Positions 1 through 64,000 of a DNA stretch of 64,000 bases are shown here, in pieces (the stretch's first letter is position 1; every line of letters begins with the position of its first letter). Under the pieces are notes generated by a model, which saw only the letters and a list, made by a program, of their open reading frames with translations, ran no database searches and had not been told where the DNA came from. The position numbers and the translations under genes are program-made. The stretch covers positions 13,637,229 through 13,701,228 of the forward strand of contig OZ022585.1 of assembly GCA_963669155.1 (NCBI GenBank). Direction: 5' to 3'. Origin of the DNA: Arbacia lixula. Taxonomy: Eukaryota > Echinodermata > Echinoidea > Arbacioida > Arbaciidae.

Positions 1-189
1 AGATAAGTATGTGGATGTAAAATATGAAAAGTCATGACAATCTCTATGGCCGTGACTGCACACATAATAATGGTCTACCGGCCAAGCATTACATGTATGC
101 TAAGCCTGTATGTAAATAACAATGAAGTATGCATGGTGGAAAAGCACAAAAAAAGCAAAAAACCACAGAACACACGTACGCTGTATGTA

Positions 190-1620
190 TTAAGGTAGGG
201 GAAAGCGGGGTAAATACGGACATAAAATTTCAAACTTCTGTATTAGCACAACCAGTAGTCCCATCATCAAATGGATATCGTATAATATACATGTATCTAT
301 ACGGTATACCCTCATTATGGCATAGATGAAGGCAAACAACATTATTTTTTTTTAAGTTTTCTTTAAAAAAAAGTACTGCCATAGATTATTCCCCGACCAA
401 AAGTGGTGAATTACGGACATGTGGTGAGGTAAATGCGGACGGAGGATAAGGTGGACTGTTTCGAGCCTTGCCTCATTAAGGTACCCCCTCCCGACGCTTA
501 AGCAATCGAAGCAGACACTAACTATTCCGTACATAGTTCTCTTATCTTGACTTCAGTGAAGTTTCTTAGTCCAAATATATGCTTTGAGAAGCGTACTAAT
601 TATGTACAATAGGTTTATTGTTTAATCTGGATATTATCGATCCATTTGTACAAGTTTAAGCTAAGCCTCATGTAATTTCAGTCGTTCATAAGAAGATTTC
701 GGACTGATTTGAATAACTAAATGTTAATTCAATTTAGATTTCTTTTTTTTAAAACCAAACACAAGCCATAAAACAAAACACAAGGTCTGTGCAACACGTT
801 TTATTCTTTATTTGAAAGGAACTTACCAAGCTTCCAGACAGTTAATGAATTACCATTTGAGTCATTGTGCTTAAATGAGACGAGCACTAATAAGTAAAGC
901 TCAGTTTTACATTTTGTGAGAAATGTGAAAATAATCAACAATATGGATTTTTAAAGCGAAATTAGATGGCAACTCAAAAACATCTTACAATGCACGTATA
1001 TGGTATCCATGTTTCAAGTCGTTCTTCAATGTTTTATGTTATTTATAGCTGCAGGTTCTGTAAAATATGACGCGTACACTCATTATCATAAGCACTGAAA
1101 CTTGCTTTTTATAACGGGCTTTTGTGGGACAATGATAACATTCACCCTGTTATTTTAGATTCCTCATTATATAAGAGTAAAAATCATAATTATTACCGGA
1201 CAAGATGAGGCAATAACGTACACCCGTCCGCTATTACCCCACGTTGACCTTTGACCCATGATACCGTTATAAAGCCTAGAAGACTGATTCATAACAATTA
1301 ACACTGTATTTATGTTAAACAATGGATCACACTGAATAAAACTTTGTCGCCAAAATCACTATAAATCTAACACCCTGCTGCCCTGATAGCAATGAACCGA
1401 TCAACTGAAATCTATAAATACATCTTGGGGGTAGCAATAACATTTTGTCTAATAAGTTATCATCAAATGACGGAAATAAAGACATTTTCTGGAGCTTAAC
1501 TTGTCACATGCAGAGCATCTCGACCAGGATAGAGTTAGAACGACATCTATCGCGATAGTCCTAAAACAGACCTCTCCGGTATTACCCCATGCCTGTATTT
1601 GTCCCGCTCTCCCCTACTTT
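190..1620. mobile_element. DNA transposon or MITE with about 30-bp inverted ends
   Basis: The left end (190-222, with the core GGGGAAAGCGGGGTAAATAC) is repeated in inverted, diverged form at about 1590-1620. Inner pieces of the same motif recur near 416-445 and 1192-1250. No transposase reading frame is visible, so this is a non-autonomous or decayed element. The superfamily was not determined. A related scrap, GGGCAAATACGGACC, lies near 5116. Confidence 0.55.
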
Positions 1621-1622
1621 AC

Positions 1623-3900
1623 AATGTTTAAGGTGACAAAATCGCGTACCGTCTCTCGGGGGAAATTGGTACGACGATACCATAAATAGGCAACATTACG
1701 ATGCTCAATGTTATCAGTTAATTAATGTCTGTTTAGGGGGAATTGCAATCATGATGATCATTTAGGTAGCGACACAAGTAATTAATGTAATAAACATCTA
1801 ACGCATGCATAATACCTTGAATATACGATTACATTATCGCCTACCACCGTCAACATGTTTGATAAAATTTGGTCAAATGAAATTGATTACGTTATTCTGT
1901 AAACAGAGGCATGTATGGATTTAAGATTTGTCTCTGATCTGTGGCGATGGCCTATGTGGCCAATGTGAAGGACGGACGGACGGACTATTCAGGAACATAC
2001 TAGCATCAGTCACTCGGTAGCGGAGGTATAATGTATTGCATACCGAGTAAAATGGCGTTGACAGTGCAGTATTGGACTCATAATAATATCGTTCAGATAG
2101 TAAATGGCTATTTAGAGACACATACCGATACATGTTAATATCTAAACATATATTCAAAACATTCCTTACCACAACGAACCGGTGAGAAGGTACCCTTCAC
2201 GACGACTGCTTTTCGTTTGTGAAGCAATGTTATAATTACGCACGCGCATCGCGATGCACACTGTCAACGTCAGAGAGCCAAAGTGCACACGACGAAGATG
2301 CGTACCACGCTACACACAAACAAATGACGATCAAGGGTCCCGTATGACAAGGGATACGATCGAGCAGACTGTCCGAAACGTCGAGACTGATACTCTCTCT
2401 TTCTATCATTGAAGGAAGCCTATAGTTAGTTGCAAACCTTGCTTTATTCTCACCACACTTTGCCTATCTACTTTCTTTCTTGTTGTTGCTGTAAAACTAC
2501 TTTGTGACTAGTTCAAATCTTCCATCACCACCTTATCATTAACGTCCATGTCATCTCATTAATTTTCGGTTTAAACAACGAAAACTAACGCTCAGAACAG
2601 TATTGTGAGTTATAAAGATTGAAGATCATCTCTTCTCTTTTCACTCTTTCTGTTCCTTTCGCCACCCCATAAATGCGTCAAATATCCTGAACGAATACAA
2701 CTACGTGGTGTTGCCGAAAGTTGTACCAAATATCAAGTTTAAATCACTATCAAGTTAGATATCAATTTATTCATATACTTTCACGATGGAAACATTTAAA
2801 TAACATTGAGTGTATTTATATTTCTTCATGGCGCTCTGCGGAGACAAAAGCTCTCAACAGGAATGGAGTATTCACATACATCAAAATTGGATAATTCAGT
2901 TGATTATGGGTAACATGGCTTGCCCTTAATGAAAAAAGACTGGGGTGGTGCGGGGTGCACCCCAGCACCTACAGATTAGTATCCTTCTTCATAAACATAT
3001 TGCAATGTGACTATTTTGTTAATTTGTTCTTTCAAAATTTGACCTTAAAAAAATTGGTCTACGAATTGGATTTAAAACGTGGTTAACCTCAATATTCCTC
3101 GAAAGAACATTTCGATTTTGTCTCCAAAATTGGTATGGCGTCATCTCGCGTTGAATAACGTTATTCAAGTGCTATCTAGGTTGCGTCTATGCGACCATCG
3201 CCAGTATCATGATTTAAACACACAACTTTTCAGCGGCGGGGAACATGGGTTCAAAGAAAGAAAGCTGTTTCATATCCTTCCAGAATTAACAGTATTCCTG
3301 GTAATACGGTACGGCAAGGGGCGCACTGCTGTACGATACACTGCGCGGTGCAATATAGTATACGAATGTAAACTATGGTAGCTAATTCCCCTCCCTCCAA
3401 CCCTCTCTGATATATAATTTTGTCATAATTTCAATCTAGTTAGTGGAGAGATCAGTGGGTCCGACACGGGTGTGATGCTGCTTAACGTCCACACACAGAG
3501 GGCGCACTTTTGTCAGACCGCTTTTCATGACGTCATGAGAAAGGTCGTCGAACTCCTGTTGCATTTGACAACGCGAGGTAGAGACAGGGAACGTTTCTTG
3601 ATCAGAATTGATTTTTATATAATTTTGATCTACGCGGACAGATATCGGCGATTGAGTGTTTCTTTTTTTTCTCGTAAAACAGTTTAATATCTTTAAGGAG
3701 TGGGGTTGGGTCACTATTATTTACTACATGTGCCCATTCCCTTTAAATGCTAAATTATCCCATGATCTTTGTGATTACGGTGAAGCTATCACGCATCGTT
3801 ATAATGGTTATGGAACCAGAAAAAGATTAAGGTATCCATAATCGGAAAAAAATGAATAAACGATGGCAATACCATCAACATTTTCCCGGTAACCTATTTT
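1623..3900. other. Intergenic stretch without recognised gene
   Basis: The open frames here (such as 3079-3381 and the overlapping pair at 3436-3714) resemble no family I know, lack convincing splice context and look random. A CpG-rich patch near 2230-2320 is the only compositional feature. I see no gene. Confidence 0.4.
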
Positions 3901-3904
3901 CCCA

Positions 3905-4458
3905 TAGAAATTGTTCTTATATTTACTACAATACTGTCAAATTAAGAACTCTCTTGACTAAAAGAGGAGTTCCTGGCAACGACGCAAAACACTGTGTGCA
4001 GGACTACAAGACAGGAATACAGGTTAACAAATTTGGCTGAAAAGCTGATAGCGCCGCGTACGGTAATATGTTACACTTATTTGCTATAATTAAGAATAAA
4101 TACCGCAGCTTAGCGCAGAGCAAATAAGAACTGCTCTTTCATTATAACGGCATTCTTTTTAGATGATAATTATAACGAGTGTTTGTACTGTAGGCGATGC
4201 TTTTATATAGATGAACTGATATGGAGAGCTTTCCAGGCAAAGTTTGTGCTTTCCTTGAAATTGATTTTTATATATATATATATGTATATGAATGTTCAAA
4301 ATTGTACCTAGATTTGTTATGTCTTTTAATTATTGCTGAAAAAGTGCATGTGTCCTTTCCGGTCTTGTAGTCCGGATTATAATGTTTTGCGTCGGTGCAA
4401 GGAACCACTCTTTTAGTCAAGAGAGTTCTCAATTTGACAGTATAGTAGTAAATGTAAG
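3905..4458. mobile_element. Foldback element with about 95-bp arms
   Basis: The left arm (about 3920-4015) and right arm (about 4360-4456) are imperfect inverted copies of each other; both contain CTCTTGACTAAAAGAG and GACGCAAAACA in opposite orientation. The spacer is AT-rich. This is the structure of a non-autonomous foldback/MITE insertion. No transposase is present. Confidence 0.6.
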
Positions 4459-4463
4459 ACACC

Positions 4464-4466
<3 letters not shown>

Positions 4467-4502
<36 letters not shown>

Positions 4503-4552
4503 CCCCTCTTCTCTCCCCTCTCCTCCACTCCCACTCTCTCTATCTCTCTATG
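4467..4552. repeat. (CT)n microsatellite
   Basis: An uninterrupted CT run is followed by a degenerate pyrimidine tract. It gives rise to spurious Arg-Glu and Ser-Leu open frames on the two strands. Confidence 0.9.
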
Positions 4553-4687
4553 TCGGGCTCTTTCGCTCTTCTTCTCCACTGTCTATTATCAATTTGATCA
4601 TGAATAAGGGTAACCAATGCGATGCGCATCTGAATATCCCTGGCTTTACATAGAGCTGAATTTCACTTACAATAATATGACCCACCA

Positions 4688-4709
4688 GGGGGGGGGGGGG
4701 GGGGGGGGG
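4688..4709. repeat. Poly-G tract
   Basis: A run of about 22 consecutive G. Similar long G/C runs occur at 14063, 27152, 48703 and 59860. The exact length in an assembly is unreliable. Confidence 0.85.
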
Positions 4710-5190
4710 TGTCATTATGTTCAATTCAATTGAAAACTATTATCCTATGAATTTCCCGATTATAGCAATGGATTTCAAGTAACAAAAAAAAAATGAAAAT
4801 GAAAAAGGAATGAAATGTGTTGAAACGACGGAAAAAGAACTCATTTCATATTAAAAAGATCATACGCTTTGTATTTAAAATTCTACACACAAAGAAACAT
4901 GGTCAAGCAGCTGGAACACACCACAGTCGAAAACTACTATGAACATGACCATCATAGTGAGCATGCTGATTCTACGTCAAATCAGAATAGTCCTTCAATC
5001 TCCGTGACTCCATTAAGCACTGTTTGATCTGCTTTTATGACTTTTCATGTTGACCTTTCGCCAAAATCAACTCCTTCATTTCCCCCTCGAGTTTCACAAT
5101 ACAATTGTAGACAGGGCAAATACGGACCTTTTGGGGGGATTTATTTTTACTGGAAAGGGGAATGGAGGTAGGGTCTTATAAGGATCACAC

Positions 5191-5193
<3 letters not shown>

Positions 5194-5236
<43 letters not shown>
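5194..5236. repeat. (TA)n microsatellite
   Basis: About 21 TA dinucleotides in a row, in sequence that resembles no gene. Confidence 0.9.
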
Positions 5237-5238
<2 letters not shown>

Positions 5239-5394
5239 TTACATTACTCAGTGAGTCAATATTAGAAAACAAATAGTCTCTTTTAGTAATTGACGAAGTT
5301 GTAAATCGCAAACTTTGCTGGACATACACGTATAGTCTTGCTCACAGACCGCTGGGCGCTTTTGATTCAAATTAAGTCGATGTAATATGATGCA

Positions 5395-5565
5395 TACATC
5401 CAGCTTACATCAAATAAGTACAGGTGTTCCTCAAGGATCTGTTCTTGATCCACTATCATTTGTTTTATTATTTGTAAATGATTTTCAATATAAGTAAGCA
5501 TCTTTTTTTCCATTATGTTTAATGACGATACAAATCTTTCTATTTCAGTTAATAATATTCATACA
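5395..5565 (+). pseudogene. Non-LTR retrotransposon reverse-transcriptase fragment
   Basis: From about 5416 the plus strand encodes STGVPQGSVLDPLSFVLL followed by VNDF, the conserved RT block GxPQGSxLGPLLFxxYxND. Shortly downstream and after a frame change comes a degenerate form of the catalytic (Y/F)ADD block, FNDDTNLS. The fragment has stops and frameshifts and is short, so it is a dead LINE (CR1/Jockey-like) remnant. Confidence 0.7.
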
Positions 5566-5673
5566 CAAATTATACCTTATATGCTGAAATGAAAAATAAC
5601 CACAGAATACCACAGGTCAACCGAATCAAATATTTATGAGTAATAATAATTGATGCAAAGTTTGGTTAAAGTT

Positions 5674-5930
5674 AGTTATTCCGAAGGTTCGTAATCCCGA
5701 AACACGTTGATTGCCTATACATCGGTTCGTTAATCCGAGCATTTGTGGCATTATTCCGAAGGTTCGTTTTTCCGAAAACGAAAAAAGGTTCGTTGTTCTG
5801 AAGGTTCGTTAATCCGAAAACGAAATAAGAACCTTCGGAATAATGAATCTTATTTTGTTTTCGGACTAACGAACCTTCGGAATAACGAAACTTCGGAATA
5901 GTGAACCTTCAGAATCTTTGGAATAACGAT
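5674..5930. repeat. Palindromic short-motif repeat cluster (CGAAGGTTCG type)
   Basis: At least eight copies of TTCCGAAGGTTCGTTNNTCCG occur, first in one orientation (5674-5825) and then inverted (5826-5930), around a centre near 5825. This makes a large imperfect hairpin. It looks like a foldback repeat made of a short internal motif; no coding function is seen. Confidence 0.75.
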
Positions 5931-5964
5931 TGTTTCCCAAAATTTTAACTTGGAAGTCACATGT

Positions 5965-6870
5965 CAAAATTATTGACCGTCAAATGATCCACATTTGGAA
6001 CAATTAGTGATTTGATCATAAATTCTCAAAATGTTCGGCCCGAGCAATTTGAGGATTTGTGATTTAATCATTAATTACTCCTAATTTGGATCAGTTGAGG
6101 GAAAATAACTTTCAGCAAGTTTTTTTTAAATGGACAATACATGAATTTTAAGGGGCCCTGTCATCAAAATATATATATGTTGACTTCTGTTGATGCAACT
6201 TAATATGTATATAACAAAAACACTAACTGTTCAATGGAAATATGTGTCTTATATTTTAAACTAATTTTTGTATATTTTTTCTCAGCATGCTCAGCGCTGA
6301 TAAGCCCCGCCTCCAAAATATCCTCCAACTCAAGATTCCCCCTGTGACATCATCAAAAGTAGAAATTAGCAGGATAATAGACATAATTTATGCACAAACT
6401 AAACATTACATTGACTACCTGCAAGTGCTTATAATAACATCACATAGCTAGCGCATTCCTGACACAAGGAAACGATCATTCCCACATGAAAGGTTGTTAG
6501 ATGGTATTGTGTGAAGACATATGATGATCTTGTGGGCAGGTGGAGGTAGTCATTGCAATGTTTAGTTTGGGCATACATTCTGCTTATCATCTTGCTAATT
6601 TCTACCTTTCATGATGTCACAGTGGGTATCTTGACTTGGAGGATATTATCAGTGCTGAGAAAAAATGAAGAAAAATTGTTTTAAAATATAGGACACATAT
6701 TTCCATTGAACAGTTAGTGATTTTGTTATGTACATATTATGTTGCATCAACATAATTCGACATACATTTTGATGACAGGGGACTTTTAAGACCATTGGTA
6801 AAACGATTGCTCACGATCACCTGTTTGAAGGCTTTTTGTCTTCCCAGTACAGTATATTTTTTCACTTTAA
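5965..6870. mobile_element. Foldback MITE, family B copy 1, split by another insertion
   Basis: Sequence at 5965-6151 and 6790-6870 matches the two halves of the foldback repeat found intact at 29574-29933 and 57610-57979 (shared blocks include CAAATGATCCACATTTGGA and CTTTCAGCAAGTTT). The family A element at 6152-6785 interrupts it at the place where the intact copies read GAATTTAAGACCATTGG. The left end of this copy is missing. Confidence 0.7.
6152..6785. mobile_element. TTAA-flanked foldback MITE, family A copy 1
   Basis: The element starts GGGGCCCTGTCATCAAAATA and ends with the near inverse, TTTTGATGACAGGGGAC. Both flanks read TTTTAA. The arms are self-complementary over most of the length. 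A TTAA target duplication is typical of piggyBac-type elements, so this is probably a non-autonomous relative; no transposase is encoded. It shares most of its length with the copy at 7874-8891. Confidence 0.75.
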
Positions 6871-7617
6871 AGCACTTAAGAAAATAAGAGTCATATGCCA
6901 TACACAACCATCTTTACGCATAGCTCTTTTTTTTTACGAAATGCAATAATTTGACGATAAACCAAACAAACCGCTTAAGTTACGAATTTCATGCCTTCAT
7001 TTTCTAAAGGAACACTTAAATGTGTTTTTAATGATAATATTAAACTCAATACTGCTATTCATCATTATATAACCCGAACATGTGAACATTTGCACGTACC
7101 AATATAATTGTTAACCTACCATGATCATGATGTTTGTTGGAATAAAATGCTGCATTAATATAACAATTGACCTTTGAAAACGGCCAAATAAAGCGCAAAT
7201 ATCAATAACATAATATATTGCCATATGACTCTTAGTAGTCTATGTGTAGAATTTAAAGGTTTTACTTTTATTTGTCCATTGCATGCATGCCTCCCTTTTT
7301 CTTCTGACTTTATTTCTCCTTCCTTTCCTCTCATTACCGTAACCATAATGGGGATTTCCCCTAGATAAGCATCTGGGTCTTGGGTAATCCCCACAATCTT
7401 ATTATTCTTTTTGGTAGAATAATTTATATATTTTGTTAATTTTGAGATATATATTGCAGTAGTTACTGTTTTCAATCAATTTTAGTCACCGTAGGTGGAT
7501 CTAAATATTAAATTTGGCGTGTATATGTTAATCAATTCGACACACAATAATGCCCACTGTGCATCACACATGCCAACGCACAAAGTATTTTCTGTCGGAA
7601 CCATCATTTATGAATTA

Positions 7618-7869
7618 AAAGCCTATCTCACTGACAGAGACGTTGCCGCGCTTCATGCATGGGACCGCAAATTGAATGCGTTCTCGCCAAGGAGATGTCG
7701 CTGCGACTTTTTTTTTCTGTCTATGTATAACTAAATGTATAAGTTTATATATTATACGCTTTTCTCCTCAGTCTCCTCAACTAGAATGAGACGTCGCCGC
7801 GACGCCGCCGCGACTCAGCGGAATCGCAAGCAAGTCGCGAAATAGTCTCCAGGGTAGTGAGATAGGCCC
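7618..7869. mobile_element. Short TIR element (GCCTATCTCACT ends)
   Basis: AGCCTATCTCACTGAC at 7619 is mirrored by AGTGAGATAGGC at about 7856-7867, and both inner flanks carry clusters of GTCGC/GCGAC. The size (about 250 bp) and inverted ends fit a MITE. It abuts the next element at a TTAA. Confidence 0.55.
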
Positions 7870-7873
7870 TTAA

Positions 7874-8891
7874 AGGTCCCCTGACATCAAAATATATGTC
7901 AACTTCTGCTGGTGTACAATAGTATGTATATTACAAAAACACTTACTGTGCAATGAAAATATATGTCATATATGGTTTCTACATTTTTCTCAGCACTGCT
8001 AAGCCACGCCTCCCAAAATTTCCTCCAGCTCAAGATTCCCGTCGTGACATCATCAAATGTAGAAATAAACTGATCAATCGGCAAAGTTATGCACATAGCT
8101 ATTCATTGCAATGAGTACCTGCAATTGCTTATAATAAGCCATTTCGTAATTGCAATTGCGCATGAGCAGATTATTGCTTTTAGTAAATGACCTCAGGTCA
8201 ATTTCCAAACTCACAGAGTAAAATGGGAATTCATTAGATAGTCGACCACATTTCAATTTATTATCATGCAAATATGGCAACAGCTATTCAGCTCTGAGAA
8301 CATGGAGAAGGTAGTGAAAGAACATTCCATCATGTGCATCTACTTCTATTATTGTTCCGGACACACTGTAAAATGTTTTTACATCCATCATCCAACACAA
8401 CTTCATGAAAAACAAACCCAGCGAGCAGTCTAGTAATATTTGTTCAGTGCATTGTCCGACCATAGTGTAATTACGAAATGGTCTATGGCATCATGTGTTT
8501 AATATTCAATGCGAACTTATTGCTTCTTTCTTGGCAATATGGCAACTTTGTGTCAGAGCAAACGATTATTCCCATATGAAAGGTTGAAAATGGTATTGTG
8601 TGAAGACATGTGATGCTCTTGTGAGCAGGTGGAGGTAGTCATTGCAATAGCTAGTTGTGTGCATAAATTATGTCTATTTTACTGCTCATTTCTCCCTTTA
8701 GTGATGTCACGATGTGAATGTTAAGCTGAAGGATTTTTGGGGGCGGGGCTTTATAGCCGTGTTGAGAAAAATATAGAAAAATCATTTTAAAACATATGAC
8801 ATCAATTTCAATTGAACAGTAAGGGAATTTGAAATAAACTTACTTAATTGCATCAACAAAAGTCAACATATATTTTGATGTCAGGGTACCT
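7874..8891. mobile_element. TTAA-flanked foldback MITE, family A copy 2
   Basis: TTAA at 7870-7873 and at 8892-8895 flank inverted ends (AGGTCCCCTGACATC against GATGTCAGGGTACCT). The arms align with copy 1 at 6152-6785, including the block CCTCCAGCTCAAGATTCC. It is longer than copy 1 because a different element (8139-8481) lies inside it. Confidence 0.75.
8139..8481. mobile_element. Nested MITE with CCATTTCGTAATT ends
   Basis: CCATTTCGTAATT at 8139 is mirrored by AATTACGAAATGG ending at 8481. The insertion interrupts the family A element. A long, partly truncated copy in the opposite orientation lies in the NOX gene at 31224-31536. Confidence 0.75.
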
Positions 8892-8895
8892 TTAA

Positions 8896-10636
8896 TGACA
8901 CTGAGATGTCAGTTGCTAGTGGGTTGATAGATGTGATAAACAATGGCCATTGCTCCGAATTGATTATTCAGCAGAAATGAATTCTTTTGAACGGAATCTA
9001 TTCTCCGCTTAAAACGAACCTGTTGCAAAATAACTTAGAGTGCAATCGGTGTTAAGAAAACCTTTTGACATTTTGAAAAATGAGTTTAAAAATGTTACAA
9101 ATCATATCAACCTGAATTTCACACATTATTAAAGTAAAATTAGGTAAGATATTTAAAAATCAGGGATCATGACATTTATTTTAATGATCCTTGGAATATT
9201 TTATGACATTCTCACTTTTGAACAAATTTAACTCATTCCGACTACAACAATGCCCATTGTGCAGCACACCTGTGAATCCACTAGAAGTTAGGGTGAAAGT
9301 TGCCTAGCAACCGTACCAAAAGCCGAATGGTCCTATTGTCCCGGCCCCCTAACTTCTTGATTTTTCTAACCTCGCAACTTTTTAAAGCCCAATGAGGATG
9401 GCACTAATGTCACTAATCATTCATGATGTCTCTGACAGAAAAAGACATTGTGAGTTGACATCCAGCGTGAATTGTTGGTTTCTGAATGATGCACACACTT
9501 TTGATAGATTCATGGTCTCCTCTTTACAGCGGTGGTGTAACTTAAATCGGATACTAAACGCCCACTAACTTTGGTACGCAAAATGAATAATTTGATGCAG
9601 TCAGAAAATTTATCATTATTATGACAGAATCATAACAAGGGGTGACTGCAATTATGCACTGTAATTATTGCGTAAACAAACTCAATAACACCACAGTGAT
9701 TCCGAATAAATGAATCAATAATAATGTTTCATGTTTTTTTTAATGTGGCGTCCAATGAACTTAGTCAAGGCTGAGAACACTGTCCCCGTTAAATCTCTGC
9801 TCAGAATGCGGGTATTTATATGAACACGGCTGGGTAGCCCCATTCAGCTGTGCCAACATGACTAAGATATTCTTTCGGGGGTCTTGAAGAATATCCAGGA
9901 ATCACCAGAGAATCATTAAAACGAATTTAAAGTGCATTCAGTTATTTTCCAAAACTATTTTGACACGATATCACTAGCATGACTAGGTAAGTAGGAATGG
10001 CAATGTGTAAGTTTTATCCCAGTTTTTTGTCATTATGTTTCAAATATAAATGTCATGTTAAAACCATCGGTTAATGTTTCGATACAAGCTTAAATGAACG
10101 TTCTGTATTACAAACATATGAATGCTTCGCCTTCGTTCACCTGTTCACATACGAAGTGCGGGATTGTTCATATTTTGGTTGGTGCGTAGTCATGACAATG
10201 AAACTGGAGGGGAAATTAGAAATGTTGACTTTGGTGAAAAGTCAATATGGTAAAATGCATACCGATATAGCATAACTATTCCCCGATGTCATTATGATGA
10301 GTATTGTATCTTGAGGGACGACTATACATGTAATACGATTGATGACAGCATTTCTCCTGAAATGACTGTTGTTCTCCCATTGGGCTGGCTTAGCTGCACC
10401 AGTAGTGTTCGCAAAGCCAAACGTGCTATTAAAAACGACATTGAAATAAAGATATACGTGTTTGCTAATTCTTTAAGGCAATGACGAGTCAAACTTTAAA
10501 TGAATTTCAAAAGTGTATTCTAGATTAACAATATTCTCCAGAGGGGGCGGGGCGAAGTTTACAAAAGGTAATACGTAGATATAGGGGGTACATAAAGAAC
10601 GGTAGACGGGGATGAAAATACTAAAAGAACGGGTTG
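8896..10636. other. Intergenic stretch without recognised gene
   Basis: No long or recognisable open frame is present. Near 9250 and 8940 are pieces of a dispersed repeat (AATGCCCATTGTGCA type) also visible near 7550 and 16545. Otherwise it is unremarkable AT-rich sequence. Confidence 0.4.
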
Positions 10637-10638
10637 AA

Positions 10639-10697
<59 letters not shown>

Positions 10698-10720
10698 GAC
10701 AGAGAGAGGGGGGGGGGGGG
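10637..10720. repeat. (GA)n-(ACAG)n-G compound microsatellite
   Basis: GA repeats pass into ACAG repeats and then a run of G. The minus-strand open frame across it (10473-10754) is low-complexity Ser-Leu and is not a gene. Confidence 0.85.
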
Positions 10721-11530
10721 TAGTGAGAGAGGGAACATGAAAAAGAGGTATCACATGTTTTGATGTAAATTTTCTATTCTGGAACCCCGGAAGAACAACT
10801 GTGTGGTATTGGCACAGCTGAGTATGGCATCCGCTATTTTACATGTATCTCAATTCCCCTTCTTAATGAAACTATATGACTTCCCATGACATCATGCATG
10901 TCATGGTCATTACGCAGTCGCCAGGACATCGGGAACGAAGATGGACTGCGTAAATGTTCAAATCAAATCAGTTTATTGTGTTTCCTATTTGTTCTATTAC
11001 CAGGTCCTGGTTGGTTGAAAAAGAGGCTGACAAACTGACCATTAGACGTACTGAACATGCCGGATGGGGAACTACAAATTGAGCTTGACGTTACTTCCGT
11101 TTTCTCAGGGAAAACTGGGCAGTGGATGAAAATTCCCAAGAGTTTGTCGCTTTATGCGGTGTTATATCGAAACCTCTTGTAAATCATGATCTCATTTGTA
11201 CTATTTTAGGATTTCCAGCATAAGAAAATATATAAAGCTTACAAGTGATTCAATCAAACTTCGATAGCTGCAAATAGGAGTTGGTTGGTGATAATTGCTC
11301 TGTAACAAGTATAAATTCATGTGACATTTTGACAGAAGGCAATTTCAAGCCCGAGAGATCATTCAGAACTCACCACTTTGTCTAAGATACCCGTCATCTT
11401 TGATCAGGCGAGCCGATAGCGAAAGAAGGAGTAATTTCGCCAAAATATATGTACCTAACATCCTACGACGATTTGATTCTACTTCACCTGCAGTATAATA
11501 TTTTGTGTTCTTAATAGCAAGACCAGAATA

Positions 11531-11533
11531 ATG
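11531..11533 (+). CDS. IL-17-like gene, coding part of exon 1 (start codon only)
   Basis: ATG is immediately followed by the good donor GTGAGA. Joined in phase 0 to 12040 it restores an initiator directly before the signal peptide (M-A-Y-S-V-K). The intron would be 506 bp. Other upstream ATG-donor pairs cannot be excluded; a cDNA would decide. An AATATATG near 11444 could be a TATA element, but this is weak. Confidence 0.55.
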
Positions 11534-12597
11534 GTGAGATTTTTACGGCTTTCAGTTGATACCGTTCACTTATATAATCATGTTTATCTTTTCTTTACTT
11601 AGAAGTTCTATCCTTTACCGTGAAATGTCATAACCATTGCCTATCGTTCAACTAAATGTTTAGTGTTTCTCTAATTTCAGTACGCTCGTTCGTTTTAGAG
11701 AGGTTCACTCCACGCAAAACTCGAATACATTCTTCCAATTATCCGAGTTTTTGTACATGTCTTTCTTTTTGTATAAAGTCTATGATTTATCTTCATACAT
11801 TTATCACGGTTAGTTTAACATATTTTTTTTTTTATCAATTTGAGGAAACTATTTAAGAAGCGCTAATGAAATTCTTAAGTTCATATGAAGTCACAAAATG
11901 CTTCATAGTGGATGTTATCATTCCTGCGTAAGAGTTAATTACTGCGTAATGTTAATTACGTCGTTGCTCTTCACTCATGAGACATGCATATTTTCTTACT
12001 CATGGTGTTTCTTACTGTTTCATTTTGGTGATTTTATAGGCTTACTCTGTGAAAGTTATATGGGTCATCGTCGTTGTTGCTGTAGTCTCTGTGACGTCGC
12101 TACCGCATCGCAGCAGGTCGCGCACTACAGAGGAAGTGCGCACGAGCGTATTTCACAAGGAATCTGCGCAGATCCCGTGGCACGCGCTCTCTGAATCGCA
12201 GCTCCAATCCCGACTCGAAGACCTCATGGTAAGTGTCGAAACGGAGAGACTTGAGAAACGAAAATGCAGCGAGTCCGTTACACTCCACGTAAAGTCATCA
12301 AAACCACGTGACCGCAGCCTCTGCCCGTGGTCGTACTTCAATGACGTCGACGTCAATCGCATTCCCGAGTCCATTCGCCAGGCCTACTGCGAGTGCAGCG
12401 AGTGCTATGTCGCCCGCTTGGTCGGCTATCCAACCACTCAACCCGGTCTTCGACAGGTGTCGGCCTGCAGGGAGGTCTACGAGCAGCGAAATGTGCTACG
12501 CCGCTCCGTCCCCGGTAACTTCACCTCCCCGTACGTAGAGGACACAATCCACGTCTCCGTAGCGTGTGTTTGCCAAAAGAACCTGGTGTCCGAATAA
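11531..12597 (+). CDS. Interleukin-17-like secreted cytokine (two exons)
   Basis: Proposed join is 11531-11533 plus 12040-12597, giving 186 residues. The N-terminus after MAYS is a hydrophobic signal peptide (VKVIWVIVVVAVVSVTS) followed by an Arg-rich stretch. The C-terminal half is the IL-17 cystine-knot domain: CPWSYFNDVDVNRIPESI (from residue 96), then the Cys trio CxCxxC at 118-123, RNVLRR and finally VSVACVC (C177, C179). There are eight Cys at 77, 96, 118, 120, 123, 144, 177 and 179, and one NFT glycosylation site. IL-17 dimers signal through IL-17 receptors to NF-kB; in sea urchins the family is expanded and acts in gut epithelial immunity. An in-frame TAG at 12037-12039 overlaps the intron acceptor, and the first in-frame ATG inside exon 2 lies after the signal peptide, so the start must come from upstream. 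The family is firm; the exact first exon is inferred. Confidence 0.85.
12040..12597 (+). CDS. IL-17-like gene, exon 2 (main coding exon)
   Basis: The acceptor is TTTTATAG at 12032-12039. The exon encodes the signal peptide, propeptide-like linker and the whole cystine-knot domain, and ends at a TAA at 12595-12597. Codon use is GC-richer than the surroundings, as expected for a constrained exon. Confidence 0.85.
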   Translation, partial: AYSVKVIWVIVVVAVVSVTSLPHRSRSRTTEEVRTSVFHKESAQIPWHALSESQLQSRLEDLMVSVETERLEKRKCSESVTLHVKSSKPRDRSLCPWSYFNDVDVNRIPESIRQAYCECSECYVARLVGYPTTQPGLRQVSACREVYEQRNVLRRSVPGNFTSPYVEDTIHVSVACVCQKNLVSE

Positions 12598-12869
12598 CAA
12601 GGTATATTACCTGTCAATACGCATTTCTCCCTCAAAACGAAACACCCATGTGGATGTCTGGTACCTATGTAGTTCTTGTAAAGAACGGCTTCGTATTTCA
12701 TATTGAAATCACGGGTATGGTTGTGTAAATTGTATAAACCTATGGGACACTTAGTCACACTGTTTTTATCTGATGATCTTATGACATAATCTAGATTACG
12801 GTAAATATCTGATTTTCTTGTTCATGTCCAATGGAAATTAGCTGAAGATGATAATCATATCATTTCATG

Positions 12870-12875
12870 AATAAA
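12870..12875 (+). other. Polyadenylation signal for the IL-17-like gene
   Basis: AATAAA lies 273 bp after the stop codon and is the first canonical signal downstream. Confidence 0.5.
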
Positions 12876-12879
12876 ATAC

Positions 12880-15800
12880 ATATTTTACAACACGGTGATT
12901 ATTAACAAGAATTATACATTATTGTTATACAGAACTTTCGTTGCATAATATGACTGTGTGATTTGACGAAAACAATAAGTATGTGTACGAGATTCTCTGA
13001 TTTTTTTTTTATTCATCATCATATTTAGTAAGCCTCAAATATGGTTAGATTATCAGCCGCTGAAGCTTACGATAAGAAAAGGATAGATATGGATAAATGA
13101 GGAGTATTACTGAAACTATAGATGCAAGTATTTCATGCGTATACCTTGGATAGTAATCGTTTTTAGCTTGCATTGGAATGATTCGACGAAGAAGAATCAA
13201 TTATATGAAGGTAATTCTAGAGGACCTGTGTGCCTCAGCCTACGGACTGGAGCATTGAAATTAATATCGAAAAGTAATAGATTGAAGCACGATAGTGAGA
13301 GATATGTTGTTGCAAAACATTGTTTTGACCCATAAATAATTGACATGGAAAATATTACAGAAGTTATATTAAACACATGGTCTGCATTCGGAGTGCGAAT
13401 TCCTGAGAAAAGCAACCGTAATGTGACCATTAGCAGACAGAATATCGTTTTTGAAATATAACTTATGAGAAAAAATATTTTCTGACGAGTGGGTTGAAAT
13501 GCTAGGAATGAAGTACGTGTACCTAACATATTAGTCTAATGATGTTCATATAATGCGTATTAAAGCTTTACACAATTGATACAGATTCGTGCTTTTTCTA
13601 GCAACTGTAGGCATACGTGTAATTGCAATATCGCAATAGACATGATATAGGCAGTGGTGTACTAAATCGAAGTACTGCCCGTTCTATTTCCATCGGGGAC
13701 AGGTTTAATTTCAGTGTAACCCCGTGGAGGAAACTTTAAATATCGCAGTGATAGGCACCTTGTTGTTAACCAAATGTCTCAGAATATGATCTATGTCCAA
13801 AGTAAAAACCAGTATTTGTTAGAAAATATTTTGTTTTAATTTAGTGGTATGCAATCGTATTTTGTTTGACCTACAAACATGACAACTCAAATTGAGAAGA
13901 CTTTGCATTTTTTTTAAACATCTCTCGCTAAACATGTAATACATTTTCTGAATTATTGATGATGTATGTTCATACCAAATATGTACTCAATCTTGATTAA
14001 TGAGGATTTGAATGGATGGGGGAAAACCCCAGAGATGTTAAACAAACACCTTGCCGAGAGTTGGGGGGGGGGGGGGGGGGGGGACTTCCAATTGCCCTTT
14101 ACTTTATGGGGGAGTCGTAAATCGTGATAACTACTGTACATGTACTGTGTTAATGTCAGTGCAAAGTTGACGTCATGGTTGTCATGTAAACGAATTCCCG
14201 TGCATAAACCCAGCTGCTACATGGTATTTGACAATGTTCTATGCAGCTCATCACTACATGCACAAAATATTGATTTATTGGATCTCTGAGCGTCTTCTAA
14301 CTATTACGGAGGTTGATGTTTAATTATTGTATTAGGACCCATTGCATTTTCGTCCAAACTTGGAAAAAATATTGTTTCGATGATATTCATTGTTCACAGG
14401 GGTAAAATGTTATCATTCTATTATTTATTTCATTATTACAACATGTATTATTAGTTGACATTTGTATATATAAATTATACAAGGTTACATTCCATGAATG
14501 TGTAATACGTAATGTTAACTGAGCTCGTAGAGAAATAAATTTATCAAAATGGCTTATGTGACTTCATGTTATGTTTGTACATATAGGCTACAGCCTGTTT
14601 ACATAGTAAACATGCCAGAACAGGATGAAGATTCAATATTATCAAAACTCACATCGATTTGCCATTATTCAGCTTGTAATTACAATTCTACATGACTGAT
14701 GGATTTATTCAAAGAGGCTTGCTTCTAGCACAAACTGCGTACAATGGTCGGCTTGAAGATATTATAATATATTTTGAAAAATAGAAACTATTCTGTGTTT
14801 ATTTTAATGTGGTAGTGTGCATTTGGGTGCGCTTATGTTGGTTTTGTCATTACTATTATTTGGGTACATCATGTTGTGTATGTGTGCGTGGGCAACAAGC
14901 GATGTGTGTGAAGTGAGACCGGGAGAGAGACGGAGGAAGGCAGAGACAGAAAATATATTGAAATTATTGGACAGTGAGATATTTATAACAAGTGTATCGT
15001 TTTTTTAAATGCCTAAAATGTAAAGTCATAGTCATATGGTTACTATTGGAGAATATCCCCTCTAGCCATTTCCCCTAACATAATAAGAAACATAATAAGA
15101 AATCCTGAACTAACTTTATGGGATGCCAAATAGAGCAGCATGAAACATTATTATTAAAAGAAAACCTATCCCCCCCCCTAAGAAAATAATGGCATAACTT
15201 TTTATTGAAGAGGTTTTGGGCAAAATAATTTGGCATGATTGCTCCCTAACTTATTGACTAACTTATGTGTGACAATCACATTAATCCAATAAGACATGCA
15301 TTAGAGGCCAATTTTCAAAGGCAAAAATGTCACTTTTCAAAAGTCACAAGAGTAATTTGGGGATTTTGTCACATGAATTTTTGATGAATTCCATTTCTGG
15401 TGCATACTTTATGTCCTTTTATGTTTATCATCTATCACTCGATGCACTAATACCTATCCCGACACTTAACCCATTGTTCTGGTTGAGTGAGCACCATTTG
15501 TCCCTCTTGAGTTTGAAACTTTTAATAAAAAACCCTTTATTTTGGTGAAAAAATAAAACTCTGGATATTTTGAATGGATGGAACGCACTCTGAATCAATG
15601 AATTGTTGCTACTCGGACAAAACTCGGACAAGCTTTGACGTTACCATTAGTAACATATTGTTTCACCGATAAAATCTGCATACATAACGAAAATAGATAT
15701 AACGATATTAGTCGTACATGTACTGTCTTTTTAGCCTTAAAAGGGAACATTTTGGGCCATATGCTCAAAACAAAATCCCTTGGGCCGAAAAAAAAAATGA

Positions 15801-15898
15801 AGAAAAATAAAATTTTAACTAATTTCTAGGTAGCTATTACGGCAGACCACGTCAAAACATTTCTTGACAATCTAGAGAGAGAGAGAGAGAGATAGACA

Positions 15899-15940
<42 letters not shown>

Positions 15941-16685
15941 AGATCTGGAGTATGTGTAAGTGTATGTGTGTTGTGTCTGAGAGGGAAATCAAAGTGGAGG
16001 AATGGAGGGATACACCGAATCTATGTGATTTCCAGCATCATCTTAGCTAGGAATGTTCTCATAATTATAGCATTTTATTTTCTTTTTAGTGGTACTACAA
16101 ATTTCGATTTGTCGACATGTAAATGGCAACCCTTTGTTTTAATGCAGTGATTTGCTGCATTAAATCAAGGTTTTGGCTGTGTGGAAATACAAATCGTTAT
16201 CAATATTTGTCGCAGTGTCTTCTCTCTTCAGTAACTTATCCTGTTTCAACAGCCTTCACTTTCATTTTGCTCTCTCGCCCCCATTTTTTTCTCTAATTGA
16301 ATCACTGTTAGTTCACACTCCTCCCTTTAACTTCCCTCTTCTCATTTGCCCTCTCTCAACTCCCTTCTCTCAACATTTTGCAATTTACAGTGTATCCTGT
16401 AAAATTTTAGAAACAGCTTTTGTGATTTTTCACCAATTACTTTTCTTGAGGTAATCATGTTAACATTTAATGAGATTTTCAATTTGGAACACATTTGGGG
16501 CTTTAAATTTGTGGATATCACATCTCATGTCCCTGCTTGAACACACCAATGGCCATTGTGCCTCACACATGTCAGCCCACAAATTATTTTCTGCCAATAG
16601 CTTCATGCATTATTAATTGTACTCCGATGACAGTTGCTCAATGATTGACAGGTGTGATACATAGTGGTCATTGTTGTGTTTTTAT
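12880..16685. other. Intergenic stretch with simple repeats, no recognised gene
   Basis: This holds a poly-G tract (14063-14083), a GA microsatellite (15874-15940) and a pyrimidine-rich block (16200-16400). Short frames such as 14817-15008 (a hydrophobic run followed by Arg-Glu-rich sequence) and 15327-15548 have no family resemblance. A dispersed repeat motif (AATGGCCATTGTGC) occurs near 16549. Confidence 0.4.
15874..15940. repeat. (GA)n microsatellite
   Basis: GA dinucleotides with a few interruptions are followed by a G run. Confidence 0.85.
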
Positions 16686-17673
16686 TAATTCATTTATTGA
16701 CGTTTTATTTCAACAGGTTAGCCCTTTCATTTAAACAACCGATCTATCAAGGGACCCTGCATACAATAAAAAAAACAATAAAATGCACAACAAAAACCAA
16801 TGAACACATGAACTAATTCATCAATCAATGTCAGAGAGATCTAACAACTACTTCATGAAAAATCAAACAAAAGCAAAACAAAACAGAACCCTTTTGCTCA
16901 GAGTAGAAACTTAGAAGCGATCAGTAAGTGATAATAGTTTAAATTGCCTTTTAAAAGAGCTAATTGAAGTGGTATTTCTAAGTCAAAGTGGGGATTGTTC
17001 CATGTCTTCGAACCGACATATTGAAAAAAACCTTTTCATGCAGTTTTTGTTTGGCTTAAGTACCGATAACAGAATATCGATGGCATATCTTGTAAATATA
17101 TGCGGAGTTCTAAAAATTGCCATACCCTTCAAATATTGCGGTGAAAGTCCATTTATAACTTTAAAAATATACAAATAAAATTAATAATTAACTCTTTGTA
17201 AAACAGTCTGCCAATTTAGCGGTTTCAACATTAACAAGTGAGGCGTAAGAAAATCCATATTCAGAATCAGGCGAGCATAACGATTTTGAAGACGCTGTAC
17301 GTTCAAAATTAAAAACTTACCTGAGGTTCCCTTAGAGTCAAGCCATAATCAACGTGTGGAAGAAATAAACCATTATATAGCAGAATCAAAACTTGCTTTG
17401 GTAAATATTCCTTAATTTCTCTAAAATACCCAATAGTTTTAGCTAGCTTTGCACATACCGATTCAATATGTTTATCAAACTTAAAAGTATTATCAAGTAT
17501 GATCCCTAAATACTTAAATTGATTTTACCTGTCCAAAAATATCCTTCTCAATAATATCCGCTCAAGCACAATTTGCTTATTGTGTACTTTTTGGTGTGTG
17601 CCAAACATCATAACTTTACATTTGCTCGTATTTAACCGTAAATAATTTTTATGTACCCATTGTATGATTCTAT

Positions 17674-17889
17674 TCAATTCAGTTTGCAATTTCGATTGAA
17701 CAAGTAATCGCGACCTTTACAAAATAGGGCATCGTCATCAGCACAGAGACTTAATTTAGTTTCATCAGAATATAACATATCACACATGTCATTTGTAAAG
17801 ACAGCAAACAAAAATGGACCCCAAATTGACCCCTGTGGGATACCCATTTTTACATTTCGAAAGCTTGATAGTTTTCCATTGTAGCACAC
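17674..17889 (-). pseudogene. LINE reverse-transcriptase catalytic region
   Basis: This frame contains the RT block GIPQGSIWGPFLFAVFTNDM and the catalytic-like CADDDALF. In active enzymes the motif is usually YADD or FADD. It is part of the decayed LINE at 16690-19600, and the reading frame breaks on both sides. Confidence 0.8.
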
Positions 17890-18242
17890 ACACAGACTTC
17901 TGTCCGTTAAGTCATTAGTGAACCAGGCTAACTCGGAACCACAATACCATACATTTCTAATTTATTCAATAGTATGCAATGATTTACTGAATCCAATGCA
18001 TCAAGAAATAGACTTCCAATTATATACCCTTTATCGATATTAATCAATAAATAGTCATTAATATCAATCAATGCCGTTGTAGTTGAATGTAAAGGACGAA
18101 GTCCGGATCATTGGTTGTAAAATAATAATGGTACAGTTGAGCAGCCTTTTCTCGGTTTTTTTTTCCATTAAATGACACAAAACAAAAATAAACCTTTAGT
18201 TACTAGTTTGATCCTTTTCACCAAATTTTTAATGGGGCTGAC

Positions 18243-18680
18243 TTAAGCTCGTTTCCAATCTTTTGCAATGAATCCTGAGATAAGTGTTGCAATGGAAATA
18301 TGGGTCAAAGGTTTACTAATAAATGGCGCTGCTTCTTTCAATAAACGGGGGTGGATATTTTCAAGACCACTTGACATACGCACTGACAGATTGTGGAGCT
18401 CCTTAGCAACAAAGTCTTCCGTAATCGTCTCAAATTGAGTGGTAGAGTCAGTCACTCGATCTGTGTTATCACGCTCAACTGCATTGTCATTGTTATCCTG
18501 GACAAAGTATTCATTGAAGGCATTAGCTTCGTCAGTGTCTCCCGTTAATAACCCAGATTCAGAACGTAACCCTGTACAATTTGCGGACTTAGTCTGGCTT
18601 GACAAATTTTTCAAAGTTTTCCATGTACGATTTGTATCACCAATACTATTTTCAAATAATTCAATGTAATAATGCTCCAT
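18243..18680 (-). pseudogene. LINE linker region between endonuclease and RT
   Basis: The frame encodes a segment ending in SGLENIHPRLLKEAAPFISKPL, which matches the pre-RT region common to CR1/Jockey elements (SGxDxIxxxLLK...). It belongs to the LINE spanning 16690-19600 and is broken from its neighbours by frameshifts. Confidence 0.75.
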
Positions 18681-18778
18681 TCACCCGTTTAGGTACTGAC
18701 ACAAAAAGTGCGTACTTATCACACAATTTTATGAAGGCATCATTGAAGTGTTTCCACAAATTGTTAACATTATGTGTA

Positions 18779-19273
18779 TTATAAAAAATCTTGCCCGAAA
18801 ACGGATCCACCTTCCCTTCCGAAGTCAGGAATATTAAACCGTCTAAAGCTCCTAAATTCGCTTATTTGTGGTTTGCATTGAACTTTGAACTTATGCATAT
18901 TGATAAAAACAAGTGAACGATCACTAACTCCGATTGGGATTAATCCGGATTTTATATTTTCTTTAAATGCTGGAACAAAAACCAAGTCAATGCATGTGTC
19001 ACTATTTGGCGTCACACGAGTTGGACGATCAATCAATTGCTTGAAATTAGACATACACGTAGTACATAATAAATTCAGTTGCTGATGTAAAAGATTGTCA
19101 GTCAATACATTAAAATTCAAATCATCAGTAAGAACAATATTATGTGTCTCACTATAAACATTTTCAACACTACTTTCCAATTTACGAAAAAAATCAACAT
19201 GGGAGCTTGGTGCACGATAGACTGGGCCAATAAGCCAAGATCTTGAGTTTGGTATTATAATTTTTACCCACAT
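18779..19273 (-). pseudogene. LINE endonuclease (APE-type) C-terminal part
   Basis: The frame contains GPVYRAPSSHVDFF, LTDDLNFNVLTDN (the GDFN-like block, with D in place of G) and RPTRVTPNSDTCIDLVFV, all typical of APE-like endonucleases of non-LTR elements. It is a fragment, in a different frame from its N-terminal part. Confidence 0.8.
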
Positions 19274-19759
19274 GATTTCAAAATCTTCACAGTCAAGATC
19301 TCTGCGGCGCGAATAGCCTTAATGTAGCAACCTATTCCACCTCCTTGACAATCTCTATCTCTTCTTTATAACGAATAACCATTTATTGCTATAAAATTTA
19401 GACAAACAACCATGTTTCTGACATTGTAAATACATCAATCGGGTAAGTAGACAAAAAAGTTGAAATGTGATCCACCTTCTTTCTATGTTTGTCAAGCTTC
19501 GTACATTGATATGTGATATCTTAAATACTTTATTTATCTTTTCATCGAGTACGTCATAAACTTTAGTGGACCTATCATATTCCTAACCGGATCCTAACCG
19601 GATCTTGCGATGGTAATGCATCAGTCCAATTGTGTTTTCTGCATTAACTAGTATAACCGCACCATAAAATGGTAATTTGCTGTACTATACATACTGGACA
19701 TTGCCACCCCCTAAAATGTTCATTTTCGTCATATGCTTCATTAGATATATCAACACATT

Positions 19760-19803
19760 TAGTATGAGTCCATTTCATTTCATTTCATTTCATTTCATTT
19801 CAG
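19760..19803. repeat. (CATTT)n short tandem repeat
   Basis: CATTT repeated about eight times. Confidence 0.75.
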
Positions 19804-19821
19804 TCCATTTAATGCCGGTCT

Positions 19822-20055
19822 TCAACGAGCTGTATCTCGCTCATGTTTGGATATTTCAGGCTCTGAAATTGGAATATGTTGTTTGAAATTTGAAATGTGA
19901 TCTTCATTGGCTAGTATTCCATTAGTCCTTTTTTTTAGAGATTCTGTCTTCACTTTCCTTCTTATAAGATGCCGTCTTTCTCCAATTATTTTACTGGGCC
20001 ATTTCACGATAGCTTCTAGTTTCCTAAGATCTTCCTTTTTAATTGTTACACACAT
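19822..20055 (-). pseudogene. Possible retroelement C-terminal remnant
   Basis: The minus-strand frame contains IKKEDLRKLEAIVKWPSKIIGERRH, a Lys/Arg-rich helix that resembles the C-terminal tails found after the RT in some animal LINEs (a repeated pattern L..I...A.KIIG). The similarity is from memory and weak. It could equally be a random frame. Confidence 0.25.
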
Positions 20056-21740
20056 TCATTATTCAATTATCTTGTTACGTGGGTAAAAAAGAAGGGACAT
20101 AAGAGAACTAAATTCACTCACCCGAGCGGGTAAATCCAAACTACTTGAGAAATAAGCCTGGCTGAACTAGAGTCCCTTTATACAGGAACTGTAGGCTGAA
20201 CACACCCATACCCATTATACCGTCCCCTGCCGGGGACTCTGAGAAAAAGTTTTCCGGGGAGGGGTACGTAGGTGAGGTACGCGGATGTCGGTGAAAATAC
20301 GGTGCAAAATTGACATTGCTTGTAGTCTTTTTTTCAGGTAAATAATGAAGAGAGCGAAATTGAACAGAGTTGTCTCTGCTGAATTTAACATACATCATAG
20401 CATAACATCGGCTTTATTGAGTCTTTAATGTATTAGAGCAAAAATATATACTAGTAGTCCATCTCATGGGCTGCACCAAAGACTACCTGTCGCCGGTTTT
20501 GTAAGTTAAGTTAATTAACATATTGCGCTCGAGGACGAGGCTAAGTAGGACTAGGAGTGACTCAATGTATACCTGACTCAATGCAAATTTGATTTATTAT
20601 TATTTTGTGTGCGAAAGCGAATGTATACTATGTGGATGATATGATAAACAACAGTAAAGATATTTAGAGGTCCGTTGGAAATTCGAATTGGCTGAGATAA
20701 ATGCACTTGAAATCGGCTAAATATGCGCAACTTTGGAGGAAGACTTGTGAATGATGCTGTCCGATGGGGAGTGTTGGTAAGGAGCGTTCAATTCAACCCC
20801 ATGTATTAGTTTTTGTGTTTTTGAGTGCTCGCCATCATTTTCCTTGCGTGACGGGTCTGACTACTGATGTATTCGACCCGTGTACATGAATGAATTACTT
20901 ATTTCAAGTACATTTATCACATATTAATGGCTAAATAACTGTATTGAATGTATATACGCACAACAATGTTTGAAAATGTTCTTGTTGAGCAACGCTTGTC
21001 TTCATCTGTTCATGGGCATTGATGCCTGTTTCTGGATGAGAATGCATGTGACATCTCATTTAGAACTCACGCTTTTAATAATACCTAAATCGTTTTTTTT
21101 TTAAGAGAATAGTACTAAATCAGATATCAGTCAAATCAGTGACATCTTGAGTATCGATACCAGATCGTGATTTTTAGAGAAATTGATAGCCTTTCTCACA
21201 AACCTGGCTTGTATCACCAGCTACAAACTCCATAGGCCGTGTGTACGAATTATGGCGAAACCGCCCAAAACTTCAATTACGTGCAACAAGCTCATTTATC
21301 AAAATTACATGAAATCAATCATAGGTCGTCTTCCTTCCTTCTAATGTATAAAAAAACCCCAAAATATTTGCAAAGTGAGAAAATGATTTTGAAATTTTCA
21401 AGCCATATCCATGATCCCATGGAAATGCCCATTTACAGGATGGAGCATGCTATCCTTATGTCTCCTAGATGTATGCCTAAAATTGTTTTCAAACTTGAAA
21501 TCATCCCAGAAAAATTCCTGTCACTAAAAGGATAATAAAAACATAAAATGTAGCAAAAATAGATTGTCTTTTGCAGAAGTTTATGCTCTTTCATTTGATG
21601 CATATGCCATTATCCCTTACAGACTGTCTGATTGTTTTTTTTTTAATGTTTTTAGCATCCTGTTTCTCTAGTTCTTCTGATTGTATTTGATTCAACTACC
21701 TGCGAGGTTTTCATGTTCTTGTTTTCATCTGAATCTGCAG
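20056..21740. other. Region upstream of the first NOX exon seen
   Basis: A short first coding exon of NOX (about 15 codons in the human gene) is expected upstream of 21741. I looked here for an ATG followed by a phase-0 donor and a NEG-like motif and found no convincing candidate; ATGGGGAGTGTTG/GTAAGG at 20764 has the wrong phase. The exon may lie before the LINE. Confidence 0.35.
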
Positions 21741-21836
21741 GCTGCATGGGTTGCTGCCAATCTGATTATTTGGCTTGTCACCTTCTTCCAGTACATGGAC
21801 AATGACAAATATGCCTACACCAAACACCTGATGAAG
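21741..21836 (+). CDS. CYBB-like (NOX2): NOX exon 1 of those seen
   Basis: Encodes [18 protein letters not shown] and on to KHLMK, the first transmembrane helix, matching exon 2 of the human gene. Acceptor CTGCAG, donor GTAAAT, phase 0 at both ends. Confidence 0.9.
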
Positions 21837-24800
21837 GTAAATATCCTTTTCTGATGTGACATACTGTAATGTCACATATTACATTTATTGGGCAATCAGA
21901 AAAGGGTAAGCATTTGCAGTGGTAGATATGTATTCCACATACAGCTTTACCATAAAGTGCTACACATTAATGTATTAAACTCAATTGTCTACATATACCC
22001 CTATCTTATGGTCCCCAATGCTGTTTTGCTGACTGTCGCAATACATTTATTGTGCATAGTTTAGTGATGCATTGTCAGTTAGGGTGATGTATTTTTGCCT
22101 GAGCTTTTGTTTTGTCTCTGTAAGTAACTTGTGCTGCATAAACTGATGAACGCTTGATGTGCATATTTTTTTTATGAATAAATGTACATTTATTGAGGAT
22201 GATTGTTTCTCTTTGCTCCACATACATGTACATTATCTCTACCAGATCTACCAGATCATTGTTTCGTCCCTCTGTTTTGCTCACTTCAGGAGAGTCTGCC
22301 GACTGCCAGAGCTAGTGCCACGTGTCTCAATTTCAACAGCATGCTGATCCTCTTCCCTGTCTGCCGAAACCTCATCTCCTACTTACGTGGCTCTTGCGAG
22401 TCCAAGAAGGTGATTTCCCATGACAAGCAGAGTGGGTCAAATGGGTTCGTTCTGCAACAGTGGATTTTATTTTAAACCCCTCATAAAAAAATTCTGCAAC
22501 TCAATTTTGAGGGGCAATATATCGCTTATTGCTTTATTTTCGTATGTGATTGGGGTGTCATTAGAAAGCTTGATGATTCTCCCTCACATTGGTGTGCCAT
22601 TTGCTATGATTATGCAATCATGGAATGTGCAGTATTCCTGATTATGGGGCAAAATCACAAATGAAATGTTGCAAAATGGATTGTGTCCTTATCTAGTCAG
22701 TTGGTATTCTGAAAAATGACTGAATTTTAAAAACTGTGCCATTTGGCCAATAAGATTTGTGGATTGTAGCGGATGTAACTCAAAACTTCATTTCTTTTCA
22801 GCATAGTACCCCTTTGCTTCTGACTACATGTACAGTGTATCTGCAAATTTCATTCAGTGAAATGCTGAAATGTGACTGTTCTACATGTCTTTAAATCATC
22901 ATGTTACCAAGTCTTGAAAGTACATTTTAAGTTATTGTGCATTCTATGCCTCCATGAGATTGAAAGAGTTAATGTGTGCCAAGTTTATGTGAGTCTATAG
23001 TTGCCCCTCAGCAGATTTGTCCTGCAGTGTCATCTTCTGTTGACATGTTTTCATTCTTTAAACTTTTCCTCTGCAAGTTCTACCGACGAAACTTGCGACG
23101 TCAGCTGGACAAGCACATCACGTTTCATAGGCTGCTGGCTTATGCGATTGGGTTTTTTATGGTTGTACACGTGGTTGCCCATTGCTTCAACTTCCAGAAC
23201 ATGTACAACGGGAGGAAAGCAACGGATAATGATGACTGGCTTGCCTCGAGATTGAGTAGCCCTACATTAGACTTGAACCCCTTCCAAAGTCTTGGCAGTG
23301 TGAGTGAGGATGCAGGATTTGTTACTAAAGCACCATCCTTTCTTTTTTTTATGCCAACAGGCTTGATATGATCAAATGCTTCAATGATGGCTGAAAATTT
23401 ACATGCAAAGTATTAAGAGATTTGTCAATCCTGGTGCTCTTCATATTTTTATAACCATAAAGTGTTCTTTTTTTATAATTAAAATGTTCATTTATTGAAT
23501 ATTTTATGGAATGCCCTTTAATGTTTTTAAATGTAAATCAAGTGCAAATCAGTGGCATTGCCATGAATTGTGATTATTTTCAACAAACCATGAATTAATG
23601 AATAACTAAAAGAGAAAATAATGATAATGTGCAGTAGAGGTTTATAAACGGTTCTCTACTGAGTCTCCACATAAATTGGCTTTTCTGTACTTGGATACTG
23701 AGCAGTGCAAATCCCGCATTATCTTCTGTAGAGACAATAAACAACAGACTATGAATGAAATTTCTTTTACAGGGCGCAATTAAGTTGCACCCCTTTGGTT
23801 ACTGCAGTTTTATGGCAAATGTCGGCATCCTTCCAGAACCAGGGTTTACAAAGCCCCCAAAATTCTAACTGTAAGCGATGGGTTAAAATCAATTAAGAAA
23901 GAACTGAACGCATGAATGAGGAATATCGTGCATTGTTAGTAATGTATGTAGCCATTGTTGGAAGTTGTTAATGTTGTTGTTTTCTCTCAATTGTTAGAGT
24001 GATGTGACTGGACTGGCCATTATCGGACAGGGCCTTGCTCTCTTGCCTGGTTGGACTGGTGCTGTTTTGACCATAACCTTCCTTCTCATGCTCTCATCTG
24101 CCACAGAATTCATGAGGTAAAATTTGTTCCCATTTTGTGTATGTAACATTTGTGAAAATGTAAAATATGTTAGAGTTATGCAAAATTGTATAGATACTCA
24201 AGATTTGTAAAAACATTCTTAGATAGGTGAGATGTGTTAAATGTTGTAAGATATGGTAGTCTCATATGAAAAACCGAAGTGTCCAGACTTGTGGTTGCAG
24301 TTGTGATAGGCCTCTTGTGGTCTTTAAAGACAATGGGTGTCATTATCTTATCTTTCAGTCACAGAGGAGCAGCGCTTTCAGTGGCTGATGAGGCGAGCTA
24401 CCAGTTACGATGGATATTAACCTTTTCTTTTATCAATCGTGCGCACACTCATGTACTCTTGCTGAGAAGCCAAAAATTATCTTGTTTTAGGCTATAATAA
24501 CTAAAGTAAAAATCTTGTAGTGTACAGGTTACTAAAACATGGGCTTATACATAGATTTGTATAGTCATTGCATTTCAGAAAGTGTATTTTCTTGTTAAAA
24601 TACCCTCAAATATTTATTTCCAGAAACCAGCTCTCCAGTTCCAATTGTATGGACAAATTTTAAGGAGATCACCTTTGTTGTTGACGTGTTGCAAAAATGT
24701 TGTTGTTTCTTAATCTGCAGGAGGTCGTATTTCGAGACGTTTTGGCTAACACATCATCTCTTTGTGATCTACTACGCCATGTTGTTGGCCCATGGTATGG

Positions 24801-27800
24801 GGTATGTGATCTCTGTTTATTCTTTCGTCGTTCAAACACCTCCCCCCCCCCCCCCTCCATCCCCACAGCCTGATTAGGATAACTGCTGCGAATATGAACT
24901 TTGGGGCTTCTAGACAGGGGAATGTTTTACTTTCCCTTATACTGTTCATACTGAAGCTATGACTTTTAGATATCATACGCATTGTTATTAGATGATATTA
25001 TACGTGCAGAGCTAAAACTAAAGTTGTTTCATCTCTGTTTAAATTCAGGTGCCATTTTGTCCAACCTCGCAAAGCGCTTTCATTCTTTCTCTGTTTCTCC
25101 CTCAGTGGTGTGGTCAAGTATCAAACAAACTTGGATGAGCACGACCCCAATGAGTGCATGGTGAGTGAGGAAGCGTTTGACGCCTGCATGGATGTGCCTC
25201 CGCAATTCACAGGAACACCAGGCTCGGTGAGTTTACATGTAACACACCTGGGTACCTGTCACAAAGAGCTACAAGTAATCTATTGTTAATCCTTGTGAAT
25301 TGATCTGTTGTTATCCTTATCACAAAGAACCTGTGGTCATTATGAATCATAACTTACTATTGACATACATGTACATGCAAACACTTGGACTAGCAATAGC
25401 AATAGCAATAGCAACTTGCAAATGATTATAAAGTTACATGGAAGAATTGATCATCCGACCGATTGATAGATTAACTAGTCAGTCAATTGATTAGTTAACC
25501 CATTTACTAAAAGAACCGAGTATTCACGGTTCCCAAGTGTCCTAACCGGGAACCAAACTTGATTCCCAGAAATGTAGCAAATTTTTTTTTTTTTCCGTTA
25601 TATATGTTGCTGGTCTTATACACTAGTACTCTAGATTGAATACAGACATGACTGCAAAGAAAAATATGCGTGCATGGTGCATCATGAGAACGCTTGTCCC
25701 TCTAGGAGGTAGTGAGAATTGATTAATGTATCATATCAACGACTTCCGTCATATCTTTGCAGAGCTGGAAGTGGTGCGTAGCCCCACTTTGTATCTACTT
25801 CCTGGAAAGATTGCTGAGAATGGCTAGGACTTGGGCTGATGTCACAATAGTACAAGTAAGTTCAATGAAAACTTGGAAGCCTGTTGCATTTACAATTCTT
25901 GTAACGTACCATCAAAAGTAACCATCATGATAGCTGCCAGTAAGTAAGTTACAATAGTTGAATACATACATGCAACAGTCCTTGGTAAGTAAAACAGTTT
26001 TCCACTATAACGTTGACTTCTGAAGTATTAGGTAATGTATGAAATATGCATGTAATAAAGCAACATATGTATATTCCAGTATAAAATAGCATTTTGGAGA
26101 TACATGATATTGCACTTCATTAATTAATATTGTGCTCAGCTCTATTGTGCTATACATATGCATTTGTTGAATACCGAAATCCATGTCCGTGAATTGGTGT
26201 TTTTACCATTTAGTTTATTAAATGTGCTAACAATTTGTTTTAGGTGGTCCAGCATCCCTCCAATGTGATTGAGCTGAGGATGAAAAAGCAGGGTTTCTCC
26301 ATGCTGCCAGGGCAGTACATCTTCCTCAAGTGCTCTCCCCTCTCCAAGGTCCAGTGGCACCCCTTCACCCTCACATCAGTAAGTCACTCCTTGTCAGTCT
26401 TTTTTCTCCACCCCCTTCCACCATTATCTTCTTCATCTTTTCCCCCCATGCTTTTCTTTCACCCAGCCCCCCCCCCCTCGACATTTTACGCAAGAAATTT
26501 GTAATGCGAAAAGATCGCGCCGCGGCGTTTCATGACTTTTTCCTTCTAGTCTCACGCAACTTTTAAGACCAAATTTGTGACGCGGGGGTACGCGGTTCCA
26601 AAGTTATGTAACATTTTGTATGTGCTTGTCAGACCAAAAATTGCTCAAAAACGTGATTTCATTTACAAATCCAATGCAAATTCTGTATCTAGCCAAAATT
26701 CATAAATGTATCATTATTTTTATTTTTACTGATGAAAAGCAATAGATTTCATGCTATTTATAACTGAAATAGTATTGGCAACGATTTCCGTTGAAAAAAC
26801 AATGAAAAACATAAAGTCGAAAAAACAAAGAAATACATAAGAAATTAAAAAACAATGAAATACATAGGAAAAACTTTGATATTGCCATTTTTTAAAATCC
26901 TTATTTGATAATAATCCTAAGAAGAGTGCCTGGACTGAAATCTAGCAGTTTTGGTGCTATATTGAAAGATTTACAACCAAATTATGATTTTATGCATTTA
27001 ATTAGGATAATTAATTAATTAAAAATAAATTTCAATAAGTTTGGTGTAATTGACAATTGAATTATGGAGATTACATCATCGGTGACGTACGTGCCAATTT
27101 TCTTCGTGATCGCGCGATCAATTGCCAAGATCTTAGGGGGGGCTGTTTTTGCCCCCCCCCCCCCCCCCCCGCGCTATGTGATTTCAAAATAGCCCAGGCT
27201 ATATAGGGTTAACCCTCACATCCTGTAAGTCCCTCTGTTCTCTGTCTTCTCTCTCCACCCCCTTCCAGCATAATCTGCTCTTTCTTCTTGCCTTACTCCT
27301 CAGACCTTCACCCTCGCATCAGTAAGTCCCTTTTCTGTCTTTTTTCTCCAGCCCCTTCCCCTGTTATCTTCTCAATCTCCCCCCCCCCCCCCCCTGCCTC
27401 CTTTCTCCCCTCTGCCTCCTTTCTCCAACCCCTCCCACCATAATATTCCTTTTTTGGTTGCCTTGCTCCTCCTTCACCATCACATCAGTAAGTCACTTCT
27501 GTTGTCTCTTTTTCTCCAACTCCTTCCACCATAATCTTCTCTTTCTTGTTCTCTTACTCCTCCTCCACCCTCACATCAGCAAGTCCCTTCTCTTTCTTTT
27601 CTCCAACCCTTTCCACCATTATCTTCTCTTTCTTGTTGGACTACTCCTCCTTCACCCTCACATCAGTCAGCTCCTTCTCTGTCTTCTTCCCCCAACCCTC
27701 TTTCCCCTTTTCCGTCATCTTCTTTTCTTGCTCCTCCCTCCCTCCCCCTGGCTTAACCCTATCTAGCCCGGGAGGGGGGGGAGCAAAAACAGCCCCCCCT

Positions 27801-30800
27801 CGACATTTTTCGTGATAAATTTGTAGTGCGAAAAGATCACGCCGCCACGTTTCATGACTTTTTTCCTCCAAGTCTCAATCAACTTTTAAGACCAAATTTG
27901 CGATACGGAGGTACGTGGTTCCGAAGTTTAACATTTTGTACGTGCATGTCAGGCCCAAAATTGCTCAAAAACGTAATTTCATGTACAAATCCAATGCAAA
28001 TTCTGTATCTAGCCAAATTTCATAAATGTATAATTATTTTTATTTTTTACTGATAAAAAAACAATAGATTTTCATGTTATTTATGACTGAAATACTGTTG
28101 CCAATGATTTCCATCAAAAAAAAAATTAAAAACAAAGTCGAAAAAACAAAGAAATACATAAGAAAGTTCAAAAAACAATAAAATACATAAGAAAAAAATT
28201 GATATTGCCATTTCTTAAAATCCTAATTTGATAATAATCCCAAGAAGAGTGTCCGGAATGAAATCCAGCAGTTTGGGGGCTATATTTAGAGATTTACAAC
28301 CAAATCATGATTTTATGCATTTAATTAGCATAATTAATTAATTAAAAATAAATTTGAATAATTTTGGTGCAATTGACAATTGAATTGTGGAGATTACGTC
28401 ATTGGTGACGTACGTGCTAATTTTCGTCGGCCCTTGGGAACAACAGTGTCTCAATCACTGACAAGGTTACTAGGTGAATAAAACTATAGATAAACAAATA
28501 AATAATATGCCTCACAGGCTCCAGAAGAGGACTACTTTTCACTTCACATCCGGAGGGTTGGAGACTGGACAGATGCTCTGGCTATCAAGATGGGGGCTGA
28601 CCAGCCAGAGCCGCTACCCATCACACAGCTGCCCAGGTGGGTGTTGGGAAAGGTCTGGGGAGGGGGAGGGGTGGAGGAGAGGTTGAAGGGTAGAGGAGAA
28701 GGGGAATGGGGGAGGGGGGATGACTAGATGGATGCTTTAGCCGTTCAGATGGGGGCTGACCAGCTAGAGCTACTTACCATTACCCAGCTGCTCAGGTGGG
28801 TTTTGGGAAGGGTCTGGGAAGTTGTGGGAGAGAGGGGAGGGGGGCGGGGGGGCGGGGGCTGGGAAGGCGGGGGGAGCGTGTGAAGGAGAGGGAGTGGGGG
28901 TGTAGAGGAGAGGGGGGAGGGGGGGGGATGACTGGATGGATTATTGAACTCGTCAAACGATACCAGCTACTCGTAATTTTTGTTCTCAATAAAAAATTTC
29001 TTCTCTGAAATTTGTGTAAAATCTAAGACATTCGGTGATAGAGCCTTTGCAAATACGCCACCCAAATTATGGAATGACCTCCCCCAAGGCATTAGATCAT
29101 TGACAGACTTCGATCAATTTAAATTAAGACTAAAGACACAATCTGTTTGATAATTATTAGTTATTTTCAAATTCTCACATAATCAATTTTTACTTTCACA
29201 TGCATAGAGACTATTTGAATGGTATTATGCATCTCTAAGATTTGAATATTATTATTATTATTACCCATTACCCAGCTGCCCAGATGGGTGTTGGAAAGGG
29301 TCTGGGAGGGGTGGGGGGGAGGGGTGCGGGGGGGGGGGGGGGTAGAGAAGTGTAGAGGAGAGGGAGATAGCATGAGATGGAGGATAGAAACACTTCTTGT
29401 GTGTCCTCTCTCAGCACCACAGCTGCATGATATAAAATCAATGTGCTTTTGCTAGATTCGCATTTGATTTCTGTAAGAGATAGACACAAATCTTTTCCTA
29501 GTGTGGAGAGTGGTAGGGGTGATTGTACCGATGACTCGAGTTGCTTGGGTTGCGGATGGGAATGGGTTACTCAAAGGCCATATACTGTACTGGAAACCTT
29601 CAAAAGGTGATCATGAGCAATCTTCTTGCCAATGGTCTTAAATTCATGTATTATCCATTTTAGAAACTTGCTGAAAGTTATTTGCCCTCGAATGATCCAC
29701 ATTTTCAGTTATTAGTGATTAAATTACAGATCCTCAAAATGTTCGGGCCGAACAATTTCAGGATTTGTGATTTAATCACTAATTACTCAACATGTGGATC
29801 ATTTGAGGGCAAATAGCTTTCAGCAAGTTTCTAAAATGGACAATACATGAATTTAAGACCATTGGTAAGAAGATTGCTCATGATCACCTTTTTGAAGATT
29901 TTTTGTCTTCCCAGTACAGTATATTCCCTTTAATGGTGAAATAATCCACAAATGACCCATGAAGAATTACCCCCTGTAATTTCCCCTCTTGCTCCCATTC
30001 ACAGAGTGCAAGTGGATGGCCCATTTGGGACGTCTTGCACAGACATCTTTGACTACGACGTTGTGATGTGTGTTGGCGCGGGCATTGGTGTTACCCCATA
30101 TGCTTCTGCACTCAAATCCATATGGTAAGTTTAGCTAGTCGCATGTCTCCTCAATATTTTGTGGGAATTGGGTTGAAAGAGGAGACAATGTGTTACAGTT
30201 TTGACAGGATTTGTTAGAAAAATCAAGGCTAACATGTTAGTTGTTTTCATGGATGTTGAAATTTTAAATGAAGAAAGATTAGACAAATGAGATAGAAGAG
30301 GAGGAGGACATAAAGAATGTGTGAAATGGTGAGAAGAACAAAAGAAAATGGGAGACTGCAGAGAAGTATAAAGCAAAGAACCAGAAGAACACAAAACAAC
30401 AATATGAAAAGAAATACAATGAAGGAAAAAGTGAAGGGGCCAAAGAAGAAAGACATGCAGAGTCGATGAGTAGGAAAAGATGAAAAAGAAGCTAAAAGAA
30501 AATAGAGAGAGTTGAAGGAAAAATTTTAGTGGATGGAGGAGAAGGAAAAAGAGGTGCAAGTAGAGAAGGAGCTTAGGATTGGATTATGGATGCATACATC
30601 AGATAATTAAGAGCCAAATGTAATATCTGCCATTTTCATTTGAGCTTTGTTGAGAAAACAGCAGCTCTGTCTTATTTGAAATTGTATATAGGCAACCACA
30701 GAACAACTGGGATATTTTCCTGGAGGAGAATTTACATCAAGCCGTTTAGATCTCTAATAACATTGTTTTATGATGCGACTTCAATTATAATATATTTATT

Positions 30801-33800
30801 GACAATATGTTGTTGAAATTCAGCCACAGACTAGAGGCTGGAGATGAATCCCTGCACCTGCGGAAGATGTACTTCTACTGGATCTGCCGTGACACAAAGG
30901 CCTTTGAGTGGTTCGTGGATCTACTCTCGGCGTCTGAAGATACCTTGCACAGAATTGGAAGACAAGACCTCCTCGTCTACTCCATCTACCTCACAAGGGG
31001 ATGGGACTATGCACAGGTAGGGCCATTTCTTCCTTCTCAGAAATGTGATTAATGTTTTCTTGTGACCCCCAGGCTAAGAACATCAACATCTAACTGGTTA
31101 GAGGGATATTACCTTGTTATGTTGAAATCTCACTGTACCCATGCTTGTTATAATGGTAGTAGAAACTGTATAATGATCTTTTATCCCCAGGCTAAGAACA
31201 TCAACATCTAACTGGTTAGAGGAGGACAATGCACTGAATAAATACTACTAGACTGCTCACTGGGATTGTTTTTCATGAAGTTATGTTGGATGATGGATGT
31301 AAAGACATTTTACAATGTGCCCGGAACAACAATAGAAGCAGATGTACATGGTTAAATATTCTTTCACTACCTTCTCAGAGCTGAATAGCTGTTGCCATAT
31401 TTGCATGATAATAGATTGAAATGTGGTGGACTATCTAATGAATTCCCATTTTACTCTGTGAGTTTGGAAATTGACCTGAGGTCATTTACTAAAAGCAATA
31501 ATCTGCTCATGCGCAATTGCAATTATGAAATGGCTTATCCATGGTCGTTGTAACAGGAGTAAAGATTGCATAATGATTCTGCCTTTTATCCCAGACTTAG
31601 AACATCTACATGCTAGAGGACAGATAAGGTGCGTCTTCATTAGCCTGATCAGACGAAATAGCGAGCTATTTTCCTGATCCGGGGAACTAGCCTGAAGTTG
31701 CAATCGCGTCTTCATTAGCTCGAAACTCGGGATACGTAAGCTCGAGCTCGGGTTGCATAAATTATCCCGAGTGTCGCACATACCAGCAGTGCGCGACAGG
31801 AATAGGCCATTACCACATGTTTTCGGTTGTGAGCTCGCATTCACGCACGTGTAAAAACCTATTACGTAAACAATGCCTCGTGGGCGCTGATGCATGCCGG
31901 GATCGAGAAATTTTCAGGCTAATGAAGACGCTCCGAACTAGCTCGTGCTATTTTGCGAACTAGCTCGAGCTAGCTCCATCTAGCCCAAGATTTCTTGGGA
32001 AATTTTCTCGACCAAATAGCTCGCTATTTTGCCTGATCTGGCTAATGAAGACGCAAATAGCTAGCTAGTTCGTGATCTAGCTAGCTAGCCGGATCAGAAC
32101 AAGCTCGTTATTTTGCCCAGCTCGAGCTAATGAAGACGCCCCTATAGATTGATACAGTGACTTAGCAGTGACTCTGTACATTAGAGATAGTGGAATAGAC
32201 TTGAGATCAATTCAGATCAATTGCAATTCTTTATAAGACGGGGCCTTGGTCTACTCAAGTTCAGAAAGCCATTCTTTTCAGAGACGAGAACCAGGCCGAT
32301 ATTGCAATCTCAATTTATCCATGGTCATTAACATAGGAGTACTGTAAAAGTGGAAATTTTCGCGGGATTAATTTTTCGCGCTCGGCGGAGTAAAATGAAC
32401 TTCGCGTGTTTTTAATTTCGCGGGTTGTCCAGCCCTTAGGACGATTGATTCACTCAGCTTACCACTGCCACGCCAGTGCAAGCCAGGCCGCAGCAATAGC
32501 ATGATGATGTTGTTGGAGCGCTATACATAGGCTTGCGTACGGGATGCATGATGCATCAAAGCAAGCACGCATACAAAGTGTGCCCATATGAACTTCGTTT
32601 AGGTGCAAATATATTTGCGCGATTTTATTTTCGCGCCAAACGCACGCCGCGCGAAATGCGCAAAAATTTCCACACCGCGAAAATTTCCACTTTTACAGTA
32701 CACTGTATAATGATTCTGCCTTTTCACCCCCCAGGCTAAGAACATCTACATGCAGGAGGACAGAGAAATCGATGCAGTGACTGGGCTGAGGCAGAAGACG
32801 CATTATGGCCGGCCTATGTGGGACTCAAACTTCACCTACATCGCAGAGGAAAACCAAGGGTAAGTGCATTGGCCATTTTTTTTTTTTTTTTTGCCAGGTT
32901 TCCACACCGCATATAAGTGAAAGGCATCCCAAAATGCACCACCCAGGGACATATTGGCTGTTTTTTTGCCTGTTTTCCACACAGTATATAGGGGCAAGTC
33001 GTCACACAATGCATCGTGCAGGGACATATTGGCTGGTATTTTGCCAGTTCTCCACACAGTATATAGGGGCAAGTCGTCGCACAATGCATCACGCAGGGAC
33101 ATATTGGCTAGTATTTTGTCAGTTTTCCACACAGTATATAGGGGAAAGACATCGCACAATGCATCACGCAGGGACATATTGGCTGGTATTTTGTCAGTTT
33201 TCCACACAGTATATAGGGGAAAGACGTCGCACAATGCATCACGCAGGGACATATTGGCTGGTATTTTGTCAGTTTTCCACACAGTATATGGGGGGAAAGT
33301 CGTCGCACAATGCATCACGCAGGGACATATTGGCTAGTATTTTGCCAGTTGTCCACACAGTATATAGGGGCAAGTCGTTGCACAATGCATCACGCAGGGA
33401 CATATTGGCTGGTATTTTGTCAGTTTTCCACACAGTATACAGGGGAAAGTTGTCGCACATTGCATCACGCAGGGACATACATGTATTGGCTAGTATTTTG
33501 CCAGTTGTCCACACAGTATATAGGGGCAAGTCGTCGCACAATGCATCACGCAGGGACATATTGGCTGTTTTTTTGCCAGTTCTCCACACAGTATATAGGG
33601 GCAAGTCGTCGCACAATGCATCATGCAGGGACATATTGGCTGTTTTTTTGCCAGTTCTCCACACAGTATATAGGGGCAAGTCGTTGCACAATGCACCACG
33701 CAGGGACATTTGGATTTTCTTGCAGTCTTCCTGTCTCATACACTAATACACTACACTGGAAGTGAGTATGACTGCAAGAAAAGTCAGGATGTTGCTTGCC

Positions 33801-34862
33801 GATGCATTGTGGGAAAACATTTTCCCTGTGTGCGAGATGGAGAATTGGTCATCTATTTTGTATAATTGCGCAAATTGTGTGCTGTAGTACCATGAAGTAT
33901 GTGAAGTAGACTAAACCGATATGCTAACCCTCTAGATGTAACCTCAACCCTAATCATACACCCAAACACTGAACACTATCCATAAAGTTTCAAATTGTAG
34001 ATTGTGGTCGAGAACAAAACAAGAATATTAACAAGCAATGTACCGTTTATCCCATATGTGTGTAGTTTGTTTCATTTATCAGCCTGACTCCTGTAAGCTT
34101 GCAGATGACACTGTAAGGATTTTGGAGAGATTTGATGGGAGCAATCGTTTTTTTGTTTTGTGCACAATTATGGAGCCCGACATGAACAAAAATACAACTT
34201 ATTTAAAGAGAAATTTACTAATCATGCAATATCAAATACTGAAAAATATGCAATTCTAGTTATTCAAAAATAACTTTGTAGAGTTACTGATAAGGCCCTT
34301 TCCTACTTCATGAGCGATGCGCTCAACAATACAATACATAGGATTGTGAATGTAATTGCACTGACCATATTATTGTGTTAAAAGCCATGTGCAGGCTCAC
34401 AACATCTGCCGGTAGTCTTTAACTTTACCAAGTGCACCATGATCATTTTAGAACACTTGTAGTGCCTGTCCATTTGTTTCTTGCTTGAAAAATTCGAACT
34501 TGATAGTTGTACTGACATACAGAGTACATACATGTACACAAGTAAGAGCAAAGAGCAAAATGCACTGCACAGTTTGTTTCCCATACATGCAGTTCATTTA
34601 TTTATCTCTCTCAGTTCTGAGTGCGCCATCATTGCAAATATAAAAGTGAAGTTTAGGTCTTGATACACTGTTGTCAATCATATGACCGATATGAAAGTTA
34701 TGGTGCATGTTTTGAATATATCTTTCTTTGGGCAGTGCGACCATCGGAGTGTTTTTCTGCGGTCCTCAAAGCCTGTCCTCCATCCTGCACAAGAGCTGCA
34801 ACAAGTACACGGCTGACGAATCCGATGGCACACGCTTTGTCTACTACAAGGAGAACTTCTAA
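21741..34862 (+). CDS. CYBB-like (NOX2): NADPH oxidase, NOX2 (gp91phox)-type heavy chain; 13 exons, first coding exon not found
   Basis: Exons are 21741-21836, 22290-22409, 23078-23299, 23998-24116, 24721-24801, 25106-25226, 25763-25855, 26244-26378, 28518-28636, 30005-30124, 30824-31016, 32735-32859 and 34736-34862. They total 1671 bp, an exact frame of 556 residues plus stop; human NOX2 has 570, so only a short N-terminal exon is missing. The enzyme passes electrons from NADPH through FAD and two hemes to oxygen, making superoxide at phagosome or plasma membranes. Heme ligands fit H89/H103 (TFH...VVH) and H197/H210 (THH...AHG). The FAD motif HPFTLTS is at 323-329, NADPH sites are DGPFG (373-377) and GAGIGVTP (393-400), then FCGP (522-525) and the C-terminal KENF typical of NOX1-3. 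There are no EF-hands (not NOX5) and no peroxidase domain (not DUOX). By family rules it should need p22phox. All introns are GT-AG. Confidence 0.93.
22290..22409 (+). CDS. CYBB-like (NOX2): NOX exon 2
   Basis: Encodes [20 protein letters not shown] and [10 protein letters not shown], the second membrane helix and following loop, among the most conserved parts of NOX2. Phase 0 at both ends. Confidence 0.92.
23078..23299 (+). CDS. CYBB-like (NOX2): NOX exon 3
   Basis: Encodes [14 protein letters not shown] through [10 protein letters not shown], carrying the first heme-ligand pair 14 residues apart as in human NOX2 (H101/H115), then a variable outside loop. Donor GTGAGT. Confidence 0.92.
23640..23885. 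repeat. Dispersed repeat shared with 58838-59058
   Basis: Inside the NOX intron, this roughly 240-bp segment matches the stretch just 3' of the SDR gene in the same orientation. Shared blocks include CTTTGGTTACTGC, GGTGCAATTAAG-like sequence and TTTACRAAGCCC. No TIR was recognised; it may be a SINE or a MITE fragment. Confidence 0.6.
23998..24116 (+). CDS. CYBB-like (NOX2): NOX exon 4
   Basis: Encodes [12 protein letters not shown] and the next membrane helix ([16 protein letters not shown]). It ends in phase 2 within an Arg codon (AG/G). Confidence 0.88.
24721..24801 (+). CDS. CYBB-like (NOX2): NOX exon 5
   Basis: Encodes [18 protein letters not shown] and AMLLAHG, holding the second heme-ligand pair. 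Acceptor CTGCAG, donor GTATGT. Confidence 0.93.
25106..25226 (+). CDS. CYBB-like (NOX2): NOX exon 6
   Basis: Encodes the extracellular loop after heme helix five ([14 protein letters not shown] ... [10 protein letters not shown]). Sequence is variable in the family; two or three Cys could form a disulfide. Placed by splice signals and frame. Confidence 0.87.
25763..25855 (+). CDS. CYBB-like (NOX2): NOX exon 7
   Basis: Encodes [19 protein letters not shown], the last membrane helix, ending TIVQ. Donor GTAAGT. Confidence 0.92.
26244..26378 (+). CDS. CYBB-like (NOX2): NOX exon 8 (FAD-binding)
   Basis: Encodes [20 protein letters not shown] and WHPFTLTS, the FAD-binding start of the dehydrogenase domain. 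The exon end and donor (ACCCTCACATCA/GTAAGT) are copied several times downstream in the intron (27205-27675). Confidence 0.93.
26465..27208. mobile_element. Family C element, copy 1 (in NOX intron)
   Basis: It shares about 650 bp with 27757-28430, including GTGCGAAAAGATC, CAAATCCAATGCAAATTCTG and AATTAGCATAATTAATTAAT-type sequence. Its right end reads AGCCCAGGCTATATAGGG followed by TTAA, the inverse of the left end of copy 2. Its own left end is missing. It is a TTAA-flanked non-autonomous element. Confidence 0.65.
27205..27675 (+). repeat. Array of decoy copies of the NOX exon 8 donor junction
   Basis: Copies of the last bases of exon 8 with the splice donor and first intron bases recur near 27211, 27304, 27471, 27562 and 27648. 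Each is close to TTCACCCTCACATCAGTAAG and is followed by the same pyrimidine-rich intron sequence (TTTCTCCACCCCCTTCCACC). Three keep a GTAAGT donor; the others have GCAAGT and GTCAGC. Unit spacing is about 85-165 bp. Confidence 0.85.
27757..28430. mobile_element. Family C element, copy 2 (in NOX intron)
   Basis: It begins after TTAA at 27753-27756 with CCCTATCTAGCCCGGG, the inverse of the right end of copy 1, and then runs parallel to copy 1. The right end is truncated near 28430. A third relative lies at 36120-36770. Confidence 0.65.
28518..28636 (+). CDS. CYBB-like (NOX2): NOX exon 9
   Basis: Encodes [18 protein letters not shown] through PITQLPR, matching the human segment EEDFFSIHIRIVGDWT. 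It ends in phase 2, donor GTGGGT. The 3' part of this exon is duplicated twice downstream in the intron. Confidence 0.9.
28735..28945 (+). pseudogene. Partial duplicate of NOX exon 9 end, donor and intron start (copy 1)
   Basis: 28738-28797 repeats the last 60 bp of exon 9 with substitutions (GATGGGGGCTGACCAGC, ACCCAGCTGCTCAG) and its donor GTGGGT. Purine-rich intron sequence follows, ending GGGGGGATGACTGGATGG, parallel to 28637-28734. It is too short to be a functional exon. Confidence 0.85.
28950..29262 (+). mobile_element. CR1/L2-like LINE 3' end with (TTA)n tail
   Basis: 29022-29150 encodes [20 protein letters not shown] and [18 protein letters not shown] and then a stop, the standard C-terminus of CR1-type elements (GxRAFxxxAPxLWNxLP...). 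It is followed by a short 3' UTR and ends in ATTATTATTATTATTA, a microsatellite tail usual for this clade. It is inserted between two duplicates of the exon 9 junction. 5' truncated. Confidence 0.8.
29263..29370 (+). pseudogene. Partial duplicate of NOX exon 9 end and intron start (copy 2)
   Basis: TTACCCAGCTGCCCAGATGG at 29270 repeats the exon 9 end, with GATGGG in place of the donor GGTGGG, so the donor is broken. The following purine-rich stretch again parallels the true intron start (GTGTTGGAAAGGGTCTGGG). Confidence 0.8.
29574..29933. mobile_element. Foldback MITE, family B copy 2 (in NOX intron)
   Basis: The outer ends read ATACTGTACTGG and CCAGTACAGTAT, and the arms are inverted copies over about 170 bp each (TTGCCAATGGTCTTAAATTC against GAATTTAAGACCATTGGTAA). 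It is nearly identical in layout to 57610-57979. Confidence 0.8.
30005..30124 (+). CDS. CYBB-like (NOX2): NOX exon 10 (NADPH-binding)
   Basis: Encodes [15 protein letters not shown] and [16 protein letters not shown], the pyrophosphate and ribose-binding part of the NADPH site. It ends in phase 2 (TG/). Confidence 0.94.
30824..31016 (+). CDS. CYBB-like (NOX2): NOX exon 11
   Basis: Encodes [20 protein letters not shown] and [14 protein letters not shown], matching [22 protein letters not shown] of the human enzyme. The split codon with exon 10 gives Cys where NOX2 has Trp. Confidence 0.93.
31063..31105 (+). pseudogene. Decoy copy of the NOX exon 12 acceptor (copy a)
   Basis: CCCCCAGGCTAAGAACATCA repeats the acceptor and first codons of exon 12 (true site 32734/32735). 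Read in the NOX frame it gives AKNINI and then a stop, so its use would truncate the protein. Confidence 0.8.
31165..31223 (+). pseudogene. Decoy copy of the NOX exon 12 acceptor (copy b)
   Basis: It matches copy a and extends further upstream (CTGTATAATGATCTTTTATC) and downstream (GGAGGAC), parallel to the true exon 12 boundary. It carries the same in-frame stop after AKNINI. Confidence 0.8.
31224..31536. mobile_element. MITE with CCATTTCGTAATT-type end (inverted copy of 8139-8481)
   Basis: Read on the minus strand it matches 8139-8481 over about 310 bp (for example GAGCAGATTATTGCTTTTAG and GACTATCTAATGAATTCC in inverse). The end near 31224 is truncated at the decoy acceptor copy. Confidence 0.75.
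31538..31628 (+). pseudogene. Decoy copy of the NOX exon 12 acceptor (copy c)
   Basis: TGATTCTGCCTTTTATCCCA, then GACTTAGAACATCTACATGC and AGAGGACAGA, repeat the true boundary at 32710-32765 with small changes. The upstream flank TCCATGGTCGTTG also matches 32320-32340 beside the true exon, where a MITE has since been inserted. Confidence 0.8.
31629..32141. mobile_element. Complex foldback element with five GCGTCTTCATTAGC motifs
   Basis: GCGTCTTCATTAGC occurs at 31631 and 31706; its inverse GCTAATGAAGACGC occurs at 31918, 32041 and 32126. The arms between hold repeated AGCTCG/CGAGCT and TAGCTAG words. This nested inverted layout fits a foldback transposon enlarged by internal duplication. It has no coding potential. 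Confidence 0.75.
32342..32698. mobile_element. TA-flanked MITE (CTGTAAAAGTGGAAATTTTCG ends)
   Basis: The ends are exact inverses for about 23 bp (starting CTGTAAAAGTGGAAATTTTC), with TA on both sides at 32340-32341 and 32699-32700, as in Tc1/mariner/pogo-type insertions. CpG-rich TTTCGCG words fill the arms. It interrupts sequence that is continuous in decoy copy c. Confidence 0.85.
32735..32859 (+). CDS. CYBB-like (NOX2): NOX exon 12
   Basis: Encodes [20 protein letters not shown], then [17 protein letters not shown]. This matches the human [20 protein letters not shown] segment. Donor GTAAGT, phase 2. Its acceptor region has three decoy copies upstream. Confidence 0.93.
32885..33715. repeat. 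75-bp minisatellite in the NOX intron (about 10-11 copies)
   Basis: The landmark CACACAGTATATAGGGG recurs at 75-bp steps (for example 32979, 33054, 33129). The unit length is a multiple of three, so long open frames run through it on both strands (25-residue periods such as [19 protein letters not shown]); these are not genes. One copy near 33480 has a small insertion. A T-run plus CAG lies just before the array. Confidence 0.92.
34736..34862 (+). CDS. CYBB-like (NOX2): NOX exon 13 (last coding exon)
   Basis: Encodes [20 protein letters not shown] through RFVYYKENF and stop TAA at 34860-34862. The CGP motif contacts NADPH in the family, and the C-terminal ENF is that of NOX1-3. The following 3' UTR has no close canonical AATAAA. 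Confidence 0.94.
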
Positions 34863-36115
34863 AGTCTTGAGGCAAAGCTAGTCATGGCCCATGTGAACCA
34901 AATGTGAGATCATGCCGAAGGTGCTCAATATGGTTCTAATTTGCTACTTTATTTATTATATTTTTTGTTATTCTTTGTTGATAGATTATAGGCCTAACTG
35001 GTGATATGAGTTGTTTCCCTCCTTTTGCTGAAAATCATCTTTTGATAACTTTATCTCATTGTAAAGTAATCAGTTCTGCATATATATATTATCATGTAAT
35101 TTGTTAATTACACACTTGATGAATTTGTGAAATGGTACAGTACTGCACTTGGGAAATTATAAATTTGACAGTGCATATTTTTGTGAATGACTAGCTCCAG
35201 ATTATGCACTTCAGGGTATATGATAAATAAGATACATGACCAATAATACTTTTTTCTTGATGTTGTTAGGTTTGGAATCCCCTCAATCCTGATATTGTCA
35301 TGTTCAGTAAGTTGAATTGATGTTTATATGTTTGTGTGTCTTCAGCATTGTTTGTGTTATTATCACTTTATATATATGCAATATTTAAAAAAGACAATAA
35401 TGTTACGTTACTAAGCCTGATCCAGAAATGTTTGTCATACAGGCCTATGCCATCATACATAGGTATTGTTCAGATATTTAGTGATAATTACATTGTTTTG
35501 TATGATTTTGGTCTTGTAAGATACACATATTATCATGTTTTGTCCAGTTCTATATTCATCCATTCTGCATTCTTGTAATCCTATCTGTTCAACATGTCTT
35601 TATAAATGATGCACTCTTGTCTGTTAAAAACGTCTTTATGTGAACTGTTGTATACATAGTATGGTTGTCAAAATTAATGTGTACTGCTAGTATCCACGCA
35701 AAAAAAAAGCAGTATAAATTATATTTACTGGTAAAGAGATATATATTTTATAAAGACACATAATATATGTCAGGGCATTTTTGAAGAAAAATAATGAAAT
35801 CATTTATGCGACTTAAACATTCCAATGTTTAGCAGTTGAAGTAATGTAGCTATTTATAGGAATAGTTTTGTCTATATTATTCAATAATGGATGATGACAG
35901 ATATCAATTTATGTTAGTACATAAGTGCTGTAAATACTGTATCTGCTGGTGATGGGTAATAGTAGTGCTATGATCCACTAACTAACTGCAACAATGGACA
36001 GTGCTCTCTATTTTTATATTACATCTGGCTAATTACGCTAGAATGAGCGCAGGTTAATGTGCCTGTGTGAAAGTCATGAATACTGACCAATGTGCACTTA
36101 CATGTACATCAAGGC
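34863..36115 (+). other. NOX 3' UTR and downstream sequence
   Basis: AT-rich, without recognised gene or strong repeat. The UTR end was not located; no AATAAA lies within the first few hundred bases. Confidence 0.4.
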
Positions 36116-36119
36116 TTAA

Positions 36120-36770
36120 CCCTAATACCCCCGTCAAATTTTTGTCAGTACTTCTGAACACCTCCATATTTCAGAACGAAATTTCATGACTTTTTTCTTT
36201 GATCCTTCCCGCGTATTTTGATACCAAATTTATGGCAATCAGACTTACCATGTGTGTGTCAGATTACATTTACCGAACACATGTCTCTGAAATTTTGCTA
36301 TTTCTCTATAAGACTGTGTATAACCCTTTGGGCAAAATCAGAAGTTTTTCCATTTTATGTAAATACTTTTCTAGTAAGTATCATTGTTTCAAAAAGTGCA
36401 ATTAATTACCACACACACACACACACCCACACCCAAATTGCAAAACACGCCTGACGAAAAACAAAGAAATACATAAGGAAGTTGAAAAACAATAAAATAT
36501 GGAAGAAATAATTACCACAACCTATCTTTTTCTATCAGGAATTGATGTGGGAGTTATGAAAGACATTTGTACCAAAAATTGTTATTCCTGAGGCCTTAAT
36601 TAGTGAGAAATACCAAAATGTATGATTTCTAGCATAAATTAGCATAAATTAATTAATTTAAAAAAATAAAAGGATTTTTCGTAAAGTTAGCTTTACAAGT
36701 TTATAGATTACATAATTCTTGACCCTAGTGCAAAATTTTAAGGGCAATCGGGCGACCCGTGGCCGAGATC
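36120..36770. mobile_element. Family C element, copy 3
   Basis: It starts after TTAA (36116-36119) with CCCTAATACCCCCGTCAAAT. It shares TTTCATGACTTTTTTC, AACAAAGAAATACATAAG and the TTAATTAATT region with the two NOX-intron copies. It contains an (AC)n run at 36410-36430. The right end is unclear. Confidence 0.5.
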
Positions 36771-37273
36771 TCGGGCCCAATGTAATGGAGGACCAATGTG
36801 ATGTTCTGACACACCCATGTAATGCATAAACTATGCCTGACGATCCACCTGTATCTAACCCTCCTAAGCTCTTGTACAAGCGCCTTGGTATTGTTGTTTA
36901 CCTGAATATTCAACACGACTTTATCCTCCCCACCGGAGATATACAGGTAACAACACTGTATATTTTCACATATATATCGGTACAATGAGTGTTCTATCAT
37001 TGCTGTGTGATGTTATAGATGACAAAAAGGTGAATGGGATACATGCTTTCTCTTACATGGTACACAGCTTTATTTTTTTCTATGTTTTGTTGATATATTA
37101 TATATCATTTTATACTAGTAGCATTATCAAAATCATCTTGTAGGATAAGAAAAAAATCTGGAGAACATATCTGTACAGTTCCCACTACAATGGTGTTGTT
37201 ACATGTACAATGTTATCTTGATGAATTGTCTTTCATTGAATTTATACTCCATTGACAGACCAACACTTCATTC

Positions 37274-37399
37274 TACAGTAGAGCCTGAGATGAACGTCAC
37301 AGCTGATTGCAAGCAAATGCAATCAGCTCCATACATTTACTGCACTCTGACTGCAAATGATTGCAATCAGCTGTGACATTGATCTCAGACCCAACTGTA
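37274..37399. mobile_element. Small palindromic MITE (about 125 bp)
   Basis: Inverted halves GCCTGAGATGAACGTCACAG and CTGTGACATTGATCTCAGAC surround TGATTGCA/TGCAATCA repeats. It is almost entirely self-complementary. Confidence 0.65.
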
Positions 37400-37739
37400 A
37401 ATCAAGTTCGACAGATAGTGAAGGTAAAGGAATAATATATATTTTTGATACTTTTATATTATGTCTAACATGTGTATCATGATTATATTTTGGGAGGGGG
37501 TCTAGACACATACACAAACATTTGGGCTAATTCAATCATGTTTTATTTATCATTTATCAATATATTCTGTCCCACACAAGTCAGTTTTCTTCCTGGTGGA
37601 GGTGTAAACATTTGATATTAACCTGTTAACTAGGAGATTTGAGGCCAGCGCTAACAGCCTAAAACATGATTATTTTGGCCTACCTAGCCTCTGTACTGTG
37701 CATATGCATACCGGTTGCTTGTGGCCATTGCCATTGTGT

Positions 37740-38235
37740 GTCTACTGGAGATTTTGCATTGTGTTTATCATTGACCTTTGACATGTGACCTTTCAGGGAT
37801 TGTACCAGAAATGCAATCAGTGTAACTCTATGTAGTGATCCATCTCTGCACCATTATTATTATTACATTATTAATTATATTACATTATTGGATTGTGAAA
37901 AATAACAATTTGGGGGCAATTATTTGGCCAATTTTTGCCAAGGTCATTAACATATGACAATGTCTAACATATGACAATGTTAGTCTATTTCCAAGTAATG
38001 CTCCATCTTTGCACTTTTTTTTATTGGATTTGTATCCATTGTGAGAAAAGGAAAATTTGTGGGCAATTTTTAGAAAGTCCTTTGACCTCCGTCAGAATTG
38101 ACCTTTATTTTACACTCACTGCTTATTGGTTTCATGACATATGCACAAAACAGACAAAAAAACAGACTTGGGACAGACGGACATACGAAGGGACAACCCC
38201 AAAACAGAGTGCCTATGGCCACTTTGTGGCAGAGG
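37740..38235. repeat. Dispersed repeat (TGACCTTTGAC type), copy 1
   Basis: It shares CCTTTCAGGGATT, GTAGTGATCCATCTCTG-type blocks and repeated TGACCT words with 45540-46000. It ends in GCCACTTTGTGGCAGAGGCATAATTA-like sequence, a self-complementary end. Class unknown. Confidence 0.5.
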
Positions 38236-39720
38236 CATAATTATGGAATTAGGGGAATCATGGTACATGTATACAGTACATTATTTTGTGATTATTGTAT
38301 GGGAACAATTTAGCTCTAAATCGTGAGTTATGTAGGGGTAGGAGGTACTTGCAGAAAGTTGCAATTGATTAGATATAGGTATGAATGATAATGAATTCGA
38401 CTTAGATTGCTGTCATGATTATATATATATGGAAAGCTTTTAACCTGCATGATCTCAAGTTTAAAAGAAATTTGATGACAGTGTTGCAAAGTAGTTATCA
38501 TCAAGTGATTCCAACCAGTACTAATTATTTTCATTGCCTTAAAATCAAACTAGGTCATGTCATAGTGGCTTTGATCCATCTATGATCCATCTATGTGCCA
38601 TATGTGTGTAAGGATGTAATTTGCTGCCTCTGAACAATGTTACAGTACATGTATTATAAAGTCTGATTATGCTATGTCACACACACGTTCAATATAGAGT
38701 CATATGAGATAATATTGACTGCCTCAAGACTGGGTATTAACCTCCTGCGTGCCAGACAAAATGCTGCTCTATGGGATTTGCGTGTGTTAATGGTGAAACA
38801 ATCCACAATTGGCAAGTTACAAGTTAATTGTTGTTTGCATTATCAGGAAGAATATGTGATTTTTCTATATATGTGCAAGGAACTTTAGAAATTAACAATT
38901 ATTAATGAATAACTTTCAGCATGTGAATGCAGATTAGGGATGATTTTACCATGTGGAATGGTTTAACACATGTTTTATATCAGATAATATTCCCAGAATA
39001 TCTATTTTCTTCATTGCCATAAATGTGGGTATGTATTGTTGAACTTTGTGAATTTGTGTACTTGTACTTGAATTTCATACAGGAATGGGTGAAGGGTTTG
39101 ACATGAATTTATTTTGTAAGAACAATAAAAATACACTATACATGTATTAGCATAATAATGTCATTACATAATTAAAAGAAAACTTCAATAAACGAAGATG
39201 AAAAGAAACTACTGTAATCCTGCCACATGCACTTCATAGCCTTTTTTTATTGGAGGCCCAAGACACGTTTGTACCTCTTCTACTTCTACCTCTCCCTCTG
39301 CACATCTCTCATTCCCACTTCTCCATTACAACCACACACAGACACAGACACACAGTTGCTCCAATGTTTGGGTACCCTTTTGTTCTCTCTTTTGTTTAAC
39401 TTCTCCTGCAACACCAATTTTTCACTCCCACAATTATTGACAATGTTAAAGCGATAAACCACCCTAAAATTAAGTTGGTTTCAATAGATGGGTTTACTAA
39501 TGTAGTCAAATTTATGCGACGTTTCTTCCCTCGGGGCCTAGTAACGAGTTATTCCATTAACCTGTACCCAATAATGGTATTTAAGTACTTGGAATCCACT
39601 TTGCATACATTAGTTGCTGCTATATCGGGCAAACATTGGACAAGTTTTCCAGTTGTCAGGGGCAACCTTTGTTTAACTGGTATACATAAAATTTGAATAT
39701 GTCAGTAAACCGGTCTATTG
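38236..39720. other. Intergenic stretch without recognised gene
   Basis: Frames such as 39227-39457 are not recognisable. An AATAAA at 39123 has no linked gene. Nothing else stands out. Confidence 0.35.
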
Positions 39721-39721
39721 T

Positions 39722-40125
39722 AGCAGAAACCTGAAAGAAACATTAGTGAAGGTCCGACGTCAAAGAATGAGAAAGTTATGATCTTCAAAAATTTCAATTT
39801 TGTGACGTCACATGCACAGAGCTTTCCCATATACAGTGTATTGTGTGCTGTACGATTCCATAAATTCCTCTTTTTTTCTGTTTTTGATGAAGGATTTTTT
39901 TTCACGGAGGTCTGTGTGTAAAATTGTGTTTCTAACAATGTATCAAATGCACAGGTACAATGATGCATATCCTTTTGAAAAAAAAAAGAGTACACAACAT
40001 ATTGGAGAGCATTTCGCATGTGACATCACAAAATCCAAACTTTCAACAATCGTAAACTTTCTTATCCTTTGAGGGATTTCCATCGAACCTTCAGTGATAT
40101 GTTTCTTTCATGGTTCTGCTTTTAG
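39722..40125. mobile_element. Foldback MITE (about 400 bp)
   Basis: GCAGAAACCTGAAAGAAACA with GTGAAGGTCCGA at the left is mirrored by CCTTCAGTGATATGTTTCTT and TCATGGTTCTGC at the right. The inner arms carry GTGACGTCACATGC against GCATGTGACATCAC. The centre is unpaired. Confidence 0.7.
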
Positions 40126-40701
40126 CAAAATCGTCTGAACTTCAGGATCAGCTATCATTGTGTGTTGAACTGTTAAAAAAAACACAATGCAGCTCTTGAA
40201 CATACACACACAGACACATATTCATACCCCCATACAGAGCAAACTAATACTGTAGGCATTTCACTTTAACAGTACTTTATTTCATTGTGGTGTTGACAAA
40301 CAACACATTTTGGAATGGTATATAAAGGCATATACTGTCAATGTGTCAATGTGCGAAAAAATGAATAACAACATCCCTAAATAATCCTAACAAGATGTAG
40401 AGAGGAAAGGACATATCAATATAATCATACATATAAACTAAGGTGTGTGTGGGGGGGGGGGATACAAGCAAGATACATCAATTTGATTAATGAGAAGTGA
40501 CAGAAATGAGGTTGTAGGTGTGGTCTATTCAATGAAGGTAGACCACCATTGTGGCAATGTCTCGCATCAAACAAAAAGAGTTCAACCCCTGTATGGTGAA
40601 AATCCAAACTCTGGAATAAGAAATGCAGACACTAACATCACTTATTAATATAATTTGTATTTTTTAACTTGTTCTGCGCCAGACAGGGGACATGTGTGAA
40701 A

Positions 40702-40915
40702 TAGAGTACCGAAGTGTGACGTCATTTAGCATTATTGTCAAGACAACTGGTTCTAAACTATGCGTGTAGAGCAAGGAGCTGCGATCACAGCAGGGACTCT
40801 ACTTGGGAGTGCCTGACACTGGCCCACAGACAATATCGGACCAGTAAAATGATTTTCTTTAGAACCACTTGTCTTGACAACATGCTCATATTTACGACAC
40901 GACTTTGGTACTCTA
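40702..40915. mobile_element. MITE family E, copy 1
   Basis: The ends are TAGAGTACCGAAGTGTG and its approximate inverse, CACGACTTTGGTACTCTA. The inner blocks TTGTCAAGACAA and TTGTCTTGACAA are also inverted. A diverged relative is at 63141-63362. Confidence 0.75.
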
Positions 40916-41353
40916 TTTGGGGCTTATATATACAAGGTGATAATGTATTCGCACCTCTCTGTGACAAGCCCAGTAACAAAGCATTTCGCCGCTTTCCTTG
41001 CACAAATCCTGTTTTTAATTGGGCTGACAAATAAGCATATGGTTGTTGCTTTGTCTGGCAAAACTTGGAAAAAGCTTTGGGGTCATCACTCATATGGATA
41101 CAACCTGAATATGTTGGTAAACCTGTCTCTTCTATGAGTCCACCACATAGAGAGAGAAATCATAATTTTATTGGATTTAAACAAAAAATGAATTGGCATG
41201 AATAGATGTTATAAATCTGTTTTGAGGAATCACAAACAGGTAAAACAGAGAGCGCAATAGAAAACTGTTTAAATAAGTTAGTAAACAGGTCTCTTCCATC
41301 AAATTGCCACATTAACAAGCAATCACTTGACAAAATGCAAATAAACAAAAATA

Positions 41354-42584
41354 CAGCTTACTCTCGATACAACGAGCACGGATATAACGAGGTTTCGTTA
41401 TAACGAGAGAAATCTCTCGGTCCCAAATGTTTCTACATGCAAACCTATGGTGCAACACGTCGCTTACAACGAGCACGGTTACAACGAGATTTCGTTATAA
41501 CGAGCTTATTCTGTTGACCCCAAGACAAAGAAAAACATAACAATTGCGTCCTGTTACAACGAGGAAGGAAAACTCGAGACATGAAAACACCGGCACCGCA
41601 AGGAGCCAGACACGCATCTCGTAAATACACGGCCACACAACGCAATTGCGTTGTGTGGCCATGTATTACAGCATGTGCACAGTTTCTAATACTGTACATC
41701 ACTCCTTCGCGATCGCACAGCTTACGTACATTGAAAGCACATGGCTTCCAAGTCCGATCCCATCGCGGCAATCAATGATATACGGCGCGTGCACAGTTTG
41801 TGATACATCACTCCTTCGCACAGCGTACGTACATTGAAAGCACATGGTTTGCAAGTCCGATCCCATCGCGGCAATCAATGACACGGTGCGTGCTGAATTG
41901 GCATGATTGGTTGTGTGTCTGATGAGCAGCGATTGAATGGGTTTCTTGACAAAAACAAATGTGATCTCGGACGGGTGAAGTATATTTCATGCACTGAAAT
42001 ATGACATTGAAAGGTTTGAAGAGATAATAAAAAATTCTTCTTGAAATTAGAATACCGCTGGAAATCATCACGATACAAAATGAAATACATGTATGAGCAT
42101 GCAGGGCAGCGTTAATCTTCAACATGGAACCCCCTCTTACTAATTTTGGAATGACCCACAAAGAAAGTGCAGATCATAACGGTGTTGCTACGTCGTTGTG
42201 CAAAACCTATCAGGCGAGCGAGACGCTCTTATCTACCTCCACCTTCCCCTCATATCCTGGCCGTTCAACCCGTTGCGCCGCCTGTTCTCTTGTTTGTCCA
42301 AACAATGAAACAACATGTTTTCTTGTCCAGAAGATTACGAGAACAATTGACCTATTAATTTACTGCAAAATAACACCCATCGTATTGGGAATGGTCTATA
42401 ATTCATTGAATGCAATTAGTTATTGAAACGTCAAAATGTATCAAGGTAGGATAATGTGTTGAGCAAAAATAAATCCCCTTTTCAGTTTGAAAGCGCATAT
42501 CCCTTTTCAGTTTGAAAACGCACGATCGTTATAACGAGGAAAAAGCCCTGGTCCCGACGACCTCGTTTTATCGAGAGTAAGCTG
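41354..42584. mobile_element. TA-flanked pogo/Tigger-like DNA element, non-autonomous
   Basis: The ends CAGCTTACTCTCGATACAAC and GTTTTATCGAGAGTAAGCTG are inverses, each next to TA (41352-41353 and 42585-42586). Inner repeats of CGTTATAACGAG are the sub-terminal words usual in pogo/Tigger-type elements. No transposase frame survives. Inside are a near-perfect palindrome of 20-bp arms centred at 41645/41646 and a tandem duplication of about 107 bp (41680-41890). Confidence 0.8.
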
Positions 42585-42807
42585 TACTAGCAGCATGAAT
42601 GAATGTGTTCTGTATTTAAGGGAGCACGATCAGGGTCCTCTCACCATTAATGGTAACTCTGCCATCAGTGGAAACTACCATGGTAACATCGCTTGACAAC
42701 CAATGAAAAACAAGGTTTCCATAGAAAATGTGATTGGTAGCAAAGTTCCCAGCAATGGTAAGTTTTATGCAACAGGGCCCTGGATAGCAAAACGCTGTAC
42801 ATTTATC

Positions 42808-42936
42808 TTAGGATGGCAGGCCTCCCTGGCTGCGGGAGATCTGCTCCTTGAGGACCATGATGCTAGCCCGCTGCTCTGGGGGCAGGAGGTTGATCTGCTC
42901 GGGGGACAGCTGCAGGACTTGCATGATGAGAGCAGC
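42808..42936 (-). CDS. CSTF2: CSTF2 exon 9 (C-terminal domain)
   Basis: Encodes [36 protein letters not shown] and QGGLPS, then TAA (42808-42810). This is the CSTF_C helix bundle that binds Pcf11 in other animals. Confidence 0.96.
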   Translation of the reverse strand, partial: AALIMQVLQLSPEQINLLPPEQRASIMVLKEQISRSQGGLPS

Positions 42937-45900
42937 CTGGGGAAAGACAAAAGTTCAAGTGTGAGTCATCACTTAGGAGCAGACAAGGAGTGGATGAACA
43001 GGTGGATGGAAGTGAAGAGGGGTGCATAAGTGGAGTGATATGTAATATCACAGATGGACTGATGGGTGGAATATATGGGAGAATGAACAGATGGACGGAT
43101 AGATCAAAGAACAGATAATAAAACCAAAGTCTTACCTTCTCTTGATCCTGCGGAGTGGGTTGCGTCTGAGACAGGTTGATATTCTGTGCAAGCTGAGATA
43201 TGTTCTGTAGGGAGTATCAAAATGAGAGCAGATATTCAAATGTTACATAAAAGAATGACTTTTGGGGTGTAAATATCTTTCTCATCACCCCCTTTCCTGC
43301 AGAACATTCTGTTATGCCATATTTTTCAAAATCACTCTTGAAATCTATGCTATCAATATAAATTGTCCTTTGGCACCATCACACACATAAATCCTTCAGA
43401 GCAACATCATATCTTGCACAGAAAGGGCTAAGATCTATTTGTGACATTTCATCAAGTTCCTGGATCCTGAGCTCTTTAGGCATATGTACTGGTTAAAGGC
43501 ATCACAATTATGTTTATTGGAGGCTGACTGCTAGGGCACAGAAGTGCATTACCACAGAGTCTGGATGGACTCTTCAAAGGCATCCACTGTCAAGAAATGT
43601 ATGGAGATGAAAATATTGAGTCACTGAGTAATAAAGGATTAAGGGGAATCATACGTGTACATTTCTGGGCCCAATCTTATAAAGTGTTGCAATTGATATA
43701 AATTAATCACAAGTCCGAAATCATCTCTAATGTACAGCGTTATAATTGATATCAATCAAAAGTCAAGTTGCGATCAATTGCAATTATTTATGTGACAGGG
43801 TCCTGTTCTGGTTTTGAAAAGAACCTAACCCAGACAAAACGCTGCTATATAGGATTACGTGTCCTGAGGGTGAAAAAATACACACATGGCACATAAACAG
43901 TTGATGACTCACACTGGCTGCACTGACGGGGGACCTGTCCGGCCCCCTGGGGTCTCCCATCCTTGGATCACCTGCTCCAGTGGGCATACCTCCACCACCA
44001 CCACCAGAAGGCATTCCCCCACTTCCTCCTCCTCCTCCAGGCCTCATTCCTGCTGGCCCCACCATGCCGTGGGAGGGCTCCCCACGCTCAAAGCCCCCTG
44101 CTCCACCTCCTCCTACTCCACCTCTTGGGTCTGGTCCTCGCCGGGCATCATGACCCTCCTGGGGGCCTCCTGCCCCTCCCATACGTGGCCCGGGCCCCAT
44201 GCCCCCTCGGTTCATCGCCATATCTGGAAAAATTGCAAATATGAACATAATTTTGCTTTATTAATAGCTTAATCATGAAGTATTGTACTGTAGTGCAACA
44301 ATACAGTCTTACATTTATTTCTTTTTGTATACATGAATCAAGCAATTCTTAGCTGGGGCTGGAGCCCAGGTAACTAGCAATCCTCATCATGGGAGATAAC
44401 AGCTTTCCTCAGTGAAGTTTGAAGTGCACTACTATCATTCAGACTCAATTGGCAACTGGAATCTTTTTACTGGGTGATAAATTTATGGTTCAATGTGAAA
44501 TCTAATTGTCAATATGGCTCTGATATGAGTCAATTTGAAGTTGATATGGGAGGGGAATTCTCATACAATGTTAATCTATAAACTGTGGTATAAACACAAC
44601 TTTATATTCCAGACCCTAACATAGGATAAACTGGCTCCAATTTTTCTCACCTTGATTCATCATATTTGGGCTCATTCCAGGGCCAGCTCCTGGCCCTCCG
44701 CCTGGTCCCATCCGTCCCTGGTCCATTCCGCTGTGCATCATGCCCTGAGGCCCAGATGGGCCCCTGCCTCGGATCATTTCAGGCCCTCCTCCTCCTCCTG
44801 CCATTTGGCCCATGCCGCGGTTCATACCGCCCATCCCAGGACTCATCTGGCGCGGCCCCTGTCCCATCCCTGGACCGCCCATTCCCCCACCCCGGTTCAT
44901 ATCCTGCGGGCCCATCCCACCTGGCCCCATCCCACCCCGGCCCATCTCTGGTCCTGGGCCCATCCCACCCCGGCCTCCAATGTCCCCTGGCCCCATTCCC
45001 CTGTTCATATCCCCCGGCCCCATGCCGCGATTCATATCCCCCGGGCCCATACCACGCTTCATATCGCCTGGTCCCATCCCACGGTTCATTTCTCCCATTC
45101 CTCCATGCATCATTTCCCCACGGCCCATTCCTCTCATGGGACCACCCCTGCCACCCATGTCCCCTGGGCCCATACCTTGTGGGCCCATACCTTGTGGGCC
45201 CATACCCCCCTGTGGGCCCATGCCTCTCTGGGGTCCCATTCCCCTCTGGTTCATCCCACCGCCCGGCCCCATGTGGTGGTCTGGACCGGGACCAGAGTCA
45301 TGTGGCCCGCCATCGCGCCCAGGCCCACCCATCCCCATCATGGGCCCTCCTGGCTGAGGGCCTCCTGGTCCCCCCTGGTTCATCTCTGGAGGAATGAGAG
45401 GCTGAGGGGCATCTGTCTGTCTGTGCAGAAGGGTCTGGTCAAAGAAACAGTAAATGTTATGATTAACTAGAGCAATTTGACTGCCACGCAGTCGATAAAT
45501 ATGCCTCCGCCTCTTTGCTAGCTCTATTTAGATTTGCTCTCTGAAAATCTGTATGTTTGGTGGGCAATGTACCATTGAATTCCTATGTGAAAGGAAAATA
45601 TATTCTGTTTTTCCATGTTTAGCCAAGTTTGGGAATTTTCATTAACCTTTGATCTCTTACTTCTTTGACTTCCAATCTAACCAGTGTGTCTAAATCCATG
45701 CTTGTATCAAATTTTGGCAAAGTTCATTGACCTTTGAGCTCTGAACTTTCAGGGATTTTATCAAATATGCCATCAGTCTATCTCCATAATATGATTCATC
45801 TCTGTACCATGTCTGGTTAGAATTGCATAATATAATTCGATTTGGATTTACATGTATTGTGACAAATATCAATTTTGGGGGAATTTTTAGCGAATTTTTG

Positions 45901-48900
45901 ACCTTTGACCTCTCATCTTTCAGGAATTTTACCCAAACTTTTACCTGTCTACCTCGACGAAGTGATACATCTCTGTACAATATTTGGTTTGGTTTGTAGC
46001 ATGGAATCTATGATAATAAACCATGAAATTGGAGCCATTCCTTCATAATCAAACAGACACGCATGTGTACCATTACTCATTGGACATCATCAGCAAAAAT
46101 AAGACTTTGCACTCTCCCTTACCATGGCAACGTTTGGATCAACAATGCGCATGACGACCTGGGCTTGGAGCAATGCATAGGCCAGCTGAGGATTCTGAAG
46201 CAGCATGTTGCGAGCCTCGACAGGGTTGTTTTGAATCACAATCTATGGCACAGAAGCACAGAATACATGTCGATATATCATTGTACACCATGGCCAACTT
46301 TACGGATTCATACCTTATTAGGCGTTTGGTCATAATTCCCAATTTCCCATTTTGCTACATTGATATATAGTATGTCAAATGCAACACTCAAATATTAGTC
46401 TAAAAAAACATCATATTATACTATTAATAATTTCGTTTTTTTTTATTTTTTTTTATCTCATTTGATCTCACATAAACAGTGTACAATTCAATGTGGGCCT
46501 TCCTCAACATATAACAACCATGGGTTCCATTGTTGTTTGCTCTGAAAAAGACTTGCTGAGCCTGACCATTGCGGCTTACGCAAATGTATGGGCTGATACA
46601 GACATTCATTGCCTTGTGTTTTTTAAAGAGAGATTACAACAAAGACTTGCAACCTAAATAATTTTTTTTTAGATGTCTAACTACAACGGAATGATAAAGC
46701 CCGTTCAGCAAAATGGCATGAATGATGATAGCTTCTGAGTCACTATTTGGACATTTAACCTCTTTGCTCCAACATTTTTAGGCCAGCGCTCACAATATAA
46801 AACAAGGGAGGTGCTCATAATATGTGCATACATACAGTGTGTGTCACAATTTAACTACTTATTGCACACATCAACCGCATTTTAGCACAAGCTGACAATG
46901 ATATGTTTCTGAGTGGGACACTTGGGAACAAGACCCTGTTCCCACTGAAACTGGGTTAAGTTCAAGATTGGTCAGGACAACAATAGCAATATAAATGTTC
47001 TGCTCTCTTCCTGGTTATGACATTGAAATCATATAAGGAAGCTTTAAATACCTATTAATATTGAAAGAGCAACAAGAAAAATTGTACTTTTGACTTTGCC
47101 AGGAACTTTAAACAAGTGACAAATCACTCAAATTTAAGTTTTTGGTACTCTTAGATTGTAACCTGCATTCCCTACTTACAGACAAAATCTGGAGAAGAAA
47201 TATTCATCCTGTTGCTAGATATTTAATCTAGCGACATGTGGTGTTGCACTGATGCAAATGCAATTAACAGATAAATTTTTGCTAATTTCCAAGAAAATTT
47301 CTTTGGCTAGTTGCTTCCTTTTGTCAGAGTAGGACATTATCACTCAATCCATGATTGTTGGGTTTATGACATCCAGCACGTAGGTGTACATGTCGTACCT
47401 TCATCTGCTTCATGACCTCGTACATCTGTTCTGGCGGCAGGCTGGCCACGGCTCTAGAGATGGCTTCAGGTGCTTCCTGGGGTGCTACAGGCTCACCGTA
47501 CGGAGACTTCAAGTGTGAACACAGACATTCATATGAGTACATTACAGGGAGATAAATACATTTAATTGCAAGGGCTACTTATCAAGCCTAATGTCTTGAA
47601 GCAGATACTTGTTTTACCATTTTATGATGTTATTAATGCACCTTGTTTTGTTTGTTTGAACTTTAGCAAAATTGTTATAAAAAGAAGAGAAAAAAAGAAG
47701 AAAAAGCCTGATGTCATGAAATGAATGCCTGTGTTCATTTTACCCTATTATGAGAACAAACCTTTTCACAGCGGCTCTCTTGTTTTTGCTATTGTTTGCA
47801 CTGCTGTGGCTAAAGCAAGAAATCTTTTCATTGTTGTGACAAAAGCTACACACCCATTGCACACAAGCTTAGGGATATTGTACTTTTCAAGTGTGAACAG
47901 TCATTGGTATCATACATGCACAAGCACAGGCCCAAGCTTAGAGAGAGTGTACATGTGAACAGAGTTTCGATTACAACAGCATTAGTTGTACCTGTGCTAG
48001 TACAGACACAAGTGTTGGGAGACTGTAAGTGTGAACGCAGCCACTGACATTGTACCTGTACTAGCACACTTAATAATTATGACCCTGCCTGTCTCATTAT
48101 TATCATCAATGTACATAAATTAACAGTAGAATTTGTGTCTTTGTCTCCAATAATTGCTAGTCTGAACATAATTCAACCTTTCTCGGTTCATCATTTGAGG
48201 CACAATTTACATGTACAATGCATCTGTGTTAGAATCAGTATCTGGAAAATTAGGCAAAATGTCAAGTAATTTAGTGAATTTGTGACTAGAATGTATACCG
48301 TACTCACCTCAGGTGGTGGTTGGCTCTGCTGTAGAGTCACTGCAATAAGGACAGACATGATAACTTTGTCACTGTGAAAGTTTCTTCATGGTGATTTCAT
48401 GTCAGGACCACAATCTACCTGTAACTCATTGTAGTGCTTCTGAGACTCAAAAGCAAAATGTTTAAATCCTCTAAGTAGGCTTTTTGCTTCCCTAAACACT
48501 TCAATTTGGGGGTTTATAAGGTTTGATCACCTTACAGATAAATTAATGTACAAACAGATTGCATCTTACAGTTTTAATTTGTATACTGGCAATAGTAGTT
48601 TTAGATGGCGAAGACTTACTGCCCAATGCACTGCATACATGTAGTTTCAGAGGCACCAAGTACATGTAAGTGTAGTCTATAGTTGTTTGATACCAGCACA
48701 AAGGGGGGGGGGGGGGGGGGGGGGGGGGAGGGGGGGGGATTGAAAAACCTTATTATAATCTCTTTCACTGGGCCTCAACCCTGTTGAGGGACTATATGAT
48801 ATGCTGCTCATTATAGAATTTGGGGCTGTAGGCTATGATCTCAAGTATCAAGAGCAGGTCAACAAATGGCTCAAATTACAAAAAAATGACTAATAAACCT

Positions 48901-51100
48901 GGTTACAAAGTTTCCTGCTCAGAAACGGCAACCCTGAGTACTCATCCATTGAATCGTATAGACCTCATGATATTAATGTATGCTGCTATGTGTGCAATTG
49001 GTAACTCAATCGCTACCATTTACGTTCAGGCGGTTGGTCTAAAAATCTCATATAAAACAGGTCAATTCTCCATACTGCGGACATGTAGGAAAGAGCCATT
49101 CCATAATGCACCTTGCAGCAACATCAACATTTTTCTTGCGATCATGACTGCTTCCAGTCCCATACATTAGTACACCAGACCGGACGCAGACGTGACTGCA
49201 AACAAAATCTTAATTTGGCTCCATCCACTTCAAAAAATGGAAATTTGAGATGTAATCCTAATTTTTATAAAAGTAATAGTGGTTCATGATATAAATCATT
49301 TTAAATGCATAGTACATCCTATTTAGTTTATCTAAGCTCGTAAAGATCTGTTGTTGTTTTTTTATTGTGTACAAGGCTTCATGGCACAGCGTTAAGATGG
49401 AGTCTTTTGGAGAATTCCCCTACAGGTATTAAAGACAGCCAGTCCCTTTTTCAGATCACCACAAAACCATCGAAACATTGGCAAAACATATAGGGAAGTA
49501 TTAGCAAGGTCTATATTCACGATTTGAAACTGATACGTGGTGTAAAATTCAAATAATGCACGTAAACAACGTATGATTAATAGTCTTTACCTCAGGCTCT
49601 TAGCAGTTTGTGTTGAAATATCTGCTTTATTGATTAATCTGTTTATTAAATTATGAAACGCATTATGAAAAAAAATGTTCTATGGAAGGAATCATCTGCA
49701 AAGTTTGGCAGTTACTCATAAAATTAGGATTTCACACATGCATAATAACCACATAGATACTGTAACAAAGACTAATACTTTTTTCGTGGTACGAAAAAAG
49801 TCGGTTTGAAATTTAACGGCTGAAATTTTTTACATATACAGAAAGCTTCAACATGCTATATTCTTAGAAATGGTCTTGAATCACACTTTCTTCAATTTAC
49901 GATCGTGATAGACGATTTCAAATTTTAAGCTTGCAAAAGGGACGGACAATCTTTAAGCAACTGTGCAATATTGTATTGTCCAGTTTTTCTGCCTGTTTTT
50001 TTTTTCTGTATACTCGGTTTTTCTATCTTGCTTTTTGGTTACATTATCTTGATCTTTTTCATTATTTGTAAATATTGTGATTTTTCTTGATTTTGGTTGT
50101 ATGATTCAATAAAACAGAAAATATAAAAAAAAAATCTTAATGTGGCTGTGCAGTGCATCATGGGACAACTTTTCCTCATGCGCTACCAAGAATTCATTCC
50201 CCAAACTTACTCTTGAGCTCCTCCCTGTTCTTCTCACTAGTGGCATTGTCTACTCTGAGGCTGCGCCCACTCAGCTCATAGCCGTTGAGGTTGCGCATGG
50301 CAGACAGCGCAGTCTCCTGGTCCTGGTACTCGCAGAAGCCATAGCCCTTGGGTTTGCCCGAGTCCCGGTCAAAGACCAGCCGGAAACTGATGACCGGCCC
50401 CACCTCCGAGAAGATATCCTTGAGCTTCTCCTCCGTCACCTCGTAGGGGATGTTCCCCACTGCAGGTCAAGTAATGGAAGGAGAAATGTGCACAGAGACG
50501 AGTCGAGATGATGAATTTTAGTTGGGAGATCTTCGTAATATTTAGCAGTGATCACTAAAATTAATTGTTGGTGAAATAAGGAAATGTGCCAGGCAATTGT
50601 AGATCTAGATTCTATTTGAACAAACATCAAAGCATGATTTCTCACTCAAAGACAAGTCAAGTTTCTCACCGATAGTATTCCATTACATAAACAGTTCTTC
50701 AAGTTCAAAGACAAACATGACAAAGCCAAAGCCAAAGGGCAGTTTTATTGATATGCAAATGAAATTTCATAAGTTGATCATGAATTCATTCAACATGTTC
50801 AAAAGAACACAAGGGGCCGGTTTGGAGCTCCCGCTTGTAACAAGTCAATCACACTTTTGCATTCATCACCATGCACCAGGGCATGCCAGACAAGATCAAG
50901 ACCTTTCATGCTTTGCCAGGCAGGCTTTGCTAGGCTTTGCCTTTCCCTGTTTGCAGCCGATGTTGCCCTTCTGACATTATTCACATCATGGCATTTCCAA
51001 ATCTACTGGTGGCACCCTAAACTCCTGTGTAATGCTTAAAACTTTTGACTGATTGATACTTACCAAAGACAGAGCGTATAGATCTATCTGCGGCAGACAT
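42808..51100 (-). CDS. CSTF2: Cleavage stimulation factor subunit 2 (CstF-64), nine exons, complete
   Basis: Exons from the start are 51064-51100, 50211-50459, 48308-48339, 47399-47506, 46123-46242, 44651-45434, 43913-44223, 43136-43204 and 42808-42936. They total 1839 bp, exactly 612 residues plus stop. CstF-64 binds the U/GU-rich element downstream of the poly(A) site and, with CstF-77 and CstF-50, fixes the cleavage site in the nucleus. Residues about 10-90 are the RRM (RNP2 VFVGNI, RNP1 KGYGFCEY). Residues about 107-182 are the hinge that binds CstF-77 or symplekin (SPYGEP ... [14 protein letters not shown] ... [19 protein letters not shown]). Residues about 190-545 are a Gly/Met/Pro-rich low-complexity region. 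Residues about 563-612 are the C-terminal three-helix CSTF_C domain ([19 protein letters not shown]). The MEARA/G repeats of vertebrates are absent; MGPGDMNRG-type repeats take their place. Start chosen at [19 protein letters not shown]. Confidence 0.95.
43136..43204 (-). CDS. CSTF2: CSTF2 exon 8
   Basis: Encodes [20 protein letters not shown] then QEK, leading into the C-terminal domain; human has QNQVTPQDHEK. Phase 0 at both ends. Confidence 0.92.
43665..43802. repeat. Small foldback repeat in CSTF2 intron 7
   Basis: GGGCCCAATCTTATAAAGTG and TTGCAATTGAT are mirrored by ATCAATTGCAATT and GTGACAGGGTCC. A similar half lies at 32210-32250 (GATCAATTGCAATTCTTTAT). Confidence 0.55.
43913..44223 (-). 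CDS. CSTF2: CSTF2 exon 7 (Gly-rich)
   Basis: Encodes [20 protein letters not shown] and on to [15 protein letters not shown]. The GDPRG and RGPDPRGG words recall the RDPRG repeats of vertebrate CSTF2. Acceptor TTCCAG, donor GTGAGT. Confidence 0.9.
44651..45434 (-). CDS. CSTF2: CSTF2 exon 6 (Gly/Met/Pro-rich)
   Basis: Begins [20 protein letters not shown], joining the conserved LHRQT to a long low-complexity region. It contains tandem nine-residue repeats RGMGPGDMN (about four) and MGPQG repeats. The plus-strand open frames over this exon are shadows. Confidence 0.93.
45480..46010. repeat. Dispersed repeat (TGACCTTTGAC type), copy 2, in CSTF2 intron 5
   Basis: It has the same words as 37740-38235: TTTGACCTTTGACCTCTCAT, TTTCAGGAATTTTACC and CGAAGTGATACATCTCTGTA. 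Two or three internal sub-copies are visible. Class unknown. Confidence 0.5.
46123..46242 (-). CDS. CSTF2: CSTF2 exon 5 (hinge, second part)
   Basis: Encodes [20 protein letters not shown], then [20 protein letters not shown]. Nearly invariant in animals. Phase 0 at both ends. Confidence 0.96.
47399..47506 (-). CDS. CSTF2: CSTF2 exon 4 (hinge, first part)
   Basis: Encodes [20 protein letters not shown] and [16 protein letters not shown], close to human [20 protein letters not shown]. Donor GTACGA. Confidence 0.95.
48308..48339 (-). CDS. CSTF2: CSTF2 exon 3 (32-bp microexon)
   Basis: Acceptor TTGCAG, donor GTGAGT. It completes a Met codon and encodes [10 protein letters not shown]. Its 32-bp length is needed to keep the frame between exons 2 and 4, which supports it. 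Confidence 0.82.
48703..48739. repeat. Poly-G tract in CSTF2 intron 2
   Basis: About 37 bases of G with a single A. Lies between exons 2 and 3. Confidence 0.85.
50211..50459 (-). CDS. CSTF2: CSTF2 exon 2 (RRM)
   Basis: Encodes [38 protein letters not shown] and [14 protein letters not shown], almost the whole RRM. It ends in phase 1 (A/GTAAGT). Confidence 0.97.
51064..51100 (-). CDS. CSTF2: CSTF2 exon 1
   Basis: Encodes [12 protein letters not shown] plus the first base of a Val codon, donor GTAAGT. The human protein has RSLRSVFVGNIPYEATEE here, so the split V and start fit. Confidence 0.9.
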
Positions 51101-51470
51101 TTTGACGTACAAACTCAGTTAGACGAGAGTGCAGCCGCTGCAGCGTCCAGTTTCGTCTTCCAATGCACACAGTTCACGATCACGCGGCTGCATGCGATCG
51201 ATCGCACGCAGCGGTAGGCACTTATGGGCCGAGGTTCAGCCGAGTACGAGTGCGGCCGTTACATGGCAAAAGACTGTATCTGCAAATTCTTACTTTTTCA
51301 GGTTTTTACATTTGGGAGCTAGGGTTTATTGGAGAGCTCTTTTCATTTATCTAGGTCTCGTAATTCCAGGTATTTTCAATTTCAAGATAGCAAGGGCTAT
51401 CTACAGCACTTTTTACGAAAATGCCAACTCGTTACATGGTAAAACGATGTATCTTATAGATACGCTCAAA
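51101..51470. promoter_or_regulatory. Upstream region of CSTF2
   Basis: The first 200 bp upstream of the CSTF2 start are locally GC- and CpG-richer (GCGGCTGCATGCGATCGATC) than the surroundings, as for a housekeeping promoter. No TATA box or defined site could be assigned. Confidence 0.4.
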
Positions 51471-51474
51471 AAAT

Positions 51475-51735
51475 GCCGCAGAAGAGCGCAATGATTTACG
51501 GTAAAAAGATGTATCTGTTAGTTACACTGTTCTGCCCTGAATCGAAATGCCGCAGAAGAGCGCAATGATTTACGGTAAAAAGATGTATCTGTTAATTACA
51601 CTGTTTTGCCCTGAATCCATATGCCGCAGAAGAGCGCAATGATTTACGGTAAAAAGATGTATCTTTGATTACGCTGTTCTGCCCTGAATCGAGTGAGCGC
51701 ACACAGCTACGTGATAAATGGCAAAACGATGTATC
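51475..51735. repeat. 74-bp tandem repeat (GGTAAAAAGATGTATCTG units)
   Basis: GGTAAAAAGATGTATCTG recurs at 51500, 51574 and 51648 with the block CTGCCCTGAATCNNNATGCC and GCCGCAGAAGAGCGCAATGA between. Looser copies of the GTATCTG word are at 51272, 51446, 51732 and 51805. The same word is the core of the palindromic satellite at 54760-55215. Confidence 0.8.
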
Positions 51736-51839
51736 TGCAACATACATTATTTTAAAATAATGGTGAGTCACAATCTTCACTGAATAGTTTACGACAAAAA
51801 AGTGTATCTGCTACATACATCTTTCAGCACAAATTGTGT

Positions 51840-52630
51840 GCCACGAACGGTGTCCATGTAGCGTTAGAAAATATCACATTTGGTGGCGACAGAATAGCAT
51901 AGTGATAATTTGTAAAGTTCCTCCATCTCAAACAAATTGAATTCTTTCCTCATTCGTTCTTGCAGTGTTTGAGTTAGCGTTATCAATTTCTTCTCGAATA
52001 CCATATAATACGACTCGTAACACACGGTTATGTCGCCACTTATAGCATCCTTGGTTTTGTATTTCATCATATAATTATGAAATATGAAATATTTGAATTT
52101 TCTTCCCATTGTCATGTGATTCATCCCTCAACATATGGACTTACCATTGTTTTAACCTATTGTTGTTCAATCAAGAGGGTCCTTATTGTCAAATCTGTAA
52201 AAATTGAAATAATGTATAAATCAAACAATAAAAAACAACCAAAAAATAGTGAGTGACATAATCGACTCTCTCATCTACATAGGACTGAGTTGTGCATTTA
52301 ACTGTTTTGTGATAAAAAAAAATAGCAACCTTTTTTTTTATCTTGAATCCGATTTTGATGAAGTTTTCAGTGTTGTTCTTGTCTGATTTTTCTATATTCG
52401 TTCGAACTTTTCTGGATGGACATGTCCTTAAATGAATAATGTACTTTGATGTTTGTATTACATCTAAAATCACGATAGTGCGTAAACTGTACACACTATC
52501 CCTAATTATTTTGTCAGTTTTAGAATTAAACTGCCAAAAGACAAACGTGGATAACATTAACCTTTCTTTAAAGAAATTTCATCATCAGTCAGGTTACCCT
52601 TTTTACTGAAAAAAAATTCCGTTTTTGCCG
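51840..52630. other. Intergenic stretch without recognised gene
   Basis: AT-rich; the minus-strand frames (51864-52124 and 52189-52557) are Ile/Tyr/Lys-rich and resemble nothing known. No repeat noticed. Confidence 0.35.
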
Positions 52631-52635
52631 TTTTT

Positions 52636-53408
52636 GTCTCGCCTGCATAGCGCAGAGTGAGACTATTCTTATTATATCATCTTCAAATTTGCCATGATGG
52701 TCCTTCATGATAAAGCAAAGAAGCCTATTGATGTTGGTGTTGCTGCCCCCAGTGTTCCGTATTTCATAGGGTCAAAGGTCATATTATTGTGTTAGGTTTC
52801 TGAACGCTCTACGTACAGGCTGCAGTTCCTGTCGGATCATCTTCAAATTTGCCATGAAGGTCCATCATGATAAAGCGAAGAAACCAATCAAAATTGGTGG
52901 TGCTGCCAGAAGTGTTCTAGATTGTATACATTGCTACATTTTACTTAGTACAAGACATTCACCTCGTAGCAACTTTCCCTCTCTTCTTCTTCTTAATTTT
53001 CTTTTTCCTTTTAAGCGCGTTGAGACCTTTTTCAAAGGTATAATGCGCTATACAAGAACTGTTATATTATTATTATTATTATAAGGTCAAACGTCATATT
53101 GTAAATGTTACGTAAATATACATGTATGCTTGCTCATAAGGGTAACCAAGTATCGCTGATCATCCTGCATGACTTTCCGGTTCACATGATTAAGATCAAA
53201 GGTAATTTAGGGTCATAAAACTTTATACATGGTGAAGGTTTTTTCGAATGTCATAACTTGGGGAGTATATGAACCTTGTTCATAAAACTTGGACAAAAGG
53301 TTGAAAACTGAAACTTTGTCGTCATTTCAAAACAATGTATTCAGTATCCATCAAACTGACACACTAGGAGAATGCTACCCTTTACTAATTGCGAGATGCA
53401 GGCGAGAC
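52636..53408. mobile_element. TIR element with GTCTCGCCTGCAT ends
   Basis: GTCTCGCCTGCATAGCGCA at 52636 is mirrored by TGCGAGATGCAGGCGAGAC ending at 53408. An internal segment (ATCTTCAAATTTGCCATGAWGG, 52680 and 52850) is duplicated about 170 bp apart. No transposase is seen. A fragment with CTCGCCTCATTTCGCA at 56820 may be related. Confidence 0.7.
52970..53092 (+). mobile_element. SINE/LINE-type 3' tail with (ATT)n
   Basis: AAGCGCGTTGAGACC, GGTATAATGCGCTATACAAG and a closing TTATTATTATTATTAT match the common 3' tail of CR1/L2-type LINEs and their SINEs (GCGCTATAAA...(ATT)n). It is nested inside the preceding TIR element. Confidence 0.6.
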
Positions 53409-53409
53409 C

Positions 53410-54750
53410 GCCAGTGGCGTTACACTTGTTAAATGTCATATACCATTTTTTCTCAAAATTGATACACTGATATTAGGTAACAGGTCTTAAAATCAGGATT
53501 AGTATTGTTATCATCATGGTTATCATTATTTGTCATCCTCATTTTGTAAAATTAGCTAAATGAATGTCTTGTCAATCGCAAGAAAATGTCCACTTAATTG
53601 AGTTCAAACAATGATGTTTAGGTATCAATGTAATAGTCCAGCTTTAATACACATTAATTTTTGAAATGTAACAATATTTTGCATTCTGCCTGTTACTAAC
53701 GAGGAAACCAATGCCAGTTATGCAATGAATATTATATAACATAACAAGGAGGATTTCATGAGTACTGGTTTCTAAGGCCTTTGACAGAATGGTAAATATT
53801 CCTATTTGCAGCAGCATCAACAATTTTGTTTCAAAGTTTTTATAGTACCATAGAGACAGCTTTTAGAGCCTCAATTTAGTGTAAAGAATGTCATATTTTA
53901 TCAAGAAACGCATGAATTGTTCCTACTTGTACACTTATTTCATGTATATGTTCTAAATTTGACATGAATTGTATATACCATCTCAATTGCTTTAAACAAT
54001 TAATTTCCTCAACTTACTCAATTTTTTTTAATTGAAAAATTTGCCTTATTTGTATTGAAGTTTATTGAAATAAATCATGATAATTCATTCAATAATTTGA
54101 ATGTATGTAAAAAAAAACCACATACCATAAATTTGATATTTGGAATCATATTCTTGAGCTGGTTGGATTCATATTCCAATCTATGTCCGAGAAATCACTG
54201 TTTTAAATGTTTTTCATGATATATAAAGTTGCATGTATTCATACTTTCATGTGTTATGAAATTCAACAATTGTTTGCATTGATGACTATTTGCAATGCTT
54301 ATAAAATAATTGGAACTACAGCATTTTAAAGATTCTGTTTTATTGTTTTTTTTTAATTTGTACCAAGATTATGATATATGGCGTGAGCAATATAATACTG
54401 TTGTTTGAAAATATGTTACAAATTATGTAAAATTGTCAACCAAAGAGAAGAAAGAAGGCAGTATAATCGGAAATGCATTTTGTAACATATCATCTGGGAT
54501 TCTATTAGACCAATCAAAATGTTACAAATCAATCAAAGAATCTTTCATAAAATGGGGGCCCAGTAATTCTTCCAAGAAAAAAAAGGATAAAAAAGGTGAT
54601 ATGTTCCCGCATAAAAGTTGTGTATGAACGTCATTTTTCAACTTAAATATTTGCTGTGACTCTCGAAAATTGGGGCGCACTTGTGTATTAACATCAATGT
54701 GCATAAGCAATATTGACTATGAATTTCAAAAGGGGGGCACAGGCCATAAT
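53410..54750. other. Intergenic stretch without recognised gene
   Basis: Very AT-rich. The frame at 54433-54627 (Lys/Ser-rich, 64 residues) has no relatives I recognise and no splice context. Confidence 0.35.
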
Positions 54751-54756
54751 TCAAAC

Positions 54757-55215
54757 GAATGTTTCTGCAGATACACCCTTTTACCGTGATTTGCCCATGA
54801 AAATTAATAATGTATCTGTAGATATATCATTTTACCGTGATTTGACAATGATCACCAAATGTATTTGCAGATACATCATTTTGCCGTGAATCGACCGTAC
54901 AAAACCAATCGATGTATCTGCAGATACATCATTTTGCCATGAATCGGCCATAGAAACCAATCTATGTATCTGCAGATACATCATTTTGCCATGAATCGAT
55001 CATTGAAACCAATCGATGTATCTGCAGATACATCATTTAGCCAAATTATCGAACTGTCCAGATTAGTCCTCCGTTAACGGCAAAACACTGTATCTGCAGA
55101 TACATCATTTTGCCATGAATCGATCATAGAAACCAATCGATGTATCGGCAGATACATCGTTTTGCCGTTAACGGAGGACTAATCTGGACAGTTCGATTAT
55201 TTGGCTAAATGGTGT
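54757..55215. repeat. 52-bp palindromic tandem repeat inside a larger hairpin
   Basis: GATGTATCTGCAGATACATC, a perfect 20-bp palindrome, recurs with slight change about every 52 bp (54865, 54918, 54970, 55022, then 55090 and 55145), spaced by ATTTTGCCATGAATCG and AAACCAATC. The last two units lie between long inverted arms: 55035-55085 (GCCAAATTATCGAACTGTCC, CCTCCGTTAACGGCAAAAC) and 55160-55208. A lone flanking word GCAGATACAGTGTTTTGCC is at 55403. Confidence 0.85.
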
Positions 55216-55708
55216 ATCTACATAAAACAGTTATTTTTATGAAATAAACAAGTTAAATGACACAAAAATTATTAAGGAAGATAGTGTACATGGTATTCTA
55301 ATAAGTCTAAATAGTTTCAACAATTAGATTTTTCATCCCTTTTCTGTTGAAGAAATACAAAATCTGAAACTTCAAAGTGTTTTTTCTCCGAATGCGCATT
55401 TTGCAGATACAGTGTTTTGCCATGTGGGGGCAGCACGCAAACAGCTAGCTAGCTCACTATATCACGGAATTCTAATACATAAAGAAGCCCGAGTTATGCA
55501 AGAAGAAGCCTTATTCGAAAACTTCGCCAAAAAAAAGATTTGTTCATTACATTATGCTACCAGTTTAAAGCCATTATAGGCTATAATAACGCCTAAACGC
55601 ATATGCCGCCATCTACGGCAGTGTAAGGCAGCAAACCACTGATCTCTACAGTAGTGTAGAGATCAGTGGTGCCCCCCCCCCCCAACACACACAAAACATA
55701 ACACACAC

Positions 55709-55725
55709 ACACTCTCTCTCTCCCT

Positions 55726-55778
<53 letters not shown>

Positions 55779-55802
55779 CCTCCCTCTCTCTCCCTCTTCC
55801 TT

Positions 55803-55842
<40 letters not shown>

Positions 55843-55846
55843 TCTA
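55709..55846. repeat. (CT)n microsatellite
   Basis: A long, interrupted CT tract, preceded by a C run and an AC run. The minus-strand Arg-Glu frame is an artefact of it. Confidence 0.9.
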
Positions 55847-55961
55847 GAATGTTGTCACCATAATTGACGCGAGACCACCAGGGACATGTTGCAGCAATTA
55901 TTGTAACTTACCATCATATGGTATGGTAACAGCCAATGAGCTCTCATTATCGCACCTGGGT

Positions 55962-56140
55962 GGTGTTTCACCAAGCTGTTCGTACGTTACGAACGACTTT
56001 ATGAACGACTGGTGATCCCTTTTTGTGCTAAATGCGATACCACAATATGTTCATTGAGAATGTGATTTAGCACAAGAAAGGATCACCAGTCGTTCGTAAA
56101 GTCGTTTGTAACTTAAGAACAGCTTGGTGAAACACCCCCT
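55962..56140. mobile_element. Palindromic MITE family G, copy 1
   Basis: The ends GTGTTTCACCAAGCTGTTCG and AACAGCTTGGTGAAACACC are inverses; the inner arms GACTGGTGATCC and GGATCACCAGTC pair too. About 178 bp. The centre is AAATGCGATACCACAATATG. Confidence 0.85.
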
Positions 56141-56262
56141 GCTGCGTAGGTGCATGTACATGTATTACCATTTATGGTAAGTTACAGTAATTGAAAACCT
56201 ATACATGTACACCTGTATACGCAACATGGCCCAGGCTTGGTGGTTGAGGTAGAGACCCGGGC

Positions 56263-56441
56263 GGGTGTTTCACCAAGCTGTTCGAAAGTTACGAACGACT
56301 TACGAGCGACTGGTGATCCCTTCTTGTGCTAAATCAGATTCTCAATGAACAAAGCGTGGTATCGCATTTAGCTTAAGAAAGGATCACCAGTCGCTCGTAA
56401 AGTCGTTTGTAACTTACGAACAGCTTGGTGAAACACCCCCC
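56263..56441. mobile_element. Palindromic MITE family G, copy 2 (opposite orientation)
   Basis: It has the same ends as 55962-56140, but the central loop is its reverse complement (CAAAGCGTGGTATCGCATTT), so the two copies lie in opposite orientation 122 bp apart. The sequence between and outside them is also partly inverted (CTTACCAT against ATGGTAAG; CCAACATG-like words). Confidence 0.85.
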
Positions 56442-57609
56442 TGGTCCGATCGATTCCCAACAGAGACGTTAATAATTTAGTCCACTCTTCAGGTTTATAC
56501 AGGAACCCGTGGGAAAGAGCTTTGAATGTTGCTACTCTTTAATTTTCCCTGTATTCATAAAGTACTGTTTATAGTCTCGCAAATCTATAAAAACAAAAGT
56601 ATCAATGATATCATTTTGATGGACTCTTCTGTCTTTGTCTCTCCCACTTCTTGTTATACTGTAAGAACAACCACTTTGTGTTTTATTTCTTTCTAAATAG
56701 TATTTATTAGCAAGCAATGCATGCTCACATATATCCCAACATTAAGAATAAAGTATAGAGCAGGTTTATCTTTGCAAAAGAAGTCCTTTTAAAAACAAGG
56801 TGGTTCGCGAACCACAAGTCTCGCCTCATTTCGCATTTTCAATTATCTAAAATAGTGCAGAGGTGACCTTTGACGTCATCATCCTCATCAACACACATGG
56901 TATTACCAAAGGATCATTTGTACCAAGTTTGATCACAACTGATGAAGAAATACAGAAATGAGAGCAAGTTAAAACAAAAACTTGAGAAAAATGATCCATA
57001 CAGCCTTCTATCATTTGACCTTTTGATCCCTAGATGACCTTTAACCCCATCATCCTCATGAAGACACGTGCGGTATTACCCAAGGATCAGTTTTACCAAG
57101 TGTGATCACAATTGATCAAAAATTATGCACATGGCCTCATTTCAAAGAAATGAGAGCAAGTCAAATGAAAACATTTTCGTAACAGACCAACAGACTAACA
57201 GAACATTATGTTCTTGCTAACAGATAAAACATCAGAAATCATTATAATTGCAGATTTGCAGAAATTGAGCTGTTGGCAACAGTGGTCACAAAAGAGTAAA
57301 TGTACTATTTGAGCTCGACCCCTTTTGTTGAAATTTGAACTTATTTTGAAAGCATATCGTATCATCTCACATCTAAAGTACATGTACATGTATGTAACAT
57401 TTGTAAATCTTGTATCTCATAATTTCATTGAATAAAAGCTTATACATGTATATACAAGTTCCATCTAAACCTAAATATAGAGTATTATTTATGTAACAAA
57501 TAATCTGTTAGTAATGTGCAATAAATAAGAATCTTTCATCTTGTACTAATTCATTCCATGATACACCACCACTCCAAAATGACAACAAAATTAACCTTGC
57601 TTGGTCCCA
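56442..57609. other. Intergenic stretch without recognised gene
   Basis: Repeats of TGACCTTTGACGTCATCATC and TGACCTTTAACCCCATCATC at 56875 and 57040 suggest a decayed copy of the TGACCT-type repeat. No coding sequence was recognised. Confidence 0.35.
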
Positions 57610-57979
57610 TAAAGGGAATATACTGTACTGGGAAGACAAAAAGGTATTCAAAAGGTGATCGTGAGCAATCTTCTTGCCAAATAGTCTTAAAATAATGTAT
57701 TGTCCATTTTAGAAACTTGCTGAAAGGTATTTGTCCTCAAATGATCCACATTTGGAGTAATTAGAGATTAAATCACAAATCCTTGAAATATTCGGCTGGA
57801 ACAATTTGAAGATTTCTGAATCACTCATTACTCCAAATGTGGATAATTTTAGGGCAAATAACTTTCAGCAAGTTTCTAAAATGGACAAAACCATGAATTT
57901 AAGACCATTGGCATGAAGATTGCTCACGATCACCTTTTGAAGGCCTTTTTGTCTTCCCAGTACAGAATACTCCCTTTAA
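57610..57979. mobile_element. Foldback MITE, family B copy 3
   Basis: AAAGGGAATATACTGTACTG and CAGTACAGAATACTCCCTTT form the ends; the arms pair for about 170 bp. It is the best preserved of the three family B copies in the window. Confidence 0.85.
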
Positions 57980-58837
57980 AATCAGCTACATGTATCTTTA
58001 TGTCATGACGATGTGACATATGATTTTGCAATAGGCAGTTACATCAAGATGGTGGAGTAGGGGATTATAAAACACGTCAAACATGAAAGTACAAATTCAT
58101 CAGGTCGCTCGAGACATACAATAACAAATCATAGTTGTTCAATCCAATGTATGCCTCATGGCACTTAATCCTCTGAAATCTCTGTTTTTATGTACAGGGC
58201 TAAGGGCTTATGAGGATATTGACATTTTGAGATAATTCCTACGCAATTGTTACATACGATTACAAGGTGTTGTGTTTGAACTACAAAATAGTTTAGGGCT
58301 CAGGGAAATCTGAAGTAAGGGTTTAAGGCAAACATTCAGCTTATGATAAACTTATGGGTACTGTATTCAATGCTGTTGGCTATTCTTAAAAAATGTGTGT
58401 GGTAAAATGATCTACTAACTTTTAGGAATTCAAAACTGTTGGCAACCAGCATTTCTACAAGAAATATTTCCAAATAAGCCCACATTTTAAAAAAGTGCTG
58501 TCCAACTAAGGCTTAAACATGTACAAACATCATTGAAACCTTTTGGAATCAACCTTGCATGACCTTTTATCTCATTTAAAATGAAAGGTTGATGAAAGGA
58601 AAGAACATATGTTTATTTCGGCATGAAATATGCAAGCCTAAATTGGGTTTCTATTTGTAATTCAATTACATCAACAACCTCACTGGTTATGTATGAAGCC
58701 TTATGATTAGGTATCACACTTGCAATAGAAAAACGAATGGTGAGCAACGTCTCATCTCTGCTAGATTTTAAAAATTCTGGATTCAAAGAAAAACGATGTA
58801 GGTTAAAGGAACTGATGCACCTGTTCTTCACCAAGGC

Positions 58838-59058
58838 TGCGTATTTGCAGATTGGCTTTTCTCAACTTAGATACATGTACTGAGCAGCATGTCTTTGCTA
58901 TACAGACCTTAGACAACAGGCTATGAATAAACATCAAATTCCTAATAGGGTGCAATTAAGCCACACCTCTTTGGTTACTGCTGCTCCATGGAATGTTTTG
59001 ACATCCTAATGGTCCAGGATTTACGAAGCCCAAAAATCAAACCGTGAGCACCGGGTTG
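58838..59058. repeat. Dispersed repeat shared with 23640-23885
   Basis: It matches the NOX intron segment in the same orientation (ATTGGCTTTTCTCAACTTRG, AACAGGCTATGAATRAA, CTTTGGTTACTGC). It lies directly after the SDR gene on its transcribed strand and may form part of that gene's 3' UTR. Confidence 0.6.
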
Positions 59059-59092
59059 AACAAAAAACAAAAACACAAAGTAATTAACCGGC

Positions 59093-59235
59093 TCATTCCA
59101 AACCAATAGCTACATCATGGCGGTAGTATGCTTCCGTTGACACTATTCCAAGCATGAATCTTGCTACATCTTCTCGAGGCATGCGTTTGGGTGCGTCTGT
59201 AAACTGTCTGTCAACCTCTGCTTTGATATTCTGAC
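59093..59235 (-). CDS. SDR-like gene, exon 4
   Basis: Encodes QNIKAEVDRQFTDAPKRMPR, EDVARFMLGIVSTEAYYRHD and VAIGLE, then TGA. The REDVARFML block is the conserved C-terminal helix of NmrA-like/BLVRB proteins. Confidence 0.9.
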
Positions 59236-60697
59236 CTGCAGAGAACAACAGAGATAATATGTCACGTTTTTCACATAGTATGTTTACATCACAAAAGTGA
59301 GGCTTAGAAATGCAACACTAACTTACATTTCTCTGAAATGAAAGTGGAGTGGGCAGAATGCCTATACTAAAGAAATGGGTGAGAAATGCTGAACCCTTGT
59401 GGTTCACCCAAGAAGGCTATTTAGCCTTCAAACAATATCAAACAGGCATAAAGAGTGACAAACAAAATAATAATCAGATTATACCAAGAACAATGAAGTT
59501 AGTGAATTATAAAATTACTGTGTAAATAAGATCCAGATGGGCGAATGGACACAAGGAAGAACGCCCTAAAAACAACAGGTCACCAGGCCACTTCATGGCA
59601 GATGCATACAAATCTATATTTTGTGAGGGGTAATTTTGTTTATAATGTGGGTTCTTATCCTCCCGTTGCTAAGGTAATACCCCCCCCCCCCCTCACACAC
59701 ACACACACATAAAAAATTAACAGTTTTATATATTGCACCATCATTTTAAAGGCCTGTACAGGACATGTATTATTCAGTGGCGGATCTAGAAGGGAGGGAG
59801 GGGGGGGGGGGGGTTATATGGTTTAATCCCCCCTTTGGATCTAAAAAATAATAATGTGTAGTAAGCCCCCCCCCCCCCCCCCCCCCCTCTTTAGCAAAAA
59901 GCTACTCAGGTCATCAGATGCTTCAAGTCTTTGTGACATCTGTCCTATCCCAAGGGATCATTCAACATCATGGCAGCCACTAAGGCCTCCTCATTCCATT
60001 GCTAAGGGATACTTGCTTAAATACACCTGGGTAGAGAGCAGTAATGTGGTTTGAGTATTTTTGCTAAAGTACACAAGTGCCAAGGGTGGTTTTCACCCTT
60101 GGACCTTCAGATCTTCAGCCACAGTTCACACCACTATGCCATGATACTTCCAACAGGGCTAAAAAAAAAATAAAAAAAAACCTGCACAGCGATACTAGGT
60201 AGAGAGCTGGAGGGGGTGTTTGGGTTATTTTTGGGAGGGGGGGCTCTTGCGACCACATAATTTGTAGCTAGATCTACAGTCCTTTACCTTGACTTTTGTC
60301 GTTAGTTAGCTGAGGAGGCCTGACGATGGTGTAGTCAATGTCTTGGCACTCTTCCTCAAGATAACTCTCCATGACTACGAGGTCAGCCAAGGGTTTGGCG
60401 AGTACAGATCTAATGACCCACCGAGCTACCCATCCAGGGTCATCATTTGGGTCAACTAGGCACATCAAAGGAGAGAAGAAGAACAATCAATGAAAAAAGG
60501 ATGGATGGAGAAAGAATGAACAAGAATGAACATCAGAGAGAAGCACTATCTGCATGAATCTTAGCATGGTGGTAGAGCAGTTTTTAAAATGGGGTTGAGG
60601 AGAGCTAAGGAAGGCTACATACCAAGAATGGGCTCTTTGGTGACGAACTGAGGTACCGTTTTATCAGAACAAATGCCAGGGAAAGGGATACACACAC

Positions 60698-60734
<37 letters not shown>

Positions 60735-62031
60735 TACATCAATCAAAATGAAGCCTTTAATTATCCCATGTTGTGTTTATCATTGTTATCTTTTATTGTA
60801 ATCGAGCAAACAGAGCAATCAAGCAGCTCAAGTAAATTTTCCAGAGAAAAGTCATGTTCAAATTGAATTTGCACATCCTGCTGCTCTACAGCAACTAAAC
60901 ATGCTGAGAATAGAGATATGGTGTTTCACGTTTACTTTAAATTGAAGTGTTCTGTATACCGTACTGGTTCAAAAATGCAGAAGTTCATGCATCACAGGTC
61001 AATTGAGTGACTGTACTATAGCCTACCTGTGACATACCACGATGACATGACTACAAGTCTCGAGACATTTGCTCCACGCATCGCCGTGACGATGGCCTTC
61101 ATCGACTCGGAGTAGATTGTTGTGGAATAGATGAGGCTGGGCGAACCCAGGCAGGAGAAGACAACATCACTGTTTTCAAAGTGGGGCTGCAGGGACTCGG
61201 CCGAGAAAATATCTCCAGTAACAACCTGCAATAGTAACCACGGCAATTCATGGTTAGAGTGCTGTGGTTTGTTTGGGATGTAGAAATATTATTCTTGACG
61301 AAGAAGCCATACTTCTGAAATTGGGTGTGGTTCCAAATAAAAACCTGCAATGGTAACCATGGCAATATATAGCTATGCCTAATGGTTACGTTTTATTTTG
61401 GGGACGATATTTATTGATGAGACTAGAAATAAGCCATACTTCTGTTCTGATTGGGTTGGACATAATTCAGCCAAAAAGACATAATCCCTAAACAACAGTC
61501 AATCATCAATGGTAAGAAAGATGATGGTCAGTTGCATTCTGGGAGAGAAGGAACAAGAATGCAGGCAAGCTAGAGTATGGCAGCATTGCTTTCCAGGAGG
61601 GCGGAAGATTCCGAGAAGTCATCTTTAGTCAGTTCAGTGAAAATCAACAAATCATGTTAATAGCCAAAAACACTGACCCTAACCCTAAGCCTAGAAAAAC
61701 AATTCGCTGATTAATTCTTCAAGAAAGGTGATTTCTAGGTCACTTTCTGCCGACGACAATCAGTATTGCAGCGTTCCCATTTGCCATGTTTGCGTGCATT
61801 TTACATGTGCGATACTGCCTGGTCCCCTATTGTACAGGATTGCCCGACAAACTACGTTATTTAGCACAAATTATAAACTCCAAACATCCCAACCTGCAGT
61901 TTGTCATCTTTGATATCGGCGAGTTTCTCTGGAGACCTCACTACCGTCACGACGTCATGACCTGCCGCCAACGCTTGCCGCGTGAGACTCAGGCCAGAAC
62001 CTCCCGTTGCTCCCAGAATGACGATCTTCAT
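59093..62031 (-). CDS. NAD(P)-binding protein, atypical SDR / flavin-reductase (BLVRB-like), four exons, complete
   Basis: Exons from the start are 61894-62031, 61027-61225, 60288-60455 and 59093-59235. They total 648 bp, exactly 215 residues plus stop; human BLVRB is 206. Residues 1-13 are MKIVILGATGGSG, the Rossmann GATGxxG dinucleotide site. Residue 47 onward has VVTGDIFSAESL and DVVFSCLGS, then SRLVVMSSWYVT. Residue 114 onward has DPNDDPGWVARWVIRSVLAK, MESYLEEE and DYTIVRPPQL, which places the substrate pocket; the last exon holds REDVARFMLGIVSTEAYY. The Rossmann fold and the GDxF, SxW and VRPP blocks fit the NmrA-like/BLVRB branch, whose members reduce flavins, biliverdin or related compounds with NADPH, or act as redox sensors. 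The substrate cannot be told. An AATAAA on the minus strand (58612-58617) is a plausible poly(A) signal. Confidence 0.88.
59690..59887. repeat. C, CA and G homopolymer cluster in SDR-like intron 3 region
   Basis: C-runs at 59681 and 59867, a CA run near 59694 and a G-run near 59800 lie inside the last intron. Runs of this length are error-prone. Confidence 0.75.
60288..60455 (-). CDS. SDR-like gene, exon 3
   Basis: Encodes DPNDDPGWVARWVIRSVLAK, PLADLVVMESYLEEECQD and DYTIVRPPQLTNDKSQ. Phase 1 at both sides (V and G split codons). Confidence 0.9.
60689..60732. repeat. (CA)n microsatellite in SDR-like intron 2
   Basis: About 21 CA units with one CG interruption. Confidence 0.9.
61027..61225 (-). 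CDS. SDR-like gene, exon 2
   Basis: Encodes VVTGDIFSAESLQPHFENSD, VVFSCLGSPSLIYSTTIYSE and ANVSRLVVMSSWYVT. Ends in phase 1, donor GTAGGC. The acceptor region has a second copy about 125 bp upstream in the intron. Confidence 0.88.
61219..61470. repeat. Two tandem copies of the SDR-like exon 2 acceptor region
   Basis: The stretch with AACCTGCAATAGTAACCA (61223) and AAGCCATACTTCTGAAATTG is repeated from 61343 (AACCTGCAATGGTAACCA; AAGCCATACTTCTGTTCTGA). The unit is about 120 bp, so a second CAG acceptor stands upstream of the real one. Confidence 0.7.
61894..62031 (-). CDS. SDR-like gene, exon 1
   Basis: Encodes MKIVILGATGGSGLSLTRQA, LAAGHDVVTVVRSPEKLADI and KDDKLQ. The ATG at 62031 directly begins the first Rossmann strand. 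Donor GTTGGG is acceptable but not strong. Confidence 0.88.
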
Positions 62032-63140
62032 CTTGTGTATGCGAATGTCATCCAAAATTCATTCAATATCTATCTTCGACTGTCGCAACAATGCGATCAA
62101 CACTACATTTATTTACTGAATGAAAAGTGGACCGTGAATACCTAAAACAAGGAGTGGTCAAGCTCATAAAGCTGGAACTCAACCGTTGTTATAGTCAGCC
62201 CGGATAGTTAGCCACAGCCAGGGTACCATACCAGCGAGTACGAGTGCAACAGTACAGCCAGCGAGCTATCGAGGTCACAGTACTTTCAACTTTCGATGCA
62301 AAAGAGTAGTTTGCAAGTACAAATCTTTATCACATACTCAGTCAGTTAGTGAGTCTCAATCATTGAGTCTAAACAGCAGAGACTAGTTATGGTAAATTTT
62401 GAACATGTTTCTCAGCAATATAATAATAATAATACGTCCACTGAGTCACGCTTTGGTCTTACTTCCACACATTTCTTTTGAAGTGATGTTTCAAAAAGGT
62501 CTGAATAACTAGTCTAGCACTATGGCTCCAGTCAAATCAACAGAGCTGCATGCATTCAGCCGAGAAGCGGATTCGTAGCCTACAAATAATTCGTTGCAGA
62601 TCATTTTAGAAATATTTCATGGCTGCTTGACGACAATTTTTGAGCTAATGTTTGCACGAAGTTACGTCAAACAATCTATTCTATACATACAATTTACGAA
62701 TTCATCAGGAAAAAAATGTCGGAATTGTTACATCTACCTTAAATGAAATAATATATATCACATTTTCTAGTAGTGTTTTGAAGTAGGTCTAACCAAAACA
62801 AATGCCGTATATCATGGTAAATTCGCATATCCAAGGATGTGCGCCTCAAATATATTCACCCTTGGTACATCATATGAAATATAAAACAATCGAAATATAA
62901 AGTATCAGGTTTTTTACAATATTGGTCAGATCTCGCTTTGCAGTACCATCAAACAATAATACATGTATAGGAACTGTTGGACAGACATGCTCCAGAGAAA
63001 AGCTCTCTTGTTTCGGTGAGACCATTTAATAATGTTCATTGGTACGATACAGACATGACGCCAAGCGTGCAAGGCGACGTGCCGGGAGGTGCTACGAAAA
63101 CGGACAATCCATGTACCATCAACAGGAAAAAGTATCGTGA
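62032..63140. other. Upstream of the SDR-like gene; no gene seen
   Basis: This presumably includes the SDR-like promoter and any 5' UTR. No TATA box or clear site was assigned. AT-rich with no recognised coding frame. Confidence 0.35.
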
Positions 63141-63362
63141 GGAATGACCGAAGTGTGATGTAATTTAAGCTTTATTGTCAAGACAAATGCGGGTAGAGCA
63201 AACAGCCGTGATCACATGCAACGGGGACTGTAATAGGGAATGCTCGACACCAGCCCGATAGACAATATCGGACTGCTAAACCTCTCACTGGACGAGTTTG
63301 CATGTTTAGAGCCAATTTTCTTGATAACATGCTCATAAGACGACACCACTTTGGTACTCTAT
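63141..63362. mobile_element. MITE family E, copy 2
   Basis: Diverged copy of 40702-40915: GACCGAAGTGTGATGTAATT, TTTATTGTCAAGACAAATGC, CGATAGACAATATCGGAC and ACCACTTTGGTACTCTA occur in the same order. The left end is degraded. Confidence 0.7.
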
Positions 63363-63499
63363 AAAGAAACCTTTAAGAGAAGTCTGAGACCCGACACATG
63401 CAAGGCGAGTTTTAAAAAAATGGATAACAAAGAATTGTTCCAGTGGATGAACAAGTACACTTCTCCACCTTCTCCAAATCTACCATCCCGTGATTCTGA

Positions 63500-63935
63500 T
63501 AAGTAGCTAGCTATGACTTGGGGTTGTTCTTCCATGGCAAGACCCAGAAGATCGTGGATAAGCTTGACAGCCTACCAATGGTGACATCGTACCACGAGCT
63601 ACTTATGATACAACATTTGATGAATTCCTCCCAGTGACTGAGGATGACTTCGAAGTCATGCAAGTTGGACCCTGCACCTTACTTTGGCTTACCAAACACT
63701 GTATTGATGAGCTTTTACCTTTTATCACCAAGTTGATGAACCCATCACTTTCTTCTGGGATGTTCTATCATTCTTCACAAATCACTACTTTCTTAAAGAA
63801 GCACCCGCTAGATGCTGAAAAATTCATAAAATATAGATCTATTGCAAATCAAATATTCCTAGCCAAGGTTTATAGAACGCGTCGTGGCCTCTCAGATGCG
63901 TGTTTATCTCTCATTTTGTTCCCTCAAATGCAATA
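63500..63935 (+). pseudogene. CR1-like LINE fragment (pre-RT and RT start)
   Basis: In shifting frames the plus strand encodes KTQKIVDKLDSLP, TTYDTTFDEFLPVTEDDF, LTKHCIDELLPFITKLMN, PSLSSGMF, LKKHPLDAEKF and YRSIANQIFLAKV. These correspond to the LINE pre-RT and RT blocks (LPxIxxxxNxSLxxGxFP; LLKKxxLDxxxxxNYRPxSNLxFLSK). Stops and frameshifts show that it is dead. It may continue beyond the window edge region. Confidence 0.8.
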
Positions 63936-64000
63936 GGCATAACGAAGCGATCATTCAACCGAGAGAGCTAGCTCTACTGAAAGTGTACATTGATATCTTG

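Follow-up and report, generated by a model that had tools for sequence, protein, structure and literature searches.

An intron of an oxidase gene in the sea urchin Arbacia lixula holds several copies of the splice junction at which it begins. Do these spare junctions serve the gene, or are they a by-product of local duplication? The window, a stretch of 64,000 nucleotides of contig OZ022585.1 (assembly GCA_963669155.1), had been described beforehand from its letters alone. That preliminary description suggested that the copies could buffer the authentic donor, let transcripts end the exon at several sites, or act as a U1 decoy that slows splicing of an immune oxidase, and its null explanation was a minisatellite that had arisen at the junction and was neutral.

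Results

The source exon and the array in its intron

The exon from which the copies derive, hereafter the source exon, is the eighth of the 13 exons found for this gene (26244-26378, plus strand, 45 codons); the first coding exon is absent from these 13, and the donor of the exon running from 24722 to about 24797 is placed approximately. Its end reads CCTTCACCCTCACATCA followed by GTAAGT, the authentic donor (26379-26384, plus strand), which was identified by direct reading and after which the following exon stays in frame. Residues 2-45 of its translation match the heavy chain of cytochrome b-245 (8kei/8gz3) with an E value of about 9e-15, and the translation also matches Pfam FAD_binding_8; the exon encodes the FAD-domain stretch ending in HPFTLTS, of which HPFT is presumably the part that binds FAD. 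The next exon (28518-28636, plus strand) is in frame and takes up the match to the heavy chain at residue 345. Judged by the heavy-chain match of the source exon, the gene that carries the array is a NOX2-type oxidase, in agreement with the NOX identity first proposed for it. Two other loci of the window lie on the minus strand: ORF fragments at 17309-19318 resemble by eye a decayed retrotransposon, one fragment compared with Pfam giving no match, and a gene at 43784-50466 encodes an RRM protein with long Gly/Met/Pro-rich repeats, which is CSTF2-like by eye (the RRM exon was tested).

The repeat unit joins 15-17 bases from the end of the source exon to the donor GTAAGT and, after it, to 54-69 bases of intron rich in pyrimidines. 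When the exon with the start of its intron was compared with the window by blastn, five copies of the unit were located between 27209 and 27727, all on the plus strand, with 77-88% identity to the source and E values of 2e-19 to 8e-11. GTAAGT is intact in unit 1 (27209-27279, donor at 27225, 81.7% identity to the source), unit 2 (27305-27387, donor at 27322, 82.6%) and unit 3 (27471-27540, donor at 27488, 87.5%); it has become GCAAGT at 27579 in unit 4 (27562-27627, 83.1%) and GTCAGC at 27666 in unit 5 (27649-27727, 76.8%). A donorless fragment of the unit, 29 nt long, lies on the same strand at 27420-27448 (86% identity, E 3e-4). The preliminary description had thus correctly reported that the exon end, the donor and the intron start recur in the exon's own intron, three times with an intact GTAAGT, and its positions are accurate within 2 bases.

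Start-to-start distances of the five copies are 98, 166, 91 and 87, and TRF reports an 87-bp unit across 27420-27698. A 23-mer made of the exon end and GTAAGT has five matches in the window with at most three mismatches, the source included, and none in 100 dinucleotide shuffles; unit 1 is outside these matches, having one extra base and further changes. A 239-bp query from the array gave four matches in the genome assembly, all of them at this locus (simple repeats were skipped and two candidates scored).

The array sits between two end-truncated copies, in the same orientation, of one TTAA-flanked element, which we take to be a piggyBac-like MITE and which shows the TTAA target duplication and CCCTA...TAGGG ends of such elements. 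This setting had escaped the preliminary description, as had the copying at two further junctions of the gene described below. Copy A occupies 26467-27212 (plus strand, left edge approximate, left terminal repeat missing) and copy B, of the same family, 27753-28429 (plus strand, right end missing). The family is multicopy in the A. lixula genome (40 of 1661 first-look candidates were scored), and among the 14 copies inspected, of 29 aligned, the left TTAA was found in all 14 and the right TTAA in 13. Exact 27-mer scans for the element in viral contigs and genome contigs gave no match. The right TTAA of copy A falls among the exon-derived bases of unit 1, suggesting that the array is older than this insertion, which leaves the nearest decoy donor 846 bases past the real one.

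Copies A and B differ from each other by a p-distance of 0.104, which is more than separates either of them from each of the 29 other copies compared (0.063-0.076 for A, 0.078-0.093 for B), indicating that they inserted independently and did not both come from one tandem duplication of 1.3 kb. Private changes number 27 in A and 37 in B; six are shared, five of which occur in at least 5 of the 29. This divergence also bears on the reading of the array as an assembly artefact or a haplotype collapse. The published A. lixula assembly is described, in the portion cited, as highly heterozygous (3.47 and 4.40%, PMC11310861), which speaks for such a reading, but the identity of the units to their source, their indel differences and the diverged element in between point to old divergence and make an artefact extremely unlikely.

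Sequence tests of function

The preliminary description had raised the question whether the donor part of the unit is better conserved than the rest. This was not the case, as 3 of the 6 columns of the donor hexamer are variable among the five copies, against 33 of 65 elsewhere in the unit (p = 1.0). When exonic and donor columns were taken together, 8 of 23 were variable, against 28 of 48 intronic ones (p = 0.08, five copies); slippage of the pyrimidine tract can explain this lower variability, and weak constraint is also possible.

By binding U1, as a decoy or as a buffer for the authentic donor, the spare donors might delay or regulate how the oxidase transcript is spliced. The three copies of GTAAGT are calculated to pair with U1 at -4.9 to -5.1 kcal/mol, about as strongly as the real donor at -5.1 kcal/mol, which favours such a role. 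They pair no better than the real donor, however, and the two degraded copies, at -1.9 and -1.2 kcal/mol, are much weaker. The equal variability of the donor bases and the rest of the unit, the distance of the nearest decoy, which lies beyond a transposable element, a NOX2 paralog that has no array, and similar copies in genes for myosin, not an immune oxidase (both described below), likewise speak against it. The proposed buffer or decoy consequently found no support, and we consider it very unlikely.

The idea that transcripts end the exon at several sites fared no better, since a source exon extended to any of the decoys meets a stop at 26502, within the transposon and before the first decoy. 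A copy could also close a separate alternative or poison exon placed right after HPFT, either a microexon or one of several longer, frame-shifting pseudo-exons. The acceptor scan found an acceptor-like tract before unit 2, ending in CTCAG at 27303, and from this tract to the donor of unit 2 the sequence alone would allow a hypothetical in-frame microexon of 18 nt (27304-27321, plus strand, encoding TFTLAS). The tract before 27304 (CTTACTCCTCAG) has 14 pyrimidines in 16 bases, compared with 8 in 16 at the real acceptor of the intron, and an exon of 18 nt preserves the frame. Against this, the microexon requires a CAGA insertion found in one unit only, exons as short as 18 nt usually need special enhancers, and it is the only one of the ten acceptor-donor pairs listed that is in frame and stop-free, the other nine being frame-shifted or carrying a stop. 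An alternative or poison exon at this place is, in our judgement, a long shot.

Recursive splice sites, or ratchet points, have acceptor and donor juxtaposed as AG/GT. This arrangement is absent from the units that keep GTAAGT, which read CATCAGTAAGT, where acceptor and donor have one G in common, or CATCCTGTAAGT. Base pairing between the array, which is C-rich, and a block of G-rich sequence in the intron that follows did not stand out, 4 of 60 mononucleotide shuffles being equally strong, and a search of Rfam returned nothing at the gathering score.

Age of the intron

Mapped onto human NOX2, the intron that holds the array separates residue 344 from residue 345. The part of PMC5303869 relied on here gives exon 9 of human CYBB as c.898-1151 and assigns mutations of residue 338 and of residue 361 alike to that exon, from which it follows that human CYBB has no intron at this site. 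This speaks for the view that a tandem duplication created the intron and that the array is what remains of it, an origin of introns that a paper on amphioxus genes proposes in the sections cited (PMC3087553). However, the NOX2 paralog in the A. lixula genome (C10:1129370), in which the counterpart of the source exon is 73% identical, is interrupted by an intron at this same codon and in the same phase, and no array and no junction copies were detected inside it. An intron common to both genes predates their split; its age thus exceeds that of the array and speaks against its birth from the array. Junction copies are also present in the intron after it, whose position, judged by exon length, would correspond to that of human intron 9, and this too counts against an origin of the intron in the array, which appears highly improbable. 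Two Nox2-like genes have also been reported in S. purpuratus, in the passage cited of PMC1940245.

Copied junctions elsewhere in the gene and the genome

Two further junctions of the NOX gene are copied, the donor of the next exon twice and the acceptor of exon 32735 (32735-32859, plus strand, identified by its translation) three times. The end of the next exon recurs with its donor and intron start at 28711-28821 (plus strand, 78% over 111 nt, E 1e-21), where the strong donor CAG/GTGGGT is intact, and at 29262-29322 (plus strand, 84% over 63 nt, E 1e-13), where CAG/ATGGGT marks a lost donor. The acceptor junction is found upstream of its exon, on the plus strand, at 31066-31104 and 31183-31222, two copies that are identical over 38 nt and both below the 50-bit criterion given in the following paragraph, and at 31567-31627 (83% over 64 nt, 65 bits). 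Intron 12 has, close behind a further NOX exon, a 75-bp minisatellite of 10.9 copies at 32889-33713; it was considered as a fourth junction array and rejected, as 759 of 2000 junction shuffles score as high. Further minisatellites of the window lie at 51471-51692 (74 bp, 3 copies) and 54759-55043 (52 bp, 5.5 copies).

A junction was scored as spanned if a local direct repeat of at least 50 bits, at most 3.5 kb away, included at least 8 bases on each side of it. By this measure 3 of 25 NOX junctions are spanned, compared with 75 of 1178 positions sampled across the window, the three arrays excepted (p = 0.21). Of 19 myosin exon matches at other genomic sites, 4 have junction-spanning copies that pass the same threshold, two of acceptors and two of donors (L052 125-603; L053 3889-4071 and 1758-2180, reverse strand; L054 2123-2612). 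These 19 are drawn from 73 listed matches and lie in four stretches that were picked for match density before duplications were searched for; the four junctions were noticed by visual inspection and afterwards checked against the fixed criterion, which they pass. Two repeats, at L052 7686 and L054 1344, are entirely intronic and were left out of the count, and the other myosin exon matches have no overlapping repeat of at least 40 bits inside their own stretch. With two junctions assumed per exon, the myosin total is 38, and the NOX and myosin genes together have 7 of 63 junctions spanned, compared with 190 of 2670 positions in 15 genomic loci (p = 0.22). Junctions are thus neither clearly favoured nor avoided by duplication, a moderate excess being possible at these numbers.

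Among five NOX relatives in the genome, none of 34 exon matches has copies that include exon sequence, exon edges here being the edges of tblastn matches, so that junctions a few bases outside could be missed. Three of the 34 have a local repeat in the flank, none of which extends into the match. In the NOX2 paralog (C10:1114700-1144400, covered by L041, L050 and L051), local tandem repeats stop 6-9 bases before an exon match, so that they narrowly fall short of a junction array. Junction duplications occur, in this small sample, in two unrelated gene families of one genome.

Discussion

The name mirages was given to tandem duplications over exon/intron boundaries in amphioxus Adh3, and the globin genes BflGb6 and BflGb9 have them too, according to the sections cited of PMC3087553, and PMC3902484 describes, in the part used here, similar repeats in amphioxus PGBD5 and troponin C. 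We conclude that the NOX array is very probably a neutral mirage, a junction-spanning minisatellite that arose by local tandem duplication and was later interrupted by a transposon. What we observe directly in its favour are the copies, their decay, the transposon insertion, the other copied junctions of NOX and myosin genes, and a rate close to that of random positions. The null explanation of the preliminary description is accordingly the one favoured by the evidence from conservation, from the paralog and from the background rate. Three observations point the other way: the exonic and donor columns taken together vary somewhat less than the intronic ones, three intact donors persist, and the NOX gene is richer in copies than its five relatives.

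How such copies could be tolerated may be pictured as follows. A local tandem duplication would have included the last bases of the exon together with the donor and the first part of the intron, and so have left spare copies of the junction in the intron. The splicing machinery would pass them over if the exon is recognised by its own acceptor jointly with the nearest donor, and any transcript that did run on to a decoy would contain a stop codon and presumably be degraded, so that the copies would be tolerated and drift neutrally. Regular splicing would then be undisturbed by the array. A similar picture was drawn in amphioxus, where the Adh3 data and RT-PCR of the globins suggest, in the portion of PMC3087553 cited, that regular splicing is undisturbed.

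The comparison with amphioxus can be taken further. As presented in the passages cited of PMC3087553 and PMC3902484, mirages there are minisatellite-like units of 10-160 bp that lie over a 5' or 3' exon/intron boundary, and many but not all copies keep their splice signals. The NOX array likewise has a boundary-spanning unit, a period of 87 bp and partly kept splice signals (GTAAGT in three of five copies), and it is most likely, on these structural grounds, a member of the same class, now in an echinoid. It differs in its sea urchin host, in its interruption by a transposon and in the involvement of three junctions of one gene, and its units are more diverged than those of amphioxus BflGb6, for which 81-100% identity is given in the section cited of PMC3087553. 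In the openly licensed papers searched we found no report of mirages in echinoderms.

Two other systems show partial likeness, as far as the parts of the papers cited go. Minisatellite expansion across exon-intron boundaries has been described in paralogs from human segmental duplications, where the repeats are reported, with transcript support, to give rise to new introns or alternative splicing patterns (PMC2812944), whereas the NOX array shows no sign of being used. In the AGGT model of intron gain, too, tandem genomic duplication adds potential splice sites (PMC3443670); in contrast to that model, the NOX intron is older than its array and is common to the paralog.

A bolder reading is that junction duplication is frequent in the urchin genome and has built a usable 18-nt microexon or a regulated decoy beside the FAD-binding motif. 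We give it little credence; if it were true, a mutational by-product would tune an immune oxidase.

The occurrence of mirages in an echinoid, at three NOX junctions and in myosin genes, has wider implications. The amphioxus work, in the passages cited, discusses mirages as possibly general in cephalochordates (PMC3087553), and the present cases suggest that this by-product of local duplication may be common in other deuterostome genomes. Mirages would offer natural tests of how splicing chooses among near-identical donors in one transcript, and they would form a reserve of spare splice sites that may be a source of new exons or introns.
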